Shown: piece by piece, positions 1 through 64,000 of the stretch
Position numbering within the stretch: position 1 is the stretch's first letter
Layout of the letters: each line of letters begins with the position of its first letter
NCBI GenBank assembly: GCA_022843745.1
Contig: JALHNB010000020.1
Coordinates: 1 to 64,000 of the forward strand
DNA: 64,000 nt
Source: Anaerolineae bacterium
GTDB taxonomy: Bacteria; Chloroflexota; Anaerolineae; Aggregatilineales; Phototrophicaceae
Reading direction: 5' to 3'
The notes under the pieces: model-generated
Seen by the model: only the letters and a program-made list of their open reading frames with translations
Told to the model about the DNA's origin: nothing
Database searches by the model: none
Made by a program: the position numbers and the translations under genes

Positions 1-1
1 T

Positions 2-118
2 CGCACTGCCGATGGTGAACCGGGCGTTAAAGTCCTGTGGCGCGGTTGGACACGCCTCCAGGACATTGCCCAAACTTGGTCTATTTTTCACCCTCCCCAA
101 GATGTGGGTAATGTATAG
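2..118 (+). CDS. C-terminal fragment of a possible transposase (5' end outside window)
   Basis: An open frame enters from the left edge and stops at TAG 116-118, giving 38 residues. The tail contains LWRGWTRLQDIAQTW, which resembles the basic, tryptophan-rich C-terminus of IS4-type DDE transposases. That match is from memory of the family and rests on a short stretch. Nothing of the catalytic core is inside the window. The following 150 bases hold no clear inverted repeat that would mark the element end. It could equally be the tail of an unrelated protein. Confidence 0.4.
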   Translation, partial: RTADGEPGVKVLWRGWTRLQDIAQTWSIFHPPQDVGNV

Positions 119-266
119 CCGAATTCAGAGAGGGGAGAAAATCTACTCGATAGGTCATAAATAACTCAGGTTATCAAAGGTCTGAGCATGGCATCCGCCG
201 CCGCAGATTAAAAGGATTATGAAGCGGATTCAGACTATATTTTGTTTAAATTTAAAAGGATTATTG

Positions 267-782
267 ATGATGGGTATACGTCCAGCCACAATTGAGGACG
301 GCGCGGGGATCGCAAAAGTTCAGATCGATAGTTATCGCATCGGGTATCATGGCTTGGTGCCCGATAATTTTTACGCTCACATGACGGTGGAAGAACAGAC
401 ACAGGATTGGATTGATCTGTTATCGAAAGAAGATCACGATCCGCTGTATGTGGCAGTAGACAATGAAAGTCGCGTCCTGGGCTATGCGGTGGGGCGTTTG
501 CTGACCGATGAAAAGTTCGACTGCGAACTCAGTGCGCTGCACGTTCTGAAGGATCATCAGCGACAGGGACATGGGACGGCGCTGATGTCTGCCATCGCGA
601 AATATTACACGGATGCCGGACATGCTTCGCTGATGTTGTGGACGATCAAGGGCAATTCTGCCCGCGCCATGTACGAAAAATTGGGCGGTGAACTGGTCGG
701 GGAAAAAACATACCCATTGGACGAGGACACAGAACTTACCGAAGTGGCCTACGGCTGGGCGGATATGCGCATACTTATATAG
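267..782 (+). CDS. GNAT family N-acetyltransferase
   Basis: This 171-residue protein has the GNAT fold signature and would transfer an acetyl group from acetyl-CoA to an amine; the substrate is unknown. The acetyl-CoA loop is QRQGHGTAL at about residues 98-106, and the C-terminal helix motif ARAMYEKLGG lies at 132-141. The start at 267 is chosen because AAAAGGA sits six bases upstream and the family consensus (GIRPAT) begins right there. An in-frame ATG at 219 would add 16 residues unlike the family. It is the first intact gene of the window and stands alone, facing the next gene tail to tail. Confidence 0.85.
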   Translation: MMGIRPATIEDGAGIAKVQIDSYRIGYHGLVPDNFYAHMTVEEQTQDWIDLLSKEDHDPLYVAVDNESRVLGYAVGRLLTDEKFDCELSALHVLKDHQRQGHGTALMSAIAKYYTDAGHASLMLWTIKGNSARAMYEKLGGELVGEKTYPLDEDTELTEVAYGWADMRILI

Positions 783-803
783 CCGCCAAGTATGATAAAG
801 AAC

Positions 804-1739
804 CTATTCATACCCTTGTTCTCGTAGCTCTGATAATGAGAATGCTTCAACACAGGCAGCTGGATTACCCGCAAATGCTTCCGTAAACTCTTCAATGTTT
901 AAGCCTGTCATATCTTCAATATTCCAGAACGGTCTAAAGACAGATGGATCATCTAAAGAAGGTTGCAGAACATCTATTAGTGACGTTGGATTACCGTCTA
1001 TTTGAAGAGTCAGGTCAATTGAGTCATATGTAGCGTCTTCATCGCAAATCAACAACCGTCCTTCTTTGGTTATTCGCTCATTCATAAGCCGCTGATTAGA
1101 CGACAAATCATTACCAAATCTGTATTCAACAATAAAGCCTTGATCCTCATAAACGACTGCTAGAACATAACCAATAATGGGTGCGCCTGAATACCGCATA
1201 TAGACATCTGTTGGCTCGCCATAGGTGTCAAGCACTTCTGACAAAATAAACGGATTTTCTTCAAGCCAATTCACTGGCATATACAATCGAACATGTACCC
1301 TTAATAAGACATCATCTGTTGACCCGAAAATGACCTGCAATTGACCATCCGATAACGGAAGTAAAGTTTCATAAAAATCTATTCCACGATTGCTGGATAA
1401 TTCTGATTCAGCAAAAACTTCACGGCGTTCAATGGCATAGGAGACTGAAGGAGTTTGCTGGAAACTGCGGATAACAAAGTCTGTTGTTTCTTTTGTTAAG
1501 CTTTCACCCAGATGAAACCTCCAGAAACAAGGTAGCAAACAGTCTTTATCGACGGCTAGTAAGTCGTTGACAATAGGCAAAGTTTCTTCAGATGGAGGTG
1601 CGACAGGAAACTCGAATATTTCCGGGGGCGGCGTAGGGGTGGGTGTGTCACCCCCTTCTATCTCAGTTGAAAACATTATGATAACCACAAGAGTGATGCT
1701 TGACAGTATCAGCATAAAATAACTTCTAATGATTATCAT
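804..1739 (-). CDS. Secreted or membrane-anchored protein with Thr-Pro linker and DCLLPCFW motif
   Basis: The 311-residue product starts with a hydrophobic segment (about residues 8-24) that acts as a signal peptide or anchor. A low-complexity TPTPTPPP linker at 32-39 follows, then a globular domain beginning with DCLLPCFW at 66-73. This pair of features is typical of extracytoplasmic proteins of unknown function in Chloroflexota (family recollection). The paired cysteines in a CxxxC arrangement could form a disulfide. The start is supported by AAGGAG eight bases upstream. No catalytic motif is recognisable, so no function is proposed. Confidence 0.75.
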   Translation of the reverse strand: MIIIRSYFMLILSSITLVVIIMFSTEIEGGDTPTPTPPPEIFEFPVAPPSEETLPIVNDLLAVDKDCLLPCFWRFHLGESLTKETTDFVIRSFQQTPSVSYAIERREVFAESELSSNRGIDFYETLLPLSDGQLQVIFGSTDDVLLRVHVRLYMPVNWLEENPFILSEVLDTYGEPTDVYMRYSGAPIIGYVLAVVYEDQGFIVEYRFGNDLSSNQRLMNERITKEGRLLICDEDATYDSIDLTLQIDGNPTSLIDVLQPSLDDPSVFRPFWNIEDMTGLNIEEFTEAFAGNPAACVEAFSLSELREQGYE

Positions 1740-1858
1740 TTCTATACTCCTTATACAAGAAACTGTGTATTCATGAATGTCAAATCAAGGCACTCGCCAC
1801 TTGGGATTTGACCTATGAATGTAAGCGGAGTAGGGCCATCCAGCAGTTTGCACAATTC

Positions 1859-2434
1859 TCAAAAATGATTGGGTGAAATATTTGGGCCGTGACCGGGGTA
1901 GACGGTTTTGACATTGAAAGCGCGAATCTTTTGCCAACTCTCAAAAACCGTGCCGTGTTCCTCCAATGGACGCGGGAGATCGCCCGTAAAGGCCGCGCCG
2001 GAATCGAGAATGAGGGTCACGCTGTCGTCAGAATGACCGGGCGTGCTGATGATTTCGCCGCGAATGCCGAGTCGTACTAAAAATTCCCGGCTTTTTTCGA
2101 GCGTGATTTTGAGTGTCATCTTGTCGGCGAGGTCAATATCGACGTAATTGTTTTGCGGTTTCATGTAAGTCTTTAAAATCGGGACAGCCGAAATCTGGGT
2201 GTCGATGACGATGTGCTTGAGGCCGATGCGCTTCAATTCCTGCGCAAGTCCGGCGTGGTCGGGGTGATAGTGGGTGCAGAGCAGATGTTTGAGATCGCCG
2301 AGATTGATGCTCATGCGTTTGCATTGATGCTGCAATTTGGGGAGTGTCCCCGGAAAACCAACATCAACGAGCAGTTTGGCATCGGCGAGAAAATAATAAT
2401 TGGTCGAGTCGTAGCCGACGTTGACGATGTTCAC
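1859..2434 (-). CDS. Metallo-beta-lactamase fold hydrolase
   Basis: This 191-residue protein carries the zinc-binding motif HYHPDH at residues 55-60. Later ligands are His134 (TPGHSDD), Asp152 (TGD) and His182 (YPGHGP), a full set for a dinuclear metal site. Such enzymes hydrolyse thioesters, lactones, phosphoesters or beta-lactams; the substrate here is unknown. It starts at a GTG that overlaps the stop of the upstream membrane protein gene (GTGA), so the two are probably translated together. The short length suggests a minimal MBL domain without accessory modules. Confidence 0.85.
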   Translation of the reverse strand: MNIVNVGYDSTNYYFLADAKLLVDVGFPGTLPKLQHQCKRMSINLGDLKHLLCTHYHPDHAGLAQELKRIGLKHIVIDTQISAVPILKTYMKPQNNYVDIDLADKMTLKITLEKSREFLVRLGIRGEIISTPGHSDDSVTLILDSGAAFTGDLPRPLEEHGTVFESWQKIRAFNVKTVYPGHGPNISPNHF

Positions 2435-2823
2435 GGTTTGTGATTTTGGGAACGGCGTTCGAGCAGCCTTTCAACCGACTCGGCAAGATCATCATTTTTG
2501 ACCGTGTGGTTTTCGTCCAGGCGTTTCTGAAGGTAGGCTCGCTCGTCGTCGTCCAGATCATCCACGAGGCGATCAATCAGCGTGTACATATCCTCGCCCT
2601 CGCGCTTGGGCTTCGATTTTCCGGCGTTTCCGGTAGCGAAGGCGTAAGCGATCATGCCTAAAATCAGCGCGGATAGGGACACGCCACCCAGGATCAACGC
2701 CGAAGCTCCCGCACCACCACGCGCGGCCATCAGGAAAATGCCAGCGACCAACGCCAGCAGCATCAAGGCTGCCAACAGATTCACGGCGCGGCGTGAGTTG
2801 GGAGATTGAAATTGGGGGATCAT
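2431..2823 (-). CDS. Small membrane protein with two TM segments and a charged C-terminal helix
   Basis: The 130-residue product has two adjacent hydrophobic stretches separated by a short glycine-rich turn, within about residues 14-65. A charged tail follows, containing DRLVDDLDDDERAYLQKRL and ending in ESVERLLERR, which looks like a short helical or SHOCT-like oligomerisation tail. Its stop overlaps the GTG start of the metallo-hydrolase, suggesting a two-gene operon. The ATG at 2823 is preferred over an upstream TTG at 2841. The role is unknown; a membrane scaffold is only a guess. Confidence 0.65.
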   Translation of the reverse strand: MIPQFQSPNSRRAVNLLAALMLLALVAGIFLMAARGGAGASALILGGVSLSALILGMIAYAFATGNAGKSKPKREGEDMYTLIDRLVDDLDDDERAYLQKRLDENHTVKNDDLAESVERLLERRSQNHKP

Positions 2824-2924
2824 CTTTTCAACGCCTTTCAAAAAGGGATCGCATTTTTGTCGTCATGTTCCTCATATTCCTATACGCGGATGGTGGGGCG
2901 CGGGTTGCGCACGGCTGTGGTACT

Positions 2925-3065
2925 GGCACACGATAGCGTGATGAAGGCTTACCCCTCCCTAAATCCCTCCCCACTTCGCTTCGCTCGTAGAGAGGGACTT
3001 GAAGAGCGCATGACTCCCCTCTCCATAAGCCTGCGAAATGGGGAGGAGACTTCCAAGACTACTTC
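2925..3065. repeat. C-rich/G-rich intergenic repeat, type B-like
   Basis: The left end has CACACGATAGCGTGATGAAG, the same end as the elements near 18.0 kb and 44.8 kb. Inside are CCCCTCCCTAAATCCCTCCC and complementary GGGGAGG tracts able to form a long hairpin. It fills the space between two minus-strand genes and has no coding potential of its own. Confidence 0.6.
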
Positions 3066-3071
3066 AACCGC

Positions 3072-4130
3072 CTACTGCATGATGCGGATGGCTAACGGCG
3101 ACCAGAAAACATAGAGAATCCCCGGCTGACCATAAGCGGCGTTGAGATTATCGACGCGCTGGGCGGGTGGCGGGAAGCTGGCGAAACTGTTCATCACATA
3201 GACTTTGCCGCCCCAGGGGTAGCTTTCAAACGTGACGAACGAAATCTGCGTTCCATCCGGCGAAATCGCGATGCCGTATTCGTTGCCCGTCACGCTCAGG
3301 CTGGCGCTGAAATCCGCCCCGGCAACAGCCCATTCATACGTCCCGATCTCGACGCTGCGGGTGGAATAAATGTTGATGCCCTGTGGCGCGGTGCGGCTGT
3401 AAAAAGCCAACTGCCCATACAGCGAAGTCACTTGCGATGTGGCGGGGTCAATGACGATAAATTCGCCCTCTGGCGTGTGACGCAGAAGGATATAGTCTTT
3501 TTCGTCAGTGCCGATCCAGCGGGCGAAATCCGCGATGCCGACGGCAGGCAGGTTGATCGGTGTGGCGGTGTTGGTGTTGGTATCAATGGTGACGACGACG
3601 GCCTGCGACTCACCGCTTTCCGGCTGAAGCAGATCGTAAAAGACCAGACCACCCGCAGCCCAATCCAGCGACGGCACGACAAACGCGACGGAACGTTCCT
3701 GGCGCTCGTAGAGGACGGACTGCGCACTGGATGCAAAATCGTGGACGATCACCTGCATATTATTCGTGGCCTGATCGCTCTGCGCCCAGGCGATGCGCGT
3801 GCCGTCCGGCGACCAGACAGGCAGTGAACGCGCCAACGGGGTTTTATCGGCGATCATCTGCGCGGTACGGGATTGTAAATTGCAGACCCAGATGTCGCTA
3901 TCGGGCATTCCCAGGAAGGCGAACTGCTGACCGCTTGGCGCATAAGCAAAAAATGACGGCCTGTTTCCGGTCAGACAAAAATCCATCGGCTTAAACTGGC
4001 CGTTTTCAAAAATGTAATTGGTATCGCCTTCCAGCGGGACAACGATCAGCGGCGCGGTGATGTCCTGCGCAGACGCGACGGCGCTGAAAAGCAGCGTGAG
4101 CAGCGAAATTAGCAATATTTTACGGATCAT
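3072..4130 (-). CDS. Secreted TolB/WD40-like beta-propeller protein
   Basis: The 352-residue product has a clean signal peptide (MIRKILLISLLTLLFSAVASAQ is the exported start; cleavage after about residue 21). Repeated motifs of the PD40/TolB propeller type follow, such as YAPSGQQFAFL, WSPDGTRIAW and ISPDGTQISFV. These blades usually build a six- or seven-bladed propeller used for protein or ligand binding. No enzymatic motif is visible. The start is well supported by AAAGGAG nine bases upstream. It is likely monocistronic and divergent from the isomerase gene at 4328. Confidence 0.75.
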   Translation of the reverse strand: MIRKILLISLLTLLFSAVASAQDITAPLIVVPLEGDTNYIFENGQFKPMDFCLTGNRPSFFAYAPSGQQFAFLGMPDSDIWVCNLQSRTAQMIADKTPLARSLPVWSPDGTRIAWAQSDQATNNMQVIVHDFASSAQSVLYERQERSVAFVVPSLDWAAGGLVFYDLLQPESGESQAVVVTIDTNTNTATPINLPAVGIADFARWIGTDEKDYILLRHTPEGEFIVIDPATSQVTSLYGQLAFYSRTAPQGINIYSTRSVEIGTYEWAVAGADFSASLSVTGNEYGIAISPDGTQISFVTFESYPWGGKVYVMNSFASFPPPAQRVDNLNAAYGQPGILYVFWSPLAIRIMQ

Positions 4131-4327
4131 GAATCTATCTCCTTTACGTGCGATTCATTTCAAATCATATTACGAACACGCGCCAGAGTCATGGGGCGGG
4201 TGGCCTACGCTTGCCTGACGACATTGATCGTGCTTTTCAAATGTATCCACACAGCCACCAAATTCAAAAATCCGTTTGCGGAGACAGCGAACGTAGTACA
4301 ATATCAGGAACAGAGAAGGGGAAAATC

Positions 4328-5404
4328 ATGGTTAAAAATATGAATGACGGCACACAGAACGCGCCGTATTTGCGAATCGACATCAATATGGGCAATCTGG
4401 CGGGGCTGCCAGCCTACAGCACCGCGCCGCAGGGAGATGCTTTGGCGCTGCACGAGGCAGCAAAAAATGCCGGATACGCGGGTGTTCAGGGTGGCGATCT
4501 GAAAATCTGCAAAAAACTCGGCCTGCACGTGACGGGCGGCGGGCGCGTGAACGAGGTTGGCGAGGCGGACAAGCTGGCGGCGGATATGAAAGCGCACGGC
4601 GTGGAATGTGTAACGCTGCACGTTGGCTGGGGCATGGAATCGACAGATAAGGCTTACCGATTGGTCGAGGATATTCTGCAAGCCTCGGAAAAACACGATA
4701 TTCCGATGTATATCGAGACGCACCGCGCGACGATCACCCAGGATATGTGGCGGACGGTTGATCTGGTCGAGAATTTCCCGGAAATCCGCTTCAACGGCGA
4801 TTTTTCGCACTGGTACACCGGGCAGGAAATGGTTTACGGCGGCATCGAACATAAATGGGCGTTCATGGAGCCGGTCTTTAAGCGGGTGCGGTTCATTCAC
4901 GGGCGCATCGGCAATCCGGGGTCAATGCAGGTCGATATTGGCGACGGCAAAGATCGGACATATGTCGAACATTTTAAAGAGATGTGGCGGCGGAGTTTTC
5001 GCGGATTTTTAGAGAACGCAAATCCCGGTGATTTTATCTGCTTCGTGCCGGAGCTGCTGTCGCCGGATATTTATTATGCACGGACGTTCAAGAACGCGGC
5101 GGGGGAAATGGTCGAGGAAAGTGACCGCTGGCAGCAGGCGCTTTTGTACGCCGAGATCGCGCGGGGTGTTTTTGACCCGTTGGCGAAGCATTTTAAGCTT
5201 TACGACATCCCCGTCGAGCAGCTTGACCTGTCTGAGATGACGCTCAAGATTGCGGTACGGGCGGGTATCACAACGGTGGGGGATTGTATTGACTTTCTCT
5301 CCCGCGACATCAACGCGCCGATGACGGTGCAGGGCTTCAGCGTCGCGCGGTTGGACGAATTGCAGCACAAGCTTGAGCAGCATGGGTACTGGACGCGGGA
5401 GTAA
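4328..5404 (+). CDS. Sugar phosphate isomerase/epimerase (xylose-isomerase-like TIM barrel)
   Basis: This 358-residue protein shows the AP endonuclease 2/xylose-isomerase-like barrel pattern. Candidate divalent-metal ligands sit at strand ends: Glu130 (IETH), Asp158 and His161 (GDFSHW), His191 (IHGR) and Glu242 (VPEL). Members isomerise or epimerise sugars and keto-acids; the substrate cannot be read from sequence. The start at 4328 is chosen for the AAGGGG site just upstream; the open frame extends further back without family similarity. The class II aldolase at 5700 follows on the same strand, hinting at a shared sugar pathway. It is the first of four such barrels in the window. Confidence 0.8.
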   Translation: MVKNMNDGTQNAPYLRIDINMGNLAGLPAYSTAPQGDALALHEAAKNAGYAGVQGGDLKICKKLGLHVTGGGRVNEVGEADKLAADMKAHGVECVTLHVGWGMESTDKAYRLVEDILQASEKHDIPMYIETHRATITQDMWRTVDLVENFPEIRFNGDFSHWYTGQEMVYGGIEHKWAFMEPVFKRVRFIHGRIGNPGSMQVDIGDGKDRTYVEHFKEMWRRSFRGFLENANPGDFICFVPELLSPDIYYARTFKNAAGEMVEESDRWQQALLYAEIARGVFDPLAKHFKLYDIPVEQLDLSEMTLKIAVRAGITTVGDCIDFLSRDINAPMTVQGFSVARLDELQHKLEQHGYWTRE

Positions 5405-5699
5405 ATGCAGGACTGAGGGTTTAGGACTAAGGACCGTGTTTAAAGTCACAACTGGAAAGCCGTTAAAGGTTTTCGTGGCTTCTTCATTCATCAGTAGGAC
5501 AGTATTGACTTAGTCGATTGCCTGGAGCGCAGTCGAAAAACTGCCTGCTTTGCATGTCGCGATAAAGGCTCTATTTGATAACCTGGGCGGAGATAGCAAG
5601 GTTTGAAGAAAATGCTGATGCCTAACCGCCCAAAAGCTGACGCGCTATAATATGCCGCGTTATAGCACATATACCACATAAGGAATGCAGGAATCAACA
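5405..5699. other. Intergenic spacer with word-like repeats
   Basis: Just after the isomerase stop lies GGACTGAGGGTTTAGGACTA, one of the GGACTGAG/AGTGCTGAG-type word repeats found elsewhere after gene ends. The rest holds no convincing gene. The tract CGCGCTATAATATG near 5641 contains a TATAAT hexamer that could be a -10 box for the aldolase gene, but no good -35 box is aligned with it. Confidence 0.4.
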
Positions 5700-6371
5700 A
5701 TGGATACAGCCATTCAACAAGTACGCTTCCAGATCGCCGAGATCGGCGCATTGATGTATGACCGCCAATTGACGGACGCGGGCGGCGGCAATATCAGCGT
5801 CCGGGTGGGCGATGTCATCTGCCTTTCGCCACGTTACAGCGGGCAGCGCAAACGCTGGCAGCTTAGCCCGGAAGATGTGCTCGTCATTGACCGCGAGGGC
5901 AACAAACTGGAAGGGAAGGGCGATCTCTCCCGCGAGACGAAAGTCCACCTCAAGCTGCATAACACCTACGCCGACTCTGGCACAGCGGTGATCCACGCCC
6001 ACGCCCAGTACATCCTGGTGTTTGCGGCGATGAATCGCTCGATCCCACCTGTGCTGGAGCAGACCGTCAAATTTGGCGATATTCAGGTCGTGGATTACGC
6101 GCCCGCGCACAGCCAGGATTTGGCGGATAACATCGCGAATGCGCTGAAGGGGCAGGAATCGCGCATCAGCAAGCAGGCCGCCGGAGCGATTGCGCCCTGG
6201 CACGGCTTGTTTTTAATGGGCAAGGATTTGGACATGGCCTACGATGCCGTCGAGCGCATCAACACCAATGCGCAGATTTTGCTGATGACGCAGCAGTACC
6301 TCGGCACGAACGATTATCTGGCGGCGGAACGGGCAGCATTGGCGGCGGCGATGGGAAAGTACGAGAAGTAG
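5700..6371 (+). CDS. Class II aldolase/adducin family protein
   Basis: The 223-residue product matches the L-fuculose/rhamnulose-phosphate aldolase fold. GGGNIS at 28-33 binds the phosphate or substrate, Glu79 (SRET) is the probable catalytic acid, and His99, His101 (IHAHAQ) and His168 are zinc ligands. These enzymes cleave or form C-C bonds via a zinc-stabilised enediolate; some are decarboxylases or dehydratases. The ATG at 5700 is preferred because AGGA lies seven bases upstream; an ATG at 5685 is poorly placed. It lies downstream of a TIM-barrel isomerase in the same direction, so a sugar-acid catabolic pair is plausible. Confidence 0.85.
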   Translation: MDTAIQQVRFQIAEIGALMYDRQLTDAGGGNISVRVGDVICLSPRYSGQRKRWQLSPEDVLVIDREGNKLEGKGDLSRETKVHLKLHNTYADSGTAVIHAHAQYILVFAAMNRSIPPVLEQTVKFGDIQVVDYAPAHSQDLADNIANALKGQESRISKQAAGAIAPWHGLFLMGKDLDMAYDAVERINTNAQILLMTQQYLGTNDYLAAERAALAAAMGKYEK

Positions 6372-6795
6372 TCGGGTTAGCGTTTCAGCCAGTCAACATG
6401 TCAGGGCTGAGGACTGGGTAAATATCGTGCTGAGTTTAAAGTCCTGAGTGCTGAGTTCTAGAATTTCTTTGTACCTGGTACTCAGCACGCGCTACCCAGC
6501 ACTTCCTGTTTTCAGAACAGGTGTCTTGACTTTGAAGTGACTTGAAGGTTTATGATGGGTGTCATAAGTCATTCAAGAAGGGAAGCACTTTGGCGCAAAA
6601 AATCAATCCTACCACTCACTATGAGATTATCGATATTCCACCAAACCAAATTCGATAATCTCACTCGTCTGGTGTAATGAACTCCGTTTGCTCGATTGAG
6701 CAGCCTACAACCATTATTTGACCGATTGACTTGGCGCTGTTTGCTACCGTGCCAGTATTCGACACGCCTATGTGACGATTTTAAGGAGAAATATT
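6372..6795. other. Long intergenic region with AGTGCTGAG repeats and an inverted repeat
   Basis: From about 6419 to 6515 there are several AGTGCTGAGT/ACTCAGCACT words in both orientations, able to fold into a hairpin. A possible promoter TTGACT (6526-6531) with TATGAT (6551-6556) has a 19-base spacer. An 11-bp perfect inverted repeat follows at 6623-6633 and 6652-6662 (GAGATTATCGA and its complement). No gene is convincing; a TTG-started frame of 22 codons after GAAGGGAAG near 6580 is too short to call. Confidence 0.5.
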
Positions 6796-7032
6796 GTGCA
6801 TCCACCGATGTCGCCATTGACCGAACGAGTGAGAATTGAAGCGGAACAAAACATATTCAAAAGGGAGGCCGAATGGAACGTGCAGGCTATCCCTGTAACG
6901 ACTTCGCTGCGACATGCTCTCGATACATTCGCTGTTCAAATCCGTGAAATGCTGCAGGGGATTCAATCATTCTATCACTCTCGCCGATACAGCCTTGATC
7001 TGGCTGAAGAATCGGTGGAGCAGCGTGACTAA
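6796..7032 (+). CDS. Small hypothetical protein, GTG start
   Basis: A frame of 78 residues begins at GTG 6796, eight bases after AAGGAG (6783-6788), the main reason for calling it. The product is polar, with no signal peptide or membrane segment, and rich in arginine and glutamate (for example LTERVRIEAEQN). No family is recognised. It lies between an unusual repeat-rich region and the sulfoquinovose synthase gene. It could be a chance frame. Confidence 0.4.
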   Translation: MHPPMSPLTERVRIEAEQNIFKREAEWNVQAIPVTTSLRHALDTFAVQIREMLQGIQSFYHSRRYSLDLAEESVEQRD

Positions 7033-8480
<1,448 letters not shown>

Positions 8481-8745
8481 TAACCTCACCCGTAAATTAA
8501 GGAACATCCCCACCCCAACCCCTCCCCATAGCAATAGGGAGGGGCTTCAGATCGGTCTGACCCTCTATCCATTGCATTGGAGAGGGGGCTTTCCAGAGGA
8601 GTCATAAACTTTTGTGACCCTGGAGGGGGTTAGGTGAAGGTCTGAAAATTGTGACCACCTATCTTGTGGGATATCACAACCGTGCGCCTACGAAGCACTT
8701 ATGTTTGGGCGCATCGCGATGCGCCCAAACAATCGCGTCAGATAT
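8481..8745. repeat. Intergenic repeat cluster ending in a 30-bp perfect palindrome
   Basis: The region holds two C-rich/G-rich hairpins (around 8505-8545 and 8560-8600), a CTTTCCAGAGGAGTCATAAA tract related to the type B repeats at 18 kb, and a perfect 30-bp palindrome at 8702-8731 (half-site TGTTTGGGCGCATCG). The palindrome sits just past the stop of the TPR gene on the opposite strand and could serve as its terminator stem, though no T-run is attached. There is no gene. Confidence 0.65.
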
Positions 8746-9624
8746 TTACGATTCGCCGCCCAGTTGTTTGAGTCGTTCCAGACGGGCGGTCTCGTTGGCG
8801 ACCAGCCACGCATCCTGTGAGAGTTCGGCATAGGCGTGGGCGAAATGGGGACGCGCGTTATCCGGCTGACCGAGCGCCAGCAGACACTCGCCCAATTCCT
8901 CATCAACATAGCCATCTTTTAAACCCGCTTGCTCATGTTCGATAAGTAACGCTTTATGAATGTCCAGTGCTTCTTGCACACGCCCCAGAGAACGCAGCGT
9001 TCGCCCGACGCACCACTTCGCGATACGGATTGCGCCGGGGTCGCCAGCTTGCTCCCGAAATTTCAGGGCTTTCTGGAAAATTTCGAGCGCTTTTTGATAT
9101 TCCTGCATATCGTGGTAGGTCCAGCCGATGTTGTTATAGAGCGAACCAAGCCATTTGCGTGCGCGAGGCTGTGTGCTGGATTCCGCCATCGCTAGCGCCT
9201 TGAGATTCCAGTCGAGAGCGGACTCCGGCGGCTCGATGATGCCCAGCATGTGCGCAGCATCGACAGCATAGTTGTCCTCGCCGATTTGCTGCGCGATTTC
9301 CAGCGCTTCGAGAAAAAGTGGACGTGAATCAGCGCGATTGCCGGACGAGTTAAAAACGCGCCCCCGTTCGAGCAGGTAACGCACCCGCGCAAGTTTGTGA
9401 TCGGCGGTGAGCATGGCCTGAACCTGATCGAGTGTGCGGTGCGCGTCGTCAAATTTGCGCTGCAAGCCTTCGGTGCGGGCGATCTGGGTCAGCAGTTGGG
9501 CGAGGTAGGATATGTCGACGGATGATTGCGCCGCAGGCAGCAGATCGCGGAATTTCTGCTCGGTAGCGGCTGGATTATTGAAGTCCCAGAGTGCGTCAAA
9601 ATCGGGGAGACGTGAGTCAGTCAC
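8746..9624 (-). CDS. Tetratricopeptide repeat protein
   Basis: The 292-residue soluble protein consists of consecutive helical pairs of about 34-42 residues with TPR-type signatures such as NNIGWTYHDMQEYQKALEIF and a later CLLALGQPDNARPHFAHAY. It lacks a signal peptide or catalytic domain. Such proteins act as protein-interaction scaffolds; this organisation resembles the TPR half of BTAD or NB-ARC regulators. The start is a GTG at 9624. It is divergent from the LURP-one-like gene at 9787. The partner is unknown. Confidence 0.8.
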   Translation of the reverse strand: MTDSRLPDFDALWDFNNPAATEQKFRDLLPAAQSSVDISYLAQLLTQIARTEGLQRKFDDAHRTLDQVQAMLTADHKLARVRYLLERGRVFNSSGNRADSRPLFLEALEIAQQIGEDNYAVDAAHMLGIIEPPESALDWNLKALAMAESSTQPRARKWLGSLYNNIGWTYHDMQEYQKALEIFQKALKFREQAGDPGAIRIAKWCVGRTLRSLGRVQEALDIHKALLIEHEQAGLKDGYVDEELGECLLALGQPDNARPHFAHAYAELSQDAWLVANETARLERLKQLGGES

Positions 9625-9786
9625 ATTGATTTTCCAATCTACGACAGATATTCAATAAGATTAGAATGACACAAATATTCTTCGCTGGTCAAGGATTTTG
9701 GCGGAAAACGTGCGACTTTTGACGCGGTGGTGTTAGGATGGTGATAAACTGAGACCGTAATCTGCGTCATAAAAGAGGATAATATC

Positions 9787-10320
9787 ATGTCGAAACGATT
9801 TTTAATGCAGCGGAAAATATTAGCACTCGGTCAGGATTTTTGGGTCAAGGACGATCATGACCGCAACGTCTATTACGTTGACAACAAACTGCTGGCGCTG
9901 CGCAAAACGTATTTGCTGCTGGACGAAAACAACCAGGAAATCCTCAAGATTCAGCACAAGCCGCTGCACATCCATCGGACAATCGAGATCGAACAGGGCG
10001 GTAATGTCATCGCCAGCGTCCAGAAAAATCTCATTTCGCCCGTTTATGATCGCTGGACGATCCACACGGCAGGCGGCCAATTGACTGCGAAGGGCGGTCT
10101 TTTCGATCATGAGTATGAAATTCAGCGGGACGGGGCAACGCTGGCTGAGATTTCAAAAAAATGGTTCGCGATTCGTGAAAGTTATGGCATCGAAGTGGCT
10201 GACAGCGCAAATGCACCGCTGATGATCGCGATTGCGGTGGCGATTGACGACATGATGGACGCGATTGCGGATGAAAGTATGTCGCGCGATTTGCCGAAAC
10301 CGGATGTGCCTGAGTCGTAG
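9787..10320 (+). CDS. LURP-one-related (tubby-like fold) protein
   Basis: This 177-residue protein matches the bacterial LURP-one/YxjI family: an N-terminal FLMQRKILALGQDFWV, a strand-rich core with VYYVDNKLLALRKTYLL, and the repeated pattern of beta hairpins followed by EISKKWFAIRESYGIEV. A hydrophobic C-terminal helix (MIAIAVAIDDMMD) packs inside the barrel in known tubby-like folds. Bacterial members are thought to be scramblase- or phospholipid-associated, but that is not established for this one. AGAGGA precedes the ATG. Confidence 0.8.
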   Translation: MSKRFLMQRKILALGQDFWVKDDHDRNVYYVDNKLLALRKTYLLLDENNQEILKIQHKPLHIHRTIEIEQGGNVIASVQKNLISPVYDRWTIHTAGGQLTAKGGLFDHEYEIQRDGATLAEISKKWFAIRESYGIEVADSANAPLMIAIAVAIDDMMDAIADESMSRDLPKPDVPES

Positions 10321-10375
10321 TTTCGGGCATCAGGCTTAGTGCTGTGTCCTATAATTACGCCGGAAACGGGTTCGT

Positions 10376-10400
10376 GAGGTCTCAAGCCTTGCGCCCCTAC
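10376..10400. repeat. CCCCTAC hairpin family (degenerate copy)
   Basis: This copy ends in GCGCCCCTACAGGCCACATT, the same flank as the copies at 26054 and 31088, but its left stem has decayed (GAGGTCTCAAGCC). It lies between two convergent genes. Confidence 0.6.
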
Positions 10401-10479
10401 AGGCCACATTTGTAGACGTTTCTCTAAAGGTGTGGTGCGTCGAACTCTGCAAAGTGGGTGTCAGCGCAAAAATGAATCA

Positions 10480-10992
10480 TCAATTTGCCTCAAATTTCTT
10501 TGTAAAATGCAGCACGAGATCGTCATCAACAGGGACGGATTCGCCGGGTTTCACCACATGATCGCCATAAAACAGGCCGCGCCCGTCGGGGATGTAACCG
10601 CGCTTGACGTACATGCGCTGGGCTGTGCCGTAGTCGGCGTACATCCCCACACCGATGCCGACGATGGGGGAGCGCTGGGCGATGATTGTTTCGGCTTCGT
10701 CCATTAAGCGACTGCCGATGCCCTGCCGCCGAAAGTGGGGGAGGACGTTGAAATCCTGCACTTCGGGAATATTTTCCGCGTGAAAAGGTGGATAATCCGG
10801 CTGCCAGTTGATGGTCACATAGCCTGCGAAAATGTCATCCATGAGGGCGACGAGGATGACGCGCCGTCCGGCTTCCTGCTCGGCGAGGTAACGGGCATAT
10901 TGGGAGGCGGGTTTATTCCAGCCAATCGCGGTGAAGGCGGCGGCGATTGGTTCGATGTCCTGCTGTTGGAGAGGTCGAATAAAGAGGGACAT
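10480..10992 (-). CDS. GNAT family N-acetyltransferase
   Basis: The 170-residue protein has a GNAT core: a strand ending in FNVLPHFRRQGIGSRLM, where RRQGIGSRL is the acetyl-CoA pyrophosphate loop, followed by a long helix and GTAQRMYVKRGYIPDG. The substrate is unknown. GGGAGA lies just before the ATG at 10992. It is convergent with the LURP-one gene. Confidence 0.85.
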   Translation of the reverse strand: MSLFIRPLQQQDIEPIAAAFTAIGWNKPASQYARYLAEQEAGRRVILVALMDDIFAGYVTINWQPDYPPFHAENIPEVQDFNVLPHFRRQGIGSRLMDEAETIIAQRSPIVGIGVGMYADYGTAQRMYVKRGYIPDGRGLFYGDHVVKPGESVPVDDDLVLHFTKKFEAN

Positions 10993-11069
10993 GGCATCTC
11001 CCTGAATTTGTTGTCGGGATAATCATATCCAAGTTGTGGGTATTGCCCCATTATTGCCGAAAGAAAAGG

Positions 11070-11300
11070 AACATCACCAAGCCGAACCCCGAAATTTACC
11101 TCAGGGCGCTGGAGCGTATGGGCTGTGAGGCTTCAGATGTGATCGCGGTGGAAGATTAGCCGAATGGCGTGATGGCGGCGCGACAGGCAGGGATTTTTTG
11201 TGTGGCTGTGCCGAATGGGATGACGCAGGTATTGGATTTCAGCCACGCCAGTCTGGTGGTGAAGTCGCTTGTGGGGTTGGATTTGGGGAAATGGTGGTAG
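11070..11300 (+). pseudogene. C-terminal remnant of a HAD-family phosphatase with an in-frame TAG
   Basis: From 11079 one frame reads KPNPEIYLRALERMGC, then VIAVED, a TAG stop at 11157-11159, then PNGVMAARQAG and onward to a second TAG at 11298-11300. In the beta-phosphoglucomutase-like HAD family the motif is KPxPE...EDSxxG, so the stop replaces the expected Ser codon (TCG to TAG is one substitution). The N-terminal half with the nucleophile Asp is missing. This is direct sequence evidence of a decayed gene. Confidence 0.8.
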
Positions 11301-11695
11301 AAAGTACCCCGTGAACGACGAATCGGGGGATCTGCCAGATTTCCTATAGTCAAAAGGGACATTAGAACATATTCCATTATGCAAGCATTATGCAAGCATA
11401 TATCACAATTGTCGCTCACGAATGGTGCGACAAATCGGCTTGCAGAAAAATTCAGCGTTCAGCACGAGAAGGGTAGAGGGGTCGCAAGACGCATCAGACA
11501 GCATTCCCTCAAACATGGTCAACGGGGTAGTGGTTTGAAAAGGTCAATCGTATCAGCAGAGGGAAATTTGATGTTTAAATCGGGTTTACAAACGCGCAGT
11601 AGCCCGAATTTATTCATCAATCCCAGCGCCCAATGTGAAGATCACGTGAAAATGGACTCGCTGCTTATTGACGGCGCAAAATATATCAACTAAAC
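11301..11695. other. Non-coding interval upstream of marR
   Basis: No frame here has a good start, ribosome-binding site or recognisable protein pattern. A tandem GCAAGCATTATGCAAGCATA lies at about 11382-11401. The interval probably carries the promoter of the MarR operon near its right end, but no clear -35/-10 pair is evident. Confidence 0.4.
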
Positions 11696-11720
11696 TGATT
11701 ATCAATGTGGTTGATAATCA
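11696..11720. promoter_or_regulatory. Perfect 25-bp palindrome, probable MarR operator
   Basis: TGATTATCAA (11696-11705) and its exact complement TTGATAATCA (11711-11720) flank a five-base spacer TGTGG. It overlaps the ribosome-binding site of the MarR gene (AGGAG 11721-11725), so binding by the MarR dimer would block its own expression and that of the downstream exporter. Size and symmetry match MarR-type operators. Confidence 0.75.
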
Positions 11721-11735
11721 AGGAGCTTGAACCAT

Positions 11736-12200
11736 TTGGAAAAACCCTGGACGCCTTATGAGGCGGCTGAAGAACTGATAAGCGTCTTCCCAGTGATTGG
11801 CAGGCTGATCGCATCGCACATGCAAGACGAAGCAGAAGCGACCTTTATGCAAGTGAGGGCGCTCTTTTTTTTGCTTGAAAAGCCGATCACCGCCAGCGAT
11901 CTGGCACGGAAACGCAAGGTCAGCCTTCAGTCTGCCAGTGTGCTGGTGCAAGCGCTGGTCGAACGCGGTTGGGTGAAGCGTGTCGCCAACCCCAATGACC
12001 GCCGCCAATTTCTGCTCGAAGTCACGCCTGAAGGGTTAGCCCGTGCAGACGCGGCCAAACATCAGATCGCCAGTTTTATGACCGGCTTTATGGATGGCTT
12101 GACACCGGAGGAGATGGCTGCCGCGCAGATTTTTCTGCCGGGACTCCACCGTGTACTGACGCAGCACGTAAGAGAAGATGAGACCGATAAAAACGAGTAA
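11736..12200 (+). CDS. MarR family transcriptional regulator
   Basis: The 154-residue protein has the MarR winged helix-turn-helix: an N-terminal dimerisation helix, then KPITASDLARKRKVSLQSAS as the recognition region, VLVQALVERGWVKRVANPND as recognition helix and wing start, and RRQFLLEVTPEG as the beta wing. A TTG at 11736, ten bases after AGGAG, is the likeliest start; a TTG at 11727 is too close to that site. A perfect palindrome overlaps the leader, implying autorepression. Two ABC exporter genes follow on the same strand, so the ligand is probably an exporter substrate. Confidence 0.85.
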   Translation: MEKPWTPYEAAEELISVFPVIGRLIASHMQDEAEATFMQVRALFFLLEKPITASDLARKRKVSLQSASVLVQALVERGWVKRVANPNDRRQFLLEVTPEGLARADAAKHQIASFMTGFMDGLTPEEMAAAQIFLPGLHRVLTQHVREDETDKNE

Positions 12201-12323
12201 GAAACTATTTGAATATTCACTCAACCTCACCCCCCAACCCCCTCTCCAATGCGTTGGAGAGGGGGAGGCAAATCAAGTTTTTGTGGCGGGCATCAACGCA
12301 AAATGAATTTTCAAACACGTTCT
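12200..12323. repeat. MITE-like element, type A
   Basis: The left end AGAAACTATTTGAATATTC (12200-12218) and right end GAATTTTCAAACACGTTCT (12305-12323) are imperfect inverted repeats, 15 of 19 bases matching. Between them is a C-rich/G-rich hairpin around CCAATGCGTTGG. The same architecture recurs at 49797-49920. It separates the MarR gene from the exporter, its left end abutting the stop codon. Confidence 0.7.
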
Positions 12324-12358
12324 GAGAAACAGACCATCCGAGAGGAAGAAATAGCACG

Positions 12359-14599
12359 ATGATTCGGTTAGCGCGTTACCTTAAACCCTTTTCAACTTTG
12401 ATCGCATTGGCGGTTATATTGCTGTTTGTGCAGGCGATGGCGGATCTGTCGCTGCCGGACTATATGGCGAAAATCGTCAACAATGGTATTCAACAGGGCG
12501 GTATCGACAGCGCAGTCCCCCAGGCCATCCGCGAAAGCGAGATGGACAAGCTGACGCTGTTTATGAGCGAGGACGACACAACCCGAACGCTCGCCGCCTA
12601 CACATTGGTCAACCAGGACTCGCCAGAGTATGACGAGGAAGTGACGCACTATCCGGCACTCGCAAATGAGCCGATTTACGTCCTCAACACGATCAGCACC
12701 GACGAAGCAAACGCTATCAAGCCCGCCCTGAGCAAGGCATTTCTGGCCGTAACAGGCATTGAACAGGCGATGGCTGACCCGGAAAAAGCAGCGGCACTGG
12801 GGGAAGGCTCCGGCTTTGATCTCTCCGCGCTGCCGGAAGGCACGGACGTTTTCGCCATGCTTTCGGCGCTGCCACAAGCGATGCGCACCGCCATACTCAG
12901 CCAGGTTGACGCGCGATTTGACGCGATGGGCGAGAGCATGATTGAGCAGGCGGCAATCGGCGCGGTCAAGACAGAATACGCGGCGCTGGGGCTGGACACC
13001 ACTTCGCTTCAGAATAGCTACATTATCCAGGCAGGCCTCATCATGCTGGGCATCGCGCTGGTTTCCGGCGCAAGCACTGTCGCGGTGGGCTTCCTCTCGG
13101 CGAAAGCAGCATCGGGGATGGCACGAAACCTGCGGCGCGATGTGTTCCAGAAAGTTGAGAGTTTTTCGAACAGCGAATTTGACAGATTCTCGGTGTCGTC
13201 GCTCATCACGCGCTCGACCAACGATGTCACGCAGCTTCAAACGCTGATCGTCATGCTGATCCGTATGATGATCTACGCGCCGATTCTGGCGGTTGGCGGC
13301 ATTATCAAAGCGATCAGCACCGATGCCTCGATGTGGTGGACGATTGCGCTGGCAGTGACCGCGCTGGTGGGTTTTATCGTCGCGATCTTCTCGCTGTCGC
13401 TGCCAAAATTCAAAATTATCCAAAAACTGGTTGACCGCATGAACCTCGTCACCCGCGAAAATCTGTCGGGCATGATGGTGATCCGCGCCTTCAACACGCA
13501 AAATTTTGAAGAGCAGCGTTTTGATAAGGCCAATCGTGATCTGACGGATACGAATCTGTATGTCAACCGCGTCATGGCGGCAATGATGCCGTTTATGATG
13601 CTGATTATGAACGGCGTGAGCGTCCTGATTATCTGGGTGGGGGCGCATCAGGTAGCGGGAGGGCAGATGCAGATAGGCAATTTGATCGCTTTCATGCAGT
13701 ATGCCATTCAGATCGTGATGGGCTTCCTGTTCATGTCGTTTATGTTCATTATCCTGCCACGTGCTTCGGTCTCGGCGGATCGTATCGCGGATGTGCTGGA
13801 AATTGAACCGACCATTCAAGACCCGAAAAATCCGAAGCGCTTCCCGCTGCCGTTCAAAGGCACGGTGGAGTTCCGCAATGTATCGTTCCGTTATCCCGGC
13901 GCGGAAGAAGATGTGCTGCGAAACATCAACTTTACGGCGCAACCGGGCGAAACGACAGCGTTTATCGGCTCGACAGGTTCTGGAAAATCGACGCTCATCA
14001 ACCTGATACCGCGTTTTTATGACGTGACGGATGGCGCGATCCTGATCGACGGGACGGACATCCGTGAGGTTACGCAGAGCGATCTGCGCGAACAGATCGG
14101 GTATGTGCCGCAAAAAGGCAACCTGTTCTCCGGCACGATTGACAGCAACCTGCGCTATGCGGACGAAAACGCCAGCGCGGAACTGCTGACCGAAGCGGCA
14201 AGTATCGCCCAGGCGGCGAATTTTATCGCTGAGAAGCCCACAGGGTTGGCGACGGAGATCGCGCAAGGCGGCACGAATGTCTCCGGTGGTCAGCGGCAGC
14301 GGCTCTCGATTGCCCGTGCGCTGGTCAAAAAACCGCCCGTCTATATTTTCGACGACAGTTTTTCGGCGCTGGATTTTAAGACCGATGTCGCGCTACGCAA
14401 AGCGCTCAAGGAAAACACGGGCAACAGCACCATGCTGATCGTGGCACAGCGTATTTCGACGATCAAAACCGCTGAGCAGATTATCGTGCTGGATGAAGGC
14501 CGCGTGGTCGGCAAAGGCACGCACAACGAATTGATGGAGGACTGCGAAACTTATCGCGAAATCGCGCTGTCGCAGTTGAGCATGGAGGAATTGGCATAA
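12359..14599 (+). CDS. ABC exporter half-transporter with degenerate catalytic site (heterodimer subunit 1)
   Basis: The 746-residue protein has a membrane domain followed by an ATPase domain with Walker A GSTGSGKST (537-545) and signature VSGGQ (641-645). Its Walker B ends in Asp-Asp (665-666) instead of Asp-Glu, and the switch histidine is Gln697. These changes mark the non-catalytic partner of heterodimeric multidrug exporters. An insertion of about 170 residues between the first two membrane helices (about 35-215) probably forms an external domain, as in BmrD-like subunits. The stop overlaps the next gene's ATG (TAATG). It lies downstream of MarR and probably exports toxic compounds. Confidence 0.88.
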   Translation: MIRLARYLKPFSTLIALAVILLFVQAMADLSLPDYMAKIVNNGIQQGGIDSAVPQAIRESEMDKLTLFMSEDDTTRTLAAYTLVNQDSPEYDEEVTHYPALANEPIYVLNTISTDEANAIKPALSKAFLAVTGIEQAMADPEKAAALGEGSGFDLSALPEGTDVFAMLSALPQAMRTAILSQVDARFDAMGESMIEQAAIGAVKTEYAALGLDTTSLQNSYIIQAGLIMLGIALVSGASTVAVGFLSAKAASGMARNLRRDVFQKVESFSNSEFDRFSVSSLITRSTNDVTQLQTLIVMLIRMMIYAPILAVGGIIKAISTDASMWWTIALAVTALVGFIVAIFSLSLPKFKIIQKLVDRMNLVTRENLSGMMVIRAFNTQNFEEQRFDKANRDLTDTNLYVNRVMAAMMPFMMLIMNGVSVLIIWVGAHQVAGGQMQIGNLIAFMQYAIQIVMGFLFMSFMFIILPRASVSADRIADVLEIEPTIQDPKNPKRFPLPFKGTVEFRNVSFRYPGAEEDVLRNINFTAQPGETTAFIGSTGSGKSTLINLIPRFYDVTDGAILIDGTDIREVTQSDLREQIGYVPQKGNLFSGTIDSNLRYADENASAELLTEAASIAQAANFIAEKPTGLATEIAQGGTNVSGGQRQRLSIARALVKKPPVYIFDDSFSALDFKTDVALRKALKENTGNSTMLIVAQRISTIKTAEQIIVLDEGRVVGKGTHNELMEDCETYREIALSQLSMEELA

Positions 14600-16464
14600 T
14601 GTTTATGGCACAACAAAGACCAGGGCAGTCACCCGCTGGCGGACGCGGCGGCCCCGGCATGGGCATTCAGATGAAGGGCGAAAAAGCCCGTGATTTCCGA
14701 GGCACGATGGGCAAACTGCTGGCTTACCTCCGCGCTTACCAGCTTTCTATCGTCGTCGTGCTGATTTTCGCGATTGCTTCGACGGTGTTCTCGATTGTCG
14801 GGCCGAAAATTCTGGGACAGGCCACCACCAAGCTGTTTGAAGGCGTTGTCGGTCAGATGTCCGGCAGCGGGGCAGGCATCGATTTTGAATATATCGGCAA
14901 TATCGTTGTGCTGCTGGTTGTCCTGTATCTGGTGTCCTTCATTTTCAACTACATTCAGGGCTGGATTATGTCCGGCGTGTCGATGAAAGTGACCTACCAG
15001 TTCCGCAAGGACATCGCCGAAAAAATCAACCGGATGCCGCTGAAATATTTCGACGGCACGAATCACGGCGAGGTGCTTTCGCGCATCACGAACGACGTGG
15101 ATACCGTCAGCCAAACACTGAATCAAAGCCTTTCGCAGATCGTGACCTCGGTGACGACGCTGGTGGGTGTGCTGATTATGATGCTGACGATCAGTTGGGT
15201 GATGACGATTGTCGCGATCATTATGATCCCGCTGTCGTTCGGGATTATAGCGGCGGTCATCGGTAAATCGCAGAAATATTTCAAGGAACAGCAGGATTAC
15301 CTCGGTCACGTCAACGGGCATGTCGAGGAAATGTACAGCGGCCACAATGTCGTCAAGGCGTTTAACGGCGAGGCGAAAAGCCTTGAGAAATTCAACTCGT
15401 ATAACGACACGCTCTACGACTCAGCCTGGAAATCGCAATTTCTTTCCGGCCTGCTGATGCCTATTCTGTCGTTTGTCGGCAACCTGAATTACGTGGCGGT
15501 GACGCTGCTGGGTGGGTGGTTGGCGGTTCAGGGACAGATTACCGTCGGTGACATTCAGGCGTTTATCCAATACGTGCGCCTGTTCACGCAGCCTATCGCG
15601 CAGATTGGCAATGTCTCGAATATCCTCCAGCAAACGGCTGCCGCTGCCGAGCGCGTCTTCGAATTTCTAGAAGAAAGCGAAGAAGTCGAGGAAACGGCTG
15701 ACCCGATCCATCTTGCTAACGTGGAAGGCAGCGTCGAGTTTGAGCATGTTCAGTTCGGCTACAACGCGGACAAAATCATCATTAACGACTTCTCGGCGAT
15801 TGTGCATCCCGGCCAGAAAATCGCGATTGTCGGGCCGACAGGTGCAGGCAAGACGACGATGGTCAAGCTGTTGATGCGCTTCTACGATGTCAACAGCGGC
15901 GCGATTCTGGTGGATGGGCATGATATTCGCGACTTCAGCCGTCATGACCTGCGCGGCTTGTTCGGCATGGTGCTGCAAGATGCGTGGCTGTATAACGACT
16001 CGATCATGGAAAATATCCGCTACGGACGTTTGAGCGCGACGGACGAGGAAGTGATCGAGGCCGCAAAAGCCGCGCACGTCGATCATTTTGTTCGCACGCT
16101 GCCGGATGGCTATAACATGGTGCTGGACGAGGAAGCCGGGAATGTCTCGCAGGGGCAAAAGCAGCTTTTGACGATTGCCCGCGCGATTCTGGCCGACCCG
16201 AAAATTCTGATTCTGGACGAGGCGACCAGCTCGGTTGATACACGTACCGAAGTGCTGATCCAGAAGGCGATGGATAATCTGATGCAGAACCGCACCAGCT
16301 TCATCATCGCGCACCGCTTGTCTACGATCCGCAACGCTGACCTGATTCTGGTGATGAAGGATGGCGATATTGTGGAGCAGGGGAATCACGAGGATTTGCT
16401 GTCACGCGGCGGGTTCTATGCCGATCTGTACAACAGCCAGTTCGAGAATGTGCAGGCGGCGTAG
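14599..16464 (+). CDS. ABC exporter half-transporter with canonical ATPase site (heterodimer subunit 2)
   Basis: This 621-residue partner begins inside the TAATG overlap with subunit 1. The N-terminus carries a glycine/proline-rich cytosolic lead (about 1-25), then six membrane helices with the NHGEVLSRITNDVDTV coupling region, then an ATPase domain. That domain has Walker A GPTGAGKTT (412-420), signature VSQGQ (516-520), Walker B LDEATSS with Asp540/Glu541, and switch His572. The catalytic glutamate and histidine missing from subunit 1 are present here, so the pair should form one active and one degenerate nucleotide site. The likely role is lipid or drug export. Confidence 0.9.
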   Translation: MFMAQQRPGQSPAGGRGGPGMGIQMKGEKARDFRGTMGKLLAYLRAYQLSIVVVLIFAIASTVFSIVGPKILGQATTKLFEGVVGQMSGSGAGIDFEYIGNIVVLLVVLYLVSFIFNYIQGWIMSGVSMKVTYQFRKDIAEKINRMPLKYFDGTNHGEVLSRITNDVDTVSQTLNQSLSQIVTSVTTLVGVLIMMLTISWVMTIVAIIMIPLSFGIIAAVIGKSQKYFKEQQDYLGHVNGHVEEMYSGHNVVKAFNGEAKSLEKFNSYNDTLYDSAWKSQFLSGLLMPILSFVGNLNYVAVTLLGGWLAVQGQITVGDIQAFIQYVRLFTQPIAQIGNVSNILQQTAAAAERVFEFLEESEEVEETADPIHLANVEGSVEFEHVQFGYNADKIIINDFSAIVHPGQKIAIVGPTGAGKTTMVKLLMRFYDVNSGAILVDGHDIRDFSRHDLRGLFGMVLQDAWLYNDSIMENIRYGRLSATDEEVIEAAKAAHVDHFVRTLPDGYNMVLDEEAGNVSQGQKQLLTIARAILADPKILILDEATSSVDTRTEVLIQKAMDNLMQNRTSFIIAHRLSTIRNADLILVMKDGDIVEQGNHEDLLSRGGFYADLYNSQFENVQAA

Positions 16465-16765
16465 GGCGATTAGCTTTCAGCGATCAGCGGTCAGCATTTC
16501 AGCTTAAAGCTAAGGCAAAGGCAAAGGCAAAACACAATGTAATAGGTAAAATTGTAGGGGCGATCAGCGAATCGCCCCTATGGCGTTTTAAACACAGCAA
16601 ACCAAAAGGGGTGTTCAATCCTATTTTGGGTGGAAGCCTGGACGGTGTTACAATTTGAATGGGGCTGTTCGCATTGCCCGACAACCGCGCGACCATCAGT
16701 TGGCTCGCTGATAAAAATTCTTAACTCAAAATTTTAGCCTTGTCTTATTTGTGAAAGTAACGCTT
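16465..16765. repeat. Spacer with TTTCAGC words and a CCCCTA hairpin
   Basis: Just after the exporter stop are the words AGCTTTCAGCGATCAGCGGT and repeated AAGGCAAAGGCAAAGGC. At 16555-16580 a hairpin with arms TAGGGGCGAT and ATCGCCCCTA belongs to the CCCCTAC family and may serve as a transcription end. No gene is seen. Confidence 0.6.
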
Positions 16766-18025
16766 ATGACTATCGAGCATCACCAACCGAAAGTTCTCGG
16801 CGTGCGAGAGCGCGCCCGCGTCGTCAATCAACTCACCCTTAGCCGCATGGAGACACTGCTGCCAAGCGTCATGAGGGAAACCGGCTTTGATATGTGGTTG
16901 ATTGTCTGCTATGAAGACAACCACGACCCCATTTTTAATACGCTTATCCCCTGGGAATGCTGGGCACCGATTTTGCAGATCGTCGTTTTTTATGATCTTG
17001 GCCAGAGCGTCGAACGGCTGAATATTTCCCGCACCGATATGCAGGGGTTGATGACCGATGCGTGGCAGCCTGATGCTGGTGAAGACCAGTGGGCAGCCTT
17101 GCGGCGTGTGGTCGAGGAACGAAATCCCCGGCGCATTGGCATCAACACGTCTGACATCATCTGGGGCGCTGATGGCCTGACCGCAAGCCTGAAGGCGAAA
17201 ATTATCGACACACTGGGCGGCGAACTCTCTGCGAGGCTCGAATCGGCAGAGCCGCTGGCGATTCGCTGGCTGGAAACGCTGATCCCCGAAGAATTGACCC
17301 TGTATACACACGCCTGCGCGATTGGTCACTGGCTGATCAAGACGTGTTTTTCGCGAGAGGTGATTACCCCCGGTGTCACGACGATTGATGATCTGCGATG
17401 GTGGTACTGGCAGAAGGCAACCGATTTAGGATTACCGCTGTCATTTCCAGCATTTTATCGCCTCATCCGCAGCGAGGCAGCGCAAAATCAATGGGGCAAG
17501 GATGACCGAGTCGTGCGCCCTGGTGATGTTGTTCACTGCGATGTTGGTGTCCAATATCTGCGGCTCATTACCGATCATCAGGAATTGGCGTATATCCTGC
17601 GCCCCGGCGAAACGGAAGCGCCCGCAGGTCTGCGCGCTGGTATGGCGCAATGCAACCGTTTGCAGGATATTTTCACCAGCACCTGGGCGTTTGGATTGAG
17701 TGGCAATGAAATTCTGAAACGGGCGTTAGGTCGCGCCCATGAAGCAGGGCTGACCAACCCGCGTATTTATTCGCATTCCGTCGGGCATTTGCTGCATGAA
17801 CCCGGCCCGTTGATGGGACTGCCCTGGGAACAGGAAAAGTGCCCAGGTCGCGGCGACGTGACGATGAATTATTCGACTTGCTACACGGTGGAGTTGAGTG
17901 TCAACGCGAGTGTGCCAGAATGGGGCAATCAGTCGGTGCGGTTTCCGCTTGAGCAGGATGCGGCCTTCACCAGCGAGGGCATCTATTATCTCGATGGTCG
18001 CCAAACAGCCTTTCATCTGGTTTGA
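16766..18025 (+). CDS. M24 family metallopeptidase (Xaa-Pro peptidase-like)
   Basis: The 419-residue product has a creatinase-like N-terminal domain and a C-terminal pita-bread domain with the full dinuclear metal set: Asp259 (HCDVGV), Asp270 (LITDH), His341 (VGHLLHEPG), Glu376 (TVELSV) and Glu396 (PLEQDA). Such enzymes cleave X-Pro peptides or act as creatinase/methionine-aminopeptidase relatives. The ATG at 16766 or a GTG at 16751 could be used; neither has a strong ribosome-binding site. It is a single gene, and the residues around the site suggest it is active. Confidence 0.85.
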   Translation: MTIEHHQPKVLGVRERARVVNQLTLSRMETLLPSVMRETGFDMWLIVCYEDNHDPIFNTLIPWECWAPILQIVVFYDLGQSVERLNISRTDMQGLMTDAWQPDAGEDQWAALRRVVEERNPRRIGINTSDIIWGADGLTASLKAKIIDTLGGELSARLESAEPLAIRWLETLIPEELTLYTHACAIGHWLIKTCFSREVITPGVTTIDDLRWWYWQKATDLGLPLSFPAFYRLIRSEAAQNQWGKDDRVVRPGDVVHCDVGVQYLRLITDHQELAYILRPGETEAPAGLRAGMAQCNRLQDIFTSTWAFGLSGNEILKRALGRAHEAGLTNPRIYSHSVGHLLHEPGPLMGLPWEQEKCPGRGDVTMNYSTCYTVELSVNASVPEWGNQSVRFPLEQDAAFTSEGIYYLDGRQTAFHLV

Positions 18026-18397
18026 GTGATGGATACGTAGCATAGCGTGATGGGCTTAACCCCTCCCCCAACCCCCTCCCCATTTCGCAAGCTTATGGAG
18101 AGGGGGCTTTCCAGACCTGTTGCGAACTTTTGTGAACAGTTTACAAGGTCGCAGCAGGGTTAGAAAATCGTTACCACGCTGTCGTGTGGTAGCTATGCAG
18201 AATAGCGTGGTGAAAGCAACCTCACCCCCAACCCCCTCTCCGCAAGCGAGAGAGGGGGCTTTCCAGACCTGTTGCGAGCTTTTGAGAACCGTTAAAAGGT
18301 CGTAACAGGGTTAGAAAAACGAGATCACGCTATCATTTGGTGCTACCACCGCTGTGCGCCCCTACGGAAACGGTTCGCGTTATTTGCGAGACGGCGG
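18026..18397. repeat. Two tandem type B repeats plus a CCCCTAC half-element
   Basis: Copy one runs from about 18043 (ATAGCGTGATGGG) to 18197 and copy two from about 18197 (AATAGCGTGGTGAAAG) to 18345. Each contains a C-rich/G-rich hairpin, then CTTTCCAGACCTGTTGCGA and an AGGGTTAGAAAA box, and ends in CACGCTGTC or CACGCTATC, the inverted complement of its left end. A half copy of the CCCCTAC hairpin family follows at 18351-18365. There is no gene. Confidence 0.7.
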
Positions 18398-19819
18398 TTA
18401 GGTTGTGTGACCGCGCAGGGAAAAGGTCGTTGGGCCAAAGGAGACATTCAAGCTGCCGTCGATGATGAGGTGATCGCCGTCGAAACGGCAGGGCATGGTG
18501 TTGATGAAAGGCGTTTCATAAAACCGGACTGTGACGAGAAATGTGTCGTCGGAAGTCCATGCGCCGCTGGCTGCGATATTCGACGGCTCACCGTATAACA
18601 TCGTCGATTCTTCGTGCCACGTTCCGCTTCCGCAGGTGATGGGGACAGCGCCATATGCGGTCTGAAACGTGACGATGGCATCCGGCTTCGAAAAGTCGAA
18701 CGAAAGGGACTCAAATTTTGAGTCGTTCGGCTCCAGCGTGTAGGTTTTGCCAGAGATTGTTGCCGCGAGGGGCGATGATTCTTGACCTTGTGGCGGCGCA
18801 TAGGCCAGCGATGAGAGTTTGCGCTTGAGCGAATCGCAGGCGGCATCATCGGCGGGAAGTGCGTCTCCCATCGCCGGGAGCAGATGTTCCCAGACGATGT
18901 TCAACGGAATCTGCATGTCGCCGAGGCCGCTGGTGATCGCCAGAACCGCGTCCTGATCGGGCATGACGACGCAATATTGCCCGAAAGCGCCGTCGCCTCG
19001 ATAGGCATTATGACGGCAGCGCCAGAATTGATAGCCGTAGCCCTGTGACCAATCGCTCTCCGGGTCATCACCGTTGGAAACCTGCCAGGAAGTCGCCGCG
19101 TCGATCCACGATTCCGGCAAAATTTGTTTGCCCTGCCACAGACCTTTTTGCAGATAAAGCTGCCCAAAATTGGCGATGTCCTCGGTTTTGATGCTGAGTC
19201 CCCAGCCACCTGTGTCAATTCCCTGTGGCGATTGCTGCCAGGTCGCGCCTTCGATACCGAGGGGCTTGAACAAGCGGGGTGTCAGATAATCCAGCAGGCG
19301 CATTCCGGTCAATTTCTGGATAATCGCTGACTGCATGTAGGTCGCGCCGCTGTTGTAGACGAAGTGTGTGCCGGGTTGGTGTTCGACGGGCATTGCCAGG
19401 AAACCTTTGACCCAGTTGTCATCAAAATTTTCGCGCATGAAACCCGTCGAGTCCTCGGCGTGTCCGGTTGCCATCGCGAGAATATCATGTACAGACATCG
19501 CTGCCAGATTTTCGCTGATTTCGGCAGACAGGTCGTCGGGGAAAAACGAGATGACTTTATCCTCGACGGTCAGGCGGCCTTCCGCGACGGCGAGGCCGAT
19601 GGCGCTGGACGTGAAACTTTTGCTGAGGGAAAAGAGCATATGCGGGCGTTCCGGCGCGTAGGGCGACCACCAGCCTTCGGCGACGACATGGCCGTGCCGC
19701 ATGAGCATAAAGCTGTGAAATTCGTTGACGTTTTTTTCGATGGCTTCGACAAAATTGAGAATCGCGCCGGACGCGATGCCCTGCGCTTCGGGTGCGCTGC
19801 GGGGGAGTTGGCTTGGCAT
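18398..19819 (-). CDS. Serine hydrolase of the class C beta-lactamase/esterase family
   Basis: The 473-residue cytosolic protein carries the nucleophile motif SLSK (Ser64, Lys67) and the YNSG motif with Tyr155, the SxxK/YxN pattern of penicillin-binding-protein-like esterases and beta-lactamases. It lacks a signal peptide, so an esterase or peptidase role inside the cell is more likely than cell-wall turnover. A C-terminal strand-rich extension of about 120 residues follows the catalytic domain. AAAGGA lies eight bases upstream of the start. A decayed copy of its first codons lies at 20731-20826. Confidence 0.85.
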   Translation of the reverse strand: MPSQLPRSAPEAQGIASGAILNFVEAIEKNVNEFHSFMLMRHGHVVAEGWWSPYAPERPHMLFSLSKSFTSSAIGLAVAEGRLTVEDKVISFFPDDLSAEISENLAAMSVHDILAMATGHAEDSTGFMRENFDDNWVKGFLAMPVEHQPGTHFVYNSGATYMQSAIIQKLTGMRLLDYLTPRLFKPLGIEGATWQQSPQGIDTGGWGLSIKTEDIANFGQLYLQKGLWQGKQILPESWIDAATSWQVSNGDDPESDWSQGYGYQFWRCRHNAYRGDGAFGQYCVVMPDQDAVLAITSGLGDMQIPLNIVWEHLLPAMGDALPADDAACDSLKRKLSSLAYAPPQGQESSPLAATISGKTYTLEPNDSKFESLSFDFSKPDAIVTFQTAYGAVPITCGSGTWHEESTMLYGEPSNIAASGAWTSDDTFLVTVRFYETPFINTMPCRFDGDHLIIDGSLNVSFGPTTFSLRGHTT

Positions 19820-20302
19820 GGGAGGGATTCCTTTGGCATTACCAAAAATATTGTGGCGATTATACCGCGCAATCCCTCATGATGGTCATTTCGTGCGCTG
19901 CGAGTCGCATCAAATTCTATCCCTATCCCAAACCCCTTGTATCTTAAAGGGAGTGGGCAGGACAGATTTTGGGTTTGCACCGCCTGGGGTTCAAAACCCC
20001 AGGCTAGATGGAAAATCAAGTCCACTGAAAGTGGACTCCTGAAAGTCGTTCTGAGCTTATCGAAACTTCCTTGCAAACCGCGCTAGAAAAGTGTCCTGTC
20101 CTCAACCATTGTATGGAGAGGGGACTTTTCGTGACTATTCACGTTTACCTGAGAGGGCACGATACATCGTGCCCCTACGAAAACGTGGTCGCGTTATCCG
20201 TATTGAATTTTTAAACACTACGAGCAGCGTCAGCCGCTTGAGCTACGCAAAAATTACGGATACGTGCATAAATACTGAGGACTAGCAATCAGGGTAACAG
20301 CT
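19820..20302. repeat. Repeat-rich spacer with several hairpins
   Basis: Hairpins include 19983-20003 (CCTGGGGTT and AACCCCAGG, three-base loop), 20019-20037 (AGTCCACT and AGTGGACT) and a CCCCTAC-family palindrome at 20155-20178 with stem GGGCACGATACATCG. A tail containing GAGCTACGCAAAAATTACGG also occurs, diverged, near 63340. No gene is recognised. Confidence 0.65.
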
Positions 20303-20638
20303 TTAAAATGTTGGTCGATTGTTGAGCATATTCATGATGGTCGCGCCGCTGGTGACGAACAGAATGATCAGCGCCGGGATGACCACGTTCATAATTAGCA
20401 ACAGCCAGAGGCAGCCGACACCGGACATCCCCTTGCCGATGATGCGACCATCTTTTCTGGCGCGGCTGAGTACGAGCAGGTTGAAGATGAGGCCAGGCAG
20501 CCAACCCAGAAAGTAGAGCATAAAAGTTGCCCAGGCATGGACATAATAATCTTTTTGTTCCAGCGCAGCCTGCATCATTGCCTTACGAATACGATTGCTG
20601 TTATCGCTTTCCATGCCTTGACGCGACCTCTCACTCAT
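20303..20638 (-). CDS. Small integral membrane protein, two TM segments
   Basis: The 111-residue product has a charged N-terminus (about 1-35), a first membrane helix around 36-58 (FMLYFLGWLPGLIFNLLVL), a short basic/glycine loop with RARKDGRIIGKGMSG, and a second helix around 78-96 before a polar tail. AAAGAGG precedes the ATG at 20638. No family is recognised; size and layout resemble small envelope proteins of unknown function. Confidence 0.65.
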   Translation of the reverse strand: MSERSRQGMESDNSNRIRKAMMQAALEQKDYYVHAWATFMLYFLGWLPGLIFNLLVLSRARKDGRIIGKGMSGVGCLWLLLIMNVVIPALIILFVTSGATIMNMLNNRPTF

Positions 20639-20730
20639 ATGATGCCTCTTTATATGAAGATAGTTTAAAAAAGTAAGAAATTTTATGATAACTTAGGCGC
20701 AACATTATCGCCACAAGTTGCCTGTGAGTG

Positions 20731-20826
20731 TCATTGAGCCTTAATAATGAGGCCATCACAATTGAGAATTGCGCCGGACGCGATGTTCTGTGCTTCGAGG
20801 GCGCTGCGGGGGAGTTGGTTTGGCAT
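20731..20826 (-). pseudogene. 5' remnant of a second serine hydrolase gene
   Basis: Read from the ATG at 20826, this gives MPNQLPRSALEAQ, then NIASGAILN, and a TGA at 20731-20733 after 31 codons. The intact gene at 19819 begins MPSQLPRSAPEAQ, then GIASGAILN. Bases upstream of the ATG (GGGAGGG) also match. This is a partial duplication or the scar of a deleted paralogue. Confidence 0.8.
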
Positions 20827-20977
20827 GGGAGGGATGCCTTTTTTTGAATTAAGTTTGAACAGCGATGATAACGCTTGTGTTCGAATTTTGCTCTATCGGA
20901 CGCTTGCCCTGTGATCGCCCATCTCCTACGAAAAGGCACATACAATCAGGATGTATATAAGAGCAGTCTGGGCAAAC

Positions 20978-22825
20978 ATGATGCAAGCGAAAAAACTCCT
21001 CTTTGTCATTCTGATGTGTTTCCATTTTTCGATTACGCTGGCTCAGGATGATCAACCTCTGGAAATTATCACAGCTGAAAATGCGGGCCGCATCGAGCAA
21101 ATCGCTATTTCTGGTCATGGGACATTTAACAGCTATTCCTGGCAGCCGGATCGTAAAATACTGGCTTTGGGCAGCGGGACGGGTGTCTGGTTGCATGACC
21201 GAGATCGTCAGCAGATGACGCCGCTTGATGAAAACGCGGGCTACGTGCGCAATCTTCTTTGGAGTCAAGATGGCAGCCAACTCGCCGTGTCCAGCATTTT
21301 GATCGACCGATGTTTGCTGCGCATCTGGGAGATCGCTGAGGATAGTGGGGCAAATTTGCGGCGGGAGTTTGCGTATTGCACCAATCAGATGGGGTGGAAT
21401 CCAGACGGAACACGTCTCGCTGCACAGTTGCGGGATCGTCTGGTGCAGCCAGGAATAAATCACGACGGAGCTGTTTACGTTCTGGATATTGAAACTGGCG
21501 AAATTGTGACTGAAGTGATTCACCTGCCGCAAACCTATTTCGTTGGTGCTGAGTTTTTGATCTGGTCGCCGGATGGGCAATATTTACTGACTGGAAATGT
21601 ACTCGCGCTACACATTTGGAATGCCGCTACAGGCGACGAATTATTCGGTATTGAGGAGCAAGAGCAATTCGGCAGACCGGAATGGTCGGCAGATGGTACG
21701 CGCATCACCGCACCGTGTGATAAAGAGAGAGAAGGATTTGCGCCACTTTGTGAGTGGAATGCAAAAACAGGGGAATTCATTCAATTTCTGTCGAATGATA
21801 GACCTCTTATTCCAATCGCACAGAATAGCCAAGATAGACCAGAAATAGCGGCGCGTTTTTCACTTATCGCGTTGTCTGTCGAATGGAGTCCCGATGGTGG
21901 GCGGTTAGCCTCCATTTTCGATCATGGCAACTCTAAAACAGTCAATATATGGAATACGGTAAATGGAAATTTGTCAGAAAAACCAGTCACAACTTTTTCG
22001 CCAACGCTGGTGGACGAGATTCAGTGGATACCGCATAGCCGTGAGATCGTTACTTATGGACAGCAAGAAATTGATAGCAGTATCCGTGTCGAAGTTGAGC
22101 GTTGGAACACAGAAATCGGAGCGAAATCGGAAACCTTATTTCAGGGTGAAGGCCAATTGGTCGAGTATAGACTGATTGAAACTCCGGCCATTGCCTACAA
22201 CAGTGATGCTACTCAGTCTGCGAGGGCGGGGGAAGGCAATACAATCCATTTTTCTTCAGGCCAAATCTATCCCATTGCCATAGGCGATCATAACCGTATT
22301 CAGCGCATTCAGTGGAGTCCCAACGATCAATTTATCGCTGTTATTTATGGCAACGGCGAGGTCTATGATATTCAAGTCATTGATACTCAGACACTTGAAA
22401 TCGTCACACGGGTCTATGGTATTTATTACCGTGTACCATCTCTAATATGGCGGCCTGATAGCTCAATGATTGCAGCGCCAATCGCGTGGGATAATTCAGC
22501 CGGCGAAGCGATTAATGTGCATTTATATCGCGTTCCAAATGAAAGAGCATATGAGCTTACCTTCTATCAGGGGGTTTCTATCCCCGTAGATGATTTTTAT
22601 TTCCCTGGAAAATACACGCCCCCTGGCATCGCCTGGAGTCCGAATGGCGATTTAATTGCCGTCAGTTCAACCACTGCGATCAATATTTACGAGCCGGATG
22701 CGGGCAAATTGATTGCTTCAATTCCGGCTTATGAGGTGATTTCGTTAAGCTGGCATCCTGACGGCAATCTTTTAGCAACCAGCAGCAACGATGGCACGAT
22801 CCGACTGTGGGCTGTACATTCCTGA
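20978..22825 (+). CDS. Secreted WD40/PD40 repeat protein
   Basis: The 615-residue product has a signal peptide (hydrophobic stretch KLLFVILMCFHFSITLA, cleavage before QDD) followed by about a dozen blade motifs such as WSQDGSQLAV, WNPDGTRLAA, WSPDGQYLLT, WSPNDQFIAV and WHPDGNLLATSSNDGTIRLW. It should fold as one or two propellers in the periplasm or outside the cell and bind a partner; no enzyme motif is visible. An ATG at 20951 in the same frame would add nine residues ahead of the signal peptide, so 20978 is preferred. The last blade ends almost at the C-terminus. Confidence 0.8.
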   Translation: MMQAKKLLFVILMCFHFSITLAQDDQPLEIITAENAGRIEQIAISGHGTFNSYSWQPDRKILALGSGTGVWLHDRDRQQMTPLDENAGYVRNLLWSQDGSQLAVSSILIDRCLLRIWEIAEDSGANLRREFAYCTNQMGWNPDGTRLAAQLRDRLVQPGINHDGAVYVLDIETGEIVTEVIHLPQTYFVGAEFLIWSPDGQYLLTGNVLALHIWNAATGDELFGIEEQEQFGRPEWSADGTRITAPCDKEREGFAPLCEWNAKTGEFIQFLSNDRPLIPIAQNSQDRPEIAARFSLIALSVEWSPDGGRLASIFDHGNSKTVNIWNTVNGNLSEKPVTTFSPTLVDEIQWIPHSREIVTYGQQEIDSSIRVEVERWNTEIGAKSETLFQGEGQLVEYRLIETPAIAYNSDATQSARAGEGNTIHFSSGQIYPIAIGDHNRIQRIQWSPNDQFIAVIYGNGEVYDIQVIDTQTLEIVTRVYGIYYRVPSLIWRPDSSMIAAPIAWDNSAGEAINVHLYRVPNERAYELTFYQGVSIPVDDFYFPGKYTPPGIAWSPNGDLIAVSSTTAINIYEPDAGKLIASIPAYEVISLSWHPDGNLLATSSNDGTIRLWAVHS

Positions 22826-22829
22826 CTAA

Positions 22830-23675
22830 CTATCCCCCATACGCCCGCACAATCGCGGCGCGGACGAAGGCGATATTGGCGCGGAGGGCTTCGCGGGTGG
22901 GGCGGTACTGGCTGAAATCTTCCAGCGCGACCCAGCCATCATAGCCGACACCGTGCAGCGCCTTGAACAGTGCGCCGAAATCGACCACGCCGTCTTCCAG
23001 TGGCGACCAGTCGGATTTCCAGACTCCGCCGCCAAAATGGTGATGATAGCCGACATTTTTGACGTGGACATGCGCGGTGTATGGCCCTAAAAGTTCCAGG
23101 CCGAGGCGATAATTTTCGTAGCCTTCGTGTCCCATATTGCCTGCGTCGTGCAGCACACCGATAAAATTCGGGTCAAAACCATCGACAAGGCGGAAGGCCA
23201 GCGACGCGCTGCACACAATCGTGCCGTGATGAATCTCGATGATGCCCTTGACGTTGTACTGCCGCGCCATCCCCTCGACATTTTTCAGAAATTCGCGGCC
23301 TTCGGCGAAAGCGGAGGCATAGGATTTTTCCTGCGGCCAGCGTCCGGCATTGACGCGAATCTGCTTCGCGCCGCAGGCCTGGGCGAAGCGCATCCCGGCT
23401 TCGACTCCCGCCATGTCGCCGACTTCGATATACGTGCCGAGGCCGGGGATGGCGAGTCCGGCGGAATCCGCCAGAGCGCGGGCGCGTTGGCCTTCGCTGG
23501 GCGCGAGGGTCGCCAGATTGTTGCCCCAGAAGGATGGTTTTTCCTGAAGGCGATTTTCCGGCGTGGTGGTGACGCGCCATTCCACGCCGTCGTAACCACT
23601 GGCGCGAAGCTCCTGAACCAGTTCTTCCGGCGTGAGGTCGGGGGTCATAACCGTAAACACGGCAATTTTTAACAT
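22830..23675 (-). CDS. Sugar phosphate isomerase/epimerase (TIM barrel)
   Basis: The 281-residue protein has the xylose-isomerase-like barrel: start LKIAVFTVMTPDLTPEELV, metal ligands probably Glu147 (IEIHHG), Asp177 (LHDAGN), His204 (HVHVKN) and Glu252 (ALEDFS). The substrate is unknown; relatives act on inositol derivatives and 3-keto sugars. GAAAGGA before the ATG at 23675 fixes the start; the open frame extends further upstream without family resemblance. It ends four bases from the converging WD40 gene. A GFO/IDH oxidoreductase lies 0.8 kb away, a common partner of this family in sugar catabolism. Confidence 0.82.
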   Translation of the reverse strand: MLKIAVFTVMTPDLTPEELVQELRASGYDGVEWRVTTTPENRLQEKPSFWGNNLATLAPSEGQRARALADSAGLAIPGLGTYIEVGDMAGVEAGMRFAQACGAKQIRVNAGRWPQEKSYASAFAEGREFLKNVEGMARQYNVKGIIEIHHGTIVCSASLAFRLVDGFDPNFIGVLHDAGNMGHEGYENYRLGLELLGPYTAHVHVKNVGYHHHFGGGVWKSDWSPLEDGVVDFGALFKALHGVGYDGWVALEDFSQYRPTREALRANIAFVRAAIVRAYGG

Positions 23676-23755
23676 GGTAGTCCTTTCAATTTTTTCGCTA
23701 ATAAGCGATCTCATTGTATAATTACATTTGACAAGGCCGAAAAACTGGGGGTTTC

Positions 23756-24145
23756 ATGAGCGTAAAAGTGTCGTGGTACAACGATGAAAAAACGATTGTT
23801 TTACAGACTTTCGGTAAAGACGTGGTTGCCAATGACTGGCGCGAGGCTGCGCGTCTTTCCAATCAACTTCTGACATCCGTCGAACACACTGTTGACCTCA
23901 TCATCACGTACACGGAACTCACAAAACTGCCCCCTAATCTATTTTCCGCCAGCAATTATGTCGAAAGCATGATCCCCAAAAATCAGGGTCTGGTGGTGGT
24001 GGTCGCTACCCAGGCGATCATCGGCGCGTTTAACGAGCTGATGCGGCGGCTGATGCCCAAAGTGGTGAACGGCACCGTGATGGTCAATACCATTGAAGAT
24101 GCCGAGGACTATATCGCCAGACATCGATCCCACAGCCTCGAATAA
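23756..24145 (+). CDS. STAS/SpoIIAA-like single-domain protein
   Basis: The 129-residue soluble protein has alternating strands and helices with the pattern of an anti-sigma-antagonist-like fold: a strand containing KTIVLQTFG, a long first helix, TVDLIITYTEL, then LVVVVATQAIIGAFNELMRR and an IEDAEDYIARH end. The usual phosphorylatable serine loop is not obvious. It may be a partner-switch or scaffold component. This assignment is by fold impression only and needs a profile search. Confidence 0.5.
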   Translation: MSVKVSWYNDEKTIVLQTFGKDVVANDWREAARLSNQLLTSVEHTVDLIITYTELTKLPPNLFSASNYVESMIPKNQGLVVVVATQAIIGAFNELMRRLMPKVVNGTVMVNTIEDAEDYIARHRSHSLE

Positions 24146-24461
24146 TGATAACGCAAGTCGCTTTTAGTCGATAGTCGATAGTCGATCAGTAGAGGTTGGG
24201 CGGGAGATGGACGCATAAGAACGTATCTGAAAATTCACCTCACCCCCAACCCCTCTCCGCAAGCAGAGAGGGGAGCAAAAATCCATCTACAGCAAGGCAA
24301 CGATAACAATAATCAGATAGGTTTTATCTCGTCCTTGCGTTAAGTACATGGGGTTCACTTTCTCTGCATCATGCCACCGAATTTTGAAATCCCCTCTGCG
24401 CTCTTTGCGTTCTTTGCGCCTTTGCGTTAAGGTTTTTCCATTTTCAGGAGTAATTTTCATT
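24146..24461. repeat. Repeat-filled spacer (GTCGATA words, truncated type A element, CTTTGCG words)
   Basis: GTCGATAGTCGATAGTCGAT begins at about 24167, right after the previous stop. A truncated type A element starts at 24218 (AGAACGTATCTGAAAATTC) with a C-rich/G-rich hairpin to about 24274. At 24392-24433 tandem words CTCTTTGCGTTCTTTGCGCC form another dispersed repeat. The AGGAG at 24445-24450 belongs to the next gene. Confidence 0.65.
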
Positions 24462-25553
24462 ATGGAATCTCGCAAACTCCGCCTCGCGCTCGTCGGCGTT
24501 GGCTCGAATGTCTACAGTATGCACAACCCCGCGCTCAAGCTGCCGACCACGCAGGTCGTCGGCGCGGCGGACATCAACGGCGCTGCTGCCGATAAAGCCG
24601 CTGCTGAATGGGGCTGCCCGGCGTTTACTGATTTTCACGCGATGCTCGACAGCGTGGAGGCCGACGCGGTGGTCGTGATGACACCACATTATCTCCACGC
24701 GCAGATGGCGATAGACGCGCTGAATGCTGGATTTCACGTGCTGGTCGAAAAGCCGATGGCGCTGGATGTGAGCGAAGCCGACGCGATGATCGAGACGGCG
24801 AAAAAAGCGGGCAAGCTGTTGGCGGTGAATTTTCAACAGCGCACCCGTCCCGAAATTATCGCCGCGCGAAAATTGATTAACGAGGGGTATCTCGGCAAAA
24901 TTCAGCATGTCGATATTAAGATTACCTGGACGCGGACGGCGCTGTATTACTCGATGGTCGATTGGCGCGGGACATGGTGGGGCGAGGGCGGCGCGGTGCT
25001 GATGAATCAAGGGCCGCACGAGCTTGATCTGGTGTGCCATCTGATCGGGAATCCGTCGCGGGTTTTCGGCTGGACGCGGACGACTCAGCACCAGATCGAG
25101 GCGGAGGACACGATTCAGGCGATGGTCGAATGGCCGAGTGGGGCGCTCGGTTCGCTGCATATCAGCACCGCCGAGGCCGGACAGCCGCAGCGTTTTGAGA
25201 TTATCGGCACGGGCGGCTATCTGGCGATCAGCAACGGCAAGCTGGATTTCAAGCGATTTGATGTGCCTGTAGACACCTTTTTACGCACCAGCGAGAAGCC
25301 GTTTGCCGCGCCAAAGCTGGTCGCCGAGGAAGTCGAAATCGGGACAGGTGGCGGCGATCATCAGGCGATTCACCAGAATTTTTATGACGCGATTGTCAAC
25401 GGTGCGCCGCTGGTGGCCGAAGGTGCAAGCGGGATTTACGGCCTGGAACTGGCGAACGCGATCAATTACTCCAGCCACACCGGGCAGCCTGTCGAGTTTC
25501 CGGTGGAACGGCAGGCTTACGCGGCGCTGCTGGCGAAGTTGCAAGGGAAGTGA
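24462..25553 (+). CDS. GFO/IDH/MocA family NAD(P)-dependent oxidoreductase
   Basis: The 363-residue product has an N-terminal Rossmann fold with GVGSN at 12-16, the hallmark EKP at 96-98, and the C-terminal sheet domain motif GPHELD (185-190) with His186 as probable catalytic acid/base. Family members oxidise sugar or inositol hydroxyls, often generating the 3-keto substrates of the TIM-barrel isomerases that are scattered through this window. AGGAG precedes the ATG; the upstream in-frame extension is repeat DNA and is excluded. Confidence 0.88.
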   Translation: MESRKLRLALVGVGSNVYSMHNPALKLPTTQVVGAADINGAAADKAAAEWGCPAFTDFHAMLDSVEADAVVVMTPHYLHAQMAIDALNAGFHVLVEKPMALDVSEADAMIETAKKAGKLLAVNFQQRTRPEIIAARKLINEGYLGKIQHVDIKITWTRTALYYSMVDWRGTWWGEGGAVLMNQGPHELDLVCHLIGNPSRVFGWTRTTQHQIEAEDTIQAMVEWPSGALGSLHISTAEAGQPQRFEIIGTGGYLAISNGKLDFKRFDVPVDTFLRTSEKPFAAPKLVAEEVEIGTGGGDHQAIHQNFYDAIVNGAPLVAEGASGIYGLELANAINYSSHTGQPVEFPVERQAYAALLAKLQGK

Positions 25554-25574
25554 GTGGGGCAGTCCGGTACTGAA

Positions 25575-25626
25575 GATGCAACCTCATCCCCCAACCCCTC
25601 TACAATGCTTTGGAGAGGGGAGCAAG
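25575..25626. repeat. C-rich/G-rich hairpin
   Basis: ACCTCATCCCCCAACCCCTC and a GGAGAGGGGAGCAAG tail pair around CAATGCTTTGG. It belongs to the same family as the copies at 44842 and 49821. Confidence 0.6.
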
Positions 25627-25683
25627 AGAGAGCGTAGGTATGTTTGGTAGTGGGTGCAATATCAGGAGAGCGAGATTTTAGCG

Positions 25684-25932
25684 ATGAGTGAAAAAGCGAA
25701 TCAGCCAGACCCGATTCGCCTTCAAGTGATATGGGATTATCTGACCCAAGAGAAAAGTAAAAGTGATTACAATCCCAACATCATACAGACTCTTGCTCTG
25801 TTATATCTTCAAGGAGAGGATGGCAGAATTTTCATCGTCCCGCCACCCATACCAGAAATCCAGTTTCAGGAAATGATCCGGGCAATTGATGCAGAGGTGG
25901 AAAAGCGGCGGCAAGAAAAATCGCAGGAATGA
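25684..25932 (+). CDS. Small hypothetical protein
   Basis: The 82-residue product is polar, with a central hydrophobic segment IIQTLALLYLQGEDGRIFIV followed by a proline-rich turn and a charged C-terminal helix AIDAEVEKRRQEKSQE. No family is recognised. AGGAG lies 15 bases before the ATG, which is far; a GTG at 25654 in the same frame is an alternative. It is called on length and codon pattern only. Confidence 0.5.
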   Translation: MSEKANQPDPIRLQVIWDYLTQEKSKSDYNPNIIQTLALLYLQGEDGRIFIVPPPIPEIQFQEMIRAIDAEVEKRRQEKSQE

Positions 25933-26053
25933 ATGTTAAGCACCATAAGGCTACATGCCTGTTGGTGTCTGCTAGGATCGTATGGTCGTTGAACCCCTCT
26001 CACAGACTGCGGGTTTACGACACTTTCGAGGAATTCGTGGTGTTTTTGCGAAA

Positions 26054-26078
26054 GGGGAGGTCTCAGACCCGCCCCTAC
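26054..26078. repeat. CCCCTAC hairpin family, AGGTCTCAGACC stem
   Basis: The stem GGGGAGGTCT/AGACCCGCCCC ends in CCCCTACAGGTCACATTT. This sub-type, with a conserved right flank, also occurs at 10376 and 31088, and inside a gene at 36383. Confidence 0.7.
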
Positions 26079-26188
26079 AGGTCACATTTTGCAGGCGTTT
26101 TTAGAAGTTTCGCGCTGCGAACGACTCCGGGTAGGCGATTAAATCATGCTAAAATGAACTCGCTCGGATTCAGTATAAGAGACGCTTT

Positions 26189-27958
26189 ATGGCTGATGTG
26201 TTTATCTCCTACTCGCGTAAAGATGGTGAATTCGCCCAGCGTTTAAGCACGGCTTTCGTCGGCGCGAAGCGTGTCGTATGGGTCGATTGGCAGAATATCC
26301 CCCGCGCGGAGGATTGGTGGCGCGAAATTCAATTGGGTGTCGAGGGCGCGGATGCGTTTATCTGCATCATCAGCGAACACTGGCTCGCGAGCGAAATCTG
26401 CCACAACGAACTTGCATATGCACGGCAGAATAACAAGCGTGTCTTGCCGCTAATCTGGCAGCAGGTTGAAGGCGATGTCGAACAGCGATTAACGGACGCA
26501 TGGGGGGAATTGCCCTGGTCGCAGCGGGCGCAGGACAACTGGGCTTATCTGCGGCATCTGAACTGGATATTTTTCGATGACGTTGCCCGCTTCAACAGCG
26601 AATTCGATGCGCTGCTGCTGACATTGGAGGAAGATCAGCCGCATATTAAGGCGCATACCCGCTATCAGAGCGATGCGCTGGAGTGGGAACGGAGCAACCG
26701 CAATCCGAGTTTTTTGATGAGCGGCGACAATCTGGCGTTTGCCGAAACGTGGCTGGCGCAGAGCGTGGGCAAAGAGCCTGAGCCGACAGCGATCCAGCGG
26801 GCGTATATCACGGAAAGCCGACGAGTCGAGGACGAATTAAAGCGGCAGGCGACGGAACGTGAACGCAGAATCCGGCAGTTCCGAGTGACGGCGGCGGTAT
26901 TGGCTGTGATTGGCGGATTGGCAGTCGCGACAACCGTGACGGCTTTCAATCAGGCGGTGGATTCGGCGAAGCTGGCGGCGGCGGCGATGGTCGCGCAAGG
27001 CGAGGCGCTGAATCGGGGGATGACGGTTGAAGCAGGCAGCACCCAATTAGCTGCTGACAGCGCTTTTTTCGTGCTTCAGCAAAATCGTGTTGGGACGCTG
27101 GCGGCTGGCGCGGTTGTGATGCCGCCGGAATCCACCACACCCGAACCGACGCAATATGTTGCCACGCTGACGCAGGTCGCCCAATTAAACGAGTGGATAC
27201 CCGTCGAAATGACCGACACATTTGATGTGGCGATGGTACAAGTGCCGCAAGGGTGCTTTTACATGGGCAGCGTGGCGGGTGGTGATGAGCAGCCGATTCA
27301 CCTCCAATGTTTTGACGCGCCGTTCTGGATCGACAAATTTGAGGTGACGAACGCTCAATATGCGGCGATTAGTGGGGAAAAGCCGCCGAGCATGTTTACG
27401 GACGACCTGAATCCGGTAGACAGCATCAGTTGGTTCGACGCGCGTGACTTCTGCCGGATGCGTGATGCGCGTTTGCCGACAGAGCGCGAATGGGAATTTT
27501 CTGCACGCGGGCCGGACAGCCTGACTTATCCCTGGGGTAACATATTCCTCAGCGATAGGGTAGTTTTCAGCCGTCCGTCTGATGCCGGGCCGCTGCCTGT
27601 GATGGATGCCGACGGAAACCCGCTGCGTCCGCAAGGGGCATCGTGGGTGGGCGCGGTTGATCTGTCTGGTAACGTGTGGGAATGGGTCAGCACACGCTAC
27701 GATGATGTCGATTTTTCGCGTCAGTTGTTTGACTATCAGATGCTCTACCCGTATCCGTATGTCGCCGACGATGGGCGTGAGAGCGATGAGACGGCTGAAG
27801 AATTTGAGGCGCGTCTGCCGATTTATACGCTGCGGGTGCTGCGGGGCGGGGCGTTCGCCAATTCCGATTCCAATCTGCGCGGCCCCATCCGCGATGCTGA
27901 TAACCCGACGGTCACGAACAATGTCAACGGCTTTCGATGTGCGCGTGATTTCGAGTAG
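26189..27958 (+). CDS. TIR domain - transmembrane - formylglycine-generating-enzyme-like protein
   Basis: The 589-residue protein has three parts. Residues 1-150 form a TIR domain with FISYSRKDGEFAQRL and SEHWLASEICHNEL, in which Glu74 occupies the position of the catalytic glutamate of NAD-cleaving TIRs. A membrane helix spans about 232-253. Residues about 340-589 are an FGE-sulfatase domain with VTNAQYA, RLPTEREWEFSARG, LSGNVWEWV, LRGGAF and a GFRCAR end. The middle stretch (HTRYQ...ALEWER) is shared with TIR-WD40 proteins by recollection. TIR domains signal or cleave NAD; FGE-like domains often serve as binding modules (C-type-lectin-like). A membrane-tethered sensor-effector is plausible. 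Confidence 0.88.
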   Translation: MADVFISYSRKDGEFAQRLSTAFVGAKRVVWVDWQNIPRAEDWWREIQLGVEGADAFICIISEHWLASEICHNELAYARQNNKRVLPLIWQQVEGDVEQRLTDAWGELPWSQRAQDNWAYLRHLNWIFFDDVARFNSEFDALLLTLEEDQPHIKAHTRYQSDALEWERSNRNPSFLMSGDNLAFAETWLAQSVGKEPEPTAIQRAYITESRRVEDELKRQATERERRIRQFRVTAAVLAVIGGLAVATTVTAFNQAVDSAKLAAAAMVAQGEALNRGMTVEAGSTQLAADSAFFVLQQNRVGTLAAGAVVMPPESTTPEPTQYVATLTQVAQLNEWIPVEMTDTFDVAMVQVPQGCFYMGSVAGGDEQPIHLQCFDAPFWIDKFEVTNAQYAAISGEKPPSMFTDDLNPVDSISWFDARDFCRMRDARLPTEREWEFSARGPDSLTYPWGNIFLSDRVVFSRPSDAGPLPVMDADGNPLRPQGASWVGAVDLSGNVWEWVSTRYDDVDFSRQLFDYQMLYPYPYVADDGRESDETAEEFEARLPIYTLRVLRGGAFANSDSNLRGPIRDADNPTVTNNVNGFRCARDFE

Positions 27959-28000
27959 CTGAGGGAGACGAAATTGGTGTTTGTGCGCCGGGGAGATTAA

Positions 28001-28024
28001 GGGCGCACCGCCGTGCGCCCCTAC
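28001..28024. repeat. CCCCTAC hairpin family, GCGCAC stem
   Basis: The arms GGGCGCAC and GTGCGCCC flank a four-base loop and are followed by CTACGAAAACGGTTCACGAT. The same right flank (GAAAACGGTTCGCGA) is present at 63242 and partly at 18351, defining a sub-type. Confidence 0.7.
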
Positions 28025-28101
28025 GAAAACGGTTCACGATTACCAATTTATTTGCGGGACAGAGCAAAAAGCATATTAAATTATGCCCATACCGCTGAGG
28101 G

Positions 28102-28935
28102 CTATATTGCGGATTCAAGCGCTTTCTGTAGCCGATGGAGCGAATCGACGAGTGCGGCATCGGTGTCGCGTCCGTAGCCGCCAGACTTGGGCAGCCCGCC
28201 AATTTCCAGAATCGCCGCGCCCGTGAGACCGCCCTGCAACAGAGCATGGAAATAATCGATAAAATCAACGTTCCCCATCCCTATAGGCAGATGATGATTC
28301 GTTTCCGGCAGCGGCGTGTCGGATACATGCAGCATGGTCATGCGCGGAATCAGCTTCTTAAATGCCGCCAGATGGTCAGGATGGGTGTGGTTAAAATCCC
28401 AGACAAATCCCAGCTCCGGCACAGCATCGAGCAGGGCAGCGACATGCGACGGTTGTGCGAAAACCATTTCCTCCGGCTCGTTATGCTCCACGCCAACGCG
28501 AAAGCCATGTCTGGCAGCGATCTCGACCCCGGCACGAAAATCGGGGATAACCCGCTGTTCAAGCGCATCATTGGTGGCACTGTCTATCGGCGTGGCTGAA
28601 ACCGGATGCCAGTGAACGCAGCGAATTTTTAACGCGAGAATGGCGGGCAGATTCGCACGGAGAATCTCAAGCGGCGTTTGACCATCACCCGTTTTGCCAT
28701 CCGGGTTCAGCCGGACGACGATTTCCATCATGGGCGCTAATCCGGCATCCTCCAGCGCCGCCGCCACTTCCGTGAACGACGTGCCGAGGTGGGATTCGTT
28801 GAGGCCTTCTGTCCTGCCGGGGAATTGAATCGCGGCGAAACCATGCTGGCGCGAGAAGGCGATTTCTTCGAGGATGGGTCGCCAGTTGGTCGGGAACAGA
28901 CGCGCGTTGATGCCGATTTGAATGCGCTGGTGCAT
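28102..28935 (-). CDS. Sugar phosphate isomerase/epimerase (TIM barrel)
   Basis: The 277-residue product is the third xylose-isomerase-like barrel of the window. Signature strands include VGVEHNEPEE, FVWDFNHTHPDH, TMLHVSDTPLP and AAILEIGGLP, supplying a Glu, Asp/His, His and Glu metal set. The substrate is unknown. AAAGG lies nine bases before the ATG at 28935. It is followed on the same strand by nothing obvious and preceded by an SnoaL-like gene also on the minus strand. Confidence 0.82.
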   Translation of the reverse strand: MHQRIQIGINARLFPTNWRPILEEIAFSRQHGFAAIQFPGRTEGLNESHLGTSFTEVAAALEDAGLAPMMEIVVRLNPDGKTGDGQTPLEILRANLPAILALKIRCVHWHPVSATPIDSATNDALEQRVIPDFRAGVEIAARHGFRVGVEHNEPEEMVFAQPSHVAALLDAVPELGFVWDFNHTHPDHLAAFKKLIPRMTMLHVSDTPLPETNHHLPIGMGNVDFIDYFHALLQGGLTGAAILEIGGLPKSGGYGRDTDAALVDSLHRLQKALESAI

Positions 28936-28973
28936 GGGGATGCCTTTGGTTGGGTCAGAAATTATGAAGGCTC

Positions 28974-29070
28974 AGAAGCTGTTTGCATATTCGCTCAACC
29001 TCACCTCCAGCCCCTCTCCAATGCGTTGGAGAGGGGAGTCAAAACAGATTCTTTGCAGTGGATGTCAATC
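28974..29070. repeat. Type A MITE-like element, right end lost
   Basis: The left end AGAAGCTGTTTGCATATTC (28974-28992) and the hairpin around CCAATGCGTTGG match the elements at 12200 and 49797, but the right terminal repeat is not found after AAAATG near 29074. Confidence 0.6.
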
Positions 29071-29118
29071 TAAAATGCCGTATAAGCTCCCAAAAACTTC
29101 AAAAGTCAGCGAAGAATG

Positions 29119-29556
29119 CTACAGCAGTGCCCGCAGTTCTTCGGTGAGGGCGGCGCTCATCTCCGGCCTGCCGTGAAAAGCGGCGGGGGTATTTTGGTAA
29201 ACGGTGACGCGCCACTCGCCATTTTCCTTCAAGGCGACAAGCGTCTGGATGGCGTTGACGGCGGGGTTGATGTCCGATTTTCCGGGCGGGATCATGCCGA
29301 CGACAGCGCGGAGAACGGCGACATCCGGCGACAAAAAGCGGACTTCGCGGACTTTGCCCACGTAGGCAGCGGTGGGGTGGTCGGCGAAAATCTGGCGCAT
29401 GGTGGACTCAATTTCCGCGCGTCCGTTCATGGTGCTGCCGTCGAAGCCGACCACATTAGCGTTATCGGCGAAAAGCGCAGCCATATTTTCGGCGCTGCGG
29501 TTGTTCCAAGCACCTAAAACCCCGTGATAAAGGCTTTCAATTTCATTTGCGATCAT
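29119..29556 (-). CDS. SgcJ/EcaC-type NTF2-like (SnoaL/DUF4440) protein
   Basis: The 145-residue protein has the cone-shaped NTF2-like fold pattern: helix EIESLYHGVLGAWNNRS, then FADNANVVGFDG, a GRAEIESTMRQIFADHP turn, and strands VREVRFLSPDVAVLRAVVGM and WRVTVYQNTPAAF. This sub-family (SgcJ/EcaC) has poorly defined functions, sometimes as accessory oxygenase-like proteins or small-molecule binders. The ATG at 29556 follows GGGAATT; an upstream TTG at 29562 is less likely. It is a single gene. Confidence 0.75.
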   Translation of the reverse strand: MIANEIESLYHGVLGAWNNRSAENMAALFADNANVVGFDGSTMNGRAEIESTMRQIFADHPTAAYVGKVREVRFLSPDVAVLRAVVGMIPPGKSDINPAVNAIQTLVALKENGEWRVTVYQNTPAAFHGRPEMSAALTEELRALL

Positions 29557-29783
29557 GGTCAATTCCCTGGCTGAACGTCGATTTGAATGTGATGGTAGAA
29601 CATTAGTTCGTGGCTGTCAAGCGTTCACAGGTAATGTTCGTACTGCCTGCTTTTGTACAGAATTGCACAAAGAAAGCTACTTGTCCTATGACTTTTCCCT
29701 CCGATGGGTCATGCAGGAAATTTTTTTCCGGGATATGCTGATTTTTATATCAGTGACATAAGAGATTTAAAGATGTAGACGAT

Positions 29784-30212
29784 ATGTACCAGAGTAATTC
29801 TGCTGCTGGACTTGGCTCATTAACCAAGAATGAATTTATGCACACCAGAATCGTTCGATTATTAATCGCTGATGACCATGCGCAAGTGCGTCGAGGCTTA
29901 TCAATGGTTCTCGAAGAATTCGATGATATAGAACTGGTGGGCGAGGCAAAAAACGGGCACGAAGCCGTTGCACTGGTCGAAAAACACCGTCCAGATGTCG
30001 TGCTGATGGACTTGGTGATGCCGGTGATGGATGGTGTCAGTGCCACGCGAATTATTCACCAGAAATACCCGCATATACAGATTATCGCGCTTACCAGCAG
30101 CGTTGAGCCTGACCTGATTCAGAGCGTCCAGGAAGCGGGTGCTTTTACGTGCATCTACAAAAACATCACGATTGATGTCCTCGAAAAGACGATCCGCGAG
30201 GCTGTCGCATAG
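29784..30212 (+). CDS. Stand-alone response regulator receiver protein
   Basis: The 142-residue product is a lone receiver domain of NarL type. The acidic pair is at Asp30/Asp31 (LLIADDH), the phosphoacceptor is Asp76 (LMDLVMP) and the conserved lysine is Lys126 (CIYKNI). No DNA-binding output domain follows. An internal ATG at 29838 would give a 124-residue protein starting nearer the domain; neither start has a strong ribosome-binding site. No kinase is adjacent; it may work with one of the distant histidine kinases. Confidence 0.82.
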   Translation: MYQSNSAAGLGSLTKNEFMHTRIVRLLIADDHAQVRRGLSMVLEEFDDIELVGEAKNGHEAVALVEKHRPDVVLMDLVMPVMDGVSATRIIHQKYPHIQIIALTSSVEPDLIQSVQEAGAFTCIYKNITIDVLEKTIREAVA

Positions 30213-30216
30213 TGCG

Positions 30217-31012
30217 TCAAGTGTTCTGCCGCGCAAACTGATGCGCCAGAAAAATGGCGGTCAGGCACAGGGCGGCGTTGATCGGCAGGAATACGAGATT
30301 GCCCAGCAGTATCTCAAGCGGGTTGGCATTGGTGAAAGCGTTGACGAAAATCCCCAGTGGTATGAGTGGCAGTGTCAGTGCCGTGAATATCGCTATTGTT
30401 TGATTCCGCCAAAATTCCGCGCAGAGAACCCCAAGTGCGGCAGACAGTAAACCCACTGCGCAAAAATTTCCCCCCCAAAACCATAAAAATTGCGATAAAC
30501 GAAAATACCATCAGCGGTGATGGAAATGAAGTGCAGTGGCTAAAAACAGCGCTCACCATACATCTGAAGTAGGTTTCGTGCGTTGAAACGACGACTGCCC
30601 TTATCAGAACCAGGGGCGCAAAGGCGATTGCCAGCCATAAAAGCAGTCTGCATCGGTAGTATGTGCTGGCGATATAGCCTATGACGAACTGCGCGTTCGA
30701 AAGATTTGTCAGGTGGAGCAGGTCAACATGCTCGCTGCGCATGTCGTTGACCACGATGAAAGCCGCAGTGTATGACAGATAGGGTGGGATCAAGGCAATC
30801 GCGGCAAGCAACAGGATGACGATCAGGCGGATAATCTCGCTGTAGGGGTTTGTCCAGATGCCGATGAAATAGCCGAAAGCCGCGCTTGCGATAAAACTCT
30901 GGAGCAGAGCGAAGCGCAGAGTGGGGTTTGGAGATCGGTGCATCTCGCGAATCAGCAGCGGGTTGGAGAGGATGCGCTGTTTGAGCGATTGGCTCAATTT
31001 TGCCTCCGTCAT
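30217..31012 (-). pseudogene. Frameshifted ABC-2-type membrane protein gene
   Basis: From the ATG at 31012 the frame is a polytopic membrane protein starting NPLLIREMHRSP, resembling ABC-2 permease starts, with AAFIVVNDMRSEHVDLLHLT as the cytosolic loop. At a run of seven Gs (plus-strand C7, 30470-30476) the frame breaks. Removing one G restores GGNFCAVGLLSAALGVLCAE and continues through two more helices to the stop at 30217. The total length then becomes exactly 265 codons. It could be a true frameshift, slippage-controlled phase variation, or a sequencing error. Confidence 0.8.
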
Positions 31013-31087
31013 GACCTCAATTCATTTCATAATAGTCGGCGTGACGGAGATAAGTTCAAATTTTCGCCTATCCATATTTTTGTGCCA

Positions 31088-31112
31088 GGGCAGGCCTCAG
31101 ACCTGCCCCTAC
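31088..31112. repeat. CCCCTAC hairpin family, AGGCCTCAGACCT stem
   Basis: The arms GGGCAGG and CCTGCCC frame CCTCAGA and are followed by CTACAGGCCATATTTGCAGA, the same flank sub-type as at 26054 and 10376. Confidence 0.7.
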
Positions 31113-31177
31113 AGGCCATATTTGCAGACGTTTTTCTAAAAGTGTCGTGTCAAAGTGAGATGAACTTTCAATAGGCT

Positions 31178-31915
31178 CTAGGCGTTGCGCCAGGGGTTGA
31201 TGCCTAGTTCCTTACATTTTCGGTAGACCAGCACGACGTAGGTGAAATCGAAAATCATGCTGACGGCCATCATCAGATTGATGAGCGGCGTCTGGTCACC
31301 CAGCACCACGACGAACAGATAAGCGAAAATCGTGCCGATCATTTTGGTGACGGCGATCCAGAAGGACTGCCCCGCCAGATTGCCGCGCACCAGCAGCATG
31401 GCGATAAATAAAATATCCATATCGAATTCCAGCGCGAAGCCGGTATAGAGGCCGCTTTGGAGCGCGATGGGCAGAAATTCCGGTATGCTGCCGTTGACAG
31501 GAATCTGGTTAACGTTGGGGACGTAGAATGTGCCTTCGATCAGATAGACGAGGCCGAAGCCGACGACGACACCGAAAATGACTAATGGTATCCAATATTT
31601 CTGAATCGCCGGGAATTTCTTGAACTGCGCCGCGCCGAAACGCAGAATGGTGTAGAGGATCAGCGCATCAACGAACATAGCGGCGAAATCACGCATCTGG
31701 AATAGGGTTTGTGGGCAGTCCGGCCAGGAAATGGGGCAGACGGGGTAGAGATTGAGGCCGTAGATCAGCTCCCAGCCGATGTTGCCGCACATAGCGATCA
31801 CGGGCATCCCGTAAGTTTTGTCCTTAAAGGCGCGGCGGACAATGAAGATATAGGCGAGTATCCAGAATACGCCTTCCAAAAGTCCAATCACGAGCAACAA
31901 GGTATCTTTCGACAT
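31178..31915 (-). CDS. Transmembrane terpene-cyclase-like (PaxB-family) protein
   Basis: The 245-residue product has about seven membrane helices. The motif AMCGNIGWELIYGL places Glu49 in a helix, and DFAAMFVDALILYTILRFG places Asp83 in the next; these mirror the conserved Glu and Asp of fungal PaxB/Pyr4-type membrane terpene cyclases and their bacterial homologues. Those enzymes cyclise epoxidised prenyl chains. No prenyltransferase or epoxidase is nearby, so a different small-molecule role is possible. The ATG at 31915 follows AGGAAGG; a longer frame upstream translates repeat DNA and is rejected. Confidence 0.65.
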   Translation of the reverse strand: MSKDTLLLVIGLLEGVFWILAYIFIVRRAFKDKTYGMPVIAMCGNIGWELIYGLNLYPVCPISWPDCPQTLFQMRDFAAMFVDALILYTILRFGAAQFKKFPAIQKYWIPLVIFGVVVGFGLVYLIEGTFYVPNVNQIPVNGSIPEFLPIALQSGLYTGFALEFDMDILFIAMLLVRGNLAGQSFWIAVTKMIGTIFAYLFVVVLGDQTPLINLMMAVSMIFDFTYVVLVYRKCKELGINPWRNA

Positions 31916-32233
31916 CGCTGGCCTTCCTGATATAGTTATGGGGTAAGAGCTATGTGGCAAAGTGGTGTGTAAATATTTTAGCAGCGATTGGTTTTTAGCG
32001 ATTAGGCAGTAGTGCTGAGTATAAAGTGCTGAGTCAAAGCAGTAATGAATATAAAGTGCTAAGTGTTGAGTATGAGACAGTTGTGCCAAGTTCTGAGTTC
32101 CGAGTGCTGAGTCAAAGCAGTAATGAGTGATGCGTAGAAAACAGTTTGAAAACTCAGCACTCAGCACTTTATACTCGGTACTAAAAGCTGAACTGCTGAC
32201 AAGCGGAATATTAACCCTAAAAAGGAGCTTTGT
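31916..32233. repeat. Spacer built of AGTGCTGAGT words
   Basis: From about 32010 to 32180 the words AGTGCTGAGTATAAAGTGCT, AAGTGCTAAGTGTTGAG and CTCAGCACTTTATACTC recur in both orientations with GTCAAAGCAGTAATGA modules, so the tract is a tandem and inverted repeat array. The AAAAAGGAG at 32220-32228 is the ribosome-binding site of the next gene. Confidence 0.7.
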
Positions 32234-33064
32234 ATGGCATTTACGTTGAGCGCGTTTGGCGACGAGATCGCCAGCGACCTTGAAGAACAATTGAAACTGC
32301 TGGTCGCGCTGGATGTGCGGATGCTGGATTTACGCGCGGCGTGGGACACGAATGTGCTGCGCATGAGCGACGAGCAGGTGGCGCGAGTCAAAAAAATCTG
32401 CGCAGAATATGGAGTCGAGATCGCGTGTATCGGCAGCCCGATTGGAAAATCGCCGATCATCAGGCCGATTGAGGACGAACTCGCCAATCTGCGGCGGATT
32501 ATGGAAATCGCGACGATGCTGGACACCAAGCGCATTCGTATTTTTTCGTTTTACCCGCCGGACACCAGCACCAACGCGCATTATGACGAGTATGTCGAAG
32601 AAGCGGCGGCGCGGCTGGCACAATTGACCGAGTTAGCCGAGAAAAACGGATTTTTGCTGCTGCTGGAAAACGAAAAAGAAGTTGTGGGAGATACGCCGGA
32701 GCGCTGCCTGGGTTTGCTGCGGCGCGTGAACAGCCTGAGCCTGCGCTTTATCTGGGACCCGGCGAATTTCGTGCAAGTGGGCGTGGATGACCAGATCGAA
32801 AAATTCTGGGACACGCTTGGCACGTATGTCGGCTACATCCACATCAAAGACGCGCTGCTGAGTGATGGCAGCGTGAAGGCGGCGGGGGAGGGCGATGGAA
32901 AAATCAAGGATTTGCTGCTCAAGTTGGTGGCGAATCATTATGACGGCGTGCTGTCGCTTGAACCACATCTGGCGGTGGCGGGACACAGCAGTGGCTTCAG
33001 TGGCACAAGCGGGATGACGACGGCGGTCAATGCGCTGCGGGGTTTGCTGGCGGAGATTGGGTAG
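32234..33064 (+). CDS. Sugar phosphate isomerase/epimerase (TIM barrel)
   Basis: The 276-residue protein is the fourth xylose-isomerase-like barrel. Strand motifs include LSAFGDEIASDLEEQL, IACIGSPIGKSP, LLLLENEKEVVGDTPERC, FIWDPANFVQVG, YVGYIHIKDALL and VLSLEPHLAVAG, giving a Glu, Asp, His, Glu metal set. The start is well supported by AAGGAG at normal spacing. The substrate is unknown; the IKDA motif resembles hydroxypyruvate isomerase and inosose relatives. Confidence 0.85.
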   Translation: MAFTLSAFGDEIASDLEEQLKLLVALDVRMLDLRAAWDTNVLRMSDEQVARVKKICAEYGVEIACIGSPIGKSPIIRPIEDELANLRRIMEIATMLDTKRIRIFSFYPPDTSTNAHYDEYVEEAAARLAQLTELAEKNGFLLLLENEKEVVGDTPERCLGLLRRVNSLSLRFIWDPANFVQVGVDDQIEKFWDTLGTYVGYIHIKDALLSDGSVKAAGEGDGKIKDLLLKLVANHYDGVLSLEPHLAVAGHSSGFSGTSGMTTAVNALRGLLAEIG

Positions 33065-33156
33065 GTGAGCCATTACGCTCAAAATTGTATATGATTTATG
33101 AGTTGTACGCGGCAAAATCACCCGAAGTAAATGTAACTATACAAGAGAGAAATTTT

Positions 33157-34305
33157 ATGCGGTATTTCGCGCCTGCTATCCGGCTTATTGTTATCCTACT
33201 TTGTTTTCCACTGCTGACCACGCAGATAAAGGCGCAGGCACCGACTCCGCCGCCGACGATTACCAGCGCACATACGGATACGGTGGTGTATGCGGGGCCG
33301 GGGGACTCGTTTCATCAACTCAGTCCGCTTTCCGCTGGGTTGCAGGTGGAAATTATCGAGCGCAACCGCGTTGGCAATTGGCTGCACATCCAACGGCTGC
33401 GCGAAGATGGCAGCGCGATTGTCGATGGTTGGGTGATGACGGGCTATCTGAATCTCGACCCGAATCTGAGCTTTAGCGATGTGCCTGTCAACACGACGAT
33501 TGCCGATGGCGACCCGGCGAACATCCCATTTTTATCGGTTCAGCCGCTTTACAGCGCGCCGGTGATCCCAACCGTCAGCCCGGCAATGGTCGATGTTTAC
33601 CAGTTGGGGCAGTCGTTGGGCAATCACGCCGATGTCGTTACCAAAGTGGGCGACAGCATGAGCGCGGACGTGCTTTATCTTGGCCCGCTGTTCGCTCAGG
33701 ATAATTATGAACTGGGGCCGTATGATGATCTGGAAGAAACGCTGAAATTTTTCGGCCCATCGCTGCTGACGATCAGTGTGGCGGCGCGGATTGGCATGAC
33801 GACGTATGTGGTTTTTGACCCGACGTGGGCCGATAAAGCGTTCTGCCTGCCGCGCGAGTCGCCGCTGGACTGCGAATATCGCCGCAAGCAGCCAAGCATC
33901 GCGTTTATTTTGTTCGGGCCGAACGATGTGCGCCACATGACCGCCGACGAATTTGGCGTTCAGATGCGAATGATCGTCGAGGCGACACTTGAAAAGGGCA
34001 TTATTCCGGTGTTGAATACGTTCAGTACCGATCCGAATGCTGATTTGTGGTGGCAGTCGGTGGATTTTAATAACATGCTGATTCAGGTTGGCGCGGAATA
34101 CCAGATTCCGGTGATTAATTTGTTCGTGGCCTCGCGCCCGCTGCCCGCCTATGGGTTGGAAGCGGACGCAATTCACATGAAGCACAGCGGGTGGACGAAT
34201 CTGAAATATGATAGCGGACATGAGTCGTGGTACGGGACGAGTTTGCTGAATCTGCTGTCGCTGCGGATGATGGATGAGATTCGGCGGACAGTGGGGATGG
34301 GGTAA
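33157..34305 (+). CDS. Secreted SH3b - SGNH hydrolase
   Basis: The 382-residue product has a signal peptide (about 1-27, ending IKAQA) and a short proline/threonine linker. A bacterial SH3 domain follows (about 38-103: VYAGPGDSFHQLSPL to GWVMTGYL). The SGNH esterase domain then has block I GDSMS (165-169) and block III FGPNDV. SH3b domains target cell-wall or glycan ligands, so a secreted deacylase acting on wall or exopolysaccharide is likely. The ATG at 33157 follows AAGAGAG. It precedes the lipoprotein and acyltransferase genes. Confidence 0.8.
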   Translation: MRYFAPAIRLIVILLCFPLLTTQIKAQAPTPPPTITSAHTDTVVYAGPGDSFHQLSPLSAGLQVEIIERNRVGNWLHIQRLREDGSAIVDGWVMTGYLNLDPNLSFSDVPVNTTIADGDPANIPFLSVQPLYSAPVIPTVSPAMVDVYQLGQSLGNHADVVTKVGDSMSADVLYLGPLFAQDNYELGPYDDLEETLKFFGPSLLTISVAARIGMTTYVVFDPTWADKAFCLPRESPLDCEYRRKQPSIAFILFGPNDVRHMTADEFGVQMRMIVEATLEKGIIPVLNTFSTDPNADLWWQSVDFNNMLIQVGAEYQIPVINLFVASRPLPAYGLEADAIHMKHSGWTNLKYDSGHESWYGTSLLNLLSLRMMDEIRRTVGMG

Positions 34306-34444
34306 GGAAGTCGATAGTCGTTAGCTTTTAGTCGTTAGCTTTTAGCTTGTCGGTGCTTCGGGAAGCAGCGAGTTTGGGAACTTTACATGTCAACAGAGAA
34401 GGGCGCAATATATTGCGCCCCTACAAGGATGGGGTTTCATTTTT
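34306..34444. repeat. GTCGTTAGCTTTTAG words plus a CCCCTAC hairpin
   Basis: Directly after the SGNH stop are tandem words GTCGTTAGCTTTTAGTCG. A hairpin with fully palindromic stem GGGCGCAATATATTGCGCCC (34401-34420) followed by CTAC belongs to the dispersed family. Confidence 0.7.
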
Positions 34445-34807
34445 ATGCTGAAGTGGATTTTAATCGGCTTGATTTTGGTAGTATCGGCGTGTGCGTCGAG
34501 CGATGGCGGCGATCCGGCGAAAACGGTGGAGCAATATTTGCAGGCGAAAGTCGAGGCGGATGCCGATGCGATGCGCCCGCTGCTGTGCGCGGCGATGGAA
34601 GCCGATCTTAACCTGGAGGCGCGGACGTTCGAGAGTGTGTCGGGCGTTGAGATTAAGGATATGGCCTGCAAAAGTGATGGGAATACGGTCACTTGTACGG
34701 GCGAGATTGTCGCCACCTATGGGACGGAAAATACGTCTTTCCCGCTGACCGCGTACAGCGTCGCGCAGGAAGACGGCGAGTGGAAATACTGCGGCGAGGC
34801 GGGGTAG
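34445..34807 (+). CDS. Small lipoprotein
   Basis: The 120-residue product has a lipoprotein signal peptide with lipobox VSAC (Cys16), followed by a short Ser/Gly tether and a single NTF2-like or cystatin-like domain (PAKTVEQYLQAKVEADADAM, then AYSVAQEDGEWKYC). It contains four cysteines after the lipidated one, which could form disulfides. Function is unknown; the VEQYLQAKVEAD pattern resembles DUF4878/DUF4440-type lipoproteins. Confidence 0.72.
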   Translation: MLKWILIGLILVVSACASSDGGDPAKTVEQYLQAKVEADADAMRPLLCAAMEADLNLEARTFESVSGVEIKDMACKSDGNTVTCTGEIVATYGTENTSFPLTAYSVAQEDGEWKYCGEAG

Positions 34808-34962
34808 GGCGTTAGCTGGTCAGCATTTCAGCGCATTAGCCAGTCAGCTTTTAAGTCGATAGTCGGTAGTCGTTGAGAAGTGTGCTAACCCTCACCCCAA
34901 ACCCCCCTCCCTCATGGCGAGGGGCTTTAACTTGATAGCTGAATTGCCCATGAGGTAGTAAG
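34808..34962. repeat. TCAGCATTTCAGC and GTCGATAGTCGG words, then a C-rich hairpin
   Basis: Words AGCTGGTCAGCATTTCAGC and GTCGATAGTCGGTAGTCG follow the lipoprotein stop. A shortened C-rich/G-rich element CCCTCACCCCAAACCC ... GGCGAGGGGC spans 34893-34926. Confidence 0.65.
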
Positions 34963-35742
34963 ATGCGCGAGTCATTGCGGGAGGCGATAGCGTTTTACGA
35001 GGCGGATCGCCTGCGCTACATCGTCCAACTGAAATATATTCATCTGTATGGGGAGCAGGTTCGCACGTTTTCCGTCGATGGCGGCGTGTTGCTGACGCTG
35101 CCAACCGAAGTGACTTTATGGGACGTGAAAGAGTATCCGAACTTTAAAATCATGCTGCTGCCAGCGGCTATCGATTCTGTGGCGGCTGAGAAGTTGGTGA
35201 AGGATGTGCGCGCGAATTTTGCGCCGGGTATCGTGTTTAAATTTTGTGAACCTGTGGCGAAAGCGGCTTTCCGGGCGGCGTTCGATCTGAAGCCGACTCG
35301 GACGCTTTACACCTATACGCTGGCGATTGGTGACAGTGCGGCGCTGCCGGATTCTTCGGATGTGAAAATCTCGGCGCAGTTTGATGAAGCCTGCATGGGT
35401 TTGTACGCCGCGAATGGTTACAGTCGCGAGAAAATGGAAGCGCTTTTCGCGGGTGATGCGCTGGCGTTCACGATTTACGATAACGGTGAGCCAGTTTCGG
35501 GGTGTTTCGCCTATCAGAATACCGCCAATATCTGGGAGATCGCGGGTGTGCGGACGCTGGAATCGGCACGGCGCAAAGGTTATGGGCGGGTCGTGGTCGC
35601 CGCCGCGCTGCGGACGCTGCATGAGAAAGGGTACATTCCGCGCTATCAGGTCGAATCGACAAACGTGCCATCGGTTCAACTGGCGGAGGCGCTGGGCATG
35701 ACGCGCTATCTCGAATTTGAACATTTCGTGTGGGAGTCATGA
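34963..35742 (+). CDS. GNAT family N-acetyltransferase (two-domain)
   Basis: The 259-residue protein has a C-terminal GNAT domain with CFAYQNTANIWEIAGVRTLE, the cofactor loop SARRKGYGRVVVAAAL, and VESTNVPSVQLAEALGMTRY near the end. The N-terminal half (about 1-120) is a divergent GNAT-like lobe. Substrate unknown. GAGGTA precedes the ATG. Its stop TGA overlaps the ATG of a 39-residue membrane peptide (ATGA), so it leads the acyl-transfer cassette. Confidence 0.8.
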   Translation: MRESLREAIAFYEADRLRYIVQLKYIHLYGEQVRTFSVDGGVLLTLPTEVTLWDVKEYPNFKIMLLPAAIDSVAAEKLVKDVRANFAPGIVFKFCEPVAKAAFRAAFDLKPTRTLYTYTLAIGDSAALPDSSDVKISAQFDEACMGLYAANGYSREKMEALFAGDALAFTIYDNGEPVSGCFAYQNTANIWEIAGVRTLESARRKGYGRVVVAAALRTLHEKGYIPRYQVESTNVPSVQLAEALGMTRYLEFEHFVWES

Positions 35743-35858
35743 TGAAGCGCATTTTTTCGCGGGAAAATCTTTTCGCGCTGGGTCTGTGCGTGATCGTGAT
35801 TCTGGTGCTGATCGCGACCAGTGACCGCGCCCCGACGTGGATTTATCAGGGATTCTAA
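35739..35858 (+). CDS. 39-residue single-pass membrane peptide
   Basis: The frame starts with ATGATG inside the stop of the GNAT gene and encodes a basic N-terminus (MMKRIFSREN), a membrane helix (about residues 11-28, rich in Leu/Ile/Val) and the tail DRAPTWIYQGF, then TAA at 35856-35858. Position and overlap imply translational coupling. Tails ending in IYQGF are, by recollection, seen next to MBOAT genes in Chloroflexota, so an accessory subunit of the acyltransferase is likely. Too short for standard gene finders. Confidence 0.65.
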   Translation: MMKRIFSRENLFALGLCVIVILVLIATSDRAPTWIYQGF

Positions 35859-35943
35859 GTGCCGAGTTTAAAGTGCTGAGTGCTGAGTTTCAGAAATTGC
35901 GTTTTCTCAGTACCCGGTACTCAGCACTTTTGACTGGATTGTT
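35859..35943. repeat. AGTGCTGAGT inverted words
   Basis: AGTGCTGAGTGCTGAGTTTC and, 35 bases on, GGTACTCAGCACTTTT form an inverted pair like the one at 6.4 kb, between the membrane peptide and the MBOAT gene. Confidence 0.65.
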
Positions 35944-37470
35944 ATGACTTTTGACCTCCTCGCTATTTTTATTGCGGTGATCGCTGCCGTCGTTTACACT
36001 GCGCTGCTCCCGGCGCGTTGGCGCGGCTGGGCGCTGATGATTGCCAGTATGATCGCCATTTATCGCCTGCAACCCGCGCTGCCGATTCGCTACCTCGATT
36101 TTATTTTGCCGACGGCGACGATTGTGATCGCTGTGGTGTGTTGGTGGGGGACGCGAAAGCCGGAACATGACGAATCTGCGAGGGCGCACAGCCGTGCGCC
36201 CCTACAAATTGCCTCTGAGGATCGGATTGCGTTGGGGGTGATTGCGGCGCTGGTGGTGGGGATGTCGCTGATGCGGTTCGTCGATGCGGATTTCCGGCTG
36301 ACGGCCTCGCGCCCGCCGGAGCCGCTATGGGTGATTGCGGCGTTGGTGGTGGTCGGGGTGAGTGTGGTCGGGGTGTCGGTGTGGGCAGGTCTCAGACCTG
36401 CCCCTACAGATGTCGATGGCACACAAAAAATATTCTCGCGGCAGCGGCGGGTGCTGACGGGCATGATTTTGTTGATTGTGCTGATTTTCGTGGTGTTCAA
36501 GACGGAGGCGCTGGCGACGGCATTGAGTCGATGGCTGCGGGCGCAGGCTGGGCAAGATATGTCGCTTGCCAGCATGATCGACCTCAATTGGCTGGGATTC
36601 TCGTACATCGCTTTTCGCTTGATTCACATGATGCGAGATCGGCAAAGCGGGCTACTCCCGGCGCTGACGCTGCGCGAAACGGTGACGTATCTGGTGTTTT
36701 TTCCGGCGCTGGTGGCAGGGCCGATTGACCGTGCCGAACGATTCGCCAAAGATTTCCGCGCACTGCGGGAAAAAATTGGCTTCGATGCGGGTCGCTGGAC
36801 GGAAGGAATCACGCGCATCGCCATCGGTATCCTCAAAAAATTCGTCATCGCAGACACGCTGGCGCAGGGGGCGGCGCTCAACGCTATCAACGCGGCACAG
36901 GCGAGTTCGACGTTGGCGCTGTGGGCGCTGCTGTATGGATATGCGCTGCGGTTGTTTTTCGATTTCAGCGGCTATTCGGACATCGCGATTGGCATGGGCA
37001 TTCTGTTCGGTGTGAAGCTGCCGGAGAATTTTGATCGTCCCTATCTCAAGACGAATCTGGCGGCGTTCTGGCAAAGCTGGCATATGACGTTGAGCAGTTG
37101 GGCGCGGTTTTACGTGTTTTCGCCGCTGTCCCGTGCGCTGCTGATGCGCAAGGTGAAGTCCGCACAGGTCGTTTTCATCACGCAGATGACGACGATGGGC
37201 GTGATCGGCTTGTGGCATGGCGTGACGCTCAATTTTTTGATCTGGGGTGTGTGGCATGGGATGGGGTTGTTCGTCCATAAGCAGTGGACAGACCGCACGC
37301 GGGCGCGGTATATGCGGCTGAGTGATCGGCAAAAACGCGCAGTGATGGTCGTTTCGTGGTTCGTCACGTTTCATTTTGTGGTGATCGGCTGGGTGTGGTT
37401 CGGGCTGCCGGATGTGGGGGAGTCGGTGAGGGTATTAGCGCGGCTGGTGGGGGTCACGCTCGTGCTATAA
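35944..37470 (+). CDS. MBOAT family membrane-bound O-acyltransferase with two repeat-derived insertions
   Basis: The 508-residue polytopic protein carries the AlgI/DltB-type core: FFPALVAGPIDRAERF, FFDFSGYSDIAIGMG, WQSWHMTLSSWARFYVFSP, and GLWHG with invariant His425 plus WHG with His438. It should transfer acyl groups from a cytosolic donor across the membrane onto a glycan, with the SGNH protein downstream as partner. Residues 80-88 (AHSRAPLQ) and 147-155 (WAGLRPAPT) are direct translations of CCCCTAC palindromes; both sit in the poorly conserved N-terminal part, so the enzyme may still work. Confidence 0.87.
   Translation: MTFDLLAIFIAVIAAVVYTALLPARWRGWALMIASMIAIYRLQPALPIRYLDFILPTATIVIAVVCWWGTRKPEHDESARAHSRAPLQIASEDRIALGVIAALVVGMSLMRFVDADFRLTASRPPEPLWVIAALVVVGVSVVGVSVWAGLRPAPTDVDGTQKIFSRQRRVLTGMILLIVLIFVVFKTEALATALSRWLRAQAGQDMSLASMIDLNWLGFSYIAFRLIHMMRDRQSGLLPALTLRETVTYLVFFPALVAGPIDRAERFAKDFRALREKIGFDAGRWTEGITRIAIGILKKFVIADTLAQGAALNAINAAQASSTLALWALLYGYALRLFFDFSGYSDIAIGMGILFGVKLPENFDRPYLKTNLAAFWQSWHMTLSSWARFYVFSPLSRALLMRKVKSAQVVFITQMTTMGVIGLWHGVTLNFLIWGVWHGMGLFVHKQWTDRTRARYMRLSDRQKRAVMVVSWFVTFHFVVIGWVWFGLPDVGESVRVLARLVGVTLVL
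36182..36205. repeat. CCCCTAC hairpin inside MBOAT reading frame (copy 1)
   Basis: GGGCGCAC, loop AGCC, GTGCGCCC, then CTAC: 24 bases, a multiple of three, read in frame as part of the acyltransferase. Confidence 0.8.
36383..36407. repeat. CCCCTAC hairpin inside MBOAT reading frame (copy 2)
   Basis: The GGGCAGGTCT and AGACCTGCCC arms are followed by CTAC. It is read as WAGLRPAPT, a peptide that recurs in many genomes carrying this repeat (recollection). Confidence 0.8.
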
Positions 37471-37489
37471 TTCGATTTTGGGAGGCGCA

Positions 37490-37843
37490 ATGATAACGGA
37501 TGAACTTCTTGAGCAACTGCATAAGGTGGATCGCGTTAATAAACTGCGAATTATTCAATTTTTGGCGGCTGATCTGATTGCGGAAGAAGAGACTGTGTTA
37601 GCTACACCCGACACATCCGAAACACTAAACGAGTTGCTTTCAATACCTGCTGAGGAGGCATTCGCCGCATTTCAGAATGACCTTCGTTTGCCATTTGGTT
37701 CTATTGAAGCTATTGTGGCAATCCTGGAAGAAGACCTTCCACAAGAACATCAAGAAGCTATTAAAGCACTACAAAAGAATGTCAAAAGTATCCGAAATAT
37801 GCTCGATATCGCTTTGAATTATCTGGAAATGCGCAAGAAATAA
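37490..37843 (+). CDS. Small helical protein with a histidine-kinase-dimerisation-like C-terminus lacking His
   Basis: The 117-residue soluble protein has two parts. The N-terminus (ITDELLEQLHKVDRVNKLRI) resembles helical leaders of small regulatory proteins. Residues 61-117 (FQNDLRLPFGSIEAIVAILE, then ALQKNVKSIRNMLDIALNYL) follow the pattern of a HisKA helical hairpin (HDLRTPL...), but Asn63 stands where the phosphoacceptor His would be. If correct it is a non-phosphorylatable dimerisation module. GGGAGG four bases before ATG 37490 fixes the start. It ends seven bases before the SGNH gene, so they are co-transcribed. Confidence 0.55.
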   Translation: MITDELLEQLHKVDRVNKLRIIQFLAADLIAEEETVLATPDTSETLNELLSIPAEEAFAAFQNDLRLPFGSIEAIVAILEEDLPQEHQEAIKALQKNVKSIRNMLDIALNYLEMRKK

Positions 37844-37850
37844 ATCCTAA

Positions 37851-39248
37851 ATGGCAAAATGGGATTGGCTCGAAAAATCACCCGCGACGTGGGGATTTGT
37901 GCTGCGGGTCGTCGTCAAGGCGGCGATTCTGTTCGCGCTGTGCAACGTGATTTACGCGGCGCTCAATCCGCTGGAAGCGTTGGGGCGAGTCTCGCTGTAT
38001 AACACGCTGCTGCCGGGGCGTGAACGCTTGCCCTACGGCGAAAACCCTGAGCAATCCTACAGCCTGAGTCTCAATAATATTCCGGCGATGTTCGCCAGCC
38101 ATGTGATTTCGCGTCCGAAGGCTGAGGGCGAATTTCGCGTCGTGCTGATCGGCGATTCCGGCGTGTGGGGGTGGTTTCTGGCGAATGGGGATACGTTGGC
38201 GGGGGTGATGAATGAACCTCTCCCCCAGCCCCTCTCCTTGCAAGGAGAGGGGAGTCAGGGGAGTCAGAGCAGTGATTACACGATATCACAATTCATAAGG
38301 GCGCAGCACGCTGTGCCCCTACAGATGAAGGCGATGGAGACAAGGGCATGGCACGCCATGCCCCTACAACCCGTTGGGTTTGCGTCACAGGTGGAGCAGA
38401 GTGGGGTGGTTGTTTATAATGTGGCCTATCCCATCATGTCGCTGACGAAGGATTTGCTGCTGCTGGACGAGGCGATGCGCTATCAGCCGGATATGATCGT
38501 GTGGCTGGTGACGTTGGAATCATTTCCGCGCGAGAAGCAGCTTTTTCCGCCGCTGGTGCAAAATAATGCCGCGCGAATCCGGCGGTTGGTGGAGGCTTAT
38601 GATTTGCGGGTCGTTGACAATGTAGGCCAAACGTCACCCCCCAACCGCGTTCGCGTATCCGCAAGCAGAGAGGGGGAGCCAGAAAATGGCGATCCTGGTA
38701 TCGCCGACAACATCAATGATCGTGAAGCATCCCGACTCATTGAGCCGAATTTTTTTGGGCGCACACTCATTGGTCAGCGGCGCGACGTGGCGGACTGGCT
38801 GCGCTTGCAGTTATACGGATTTTCGTGGGCGGCGACGGGAATCGACCAGTATATTCCTGACGAGATTCCGCTGCGGCAGTCGGATTTTGAGGTGGACGAA
38901 AGCTGGCAGAATTTTGATGTGCCGACAACGCTGACGGCTGACGATCTGGCGTTTGATGTGTTGGCGGCGGGCATCGAACGGGCAGGGAATGTGCCTGTGC
39001 TGATTATCAACGAGCCGATTTTTATCAGCGAAGGAGAAAACAGCGATCTGCGCTACAACAGTTGGTATCCGCGCTGGGCGTATGACCAGTATCGTGATTT
39101 GTTGGCGCAAGAGGCGCGTGTGAACGGCTGGCAATATGTCGATCTGTGGGACAGCATTGACGCGGCGGAATTTACAGACAGCCCAGTACACCTCACGGCG
39201 GCAGGAACGCACATTTTGGCGGAGCAGGTGCGGAATATTTTGCCGTGA
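37851..39248 (+). CDS. Membrane-anchored SGNH-like hydrolase (MBOAT partner) invaded by repeats
   Basis: The 465-residue product has an N-terminal membrane anchor (about 15-38), block I GDSGVWGW (101-108) and a C-terminal DSPVHLTAAG with Asp443/His447, the layout of DltD/AlgX-like partners of MBOAT acyltransferases. Two tracts are repeat-derived: about 122-175 (a C-rich hairpin and two CCCCTAC palindromes) and about 262-277. Despite these, the frame stays open end to end. The first insertion follows block I by only 15 residues, so folding there must tolerate a long loop. The gene closely follows the small helical protein. Confidence 0.8.
   Translation: MAKWDWLEKSPATWGFVLRVVVKAAILFALCNVIYAALNPLEALGRVSLYNTLLPGRERLPYGENPEQSYSLSLNNIPAMFASHVISRPKAEGEFRVVLIGDSGVWGWFLANGDTLAGVMNEPLPQPLSLQGEGSQGSQSSDYTISQFIRAQHAVPLQMKAMETRAWHAMPLQPVGFASQVEQSGVVVYNVAYPIMSLTKDLLLLDEAMRYQPDMIVWLVTLESFPREKQLFPPLVQNNAARIRRLVEAYDLRVVDNVGQTSPPNRVRVSASREGEPENGDPGIADNINDREASRLIEPNFFGRTLIGQRRDVADWLRLQLYGFSWAATGIDQYIPDEIPLRQSDFEVDESWQNFDVPTTLTADDLAFDVLAAGIERAGNVPVLIINEPIFISEGENSDLRYNSWYPRWAYDQYRDLLAQEARVNGWQYVDLWDSIDAAEFTDSPVHLTAAGTHILAEQVRNILP
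38217..38256. repeat. C-rich/G-rich hairpin inside SGNH reading frame
   Basis: A perfect 24-bp palindrome at 38229-38252 (half-site CCCCTCTCCTTG) is preceded by CCTCTCCCCCAG. It is the same family as the intergenic copies, here translated as PLPQPLSLQGEG. Confidence 0.8.
38299..38322. repeat. CCCCTAC hairpin inside SGNH reading frame (copy 1)
   Basis: GGGCGCAGCACGCTGTGCCC followed by CTAC: 24 bases, in frame, encoding RAQHAVPL. Confidence 0.8.
38344..38367. repeat. CCCCTAC hairpin inside SGNH reading frame (copy 2)
   Basis: GGGCATGGCACGCCATGCCC followed by CTAC: 24 bases, in frame, encoding RAWHAMPL. Its stem differs from copy 1 but remains self-complementary. Confidence 0.8.
38634..38680. 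repeat. C-rich repeat remnant inside SGNH reading frame
   Basis: CACCCCCCAACCGCGTTCGC and CGCAAGCAGAGAGGGGGAG resemble the intergenic C-rich/G-rich repeats (compare 24237-24274). The tract is translated as SPPNRVRVSASREGE. Confidence 0.7.
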
Positions 39249-39267
39249 ACTATTTCAAGCAGTGTTT

Positions 39268-39292
39268 GGGCGAAGCAGCGCCTCGCCCCTAC
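39268..39292. repeat. CCCCTAC hairpin family
   Basis: GGGCGAAGCAGCGCCTCGCCCCTAC is split here as the arms GGGCGA and TCGCCC followed by CTAC. It lies between convergent genes, just after the SGNH stop. Confidence 0.65.
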
Positions 39293-39323
39293 GGGAGTCG
39301 TATTTGTGAATCATTGCGGGTCT

Positions 39324-39956
39324 CTAATCAAACGACTTTACAATCGTCTCGAAAAATACGCCTTTTGTATCGGGTGTTAATTCAATGTATGGGATGCTGG
39401 ATGAATCATCGCCGCAGCCGACCAGGATATCAAAGTCCATCGCCCGCAAATGCCCCAAACTTGCTTTGACTTTGGCATAGGTTTTGCTGCCCACGATCCA
39501 TTTTTGACCGTCAAAATAGAGAAAATCGCCCGTAAACAGGTAACGTTTATCGTTGAGGGTGAGCAGGTAACACACGCCGCCGGAAGTATGTCCGGGTGTG
39601 GGGATGACGCTCAGATGAGGTTCGATTTCGTGTCCCACAAAATCGAAGGCGACGACAGCATTGACTCCGCGCTTTTTGATTTTCGGCGCTTCGATCCGGC
39701 TGCAATAAATCCCCGCGTTGAATCTTTTGGCGACATCCTCGACGTGTTCGCCCGCGAAATGATAGTCGGTAATGTAGATGCGCTGGATGCCACCCACGCG
39801 CTCGATAGCCTCATATTCGTTTTCGATGGATGCCGTCTGGGCCATCCGTGCGAATAAAATATTGCCCTCGGCTCGTTTGACGAAGTAGGAATACCCCCAG
39901 CCGCCGGAAGATTCATCACGGCTGACTTTAAAAATACCCGGCAATAATTCCAGCAT
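39324..39956 (-). CDS. Metallo-beta-lactamase-fold protein with altered metal motif
   Basis: The 210-residue protein has the MBL fold order: early strand GNILFARMAQTAS, then YITDYHFAGEH where the canonical THxHxDH should be, later TPGHTSGGV (His123) and FTGDFLYFDG (Asp144). Compared with the canonical motif the first His is Asp64, and the Asp-His pair reads Ala68-Gly69; only His66 is retained, with Glu70/His71 possibly substituting. It may bind one metal or have lost activity. AAGGATAG precedes the start. The neighbouring DinB-like gene reads in the same direction. Confidence 0.75.
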   Translation of the reverse strand: MLELLPGIFKVSRDESSGGWGYSYFVKRAEGNILFARMAQTASIENEYEAIERVGGIQRIYITDYHFAGEHVEDVAKRFNAGIYCSRIEAPKIKKRGVNAVVAFDFVGHEIEPHLSVIPTPGHTSGGVCYLLTLNDKRYLFTGDFLYFDGQKWIVGSKTYAKVKASLGHLRAMDFDILVGCGDDSSSIPYIELTPDTKGVFFETIVKSFD

Positions 39957-39987
39957 GGTTGGCTATCCTTGTCGATTCAAATCAACA

Positions 39988-40566
39988 TTATATGCTGACA
40001 GTACCCGGCACACCCTGAAGACCGAGCAGACATTCCATCATGCCCAGGTGTCGATTTTCATGGGTGATATGCACGATCAGCGCATGACCGACACTATTTT
40101 CTCCATAGATGCCTTCGGTCAGCGGTTGTGGCTGTTCGGCGGCCTGAAATTGGGTATTGTCAATGGCCTGGGCAGCCTGATCCGCGAGCGCAAATGCCCG
40201 ACTCATATAATCCAGAAGTTCGGCTTTGGCGGGAAAGGGGAGTGCCAGCGCAACCTCGTCCGGCATTTCCATCCCGGTTTCGGCATAGCCCAACTGCGCC
40301 GGGAAACCCCAGCGACGTATCAAATTATCAGCGTGCCAAATCTGGACTCCCGGCGGCAGGCGGCGGCTGAGTTCGGGTGTCATGCCGGGGACGCTGGCCT
40401 GGAAATAATCCGCCCATCGCGCGAGATGCCATGCGTGCCACGCAATCGAGTTGGTTCTGGCGTTGAACTGCCAATAAAATTGGTCGTCGGTCATTTTGTT
40501 GAGGTATTTCAGAAGGCGCTGGTGGGTGAAACAATAATTTTCGATGGCGATAGCTGCCGATGTCAT
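39988..40566 (-). CDS. DinB-family four-helix protein
   Basis: The 192-residue protein matches the DinB/YfiT helical-bundle family: NYCFTHQRLLKYLNKMTDDQ, then SIAWHAWHLARWADYF with His44/His47, and VGHALIVHITHENRHLGMME near the C-terminus. The histidines form the metal triad used by thiol-dependent transferases of this family. AAGGAG seven bases before ATG 40566 sets the start rather than the ATG at 40584. It ends about 30 bases from the upstream end of the MBL-fold gene, suggesting a two-gene unit. Confidence 0.82.
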   Translation of the reverse strand: MTSAAIAIENYCFTHQRLLKYLNKMTDDQFYWQFNARTNSIAWHAWHLARWADYFQASVPGMTPELSRRLPPGVQIWHADNLIRRWGFPAQLGYAETGMEMPDEVALALPFPAKAELLDYMSRAFALADQAAQAIDNTQFQAAEQPQPLTEGIYGENSVGHALIVHITHENRHLGMMECLLGLQGVPGTVSI

Positions 40567-40671
40567 AAGCCTCTCCTTCATCATATGGGTATATTCGTAA
40601 ATTCGGTTTAAAAGGGCGCAATAATGCCAATGAACTATTTATTTCGGTAATGTCGTCAACATTGAGTGTAA

Positions 40672-40961
40672 GGGCACGATGCATCGTGCCCCATATACAC
40701 CAACTTAAGGGAATTTAGGGCATCCTCTCGCAACAAGCAGTCGCCGATTGCCCCGTCCGCCGTAGGCTGGAAGCCCTACGGCTAGGTTTCAAAGCCCTCT
40801 CAAAGAGGGCTACCTGGCGCAATCTGGTTTTTCAGCCTGCTTCGAGCAGGCTTGCTTCCATTAGCCAGGTGGCTTCTAGCCCCTGGCAACGTAATAATGA
40901 CATTCATCGGCATCAAGATCGTTCTTAAGTTGGTGCATATGGGGCACGATGCATCGTGCCC
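40672..40961. mobile_element. 290-bp non-coding element with 38-bp terminal inverted repeats
   Basis: The left arm 40672-40709 (from GGGCACGATGCATCGTG to CACCAACTTAAG) and the right arm 40924-40961 are inverted with one mismatch. Each arm contains a CCCCTAC-family palindrome at its outer end. The 214-base centre holds further hairpins, such as AGCCCTCTCAAAGAGGGCT and GCCTGCTTCGAGCAGGC, but no gene. It looks like a composite MITE or two palindromes in inverted orientation that could move together. Confidence 0.65.
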
Positions 40962-41225
40962 CTACGAAATGCGTTACCGATTTATTTTGTTCACAAGCAT
41001 TATCATGCCCCCACGCGGATCATTGCCGATTTATTTTGTTCACACCATCATTGCGTCCCTAACGGAGATACCGAACCTTAGGATCGATACTAAGTGATAC
41101 AGTTGCCGAAATAAATGATTCTCTTTCCGATTATACACCGAAGAAACAGGGCAATTTTATCGAAAAGCGCCTTAAAATCGTGAACTTTCGATGAGGGTGT
41201 GTCACGCTGAAGGCGCGGCGAAAGT
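40962..41225. other. Spacer with CGATTTATTTTGTTCACA direct repeat
   Basis: The tract GATTTATTTTGTTCACA occurs twice (about 40979 and 41027), with related flanking bases (GTTACC, CATTGCC). No gene is recognised. Confidence 0.5.
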
Positions 41226-42893
41226 TTATAAAACAGGCAATTGCGATTGGGCTGAGGGTGTATTGACGGGCTGCGTCCGGGGAAGGGTGATGAAAAAGGT
41301 TGTGCCGACACCCAGTTCGCTTTTGATAGTAATCGTGCCGGAGTGAGCCTCAATCATCTGCTTGACGATCACCATGCCCAGACCTGTACCCTGGATACCG
41401 CCCGCATTGCCTGCGCGATAGAACGGCTCAAATAAGTGTTCCAAATCGCTTTCGGGAATACCAATGCCTTCATCGTGAATAGCGATAACCACGAACTCAC
41501 CCTCGCAGGACAAATTCAACCGAATTGTGCCACCTTCTGGCGAATATTTGACGGCGTTGGAAAGCAGGTTGGAGATGGCGCGTTGCAGAAGCTTTTCATC
41601 GATCTGGGCGTTGGTGTCTTCGCACATTTTTGTAAAGACCAACGGGTGGAGCGTTCCAACCGTCAGTTGATGATCCTCAATCAGAGTGCAGCAGAATTTT
41701 TCCAGATCGCACGGCGCGGGATTGAAACCGAGGCCGACTGACTCGGACTGGTTCAACAGGAGAATGTCATTGAGAAGGTCAAGCTGACGTGTGACCTGGT
41801 TTTCGATTATGTTGAGGTGGCGCGATTTCTGGGCATCGGTCAGTCGATCTGCATAATTTTTGAGGATGTCGGCAGAGGAGAGAATGATGGCAAGCGGCGT
41901 GCGGAAGTCGTGCGATAACATTGACATGAATTCGGATCGGAGTTTTCGGAGTTCTTTTTCTTTGTCATAGGCGCTGCGTAAGGTTTGCTCGGCCTGCTTT
42001 TGCGCGGTGACATCGCGAACAATGGTCTGAACAGCCCAGGGCTTGCTATCGTGATAAATGGCAGATGCCAACTGATGAGCGATAATTTCCTGACCGGTTT
42101 TTGTGCGGACGCGGAATTCGCCTACTTCTTTTTGGAAGCCAGTCTCAGCGATTTCAGCCAGAATATCAATTGCTGCCGAAAGCTGATCCTGGCTGAGGAT
42201 AGAAGCGAGGCTGAAGGCTAAAAACTCCTCTCTAGTATAGCCGAGAAGTTGCAGCGCTGCGTTATTCGCGTCGGTAAAATTGCCTTCAAAATCGGTGATA
42301 ATGACGGCATCCAGCGAACGTTCAAACAGGGCTTTATAGCGCTCCTCGGATTCTTTCATGGCTTCCTGCGCCTGCCTGCGTTCGATCAATTCGCTGCGGA
42401 GGATGATCTCGCTCATCACAGAGGCGGCAAGGTCTTGCAGAATCGCGATTTCATCTTCTGACCATACACGCGGCACGACATCGATCACGCAAAAACTGCC
42501 GATCACAATATCCTGCGGCGGTATCACCAGTGGAATGCCTGCGTATGACCTGACACCGAATTCCGGGATTAAGGGATTGTCGTAGGCGAGTGGGTGGTCG
42601 GAAGCGTTCTCGATAATCAGCGGTTGGCCTGTTGCCACCATGTGTTTACAGACCGAGTGTGAGAGTGGGAGTTGGCGATGTGATGCCAAAGGCTCGGAAA
42701 TACCGACCGCGCTTTTGATAAATTGACGATCTGTATCAATGAGCGAAATCAGCGACACAGGTGCTTTCAGAATCCTGCTTGCAAGCCGGGTGAGGCGATC
42801 AAAAGCAGGCTCTGTGGGCGTATCGAGGAGTAATAATCGATGTAAGGCCGCCAGACGCTCAGGATTACGGATAAAATCATCCGTCATTATCAA
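41226..42893 (-). CDS. GAF-PAS sensor histidine kinase
   Basis: The 555-residue soluble kinase has a GAF domain (about 25-160; VCKHMVATGQPLIIENASDH is typical), a PAS domain (about 185-300) and HisKA with phosphoacceptor His328 (MLSHDFRTPL). HATPase_c has the N box NLLSNAVKYS and G boxes DEGIGIP and GTGLGM. There are no membrane helices, so it senses a cytosolic signal such as a small ligand or redox state. TTG 42893 has AGGA seven bases upstream; an ATG at 42887 is the alternative. No response regulator is adjacent; the nearest lone receivers are far away. Confidence 0.9.
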   Translation of the reverse strand: MIMTDDFIRNPERLAALHRLLLLDTPTEPAFDRLTRLASRILKAPVSLISLIDTDRQFIKSAVGISEPLASHRQLPLSHSVCKHMVATGQPLIIENASDHPLAYDNPLIPEFGVRSYAGIPLVIPPQDIVIGSFCVIDVVPRVWSEDEIAILQDLAASVMSEIILRSELIERRQAQEAMKESEERYKALFERSLDAVIITDFEGNFTDANNAALQLLGYTREEFLAFSLASILSQDQLSAAIDILAEIAETGFQKEVGEFRVRTKTGQEIIAHQLASAIYHDSKPWAVQTIVRDVTAQKQAEQTLRSAYDKEKELRKLRSEFMSMLSHDFRTPLAIILSSADILKNYADRLTDAQKSRHLNIIENQVTRQLDLLNDILLLNQSESVGLGFNPAPCDLEKFCCTLIEDHQLTVGTLHPLVFTKMCEDTNAQIDEKLLQRAISNLLSNAVKYSPEGGTIRLNLSCEGEFVVIAIHDEGIGIPESDLEHLFEPFYRAGNAGGIQGTGLGMVIVKQMIEAHSGTITIKSELGVGTTFFITLPRTQPVNTPSAQSQLPVL

Positions 42894-43041
42894 TATATAA
42901 TCCTATATTAAGATTACTTACTCTATGTATTATATATTTGATTTGAAAATTCTAGATGAATGCTGACGAAGAAACCTGCATTGACCGTGATAGCTACAAG
43001 CAATCCGATCTTCCACGATCAGCGTTTTTATGGGGCATGGA

Positions 43042-43467
43042 TTAGTTTTTGCTGGCGATGCGTTTTTCGAGTGTCAATTCATTGCCGCCGTGGTCGGGGA
43101 CGCGGTACGAGACTTTATCCATCAGCTCCATGACCAGATAGACACCCATGCCGCCGAGCGGACGCTTCTCCAAAGGCAGATTGATGTCCGGCGCGGGCAG
43201 GGCGGTGGGGTCGAAAACAGGCGCTTGATCACGCAAGGAGACGACGAGACGGTCTTGCCGCCGCATGACGACCACTTCGATCATGCCGCCCTGATTATGA
43301 TAGCCATGCACGATGATATTGTTAACAACCTCGTCAACGGCTAGCGCTACATCGGAAATGGTGTCTGAATCGACCTGTAGCGCCTCGGCCTTTTCCTGAA
43401 TGAAGCGGCGAATAACAGCCAGGTTATTCAACTCAGCGGCGATGTGGAGAAGGAATTCGGAATCCAT
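43042..43467 (-). CDS. Anti-sigma-factor-type serine kinase/ATPase (RsbW/SpoIIAB-like)
   Basis: The 141-residue protein is a lone GHKL ATPase with ALAVDEVVNNIIVHGYH (N box), LRDQAPVFDP and LGGMGVYLVMELMD (G boxes), the RsbW pattern. In partner-switch systems such kinases phosphorylate an anti-sigma antagonist. No STAS protein or sigma factor is adjacent; the STAS-like gene at 23756 is distant. The ATG at 43467 starts at the conserved domain edge. Confidence 0.8.
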   Translation of the reverse strand: MDSEFLLHIAAELNNLAVIRRFIQEKAEALQVDSDTISDVALAVDEVVNNIIVHGYHNQGGMIEVVVMRRQDRLVVSLRDQAPVFDPTALPAPDINLPLEKRPLGGMGVYLVMELMDKVSYRVPDHGGNELTLEKRIASKN

Positions 43468-43662
43468 CGTGAAAAGCTCTAATGAAAAATTTATTTCTAA
43501 AATTGTATATGAGATTGGCTGGCAGGCCAAATTGTCACGCAGGTCAAAATTGTGAAATTGATTCTTGATTGTAATGTGCTATTACACGACTGTAATAAAG
43601 TTACGATCAATAACATGCTAAGATGAGTTTGGGGAGTTTGGTAGTTTTGGGGGAGACTGAAA

Positions 43663-44763
43663 ATGGTAGACCCTGCACATCTGGCAATCCTGAAACAAGG
43701 GGTATGGGGCTGGAATAGCTGGCGGAAGCGCAACGCTGAAATCAAGCCCGATTTGCACGGCGCTGATCTTACGGGGATGAATCTCATGCAGGCCAATCTT
43801 CGACACGCTGACCTCTCCGGCGCGAGGCTGATTGGCGCGAATCTCCACAAAGCCGATCTTTATAAGGCGAGTCTGGGCAGCGCAAGCCTGTATCACGCAA
43901 ATCTTTCACATGCCGAGGCGGGTGGCAGCCATTTTAATCTCGCGAATCTGGAAGGCGCTAACCTGAGCGACGCGACGTTGAGCCATGCTACGCTGACACG
44001 GGCGAATTTGAGAGGGGCGCGGCTTAATCGGGCGAATCTGAGTCAGGCGATCCTGACACGTGCCGATCTTAGCGGCGCGAATTTGACCGAGGCGAAACTG
44101 GTGGAGGCGATGCTGTGCAGCACGAACCTGACCGGGGCAAATTTAACCCGCTGCGAGGTCTATGGCGTGGCGGCCTGGAACACGATGCTGGACGGGGCGA
44201 AGCAGGAAGACATCGTGATTACGCCCTGGAATGAGCCGACGATCACTGTAGACAATTTAGAAATCGCGCAATTTATTTATGTGCTGCTTCATAATGACCG
44301 CATTCGCTCGGTGATTGATACGATCACGACCAAAGCCGTTCTCATTCTGGGGCGCTTCACCAACGAACGAAAAGCGGTACTCGACGCGATCCGGCAGGAA
44401 CTCCGCAAATATGATTTTGTCCCCATCGTGTTCGATTTTGACAAGCCGACGGAGCGCAATTTCACCGAGACGGTGACGACGCTGGCGCGGATGTCGAAAT
44501 TTATCATCGCGGACGTGACCGATCCCCGGAGCGTGCCGCATGAATTGGCATCCATTGTGCCGACTCTGCCGTCTGTGCCTGTCCAGCCGATCATTCAGCG
44601 CGGGCAGGAGCCGTTCGCGATGATGATTGACCTGGCGCGATATGACTGGTTTTTACCGTGTCACACGTATCAAAATCTGGATGAACTGATCGTTACTTTA
44701 GACGCAAACGTGATTAAACCCGCGCTGGCGAGTCTGAAAAAATCGGGCAAAAAGGCGGGGTAG
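43663..44763 (+). CDS. Pentapeptide-repeat protein with a C-terminal nucleotide-handling-like domain
   Basis: Residues 31-182 of this 366-residue protein are about thirty A(N/D)LXX pentapeptides (such as GADLTGMNLMQANLRHADLS), forming a right-handed beta-helix. Residues about 225-345 form a separate alpha/beta domain with GRFTNERKAVLDAIRQEL, VFDFDKPTERNFTET and ADVTDPRSVPHEL. The latter resembles domains found fused to pentapeptide and WD40 proteins and has a TIR/deoxyribosyltransferase-like topology; that is an inference, with Glu294 a possible catalytic residue. GGGGGAGA precedes the ATG. A single gene; a conflict or sensing role is possible. Confidence 0.78.
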   Translation: MVDPAHLAILKQGVWGWNSWRKRNAEIKPDLHGADLTGMNLMQANLRHADLSGARLIGANLHKADLYKASLGSASLYHANLSHAEAGGSHFNLANLEGANLSDATLSHATLTRANLRGARLNRANLSQAILTRADLSGANLTEAKLVEAMLCSTNLTGANLTRCEVYGVAAWNTMLDGAKQEDIVITPWNEPTITVDNLEIAQFIYVLLHNDRIRSVIDTITTKAVLILGRFTNERKAVLDAIRQELRKYDFVPIVFDFDKPTERNFTETVTTLARMSKFIIADVTDPRSVPHELASIVPTLPSVPVQPIIQRGQEPFAMMIDLARYDWFLPCHTYQNLDELIVTLDANVIKPALASLKKSGKKAG

Positions 44764-45081
44764 TGCGAGGGGTATTGAGTATCTTTAACAATTAAAGGGC
44801 GCACAGTGGTGATATGAGTACACGATAGCGCGGTAGTGGTCAACCTCACCCCCATCCCCTCTCCAATGCTTTGGAGAGGGGAGTAAGAAAGTTCGCGAAG
44901 GCTCAAATGATGGATTTAAGCGACGATACTGCCTGTAAGAACTCGTGACCACACTATTATGTGGAGTTATTGCGGCGCGTCCCCACAAATCACATCCTAT
45001 ACATGGCACTCGCGAAGTCTGTGAAGTCTGGTACAATCTTCCGCATCACTGCATGTTCACTAATAAGGAAGAAGAATCACC
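44764..45081. repeat. Type B repeat element
   Basis: From about 44817 (ACACGATAGCGCGGTAGTGG) to 44962 (CGTGACCACACTATTATGTG) the ends are inverted, and a C-rich/G-rich hairpin sits at 44842-44885. The AAGGAAG at 45065-45071 is the ribosome-binding site of the next gene. Confidence 0.65.
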
Positions 45082-46248
45082 ATGAGTTTGAATGGCCCGC
45101 GCCTGATTGCTCCGCATGGCGGCACGCTTATTAACCGACTAAACGGGAGTGCCGAAGTGCGCCAACGCGCCGCCGCCGCCTCCCAGGTTCGCCTGTCTGA
45201 AGTTTCGCTCTCCGACCTCGAATTGATCGCGACGGGTGTCGTCAGCCCGCTGACCGGATTTATGGGAAGCGCCGATTACGAGTCTGTCGTCCACAAGATG
45301 CACCTGACCAACGGCCTGCCCTGGACGATCCCGATCACGCTGCCTGTGGACGCTGACACCGCCGGAAAACTGGCGATTGGCAGCGATGTCGCGCTGACTG
45401 ATGGCGATGGGAAGATTGTCGGCTTGCTGGAACTGAGCGAAAAATTCGGCTACGACAAAACGGTTGAGTCCGAAAAAGTTTATCGCACCACCGAAGCGGC
45501 GCACCCCGGCGTTGCCCGCGTTTTGAATCAGGGCGACACGTATCTGGCGGGGCCGGTGTGGTTGTTCGAACTGCCGCAGCCCGCGTTCCCGGATATTTAC
45601 CGCACACCGGAGCAGACCCGCGCGTTGTTCGCCGAGCGTGGTTGGCGACGGATCGCAGCTTTCCAGACGCGCAACCCGATTCACCGCGCCCACGAATATC
45701 TGCAAAAAGTCGCGCTGGAAATGGCGGACGGCCTGATGCTGCACCCGCTGGTGGGGGAGACGAAGGGCGACGATGTTCCGGCGAATATCCGCGTCGAGAG
45801 CTACAAGGTCATCCTCGAAAAATATTACCCGGCGCAGCGTGTCGTGCTGACGGCGTTCCCGGCGGCGATGCGTTACGCGGGGCCACGTGAGGCGATTTTC
45901 CACGCCATCGCGCGTAAAAATTACGGCTGCACGCACTTTATCGTCGGGCGCGATCATGCCGGGGTGGGCAATTACTACGGCACGTATGACGCGCAGTTGA
46001 TTTTCGACGAGTTCGACCCGGAATTGATCGGCATTATCCCGCTGATGTTCGAACACGCTTTTTACTGCAACGCCTGCGGTCAGATCGTCACGGCGAAAAC
46101 CTGCCCGCACGACAAATCGAACTGGCTGCACCTGAGCGGCACGCAGGTTCGCGCGAAATTGACGGCGGGCGAACCGCTGCCGATAGAATTCACGCGGCCA
46201 GAGGTGAGCGAAGTGTTGATCCGAGGGATGGCGCAGCGGGGGGAATAA
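45082..46248 (+). CDS. sat: Sulfate adenylyltransferase (ATP sulfurylase)
   Basis: The 388-residue enzyme has the ATP sulfurylase signatures QTRNPIHRAHE (195-205) and GRDHAG (289-294), plus a C-terminal cysteine site CNAC...CPH (Cys329, Cys332, Cys341, His343) that binds zinc in many prokaryotic homologues. It makes adenosine-5'-phosphosulfate from ATP and sulfate. APS kinase is encoded at 56750; no APS or PAPS reductase is in the window, so the route could lead either to assimilation or to sulfation. AAGGAAG precedes the ATG. Confidence 0.95.
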   Translation: MSLNGPRLIAPHGGTLINRLNGSAEVRQRAAAASQVRLSEVSLSDLELIATGVVSPLTGFMGSADYESVVHKMHLTNGLPWTIPITLPVDADTAGKLAIGSDVALTDGDGKIVGLLELSEKFGYDKTVESEKVYRTTEAAHPGVARVLNQGDTYLAGPVWLFELPQPAFPDIYRTPEQTRALFAERGWRRIAAFQTRNPIHRAHEYLQKVALEMADGLMLHPLVGETKGDDVPANIRVESYKVILEKYYPAQRVVLTAFPAAMRYAGPREAIFHAIARKNYGCTHFIVGRDHAGVGNYYGTYDAQLIFDEFDPELIGIIPLMFEHAFYCNACGQIVTAKTCPHDKSNWLHLSGTQVRAKLTAGEPLPIEFTRPEVSEVLIRGMAQRGE

Positions 46249-46284
46249 CTAAAACGTTGATGGTTATTTTGCTATGCAATATTT

Positions 46285-46316
46285 CGGGCGACCTACTAGG
46301 TTCGCCCGTTTGATTT
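46285..46316 (+). terminator. Probable terminator of sat
   Basis: The arms CGGGCGA and TCGCCCG form a stem-loop (46285-46308) with a near-complete inner extension, and TTTGATTT follows. It lies 36 bases after the stop of the sat gene. Confidence 0.65.
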
Positions 46317-46427
46317 AATAGTCTATTCTGCAACCGAGATGCGAAAATGCTCTGTAAGATACGGGATTTGATATGTTGTATAATTACTTAAAATCTTCAT
46401 CCTAGTAGTATTTGTGAATATACAAAA

Positions 46428-48599
46428 ATGAACCCATATATATCAGCCAAAGTTCCAAAAAAAACGCGTGAAGAAATACTTTCCCACCCAAAGGCTTCTG
46501 GGGCTGTTGAAGGTTTGAAAAAATATCTGATCGGACTTGATGATACGACAATGGACTCGGGTCATTTTGCTCGATCGCTTTTTGTGATTGGAAGTTTTAC
46601 CAACCCTGAAGAATGTAATGATTACTCTGATATCGACTTAATTGTTCTTATCCCACTCGTTCTGTATAAAAACTTGCCTGTTCGACAACAAATTGAGAAA
46701 CGTTTACATGACTTAGAAACTGAGATTCAAGAGAAGTACCCAAGTCACACCGATCTACATCTTTGGCACAAGCCAATTGAATGGTATGAGAATTATCGTC
46801 CCGTGAACGAGATAGGCGGATTTTTTGGGATGCTCCGATCGTATAAATACGGCAAAAGCAATGAAGATCACTTCACATCATCCACACCCTATGATTTGTT
46901 AGCCCTTGATGGTTGGAGCGGTTTAGCCAACGATGTTTTGATGCACTACGAATGTGCAACAGCTATCGTTTTAGAAGGGGAAAATGTGTTTGCTAATCTC
47001 CAACTGCCTGAAAAGCTTTCAGAAACCGAATGGTTTGAACTAGCTTTGGTGGCATCACGGGATCTTGCAAGCGGTTTTTCTAATCGAGCGGATGGTTGGG
47101 GACTTGTTCACTCCAAGAATGACAAAGGGAATGAACTCATACTTCGTGGTGAGCGACAAATCGCAAAAGCTGTTTTACGGATGTTTTACTCGCTGGCAAT
47201 TTGGGAAACAGGACAACCCCTTAATACGTATAAGGCTATTCGTGATTGGGCGTTAGAACGCTATAAATCCGATGCTCGGATGGTCGAATTGGCTGAAAAT
47301 GCTTATGAAACTAAAGCTCTACTCAAGAGAACATTAGTTACATCAACATCTAATTTATGGCCGTTCGCAAGCCTCAGCAGTGAGACTTCGGCGGTTGCAC
47401 CCATTGCCAATTTGTTTTCGCTGCCGACACGGATGAAATCAAAGACAATCTATTTGATGCAAGGTTTTGTACAAGCACCCTTCAAGCCAGGAGTACGTGA
47501 ATTCTATTGGGAACGTACTCTGCCAGGCGTTATAAAATTGCTTGTGGATCGAGATATCGATCCTCGAATTTTGTCGGTGTTCGTACCCGAAATACGAGAT
47601 TACTTGCTACGAGATTTATCCTATTTAAAAGAGCGAGGTATTTCACAAGAACAAATTAGCAATTCTGAAATAATCGCCCAGGCAATCACAATCTTGGAAC
47701 GCTACATCTGGTTTCTCCTTAACTATAACGCTCAAGGTGGTTCAGCCTATGATGCATTTCAATTTTATCATGTCTATGGCAAAGAACGACTTAGCAGGAT
47801 CGATTCATTAGCTCAGGATATTTTGTACGGAGAAAATAAACTTTTTGAGCAAGCTATTACTAGAGAAGCGCACGATTGGATTGAAACAGAAACCATAGAG
47901 GTCATAGGGATTCTAGCCAACGCTCTCGCACATTATGGTACGGATCCATTGGTGCCAAGTGACAATGACCTTGCTGAACGTGCCATTATCCTTTGCCCCA
48001 AAATGGCCTCTGCTCTTGCTAATAAACGTTTTGCAAAGCAATATGATTCTCTAGTTTACCAGTATATGCTCATACTAGGTCAGTTATGGAAAGCCCGACT
48101 TCGTTCGTCGAAAGCTCGTTTTGTATTCAAGAGGGCTGTATCATGGTACGAGCAAGCCATTAGATTAAACCCTGAACGTGAAGATGCATATTACTATCTT
48201 GGCGATCTGTATGCATCTTATGGATGGTTCAGAAAAGCCAAGAAAGCTTTTTTACAGGCACTTCAAGTAGATCCAAAATCGGCAAGATCGCTGGCGTTAT
48301 ATGTTGATCTTCACTACATGGGGCCACTAGTGTGGTCGACTCGTGATGCTATCAGAACTTGTAAAGAATTATTGAACATCAACGGCGCTGCTGGACTAGG
48401 ATTGGTCAAACTTACTTTTCCACACGGGTGGAACTCAAATACCCCAGAGACTCAAGCTTGGGTAGATGAGGTATTAGGGACTGAGTGGGAAAAACACTTC
48501 AATCTATTCAAAAATTGGAACACAGGACTTGTTCAGGCCCTAGCTTTTAAAAGCCAAGGTATGAAAGCTGTCCTAAATTCCCTGGATTCGCGGAAATAG
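46428..48599 (+). CDS. AT-rich nucleotidyltransferase - TPR protein
   Basis: The 723-residue product begins with a polymerase-beta-like nucleotidyltransferase core: VIGSFTNPEEC with GSF (55-57) and YSDIDLIVL with Asp68/Asp70. A third catalytic Asp is expected near 118 (HTDLHLW). The remainder is mostly helical, with two clear TPRs near 570-630 (AVSWYEQAIRLNPEREDAYY). Similar cores occur in MNT toxins and antibiotic adenylyltransferases, but the helical fusion is unusual. The gene is richer in A and T, with A/T-ending codons unlike its neighbours, a sign of horizontal transfer. No ribosome-binding site is evident. Confidence 0.75.
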   Translation: MNPYISAKVPKKTREEILSHPKASGAVEGLKKYLIGLDDTTMDSGHFARSLFVIGSFTNPEECNDYSDIDLIVLIPLVLYKNLPVRQQIEKRLHDLETEIQEKYPSHTDLHLWHKPIEWYENYRPVNEIGGFFGMLRSYKYGKSNEDHFTSSTPYDLLALDGWSGLANDVLMHYECATAIVLEGENVFANLQLPEKLSETEWFELALVASRDLASGFSNRADGWGLVHSKNDKGNELILRGERQIAKAVLRMFYSLAIWETGQPLNTYKAIRDWALERYKSDARMVELAENAYETKALLKRTLVTSTSNLWPFASLSSETSAVAPIANLFSLPTRMKSKTIYLMQGFVQAPFKPGVREFYWERTLPGVIKLLVDRDIDPRILSVFVPEIRDYLLRDLSYLKERGISQEQISNSEIIAQAITILERYIWFLLNYNAQGGSAYDAFQFYHVYGKERLSRIDSLAQDILYGENKLFEQAITREAHDWIETETIEVIGILANALAHYGTDPLVPSDNDLAERAIILCPKMASALANKRFAKQYDSLVYQYMLILGQLWKARLRSSKARFVFKRAVSWYEQAIRLNPEREDAYYYLGDLYASYGWFRKAKKAFLQALQVDPKSARSLALYVDLHYMGPLVWSTRDAIRTCKELLNINGAAGLGLVKLTFPHGWNSNTPETQAWVDEVLGTEWEKHFNLFKNWNTGLVQALAFKSQGMKAVLNSLDSRK

Positions 48600-48842
48600 A
48601 TTTTAACCTAAGCTGCCGCCATGGAGACGATATTTCCCTTAAGCAAAATATCGATGTAAGTGTGAAAAACGCACGTTCCCGGAAACCGTTATGAATCCCA
48701 CTTTCAGCGTTTATTCCCATGTGAGCAACCAGGTAATTTCTCGCCATCTTGGGCAGTCAATGATAGAGCTTTCACTTCGATGCAAAATGCGTAGTGGATT
48801 TACATAACCTCATAAATACATAAACTCTAAAGGAAAGTGAAT
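48600..48842. other. Spacer between the transferred gene and the aldo/keto reductase
   Basis: No repeat of the known families and no clear gene. AGGAAAG (48831-48837) is the ribosome-binding site for the next gene. The composition returns gradually to the local average. Confidence 0.35.
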
Positions 48843-49715
48843 ATGACTGTAGCAACTGCCAGCGGCACATTTAAACTGGGCGGCGATCTTTCCGTGAATC
48901 GCCTCGGATTTGGGGCGATGCGGATTACCGGACCGGGAATCTGGGGTGAGCCGGAAGATCGTGACGAAGCGCTCAGAGTTTTGCGGCGTGTGCCGGAACT
49001 GGGCATCAATTTTATTGACACGGCGGATGCCTATGGGCCGGATGTCAGCGAAGATTTGATCCGCGAGGCACTGCATCCGTATACGGATGTGGTGATCGCC
49101 ACGAAGGGCGGACAGACACGGAATGGGCCAGGTAAATGGGTTCCGCTGGGGCGCGCCGAATATCTGCGCCAATGTGTGCTGATGAGCCTGCGGAGGCTCA
49201 ATGTCGAGCGCATTGACCTGTGGCAGCTTCATCGCATCGACTCGAAAACAGATCGGAAAGAGCAGTTCCAGGTGATCGCGGACATGCAGCGCGAAGGACT
49301 GATCCGGCACGTGGGTCTGAGCGAAGTGAGCGTCGATGAGATTAAAGCGGCGCAGGAATTCTTCCCGGTGGTGAGTGTACAAAATCTCTATAATCTGGCG
49401 GCGCGTCAGAGCGAGGCGGTGCTGGATTACTGCGAAGCCGAGAATATCGCTTTTATCCCCTGGTTTCCGCTGGCGGCAGGAAATTTAGCCAAAGAGGGCG
49501 GGTTGCTCGATCAAATCGCGAAACGGCTGGGCGCAACGCCGTCACAGATCGCGCTGGCGTGGGTGTTGAAGCGCAGCCCGGTGATGCTGCCGATCCCCGG
49601 CACGAGCAAGGTCAAGCATCTGGAAGAAAATACGGCAGCCGCCAGCATCAACCTGAGCGACGAAGATTTTCACCAGTTGGATGAACTCGGCTGGAAGGAA
49701 TATCGGGGGAAGTAG
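48843..49715 (+). CDS. Aldo/keto reductase
   Basis: The 290-residue NADPH-dependent oxidoreductase has the TIM-barrel tetrad Asp59 (FIDTADAYG), Tyr64, Lys88 (IATKGG) and His130 (WQLHRID). Late motifs are [15 protein letters not shown] and [14 protein letters not shown] for cofactor binding. It reduces aldehydes or ketones; substrate unknown. The ATG at 48843 follows AGGAAAG; an upstream GTG at 48837 is less likely. It is a single gene with a terminator-like hairpin downstream. Confidence 0.9.
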
Positions 49716-49752
49716 GAAAGCTTTCAGCGGTCAGCTTTTAGTGTGGCGAAGG

Positions 49753-49777
49753 GGTACGCATCGGCGTGCCTCTTTTT
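49753..49777 (+). terminator. Probable terminator of the aldo/keto reductase
   Basis: GGTACGC and GCGTGCC pair around ATCG (one G-T wobble), and TCTTTTT follows directly. It lies 38 bases after the stop codon. Confidence 0.7.
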
Positions 49778-49796
49778 ATGCTTGATTTTCTGGCTA

Positions 49797-49920
49797 AGAA
49801 CCTGTCTGAATATTCGCTCAACCTCACCCCCCAGCCCCTCTCCAATGCGTTGGAGAGGGGGAGCAAGACGATGTTTTCTTAGCTGGGGCCAGGCAGAAAA
49901 TGAAGTTTCAGACGGGTTCT
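49797..49920. mobile_element. Type A MITE, most complete copy
   Basis: The terminal inverted repeats AGAACCTGTCTGAATATTC (49797-49815) and GAAGTTTCAGACGGGTTCT (49902-49920) match at 16 of 19 bases. A C-rich/G-rich hairpin around CCAATGCGTTGG lies inside, and the element is 124 bp long. The same element appears intact at 12200 and truncated at 24218 and 28974. Confidence 0.75.
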
Positions 49921-50081
49921 AAAGGAATTAAAAAGTCATCAAAAATTTACTTATTTTTAAGACAGCGTTTTCATATTTCTTATACGGGATGCGCTATATC
50001 AGGAGTAGAGCGCGACGATGATTAACGCTCGCGCAGATGACACAAACTCATTCATGTATAGGTTTTATGGAGGTCAAAACT

Positions 50082-50555
50082 ATGGCTACTCGTTGGAATC
50101 CGATCCGTGAAATCGCGTCCATGCAGAATGCGTTTGATCGCATGTTTGATGAGACATGGCGCACAGTCTGGCAAGCCGGGAATAACGGCACAATGCTCTA
50201 TAGTGGCTCACTCTCGATAGATGCCTATGAGTCGGACAATGCCTACACGGTCATTGCGACACTGCCGGGTGTGAATCCCGACCAGATCAATGTACAGTGG
50301 CATCAGGGTACGCTGACGATCAGTGCGGAGGCGGCTCCGCTGACGCTGCCAGAGAATTCGCGCTGGCTGGTGCAGGAACGAGCGTTTGGGCGCATCAGCC
50401 GCAGCATCGTGCTGCCGGAGTGGGTGAATGTTGAGCAGGCGGACGCGCATTACGAAAATGGCATCCTAACCCTGACACTGCCAAAATCGCCGGAAGCGCA
50501 GCCAAAACTCATCAACATTCAATCTGCGAATAAGCGGCTTGAATCCAAGAATTAA
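50082..50555 (+). CDS. Hsp20/alpha-crystallin small heat-shock protein
   Basis: The 157-residue chaperone starts with a basic/aromatic N-terminus (MATRWNPIREIASMQNAFDRM), then the alpha-crystallin domain (about 45-140: SIDAYESDNAYTVIATLPG to ENGILTLTLPKSPEA) with the GILTLTLPK motif, and ends in a charged tail. It prevents aggregation of unfolded proteins as an oligomer. GGAGGT seven bases upstream fixes the ATG at 50082. A strong terminator follows. No CIRCE element is seen upstream. Confidence 0.93.
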   Translation: MATRWNPIREIASMQNAFDRMFDETWRTVWQAGNNGTMLYSGSLSIDAYESDNAYTVIATLPGVNPDQINVQWHQGTLTISAEAAPLTLPENSRWLVQERAFGRISRSIVLPEWVNVEQADAHYENGILTLTLPKSPEAQPKLINIQSANKRLESKN

Positions 50556-50579
50556 GCGTAACGAAATCACAGGTTTTCC

Positions 50580-50616
50580 AGCGGTGAGCATGAACATGTT
50601 CACCGCTTTTATTTTC
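50580..50616 (+). terminator. Terminator of the hsp20 gene
   Basis: AGCGGTGA and TCACCGCT form the base of a 13-bp stem (with inner CATG/CATG pairing), followed by TTTTATTTT. Classic Rho-independent structure 25 bases after the stop. Confidence 0.85.
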
Positions 50617-50773
50617 GTCAATGAACTCGTTCAGAATATTAGTGGGATAGACTTCCGCTAGTGACAAGCTGGAACATTGTCTCGGAATCAAGCCACGCTG
50701 CTCCAATCAATTGAGGATATGTTGGGTGGATTGCCCGACAGTTTTTAGTTGGCGTGCCTCTTTTCAATTGACA

Positions 50774-52669
50774 TCAAATAGAGGCCAGCAATTTGCGAAT
50801 GTTTTTCTGCTCGGTGAGAAAGCCAAAGTCGCCTGCCAATCGTTCTGCTTCCATTAAATGGGCGGTCATCTGCTCCGGCTGATTTTGCCATTCTGTGCGC
50901 ACAGCCAGCGCACGTTCCAGAAAATAGGGCAGTCGTCGGTGTGTTGGCTCCTGTATGATTTTTTCCCGCATCGCTTGTAATTCGGCGAGTGCGAAATCCT
51001 CGTAGCCGCCATGAAACAGCGCTTCGATTTCATGCCAACGGGCGTAATCGGAATAAGGGACGCGCAGACGAATGCTGCCTGCATGGAGCGCACATCGAGC
51101 TGCGTCTGACCACTGGTTGAGGCAGGCGTAATCAGCACAAAGCTCGGTCATGATGAGCAGTTGGAAATAGGGCGATTTCAGCGTATCAGCGATCTTATCA
51201 GACTCTTTGTGCAAATCGAACGCTGCATCCAGACGATTCCAACTTCGATAAATATGGCCTAAAACAAGCGTGTTGAAAAATACCAGCGGTGGGTGTCCGG
51301 CGATCCGCGCTTTCGTGATGCCTTTTTCGCAAATCTCAGCGGCCTGTCGAATGTCGCCCGCGTCGAGCAGTGCCAGCCCCATATTATAAGAGGCCGAGGC
51401 ATAGCCCCAATCATTCTGAATTTGTTCGCTTAGTGTCAAAGCTTCTTGCGCGTAGAGCAAACTTTCCTGCGGATAGCCATAAGATAGCCGGACATTCGCC
51501 TTGATTGTCAGGCAATCGACTTCGATACCGGGCTGATGCAAACGCTGAAAAATGGCAATGGCTTCATCCAGTATCGTGTCAATTGCCTGCACTGAACTGC
51601 CACTCCATAGTTTTACATAGGCAATCGTGTTTAATGCGCGTCCCAGCAGATCATCGCGCTGAATGGAACGCGCCAGGGAAACGGCAGTTTCGCCATGCAG
51701 CAGCGCGGTTTCCAGATTGCCCTGATAAAAATAGGTGTGCGATAAATTCCAGTTGGTTTCGGCGAGATGCAGCGGATTTTCAAGTTTTTTGGCGAGTGAG
51801 AGCGCCTGACGTAGCAAATTCAGCGCGGTTTCCAGATCGTAGGATGACTGAGCAGCAGCAGTCGCCATACGATTTAAGGCGATACATTCGGCTTCAGAAT
51901 CGAATACACGACGTTCCGAATCGAGATGATTTTGGGCTTGTTGTGCCAGTGCATGGGTTTGTGGGGACGCTTGTAAGCCAAATTCTTTCGTCAACATCAG
52001 GCAGCACAATTTATAGGTCTGAAGTGCCGCAAGACGATTACCATTGGCAAGGTGAAGCTGCATCTGGCGCAGATAGGCGTTTTCATCGAGTGGCGCAAGT
52101 TCAAGCCAGTGCTGTGTTGATTCGAGGCCGTCATTTATAAAGCCGGCTTCCAATTGCAGGCGAGATAAAGTTTCGAAAATTTGCGTGATCTGCTGGTGAT
52201 AATGTTCTCGATGGCCTGCCATCCAATCATCAAACTCGGACGAATCGTTTATGTTGAATCCCGCCAGAAAATCGCCGCGAATCTGCCGCGCAACGCCTTG
52301 CAGCGGTGTGATTTGCGCGAATTGTTTTAGCGGAAGCCGGGATGCGGAGAGGGATGCTGCTTGCAGCCAATCAATATCGAGCGTGGTTTGGTCGTGAGAT
52401 TCGAACGCAACCGAGTCGCGCTCGATCACCAATGGTGCATTGGGCAGGGTTTTGCGAATATAGGCGAGGGTCGTCCTCAACGAATCCTGTGCTCGTTTCA
52501 AATCACTTTCCGGCCAAAGGAGCGCCATAAGCTGCTCCCGCGAATGTGCGTGGCGTTCCACCGCGAGATAAGCCAGAAGCGCGAGGGCTTTGCGGGTTGG
52601 AAGGGTGATGATTTGATCGTTAAGCCGAATTTCTGGCGAGCCGAGAAAAGCAAGTTCCAATTTTTGCAT
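50774..52669 (-). CDS. BTAD-domain (SARP-like) transcriptional regulator with TPR
   Basis: The 631-residue regulator has an N-terminal winged-helix DNA-binding domain (about 1-95; LNDQIITLPTRKALALLAYL), a bacterial transcriptional activation domain (about 95-250), and a long TPR region to the C-terminus. No AAA or NB-ARC domain is present, so it is a compact BTAD form. It is divergent from a SnoaL-like gene with an operator-like palindrome between them, so that gene is a likely target. The ligand or signal is unknown. Confidence 0.88.
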   Translation of the reverse strand: MQKLELAFLGSPEIRLNDQIITLPTRKALALLAYLAVERHAHSREQLMALLWPESDLKRAQDSLRTTLAYIRKTLPNAPLVIERDSVAFESHDQTTLDIDWLQAASLSASRLPLKQFAQITPLQGVARQIRGDFLAGFNINDSSEFDDWMAGHREHYHQQITQIFETLSRLQLEAGFINDGLESTQHWLELAPLDENAYLRQMQLHLANGNRLAALQTYKLCCLMLTKEFGLQASPQTHALAQQAQNHLDSERRVFDSEAECIALNRMATAAAQSSYDLETALNLLRQALSLAKKLENPLHLAETNWNLSHTYFYQGNLETALLHGETAVSLARSIQRDDLLGRALNTIAYVKLWSGSSVQAIDTILDEAIAIFQRLHQPGIEVDCLTIKANVRLSYGYPQESLLYAQEALTLSEQIQNDWGYASASYNMGLALLDAGDIRQAAEICEKGITKARIAGHPPLVFFNTLVLGHIYRSWNRLDAAFDLHKESDKIADTLKSPYFQLLIMTELCADYACLNQWSDAARCALHAGSIRLRVPYSDYARWHEIEALFHGGYEDFALAELQAMREKIIQEPTHRRLPYFLERALAVRTEWQNQPEQMTAHLMEAERLAGDFGFLTEQKNIRKLLASI

Positions 52670-52801
52670 GAGCTGATTTTTATCACGCTTTTATCACGCT
52701 GTCCCTATATTGTGATTATAAGCATATTCACGAAATCGTGATGATGCGCAACTTCGTAAAGTCGTGATTTTAAGTGAGTTCAAATAAGAGGAGATCGCAA
52801 A
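52670..52801. promoter_or_regulatory. Divergent control region with TCACGA/TCGTGA palindrome
   Basis: TCACGAAATCGTGA (52728-52741) is a palindrome with two-base centre. Related sites are direct repeats of ATCACG at 52682 and 52693 and CGTGAT at 52763. All lie between the BTAD gene and the SnoaL-like gene, an arrangement expected for operator sites of the regulator. Confidence 0.55.
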
Positions 52802-53230
52802 ATGTCCGCAGAAAACAATAAAATGATCGTCCGCCGCTGGTATCAGGAGGTCTTGAGTGAGAAGAACATCGCACTCATCGCCAGTCTGTTCTCGAAAACG
52901 TATACGCATCATGAGGAAATTGTACCCGGCGGTTGGCCGCGTGGTACGGCAGGCGCGGAGGCACTCGCCCAGACTTATCATACGGCCTCGTCGGACATCC
53001 AGTATACGATTGAAGACCAGATGGCAGATGGCGATAAGGTCATCACGCGCTGGACGGCGCGTGGCACACATACGGGCAATTTCCTGAATGCGCCTGGAAG
53101 TGGCAGGAAATATACCATCACCGGAATCAGCATTGAGCGCATTGAGGATGGCAAAATTGCTGAAACCTGGAGCAACTGGGATTTGATGGGGCTGATGGCA
53201 CAGCTTGGTCTGCTGCCGACTGCGGGCTAA
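52802..53230 (+). CDS. SnoaL-like ester cyclase/NTF2-fold protein
   Basis: The 142-residue protein fits the SnoaL-like polyketide cyclase family: YQEVLSEKNIALIASLFSKT, HHEEIVPGGWPRGTAGAEAL, then a strand ending in KVITRWTARGTHTGNFL, and ISIERIEDGKIAETWSNWD. Small members act on poorly defined substrates and often respond to stress. AGAGGAG precedes the ATG. Its expression is probably governed by the adjacent BTAD regulator. A hairpin follows at 53256-53287. Confidence 0.82.
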   Translation: MSAENNKMIVRRWYQEVLSEKNIALIASLFSKTYTHHEEIVPGGWPRGTAGAEALAQTYHTASSDIQYTIEDQMADGDKVITRWTARGTHTGNFLNAPGSGRKYTITGISIERIEDGKIAETWSNWDLMGLMAQLGLLPTAG

Positions 53231-53255
53231 TTAGTTGCGGCAAATCTGGAAATCT

Positions 53256-53287
53256 GGCGAGGCTGTTTATAAATGGGCAGCCTCGCC
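53256..53287 (+). terminator. Hairpin after the SnoaL-like gene, possible terminator
   Basis: GGCGAGGCTG (53256-53265) and CAGCCTCGCC (53278-53287) form a perfect 10-bp stem, but no T-run follows, so termination is uncertain. Confidence 0.45.
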
Positions 53288-53390
53288 GCTAAGATAAGTC
53301 TTATGTCACGGATGCTACAATCATCGCATCGACTCTACAGCGATTGACCAGAGGCATAAGCAAAGTGTATCTGCCGGGTCTTAAAACCAC

Positions 53391-53840
53391 ATGAAAGCTT
53401 TTGACTACGATCAGGATTTTTCGACCATCAATTTTCGCGAACAGCCGGAGCGCTATCAGGTGGGGAAGGGCGAGCAGGGCGTTTTGCTGGTCGAGCCGTA
53501 TAAATCGGAGATTCTTCCGCATTGGCGCTTCAAAACGCCGGAGATCGCACGAGAGTCCGCCGATAAAATCTTAGCGCTGTTTTTCGATTACAAAGCGCAA
53601 AATGATTTTGTTGGCATGGATATGGCGCGGAAATTTCTGCAAATGGGCTATACGCGCTCACGCCGCTACGCCAATCATAAAAGTGGTCGCAAATATGATG
53701 AGGCGGGTGAGGTGTTGCCGCGCGAGGAAGACCCGGTTAAAGCCGAGTCCGCGAAAATCTTTTATGAGCGCTACCAGCAGGCGAAATCCGATCCCGACTA
53801 TATGCGGTTAAAAAAGGCGCACCAGGAAAAATACGGCTGA
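53391..53840 (+). CDS. DUF4385 family protein
   Basis: The 149-residue protein matches the conserved uncharacterised family recognised by FDYDQDFSTINFREQPERYQ, GEQGVLLVEPYKSEILPHWR and MDMARKFLQMGYTRSRRYAN. The family is widespread and near-invariant in these motifs but has no assigned function; helix-rich, cytosolic. The start has no strong ribosome-binding site. It is convergent with the secreted propeller gene. Confidence 0.8.
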   Translation: MKAFDYDQDFSTINFREQPERYQVGKGEQGVLLVEPYKSEILPHWRFKTPEIARESADKILALFFDYKAQNDFVGMDMARKFLQMGYTRSRRYANHKSGRKYDEAGEVLPREEDPVKAESAKIFYERYQQAKSDPDYMRLKKAHQEKYG

Positions 53841-53843
53841 TTT

Positions 53844-55589
53844 TTATTCCGCGTCAACCCAAAAGGCTTCCGCGCGGCTCCATGCGCCCCAATGCTGGTC
53901 GCTGTCTTTGGCGCGTACTCGCCAGTAATAACGGCGATCCGGGAGGTTGATTGGCATGGTGAACGAAAGTTCAGCGCCATCGACAAAGTCATTGTAAATC
54001 AGCGGATCGAAGGATTGGCTGGTGCTGATCTGAACCTGATATTGAATCGCGTCGTTGACAGCGCTCCACGTCAGAGTCGGCCTCTCCACCTCAAAATTAT
54101 TGCGCTGCGGGATATTGCCGAGCGTCGAACTGCCGAGCGTGAACGTGAATGGGCCAATCGTTTCCTGACCATCGGAAACCGTAAACGTAAATTCGTCGTT
54201 TGCCGCGCCTGTACGGGTGTAACAAAGCGCTCCGGCGTTGATCTGCGTCTGCGTAAATGTGCTGCCCAGCGTCAAATCGCCCTGCTGCGGCGCATCGAGA
54301 AGCGTGTAAGTCAGCGTTTGAGGGGTCGCGTTATCGGCATCAGTGGCTTTCAACACATTCTGATTGATCGCCCGTGTCGCGTTGTAATCGACTAGCAGCG
54401 GGACGTTGTTTTCCAGTTCCGGCGGATTATTGTGGCCGTTGTAGAGATATAACTCAAGTAATGTCTGCGTAACAAAGCTGTAAACGGGAATATCGCCATG
54501 CAGTTCAAGACGGTGAGCAGGCCCAGGACTTTGATTGGTGAATTGATAGGCCCATACCGCTTCTACATTCTCGCAATCCGCATCCACACAGCGCACCAGA
54601 TTTGTCGTTCCATGAATACGATCAAAATATACGATATAAGCGCGATCCTGACTATCTAAGTCCATCGTATCTGACACGATTTCGATAGAGGCACCTTCCG
54701 CGATAATCTCAACCTGTAAACTGGAACACAGAGAATCATTACAGCGGACATATTTCACCGCGTTATACTGATTCACGAGATTTTGAGTGAAATGCAGCAT
54801 CACAGGTATATCGCTAGCAGCGAGTCTCATTGTCCCTGTGAACGCATTACCAACTGAAGCAGCCAAATCGACAATCGTGAAATCCGCGCAAAGGGCATCG
54901 TGGCAGCGCAGGAGTTGGCTAACCGAGTTCACAGGCGAATCCACATGGCGATAGTAAGAAATGACCGGGTATCCGCTGCTATTCATTTCCAAGGAAGGCT
55001 TCTGCATACTTACAGCGTTGTCATCTAATGGAATCGTTGTCCATGTCGAACAAGCCGAATCCTGGCAAAAAGCAATTTTCAAATCGGCATTCATCCCGTC
55101 AACATAGGCGACAATGGGCTTGTCCTGGCTGTCGAAGGTCACGTCGGAAGTAAACCCGCCAGCAGTGGCTAAAGTGTGAATTGTTGGCGCGTCACAGGCA
55201 TTTGAGTTGCAGCGGGCAAGTTTCACGCTCTTGGTATCTTCATCAGAATAGCTGATCGCTGGAATTTTCTGGTTGTCGAGCGCCACTGAAAGCGCTGAGG
55301 CTACTGAATCTGCGTCAATGGCCTGAACTGTGGGCACATCGCATAAGGTCACACTGTTACAGCGGAAAAGCGCTACACCTGCTGGCCCGGCTATGCCAGC
55401 CTGATCGCGATAGGCAATAAAGGCCGTCCCGGTGCTATCGAGCGTCATAGATATCGCTATAGGATCAACAAAATCCATCACCAGAATCGTATCGGCATGA
55501 GCCGCGCCGGGTAACAATAAAAGCGTCAAAAGCGCTGTCAGGACGAGGATTCGAGTAAGTTTATTGTGCCGGAGGGGTAAACGCATTCG
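53844..55589 (-). CDS. Secreted repeat protein with cysteine-pair blades, cadherin-like and FN3-like domains
   Basis: The 581-residue product has a signal peptide (LVLTALLTLLLLPGAAHA). Six repeats, each with a blade-like pattern and a CxxxxC or CxxxC pair (for example RCNSVTLCD, RCNSNACDA, FCQDSACST, RCHDALCAD, RCNDSLCSS, RCVDADCEN), probably build a propeller stabilised by one disulfide per blade. A cadherin/CSPG-like domain follows (TYTLLDAPQQGDLTLGSTFT), then a fibronectin-type end (PTLTWSAVNDAIQYQVQIST, RYYWRVRAKD). It is likely cell-surface; binding partner unknown. The ATG at 55589 starts the signal peptide. Confidence 0.78.
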   Translation of the reverse strand, partial: RMRLPLRHNKLTRILVLTALLTLLLLPGAAHADTILVMDFVDPIAISMTLDSTGTAFIAYRDQAGIAGPAGVALFRCNSVTLCDVPTVQAIDADSVASALSVALDNQKIPAISYSDEDTKSVKLARCNSNACDAPTIHTLATAGGFTSDVTFDSQDKPIVAYVDGMNADLKIAFCQDSACSTWTTIPLDDNAVSMQKPSLEMNSSGYPVISYYRHVDSPVNSVSQLLRCHDALCADFTIVDLAASVGNAFTGTMRLAASDIPVMLHFTQNLVNQYNAVKYVRCNDSLCSSLQVEIIAEGASIEIVSDTMDLDSQDRAYIVYFDRIHGTTNLVRCVDADCENVEAVWAYQFTNQSPGPAHRLELHGDIPVYSFVTQTLLELYLYNGHNNPPELENNVPLLVDYNATRAINQNVLKATDADNATPQTLTYTLLDAPQQGDLTLGSTFTQTQINAGALCYTRTGAANDEFTFTVSDGQETIGPFTFTLGSSTLGNIPQRNNFEVERPTLTWSAVNDAIQYQVQISTSQSFDPLIYNDFVDGAELSFTMPINLPDRRYYWRVRAKDSDQHWGAWSRAEAFWVDAE

Positions 55590-55822
55590 GATTTTCGCAG
55601 CCTGTTCGTATTCGGTTAATATCCAGTTTAATGCCAATTTAGCGGTAACACAAGAACTTTTAATTTAGATGCCATTCAAAAGCCTTGGCCAGACATCACG
55701 CCGAAAAGAGGATGCTTGTCGCTGCTGCTGCCAGACAGGGTGTGATAGTGTTGAGGTAGTTCAGGCAAATTCTGCAAAAGTGGTCAGATAGAATAGTTCT
55801 GGCAAGTTCGAATGTGCATAAA

Positions 55823-56746
55823 ATGGTCACAGTACAAACAGAACCTCAGCAAACGAAATCTCAGCAAACAAAACTCCGATTAGCGCTGCCCTCGATCACA
55901 ATTTTTGCGTGGATTTCGATACTCCTGATTTCTGCTCTGCCAACGATTGTGTGGCGTGAAATGACGGGTGAATCCCCTATCTGGTTATTCTGGGCAAAGA
56001 TTTTTCTGCTGATTGTGTTTATTGTGTTGAGTTCCGGCTGGAAGCCTATACAGCCGCTGCGCCCGTTTTTCGTTATTTTTCTGCTGCTGTCGCTGGTCGA
56101 AGCATTGATAAATCTGGTGAACTGGCAAGGTTTCATCAATCAGGACTCGTTTAGCGGTGAAATGTTGAGAGTGCAGCTTCCGCGCATGGTTGTGGCGCTG
56201 CTCATGATCACTCTGTTGGCGATGAAGTATCGTCGGAGCGATTTCTTCCTGGTGAAAGGGGAGTTGGGTGCGCCCGCCGATCCAATTCGCTGGCTGATTG
56301 ACAAGCCGATAAGCTGGGCGCGGTTAGGCTGGATTCTGGCGCTGTGCATCAGCCTGGGGACACTCGTCTTTTTGTGGATCGCCGGACAGCCGCCGCTGGA
56401 AATGCTGAGGCAGATATTACCTTTGCTTCCGGTCATCCTGTTTTTTGCTGCGTGTAATGCTTTTGGCGAAGAAATGAGCTATCGGGCAGCTTTCCTCGCA
56501 CCGCTTTATCCTGCCGTTGGCAAGCAGCACGCCATGCTGCTCACTGCTGTGTGGTTCGGGTTGGCGCATTTTTACGGCGTGCCTTATGGCGTCGTGGGCG
56601 TGGTCATGGCAGGGATATTGGGCTGGTTTCTGAGCAAGAGTATGCTGGAAACGAAGGGCTTCCTGTGGCCCTGGTTCATCCACTTCTGCCAGGATGTACT
56701 CATCTTTACATTTATCGCCATCGGCTCGGTCACGCCGGGCGGATAG
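55823..56746 (+). CDS. CPBP family intramembrane glutamic endopeptidase
   Basis: The 307-residue membrane protein has several helices and the CPBP/Abi motif GEEMSYRAAFLAPL with Glu216/Glu217 and Arg, then WFGLAHFYG with His249, and a final WFIHFCQD. These residues form the Rce1-like active site for intramembrane cleavage or lipoprotein/bacteriocin-immunity functions. A GTG at 55814 in frame is an alternative start. It is convergent with the APS kinase gene. Confidence 0.82.
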   Translation: MVTVQTEPQQTKSQQTKLRLALPSITIFAWISILLISALPTIVWREMTGESPIWLFWAKIFLLIVFIVLSSGWKPIQPLRPFFVIFLLLSLVEALINLVNWQGFINQDSFSGEMLRVQLPRMVVALLMITLLAMKYRRSDFFLVKGELGAPADPIRWLIDKPISWARLGWILALCISLGTLVFLWIAGQPPLEMLRQILPLLPVILFFAACNAFGEEMSYRAAFLAPLYPAVGKQHAMLLTAVWFGLAHFYGVPYGVVGVVMAGILGWFLSKSMLETKGFLWPWFIHFCQDVLIFTFIAIGSVTPGG

Positions 56747-56749
56747 TCG

Positions 56750-57304
56750 TTATCGTGGAATCAGGCCGCGATCTTCCAGCCAGGTGAGGATGCGCTGCGT
56801 GGATTGCTCGACGGTTTCCAGATTGGTTGGGACGTGAATATCCGGGCGTTCCGGGATTTCGTAGGGATCGCTAACACCCGTGAAATTGGCGATCTCGCCG
56901 CGAAAGGCTTTGGCGTACATGCCTTTTACGTCGCGCTCGGCGCAAACTTCCAACGGGGCATCGACGAAAATTTCGATAAAATTGGTCGTTTCGCTGCGCA
57001 CATAGTCGCGAATGACGCGGTAAGGGGAGATGAAAGAGGCTAGCACAACGACATTGTTGCGACTGAGCAGCTTGGCGACGTAGGTCACGCGCTCGATGTT
57101 TTTGTCGCGGTCTTCTTTCGAAAAGCCCAAATCTTTGGTCAAACTCTGGCGCACGCTGTCACCATCGAGCAACTCGACACGCACACCGCGTCGGCGAAAT
57201 TCTTTTTCCAGCGCTACGGCGAGCGTGGTTTTGCCCGCGCCGGAAAGCCCCGTAAACCACATCACAAAGCCTGAATGTTCAATCACCTGGATAAATTCTC
57301 CCAT
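56750..57304 (-). CDS. cysC: Adenylylsulfate kinase
   Basis: The 184-residue kinase has the P-loop GLSGAGKT (19-26), the substrate motif DGDSVR (47-52) and the characteristic FISPYR (91-96) plus a PYEIPERPD region. It phosphorylates APS to PAPS. Together with the ATP sulfurylase at 45082 it completes sulfate activation, though the two genes are 10 kb apart and not co-regulated by position. The ATG at 57304 is preferred over TTG codons at 57307 and 57310. Confidence 0.95.
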   Translation of the reverse strand: MGEFIQVIEHSGFVMWFTGLSGAGKTTLAVALEKEFRRRGVRVELLDGDSVRQSLTKDLGFSKEDRDKNIERVTYVAKLLSRNNVVVLASFISPYRVIRDYVRSETTNFIEIFVDAPLEVCAERDVKGMYAKAFRGEIANFTGVSDPYEIPERPDIHVPTNLETVEQSTQRILTWLEDRGLIPR

Positions 57305-57578
57305 CAACAATCAGTTACAAAAGATTATATATTGCGAGTGAATGTCCAAATAGGGAGAAAACGACCCCAATTTACGAATTTCCCATGAATCCACTCATCG
57401 TTACGAATCCTTAATTGATATTTAAAACAATCATGTTGTATATAAAATAGAGTTGTGAATTGTCACTAGAAACTTGTGGCATTCATTCTTGTGCCGCAGT
57501 GAATTGTGTAGAATTAACCAGAACATCAATTATTTATTGGTCGCTTTACGACCAATACTATGTTAAGGATCAAATCAT
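57305..57578. promoter_or_regulatory. AT-rich control region of the signalling island
   Basis: This is one of the most AT-rich tracts of the window. A palindrome with arms ATTGGTCG and CGACCAAT (57536-57556, loop CTTTA) lies 23 bases before the ATG and overlaps the expected promoter end; it could be an operator. AAGGAT (57564-57569) is the ribosome-binding site. No riboswitch consensus is visible. Confidence 0.5.
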
Positions 57579-58595
57579 ATGTCGCGAATTTATCTTTCTA
57601 TCAAGCTCGGACTGACGCTGCTGATGGCATCCCTCGTTTTTTCGGGATGTGCCTCGGCCAGTTCAACACCCGTTGCGCCGACCTCTCTCTCCGTTCAGCT
57701 TGCGTGGACGCATGATTATTCGTCAGCGGGCTTTTACAGCGCTGAGATTAATGGGCATTTCAAAGAACAAAACCTGAATGTCGAGCTTATCGCCGGCGGG
57801 TTTGTGGATGGAAGTTATGTGGAGCCGATTGACGCGGTGCTGCAAGGTCAAGGCGATTTTGGCGCCGCAAGTGCGCAATCGCTGCTGGAAGCCAGAGAAG
57901 CAGGGAAGCCTATCGTCGCGATTGCCAACCTGATTCAACGCAGCCCCAGTGCGATTATCACCCTGGCCGATGCGAATATTCAAACACCGCAGGACCTGAT
58001 TGGGAAAACTATCGCGGTTGCCGATGGCGGCGCTACGCTGCGGTTCAACTCGATGCTGAGTTTGCAGGGGATTGACGCGGCGGATGTCAATATTGTGCCG
58101 CGCGTGACCTGGGGGGTTGATCCGCTGCTCAATGGTGAGGTTGACGCGCTGGTAGGTTGGATCATCAACGAAGGCGTTCAGGTTCGCGAAGCCGGACAGG
58201 AACCCAACTTCATGCTGTTGAGCGACTATGGTATTCCCGATTACAGCGCTCTTATTTTTACGACTGAAAAGATGATCCAGGATAAGCCCGAAGTGGTCGA
58301 GCATTTTGTCCGCGCCCTGACCTCCGGCCTCCAGGATGTCATCAATGACCCGGAACAGGCCGCAGAATACACGGTACGTTACAACGATACGCTTGTTCTG
58401 GATGAGCAGCTTCGGCGCATTCAGGCATCCATTCCGCTGGTTCAGCCTGCGCAGACACAGGTCGCTATGATGGATACCAGCACGTGGGAAAGCATCTACC
58501 ATGACCTCTCGAATGCGGGCATTCTGACCGAGGCGCTCGACTTGGAAAAGGCCTATACGATGAATTTCCTGAATAAGATCTTCACTGTTAAGTAG
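57579..58595 (+). CDS. NMT1/THI5/SsuA-like solute-binding lipoprotein
   Basis: The 338-residue product has a lipoprotein signal peptide with lipobox FSGC (Cys24). An SsuA/THI5-type two-lobe binding fold follows: LSVQLAWTHDYSSAGFYSAE (the ligand-site DYSSAGFY), an AASAQSLLEAREAGKPI region, GKTIAVADGGATLRFNS, and a C-terminal half with VVEHFVRALTSGLQDV. Relatives bind pyrimidines, taurine or alkane-sulfonates for ABC import. Here no permease or ATPase is nearby; a histidine kinase with an extracellular sensor follows in the same direction, so it may present its ligand to that kinase. Confidence 0.83.
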   Translation: MSRIYLSIKLGLTLLMASLVFSGCASASSTPVAPTSLSVQLAWTHDYSSAGFYSAEINGHFKEQNLNVELIAGGFVDGSYVEPIDAVLQGQGDFGAASAQSLLEAREAGKPIVAIANLIQRSPSAIITLADANIQTPQDLIGKTIAVADGGATLRFNSMLSLQGIDAADVNIVPRVTWGVDPLLNGEVDALVGWIINEGVQVREAGQEPNFMLLSDYGIPDYSALIFTTEKMIQDKPEVVEHFVRALTSGLQDVINDPEQAAEYTVRYNDTLVLDEQLRRIQASIPLVQPAQTQVAMMDTSTWESIYHDLSNAGILTEALDLEKAYTMNFLNKIFTVK

Positions 58596-58660
58596 GGTTT
58601 TCGAAGAGAATCGCGCTGCGAAGGGGTGATCTGATGGATCACCTCTTCGCGTAACTATTC

Positions 58661-60643
58661 ATGATTGAGACTTATATGAACATCCAACAACCGATTGATA
58701 ATCGATATCTCGTAATTCCCTTCTGGCAGCGGCTGCGCTCACGCCTGACCGCTTACTTTGTGATCCTCACCGTTGGTGTGATCGGGATTGTGACCACATT
58801 CACGCTGATTCAGGTACGCAATCAATCCACACAGCAGACGTTTTACCAGCTTGAATCGATTGCACAGCTCAAGCAAAATCAAATCACACGCTGGGTTGAT
58901 GAAGGCAAGCGAACGCTGAATCTCATTATCGTTGATCCTGAAGTCAGAGATGAAATGCTTGCGCTGGTAAACAGCCGCGTGTCCACCTCAGCGAAGGGTA
59001 ATCTCAGCGATTTGTTCCGCTATAACATTGAAGCGCAGGCAGAAGGTGAGCCGATTTTTGACGAAATCATCTTCTATGACCGCGATGGGCATGTGCTGGC
59101 CGGGTCGAACGCGGCGTCCATCAGCAAAGTGGTGACCCTGCAACCGTATTTCAGGCCAGGTTTGGAGAGCGCACACGTCACACCACCTTATTACGATATC
59201 GTGACGAGCGAACTCACCATGTTTGTGACGCACCCGATCCAGAACACGGCAGGTGAGATCATTGGTGTCGTCGGCGGGCGATTGAATATCGACGTGCTGC
59301 GCGATGTGACGGCTGAACGCGCAGGTTTGGGCGAGACAGGCGAGACGTATCTGGTCAGCATCGAAAATAAATATCTGCTGACTCCCAGCCGCTTCGAGGG
59401 CTATTCGATGCAGCGCGCCTACCGCAGCGAGGGTATTGACAGCGTGCTCCAGGAACAAAACGGTTCCGGCATTTATCTCAATTATGCTGATACGCCTGTG
59501 ACCGTGCTGGGAGTCTACCGCTGGATACCGGAACTTCAGGCAGGGCTGATGACTGAAATCAGTGAGGCTGAAGCCCAAATCATCATCACACAGACTTCGA
59601 CACTTATCGTTGGCCTGGTGATTGTGCTGGCAATCGCGGCAGGTGTGATCGGTTTTTACGCCGCGACCAATATTTCCAGGCCGATTGTCAGTCTGGCGCA
59701 GGTCGCCTCCCAGGTCACGAGTGGCAACCTGACGGAACGCGCCGACATCCATCAGAATAACGAAATCGGTTTACTGGCTAACACTTTTAATCAAATGACC
59801 GGACAACTGGTCAATTCGATTAATGAACTCGACAACCGTGTTGATGAGTTGAACCAGGCCAACGACGCGCTGCGGATCGCGACGGCAAAAGCCAAAGAAG
59901 CCGCCCGCGTGAAAGGTGAATTTCTGGCGAATATTTCTCACGAACTGCGCACACCGCTGAACGCCATCATTGGTTTCAGCGACATGCTGCTCATGGGTAT
60001 GTCCGGCGAATTGAATGCCAAGCAGAAGCATAAAATGGAACGCCTGCGCGAAAACGGCACGCGGCTTCTGACCCTGATTAATAATGTACTGGACATTACG
60101 CGCATCGAGGCAAGGCGCATTGAGATCAACGCAAAAGCGTTCTCACCCAATGCACTGGCAGATCGCCTGACCGAGCAGATGAATGTTCTCGCCGAACAGA
60201 AAAAGCTGACGCTCACCACGACGATTGATCCCGAATTGCCGGATATGCTGATCGGGGATGAACAGCGCATCGAACAGGTTGTGGTCAATCTGCTTTCGAA
60301 TGCGTTCAAATTTACCGACGAAGGCGCGGTGACTCTTGAACTGCTGGTCAACCCGAAGGAAAACACCTGGGGTATTTGTGTCAGCGACACCGGAATTGGT
60401 ATCCCGCCACATGCGTTGAGCATCATTTTTGAGGAGTTTCGGCAGGTCGATGGCAGTTCGGCGCGGGCGTATAAAGGCAGCGGTCTCGGTTTGGCGATCA
60501 CGCGAAACCTGGTTCGGATGATGGACGGTCAAATTTCAGTTGACAGCGAGATGGGGCAAGGCAGCAAATTCACCGTCACCCTCCCGATTGTCACCAGAGA
60601 AAACTTCCCGATGGGCCAGCAGCTAGAGAAAGTGAGTGCCTAG
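58661..60643 (+). CDS. Cache-HAMP sensor histidine kinase
   Basis: The 660-residue kinase has membrane helices at about 29-50 and 312-335 enclosing a double-Cache-like extracellular sensor (about 51-310; FDEIIFYDRDGHVLAGSNAA, PYYDIVTSELTMFVTHPIQN). Then come HAMP (about 336-390; RPIVSLAQVASQVTSGNLTE), HisKA with His427 (ISHELRTPL) and a catalytic domain with NLLSNAFKFT, DTGIGIPP, GSGLGLAI. It follows the binding lipoprotein by 65 bases and precedes a receiver gene by two bases, so the three are probably one operon. It likely autophosphorylates in response to an external ligand. Confidence 0.92.
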   Translation: MIETYMNIQQPIDNRYLVIPFWQRLRSRLTAYFVILTVGVIGIVTTFTLIQVRNQSTQQTFYQLESIAQLKQNQITRWVDEGKRTLNLIIVDPEVRDEMLALVNSRVSTSAKGNLSDLFRYNIEAQAEGEPIFDEIIFYDRDGHVLAGSNAASISKVVTLQPYFRPGLESAHVTPPYYDIVTSELTMFVTHPIQNTAGEIIGVVGGRLNIDVLRDVTAERAGLGETGETYLVSIENKYLLTPSRFEGYSMQRAYRSEGIDSVLQEQNGSGIYLNYADTPVTVLGVYRWIPELQAGLMTEISEAEAQIIITQTSTLIVGLVIVLAIAAGVIGFYAATNISRPIVSLAQVASQVTSGNLTERADIHQNNEIGLLANTFNQMTGQLVNSINELDNRVDELNQANDALRIATAKAKEAARVKGEFLANISHELRTPLNAIIGFSDMLLMGMSGELNAKQKHKMERLRENGTRLLTLINNVLDITRIEARRIEINAKAFSPNALADRLTEQMNVLAEQKKLTLTTTIDPELPDMLIGDEQRIEQVVVNLLSNAFKFTDEGAVTLELLVNPKENTWGICVSDTGIGIPPHALSIIFEEFRQVDGSSARAYKGSGLGLAITRNLVRMMDGQISVDSEMGQGSKFTVTLPIVTRENFPMGQQLEKVSA

Positions 60644-60645
60644 AG

Positions 60646-61050
60646 ATGGAGCTAAATTGGGACAATATTACCGAATGGAACATCCTGCTGGTCGATGACG
60701 AGCCGGACAATATCGAAGTCGTTGCCGAATCGCTGGAATTTTATGGCATGAGCGTGAGAACAGCCGAGAATGGGCGGATCGCTCTGGAAGCATTGATGGA
60801 TTGGCTGCCCGACCTGATCTTAATGGATTTATCCATGCCCGTGATGGATGGTTGGGAGACACTGCGGGCGCTGAGGGCTGACCCACAAACGCAAACGATC
60901 CCCGTGCTGGCATTCTCAGCACACGCTATTATCGGTGATGCCGAGCGTGCTTTGTCTGCGGGTTTTAATGGCTATTTGACCAAGCCGGTGAATGTGCCGA
61001 CCTTGCTCAAGGATTTGCGTTCCGCTTTTAAAGAACGCACGACGGGTTAG
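60646..61050 (+). CDS. Stand-alone receiver protein 1
   Basis: The 134-residue protein is a lone receiver domain: acidic pair in LLVDDEP (Asp17/Asp18), phosphoacceptor Asp61 (LILMDLSMPVMDG), Ser91 and Lys113 (YLTKPV). It starts two bases after the kinase stop and is the likely first acceptor. No output domain. Its sequence is of the CheY/DivK type. Confidence 0.88.
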   Translation: MELNWDNITEWNILLVDDEPDNIEVVAESLEFYGMSVRTAENGRIALEALMDWLPDLILMDLSMPVMDGWETLRALRADPQTQTIPVLAFSAHAIIGDAERALSAGFNGYLTKPVNVPTLLKDLRSAFKERTTG

Positions 61051-61281
61051 GGCGCGGCGCTCTGAATAGCATTGTACGGTACTGGAAAGTAACCCCTCCC
61101 CCAGCCCCTCCCCATTTCGCAAGCTCATGGAGAGGGGAGCAAGAAACTGTGCAAAGGCAGGATGCCCCTACGGGTGGGTTGAGCCATCTGTCGATGAGTA
61201 AATTTGTTAAGTTGATGCAAACGGGGCGGATGATGATCTGCCCTGTATGAATAGCGCGATATACGAAAGGAAAGATGAAAC
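61051..61281. repeat. C-rich hairpin spacer
   Basis: AACCCCTCCCCCAGCCCCTC at about 61088 and GGAGAGGGGAGCAAG to 61142 form the usual C-rich/G-rich hairpin. A half CCCCTAC motif at 61165 follows. AAAGGAAAG (61267-61275) serves the next gene. Confidence 0.65.
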
Positions 61282-61659
61282 ATGGGAATTACAAACTGGA
61301 ACGTCATGGTCGTTGAAGACGAAGTGGACAGCATGGAACTGGTGCAGGGGCTTCTGCAACATCATGGTATTCATTGCTTTGGTGCGACCAGTGGTGAAGA
61401 AGCGCTGCAACTGTTGGAAACTGAAAGGCCGACGCTTATTATTATTGACCTCGCGCTGCCCGGCATTGATGGCTGGGGGCTGTTGAGCCATTTGAAAAGC
61501 AATCGCACACTTTCGAATATCCCGCGTGTGGCACTCACCGCATATCATACGGCTGAGGTCGCGAACCAGGCGATTGAAAAGGGCTTTGACGCCTATTTCT
61601 CCAAGCCGCTGGATGCCACATCGTTCGTCCGTGAACTTCAAGGAATTGTCGGGGAATAA
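61282..61659 (+). CDS. Stand-alone receiver protein 2
   Basis: The 125-residue receiver has the acidic residues in MVVEDEV, phosphoacceptor Asp56 (IIIDLALPGIDGWG), and Lys108 (YFSKPL). AAAGGAAAG lies ten bases before the ATG. Its stop overlaps the next gene's start (TAATG at 61657-61661), so receivers 2 and 3 are translationally coupled. Confidence 0.88.
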   Translation: MGITNWNVMVVEDEVDSMELVQGLLQHHGIHCFGATSGEEALQLLETERPTLIIIDLALPGIDGWGLLSHLKSNRTLSNIPRVALTAYHTAEVANQAIEKGFDAYFSKPLDATSFVRELQGIVGE

Positions 61660-62087
61660 TGACCCAACGCATGTCGAATATCCTGATCGTAGAAGACGAC
61701 TACGATCTGGTTGAAACGTATACGGATCTGTTGGAAGCGGACGGCTACAGGGTGACTTGTGCCATGACTGTGGTTGAGGCTTTTGATATGATCCTGCAAG
61801 AAGGACCCGATCTGGTGATCCTGGATCTCAATCTTCCCGACGCGCATGGCTACAATGTCATTGACTCGATGCGCAAGGCGAATCAGATGCCGAATGCGAT
61901 CATCATCGTCGTGACCGGACATCCCGAAATGACCAGTGTGACCGATCAGGCCGATCTCGTCCTGACCAAGCCGGTTTCCAACCAGCAGTTGTTGACCATC
62001 ATTAAACGGTATCTGGTGCAAAAATCCAGAATGCTTTCCATCCGCAGTCAGACTGGTCCGCTCACGTTATACGGCACAAGTGAATAA
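61659..62087 (+). CDS. Stand-alone receiver protein 3
   Basis: The 142-residue receiver starts in the TAATG overlap. Key residues are Asp12-Asp14 region (LIVEDDYDLVETYTDLLEA), phosphoacceptor Asp56 (VILDLNLPDAHG) and Lys104 (LTKPVSN). It is a close paralogue of the next protein (shared DLVETYTDLLEA, TGHPEM and LTKPVSN), pointing to tandem duplication. A C-terminal extension of about 20 residues is unique to this copy. Confidence 0.87.
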   Translation: MTQRMSNILIVEDDYDLVETYTDLLEADGYRVTCAMTVVEAFDMILQEGPDLVILDLNLPDAHGYNVIDSMRKANQMPNAIIIVVTGHPEMTSVTDQADLVLTKPVSNQQLLTIIKRYLVQKSRMLSIRSQTGPLTLYGTSE

Positions 62088-62092
62088 AAATC

Positions 62093-62467
62093 ATGGTCAA
62101 AATTTTGATTGTCGAGGATGATATCGATCTGGTTGAAACCTACACCGACCTGCTGGAAGCTCAGGGTCATCAGATTATTTCCGTTCCGAGAGCGTCGCAA
62201 GCTATCCAGAATGTTGTGCGTTTTCGGCCTAATCTGATTATCCTTGACCTCAACCTGCCTGGAGAACCGGGGGGCCTCGTCATCAACTTTGTTCGCGGCT
62301 ACAAGCCCCTGGCTGGTACCAAAATTATCGTCGCAACCGGACATCCTGAGATGATGGGCAATACGAATTTTATTGCGTCAAAAGTGGACGCCCTTTTGAC
62401 CAAGCCGGTTTCCAACGATCAACTTCTAAAACTCATTAATCAATGCATGGATGAAGCTTTAGGGTAA
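62093..62467 (+). CDS. Stand-alone receiver protein 4
   Basis: The 124-residue receiver lies five bases after receiver 3, with phosphoacceptor Asp52 (LIILDLNLPGEPG) and Lys104 (LTKPVSN). It is the paralogue of receiver 3 (see that entry). The start is close behind the previous stop, consistent with coupling. No output domain. Confidence 0.87.
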   Translation: MVKILIVEDDIDLVETYTDLLEAQGHQIISVPRASQAIQNVVRFRPNLIILDLNLPGEPGGLVINFVRGYKPLAGTKIIVATGHPEMMGNTNFIASKVDALLTKPVSNDQLLKLINQCMDEALG

Positions 62468-62500
62468 AACGCTGGAATGGTGGATTAGTAGAATGGTGGA

Positions 62501-63211
62501 ATGATGCAGCCTGAACCCTCGGCTAATTTGATCGAACTTCTGCGCAAAATGGGCCATGATATACGGGCACCGCTGGGGTCAGTGATTTCGACCAGTGACA
62601 TGATGGCAGAAGGGATTTACGAAGCGCTGACGCCCAAACAGACCCGCGCGAATGAGCGCATCCGCCGCAACAGCCGGCGGGTGCTGGCTATTCTGGACGA
62701 TTTTATCACCTATGTTAAGGCCGAAGCCGGGGAGGTGGAGTTCATAAGCGCACCCTTTGACCCGCGCGCGGTACTGGCGGAGTGGGGTGAGCAGGTGCAG
62801 CAGGCCGCCGAAGCAAAAAACCTGGCACTGCATCTGACGACCAGTGATAGCGTCCCTGGATCTCTGATCGGAGATGCGGCAGCGATTGGCCGGGTGGTTT
62901 TGCCACTGCTGTGGAATGCCGTCACCTATACATCAACAGGCGCGGTCTGGGTCGAGTCAGAGTGGTCAACTAGCGGCAGTTGGGCGATCAGTGTTCGCGA
63001 TTCGGGCATCGGTATCCCGGCGGGCAATATCCCCCATATTTTCGAACCTTTCTGGCGCGGTGAGGATCGTCCCCAGGTGACGACGGCAGGCGCAGGTTTG
63101 GGGCTTCCATTGGCGCTTGCCCTCACGACACGTATGAATGGACAGCTCAAGCTCGAAAAAACGGGCGCGGAGGGCAGCGAGTTTCGCGTGGAAATCCCTA
63201 TCATATCGTAA
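62501..63211 (+). CDS. Soluble histidine kinase without a sensor domain
   Basis: The 236-residue protein consists only of HisKA with His19 (MGHDIRAPLGS) and a HATPase_c domain (DSGIGIP, GAGLGLPLALALTTRM; the N box reads LLWNAVTYT). It has no sensor or membrane segment, so it must receive signal from a partner, probably through one of the four receivers encoded just upstream; acting as a phosphotransfer hub or phosphatase is equally possible. GGTGGA precedes the ATGATG start. It is the last gene of the island. Confidence 0.85.
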   Translation: MMQPEPSANLIELLRKMGHDIRAPLGSVISTSDMMAEGIYEALTPKQTRANERIRRNSRRVLAILDDFITYVKAEAGEVEFISAPFDPRAVLAEWGEQVQQAAEAKNLALHLTTSDSVPGSLIGDAAAIGRVVLPLLWNAVTYTSTGAVWVESEWSTSGSWAISVRDSGIGIPAGNIPHIFEPFWRGEDRPQVTTAGAGLGLPLALALTTRMNGQLKLEKTGAEGSEFRVEIPIIS

Positions 63212-63455
63212 AGGCTAAGAGCGTGCCCTGATGGATGTTAAGGGCGCAAGGCTGTGCGCCCCTACGAAAACGGTTCGCGATAACCGAATTATTTGCGGGA
63301 CAGAGCAATCATCGTGCCCCTACGAGCAGTGTAACCCGCCTGAGCGACGCAAAAATCACGGATACATGGATAAATACTTCCTTACAAACCGCGCCGAACA
63401 AACCGCGCCGAAAAGTGTCCTGTCCTCAACCTATGATGCCAAATTTCAACACAAC
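63212..63455. repeat. CCCCTAC hairpin plus GCAAAAATCACGGATAC tail
   Basis: A palindrome at 63242-63265 (arms GGGCGCA and TGCGCCC, then CTACGAAAACGGTTCGCGA) matches the sub-type of 28001. The following GAGCGACGCAAAAATCACGG resembles the tail at 20243. The open frames here translate repeat DNA and are not genes. Confidence 0.7.
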
Positions 63456-64000
63456 CTATGCTACTGACGGGACGGCTTGCGACTGCTGCCGATGAACTGC
63501 TAACCCAATCGCCGCCCACACCAGCCCCATCCCAAAAAACATGAGAAATGACAGCAGATTGGAGGTAGTCTGGGGGAAACGCCCGACGAACACACCCGAC
63601 ATCAGAATGAGCCAGCCCGATGCGAGTTGAAGAGGCAGGGCGCGGAAAATCGGCAGCACGGGCTTGCGCAGGTGCAGCAGCCCAAAGGCGGTTAGCGCGA
63701 TCACATGAATGATGCTGCCAGCCATCCAGATGCCCCACAGCGAGTCTTGAATCGAGGTAGCGACGATGCCAACTGCCATCACCAGAGCGCCGAAGCTGCT
63801 GAGATAGAGAGTCCACTGCCCTAACGTGCCAAGTGCCTGCTGATAACGCAGCGCCAGCCCGATACACCCCAGGCCGATAAGCAGAATGCCGGGTGCTGCC
63901 AGTACGATCAAAATCTGATAGATGCCGTAATAGGTGTAATGGTCATCCGGCTGAAATTGGCTGAAGGCTGCCAGCGCCCAGAAAGCGCCGCCAATGACCA
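63456..64000 (-). CDS. Polytopic membrane protein, 5' end beyond the window
   Basis: The frame is open to the right edge, so the true start lies outside; about 181 residues are visible, ending at TAG 63456-63458. The visible part begins VIGGAFWALAAFSQFQPDDH and includes about five hydrophobic helices (ILIVLAAPGILLIGLGCIGL, LYLSSFGALVMAVGIVATSI, IIHVIALTAFGLLHLR, LQLASGWLILMSGVFVG, LLSFLMFFGMGLVWAAIGL). No family is recognised; it may be a small-molecule permease or envelope protein. Confidence 0.7.
   Translation of the reverse strand, partial: VIGGAFWALAAFSQFQPDDHYTYYGIYQILIVLAAPGILLIGLGCIGLALRYQQALGTLGQWTLYLSSFGALVMAVGIVATSIQDSLWGIWMAGSIIHVIALTAFGLLHLRKPVLPIFRALPLQLASGWLILMSGVFVGRFPQTTSNLLSFLMFFGMGLVWAAIGLAVHRQQSQAVPSVA

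Follow-up and report, generated by a model that had tools for sequence, protein, structure and literature searches.

In a 64,000-nucleotide stretch of a contig from an Anaerolineae bacterium of the Chloroflexota (the window), two partner genes, encoding an MBOAT acyltransferase and an SGNH/GDSL protein, carry six palindromic repeats within their reading frames. We consider it likely that the pair, which probably still works, has undergone six insertion events, four by GTAG-tagged REP palindromes of a family dispersed genome-wide and two by C-rich/G-rich palindromes, and that the encoded peptides are tolerated by-products. Such a density of GTAG-REPs and C-rich/G-rich palindromes in one acyl-transfer pair is unusual.

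The MBOAT gene (35944..37470, forward strand; 508 aa), which is DltB/PatA-like and matches PF03062 (E=2e-22), contains two in-frame GTAG palindromes. The SGNH/GDSL gene (37851..39248, forward strand; 465 aa) contains two GTAG and two C-rich/G-rich palindromes in frame; its match to PF13472 (E=2e-4) is below the cut-off, and its fold matches, headed by DltD and GDSL esterases, are weak. The two genes had been described in the original prediction as adjacent; they do form a partner pair, but a 121-aa ORF (37478-37843) separates them. Together they look like an O-acyl transfer pair of the DltB/DltD or PatA/PatB type. In the DltB/DltD and PatA/PatB (AlgI/AlgJ-X) pairs, an MBOAT gene is likewise followed by an SGNH-fold partner, whereas the pair studied here bears repeat-derived loops and its MBOAT protein scores 235.8 bits against TIGR04091 (DltB), under the curated cut-off of 375 for DltB membership.

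All six palindromes lie on the forward strand. In the MBOAT gene, sense GTAG-REP palindromes at 36182..36205 and 36383..36407 are read as RAHSRAPLQ (residues 80-88; RNA fold z -3.6) and WAGLRPAPT (residues 147-155; z -3.7), respectively. In the SGNH gene, a C-rich/G-rich palindrome at 38217..38263, read as PLPQPLSLQGEGSQG from residue 123, is followed by two sense GTAG-REP palindromes at 38299..38322 (RAQHAVPLQ) and 38344..38367 (RAWHAMPLQ), which form a close pair in tandem orientation, and by a degenerate C-rich/G-rich palindrome at 38634..38680, read as TSPPNRVRVSASREGEPEN. Five of the six fold well as RNA (z -3.1 to -3.8) and would form in-message hairpins of -14 to -31 kcal/mol; the copy at 38634 gives only a weak hairpin (z -1.2), yet its peptide, TSPPN...REGE, resembles those of other members of the C-rich/G-rich class. 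This inventory, four CCCCTAC hairpins of 24-25 nt and two C-rich/G-rich hairpins, is the one that had been predicted, with every copy where it had been placed, and both ORFs are uninterrupted despite the six inserts.

Alignment with homologues supported the insertion of these segments. Of the homologues taken from related genomes, 29 for each protein, nearly all lack MBOAT residues 77-87 and 146-161, which match the two MBOAT palindromes, and SGNH residues 123-156, 167-185 and 255-289, the first and last of which match the C-rich/G-rich palindromes; the two GTAG copies of this gene also lie within inserted sequence. A second alignment used 48 MBOAT and 57 SGNH homologues, a separate set drawn almost entirely from MAGs named as Anaerolineae or other Chloroflexota, and gave extra residues 81-87 and 153-166 in MBOAT and 123-140, 144-178 and 255-289 in SGNH. 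These alignments show that the extra residues are insertions located almost exactly at the palindromes in both genes, in agreement with the proposal of in-frame palindrome insertion into the MBOAT-SGNH pair of a Chloroflexota bacterium, giving peptides foreign to the host families. The gaps had also been expected to coincide with the residues encoded by the repeats; the positions correspond almost exactly, but the inserts outsize the bare palindromes, MBOAT having gained ~12 and ~16 residues (hand count in the 29-homologue alignment). A close sister genome was sought and none was found, the nearest homologues being ~60% identical. These results also serve as a warning that such peptides in databases may be repeat-derived rather than conserved motifs.

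The CCCCTAC palindromes, viewed from the tagged end on the other strand, read GTAG-GGGC-core-GCCC, with hairpins of the form GTAGGGGC. The pattern AGGGCN{8,20}GCCCCTAC matched 272 sites in the 7.96-Mb genome, where its reversed control matched 8, and a hairpin-score scan of 2.42 Mb gave 269 matches against 5 in the reversed sequence. These 2.42 Mb contain 228 unique GTAG palindromes, 187 with the tag at one foot (asymmetric) and 41 with it at both feet. GTAG or CTAC stands at one or both feet of 155 of 180 perfect GGGC..GCCC hairpins, and the reversed control yielded 0 hairpins. Both feet are constant while the cores vary: there are 101 core sequences, mostly self-paired, and the core arms are fully paired in 118 of 203 copies. 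The stems vary in a compensatory manner between copies, as in REPs. The small dispersed repeats (SDR) of Nostoc cyanobacteria are also hairpins, of 21-27 nt, with compensatory changes between copies; this likeness is a lead only, one of description rather than of compared sequence.

According to gene positions from our own hexamer-based gene calls, 200 of the 228 copies are intergenic, 8 cross a gene edge and 20 (2 of them probably spurious) lie fully inside genes, against 200 expected. The idea that the CCCCTAC elements are a specialty of protein-coding genes was thus not borne out, as ~91% of the copies lie wholly or partly outside genes and the elements carry the GTAG tag of REPs. Spacers between divergent genes are depleted (8% of copies, 29% of spacer length), and those between convergent genes are enriched (29% of copies, 15% of spacer length). 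Outside the two genes, the hairpin scan of the window revealed a two-tagged, symmetric palindrome (16557..16581, no strand assigned) and forward-strand GTAG-REP copies at 20155..20178, 28001..28024, 31088..31112, 34401..34424, 40941..40965 and 63242..63265, together with one at 39268..39292, immediately 3' of the SGNH gene and, by the gene calls, between convergent genes. The repeats had no match in Rfam. The family is common within the order: matching copies, one or more per genome, occur in 89 of 101 relatives, several of them at control level, and the copy-rich genomes G021, G028 and G015 have 205, 93 and 75, respectively.

The closest known kind of element is the intragenic GTAG REP. Di Nocera et al. 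(PMC3733652) described a GTAG-tagged REP superfamily in 2013, with intragenic REPs, some genes holding more than one, and with Chloroflexi members, and reported that REPs avoid divergent spacers and prefer convergent ones. In the published set, a flanked RAYT (Y1 transposase) gene is a frequent but not universal companion, and many families often form head-to-head or tail-to-tail dimers; close pairs seen here, such as 38299/38344, are in tandem orientation. Like that superfamily, including GTAG-23 of Thermomicrobium roseum, the present family consists of palindromes of 20-30 nt with an unpaired GTAG at one foot of the stem-loop, and its hundreds of copies are mostly intergenic, flanked by tandem or convergent genes, with few in frame in genes and sometimes several in one gene. 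Unlike the GTAG REPs described there, its GGGC/GCCC feet enclose ~100 distinct cores within a single genome, about one-fifth of its copies are two-tagged, no flanked RAYT was found, and its orientation tracks GC skew on two contigs. The family may coincide with one of the 24 published GTAG families (PMC3733652). The original prediction had likened the inserts to the RPE of Rickettsia, palindromes that, according to papers citing the original descriptions, occur in frame in functional-looking genes and add a peptide loop (PMC3733652, PMC6649704). The likeness holds in effect, the insertions here also lying in frame in genes whose conserved homologues lack them, and it is confined to effect; the phylum differs, and ~91% of copies here are not wholly inside genes. 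The Rickettsia elements are a parallel in effect, and the comparison overstates how unprecedented the case is, because intragenic GTAG REPs and Chloroflexi GTAG repeats were already described in 2013 (PMC3733652). In-frame REP insertion has precedents in a few other bacteria, but its density here is unusual, and the present data extend it to a widespread Chloroflexota group.

An alternative is pseudogene decay of both genes, with neutral accumulation of repeats and frames that are open by luck. The four insertions in the SGNH gene and two in its MBOAT partner would fit such decay, as would the lower coding fraction of the contig containing the window (0.82) and the concentration of the 18 bona fide intragenic copies in only 13 genes (5 excess hits, where 0.13 would be expected); among the genes hit are those for a polysaccharide transporter, a beta-lactamase-fold hydrolase, a GH3 enzyme and a DUF2142 membrane protein, the last with three copies. 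However, the frame is preserved through six insertions, the coding scores of both genes are clearly positive, and all family-invariant residues are kept, namely the SGNH residues GDS 101-103 and His447, invariant across 58 sequences, and every homologue-invariant residue of MBOAT, His425 among them. The predicted folds are also confident: the two AlphaFold2 models have mean pLDDT values of 83.6 and 89.3, and most of both enzyme cores exceeds 90. The SGNH inserts fall in segments with pLDDT <50 (137-143, 152-181 and 259-291), and the MBOAT inserts fall in two loops, one linking helices 51-70 and 91-112 and the other linking helices 127-147 and 161-186 (block means ~55-65). The inserts are thus predicted to occupy disordered surface or inter-helix loops, while the cores remain confident. 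We consider decay unlikely; the pair is probably still functional, and we infer continued enzyme function.

In the preferred explanation, REP insertion into a working pair, the GTAG family would have spread within this Anaerolineae-type genome and among its relatives, with copies inserting at many places and the intragenic ones nearly always being purged; those that survive would leave the frame intact and occupy loops at the surface or between helices, and their peptides would be by-products tolerated within disordered loops. Dispersal would proceed via single-stranded hairpins through an HUH (Y1) nuclease that acts in trans or has since been lost. RAYTs (TnpA-REP) recognize the GTAG tag and the hairpin (PMC8266576), but a Y1_Tnp search of 101 genomes found no cognate RAYT, and no RAYT gene flanked by the repeat was found in the bacterium's own genome. 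Its sole stand-alone Y1 transposase gene is of IS200 type (NCBIfam), single-copy and flanked by unrelated palindromes, and a second match is a response-regulator fusion; a RAYT acting in cis was rejected on these grounds. Copy-rich relatives such as G079 had no Y1 match. The family allows one to ask what moves GTAG palindromes without a RAYT. Besides the RAYT search, two observations count against REP insertion as formulated: the 41 of 228 two-tagged copies, unlike canonical REPs, and inserts longer than one palindrome. The two-tagged copies are compatible with non-autonomous, MITE-like elements that are moved by a DDE transposase, rather than by an HUH enzyme, and duplicate a TA target around GGGG..CCCC (GTA[GGGG..CCCC]TAC). 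Nevertheless, the C that follows TA shows the same conservation as TA itself (GCCCC-footed hairpins continue with TAC in 238 cases and with TAT, the next most frequent, in 7), most copies are tagged at one end, and both feet are constant around varying cores, and we regard a MITE-like origin as improbable.

The same MBOAT loops carry other repeats in other genomes, although most homologues have no inserts there. The homologue L289 has C/G-rich repeats at query positions 81 and 274; L291 has a two-tagged GTAG palindrome read as VGARHAVPL at residues 77-85; L346 has, besides C/G-rich repeats at 157 and 274, a GTAG-type copy near 274; and L284 and L309 have unrelated insertions at 274 and 286. 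Because different repeats occur at the same sites in L289, L291 and L346, the same loops have been struck in different lineages, a pattern consistent with selective tolerance of these loops. This is a natural experiment in which the same loops of one acyltransferase were hit independently by different repeat families across genomes, and it allows measurement of loop tolerance and of whether repeat-derived peptides are ever recruited. That the peptides have already been recruited, for example as a loop regulating or joining MBOAT and SGNH or through an RNA hairpin that slows translation, would accord with the decoration of both partners of one pathway, the recurrent strikes and the stability of the five in-message hairpins, but is very unlikely, given that unrelated peptides from different repeats at one site argue for tolerance rather than function, that most homologues lack the inserts and that the inserts are predicted to be disordered.

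Within genes, the palindromes show a preferred reading phase. Of the 18 bona fide copies in the discovery set, 17 have GCN (the foot G plus the next C) as the codon after GG. In a hold-out set of six copies (two each in L023 and L291, one in L346 and one in L109/L304, the last N-terminal and perhaps outside the gene), only three follow this phase; a strict phase lock was therefore dropped, and a preference remains. The totals are 20 of 24, comprising 9 of 12 sense copies (null 1/3) and 11 of 12 antisense plus symmetric copies (null 1/2). Sense copies mostly have all three frames open and antisense copies two; stop codons do not explain the preference, and avoidance of Cys codons may explain part of it. 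Four relatives (G076, G065, G015 and G021) had intragenic copies in 0 of 88 cases, with a gene model trained on the bacterium's own genome. Orientation flips with GC skew on contigs C15 and C20; a general dependence on the replication strand was rejected, since the pattern is clear on these two contigs only and absent elsewhere. A tentative and rather doubtful proposal is that the palindromes are coding-compatible in one phase, in which GCN directly follows the GGG foot (RAxxxAPLQ, VGAxxxAPL). Either proteins would be little harmed by this phase or intragenic insertion would itself be biased in phase, and the family would thereby seed similar peptides into the loops of many proteins in many lineages; under the same proposal, insertion orientation on strongly skewed contigs would also depend on the replication strand.

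The C-rich/G-rich palindromes are a family separate from the GTAG-REPs. They form 77 clusters, against 8 in the control, and also occur in frame in several genes, using all three frames at a ratio of ~6:3:3 (hand count).

The GTAG-REP palindromes are strongly biased in orientation on two contigs of this genome. On C20, the contig that contains the window, 21 of 22 copies lie in the + orientation, and within positions 1-140000 of contig C15 all six copies to the left of approximately 9.5 kb are in the - orientation, with 28/29 to the right of this point in the + orientation. This flip on C15 coincides with a switch in GC skew that adjoins parA/parB (C15:4234-6353). GC skew is strong and nearly uniform on C15 (1-140000) and on C20. 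Because dnaA is located on another contig, C14 (C14:141090), which displays no such orientation bias, C15 and C20 may represent a second replicon.

The genome's own IS200-type transposase gene, on contig C101, is flanked by palindromes, AGCCTGCTTTGAGCAGGCT and AGCCGGATGGCTTTTAGCCTCCGGC-like (positions 1900-2030 and 1270-1300 of the segment L160). A protein of ~1145 amino acids, encoded at C1:186117-189551 (L185:6117-9551), combines a response-regulator-like N-terminus with a Y1_Tnp-like C-terminal domain, and long Y1-containing ORFs resembling this gene are present in many genomes of the same order.

The MBOAT and SGNH genes are immediate neighbours in several relatives; in the window, a 121-aa ORF without a Pfam match lies between them (37478-37843). 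Upstream of the MBOAT gene, AAAGTGCTGAGTGCTGAGT and CTCAGTACC-GGTACTCAG repeats occur at 35860-35925 and probably constitute another dispersed repeat family; genome-wide, the 12-mer AAAGTGCTGAGT is one of those with the highest copy numbers. Near a third MBOAT loop, two homologues from other genomes, L284 and L309, carry different repeat-like insertions (ASGQWSVASENAVN... and VARSPITDYRLPATDYG..., at query positions 274 and 286), suggesting further small-repeat families within genes.
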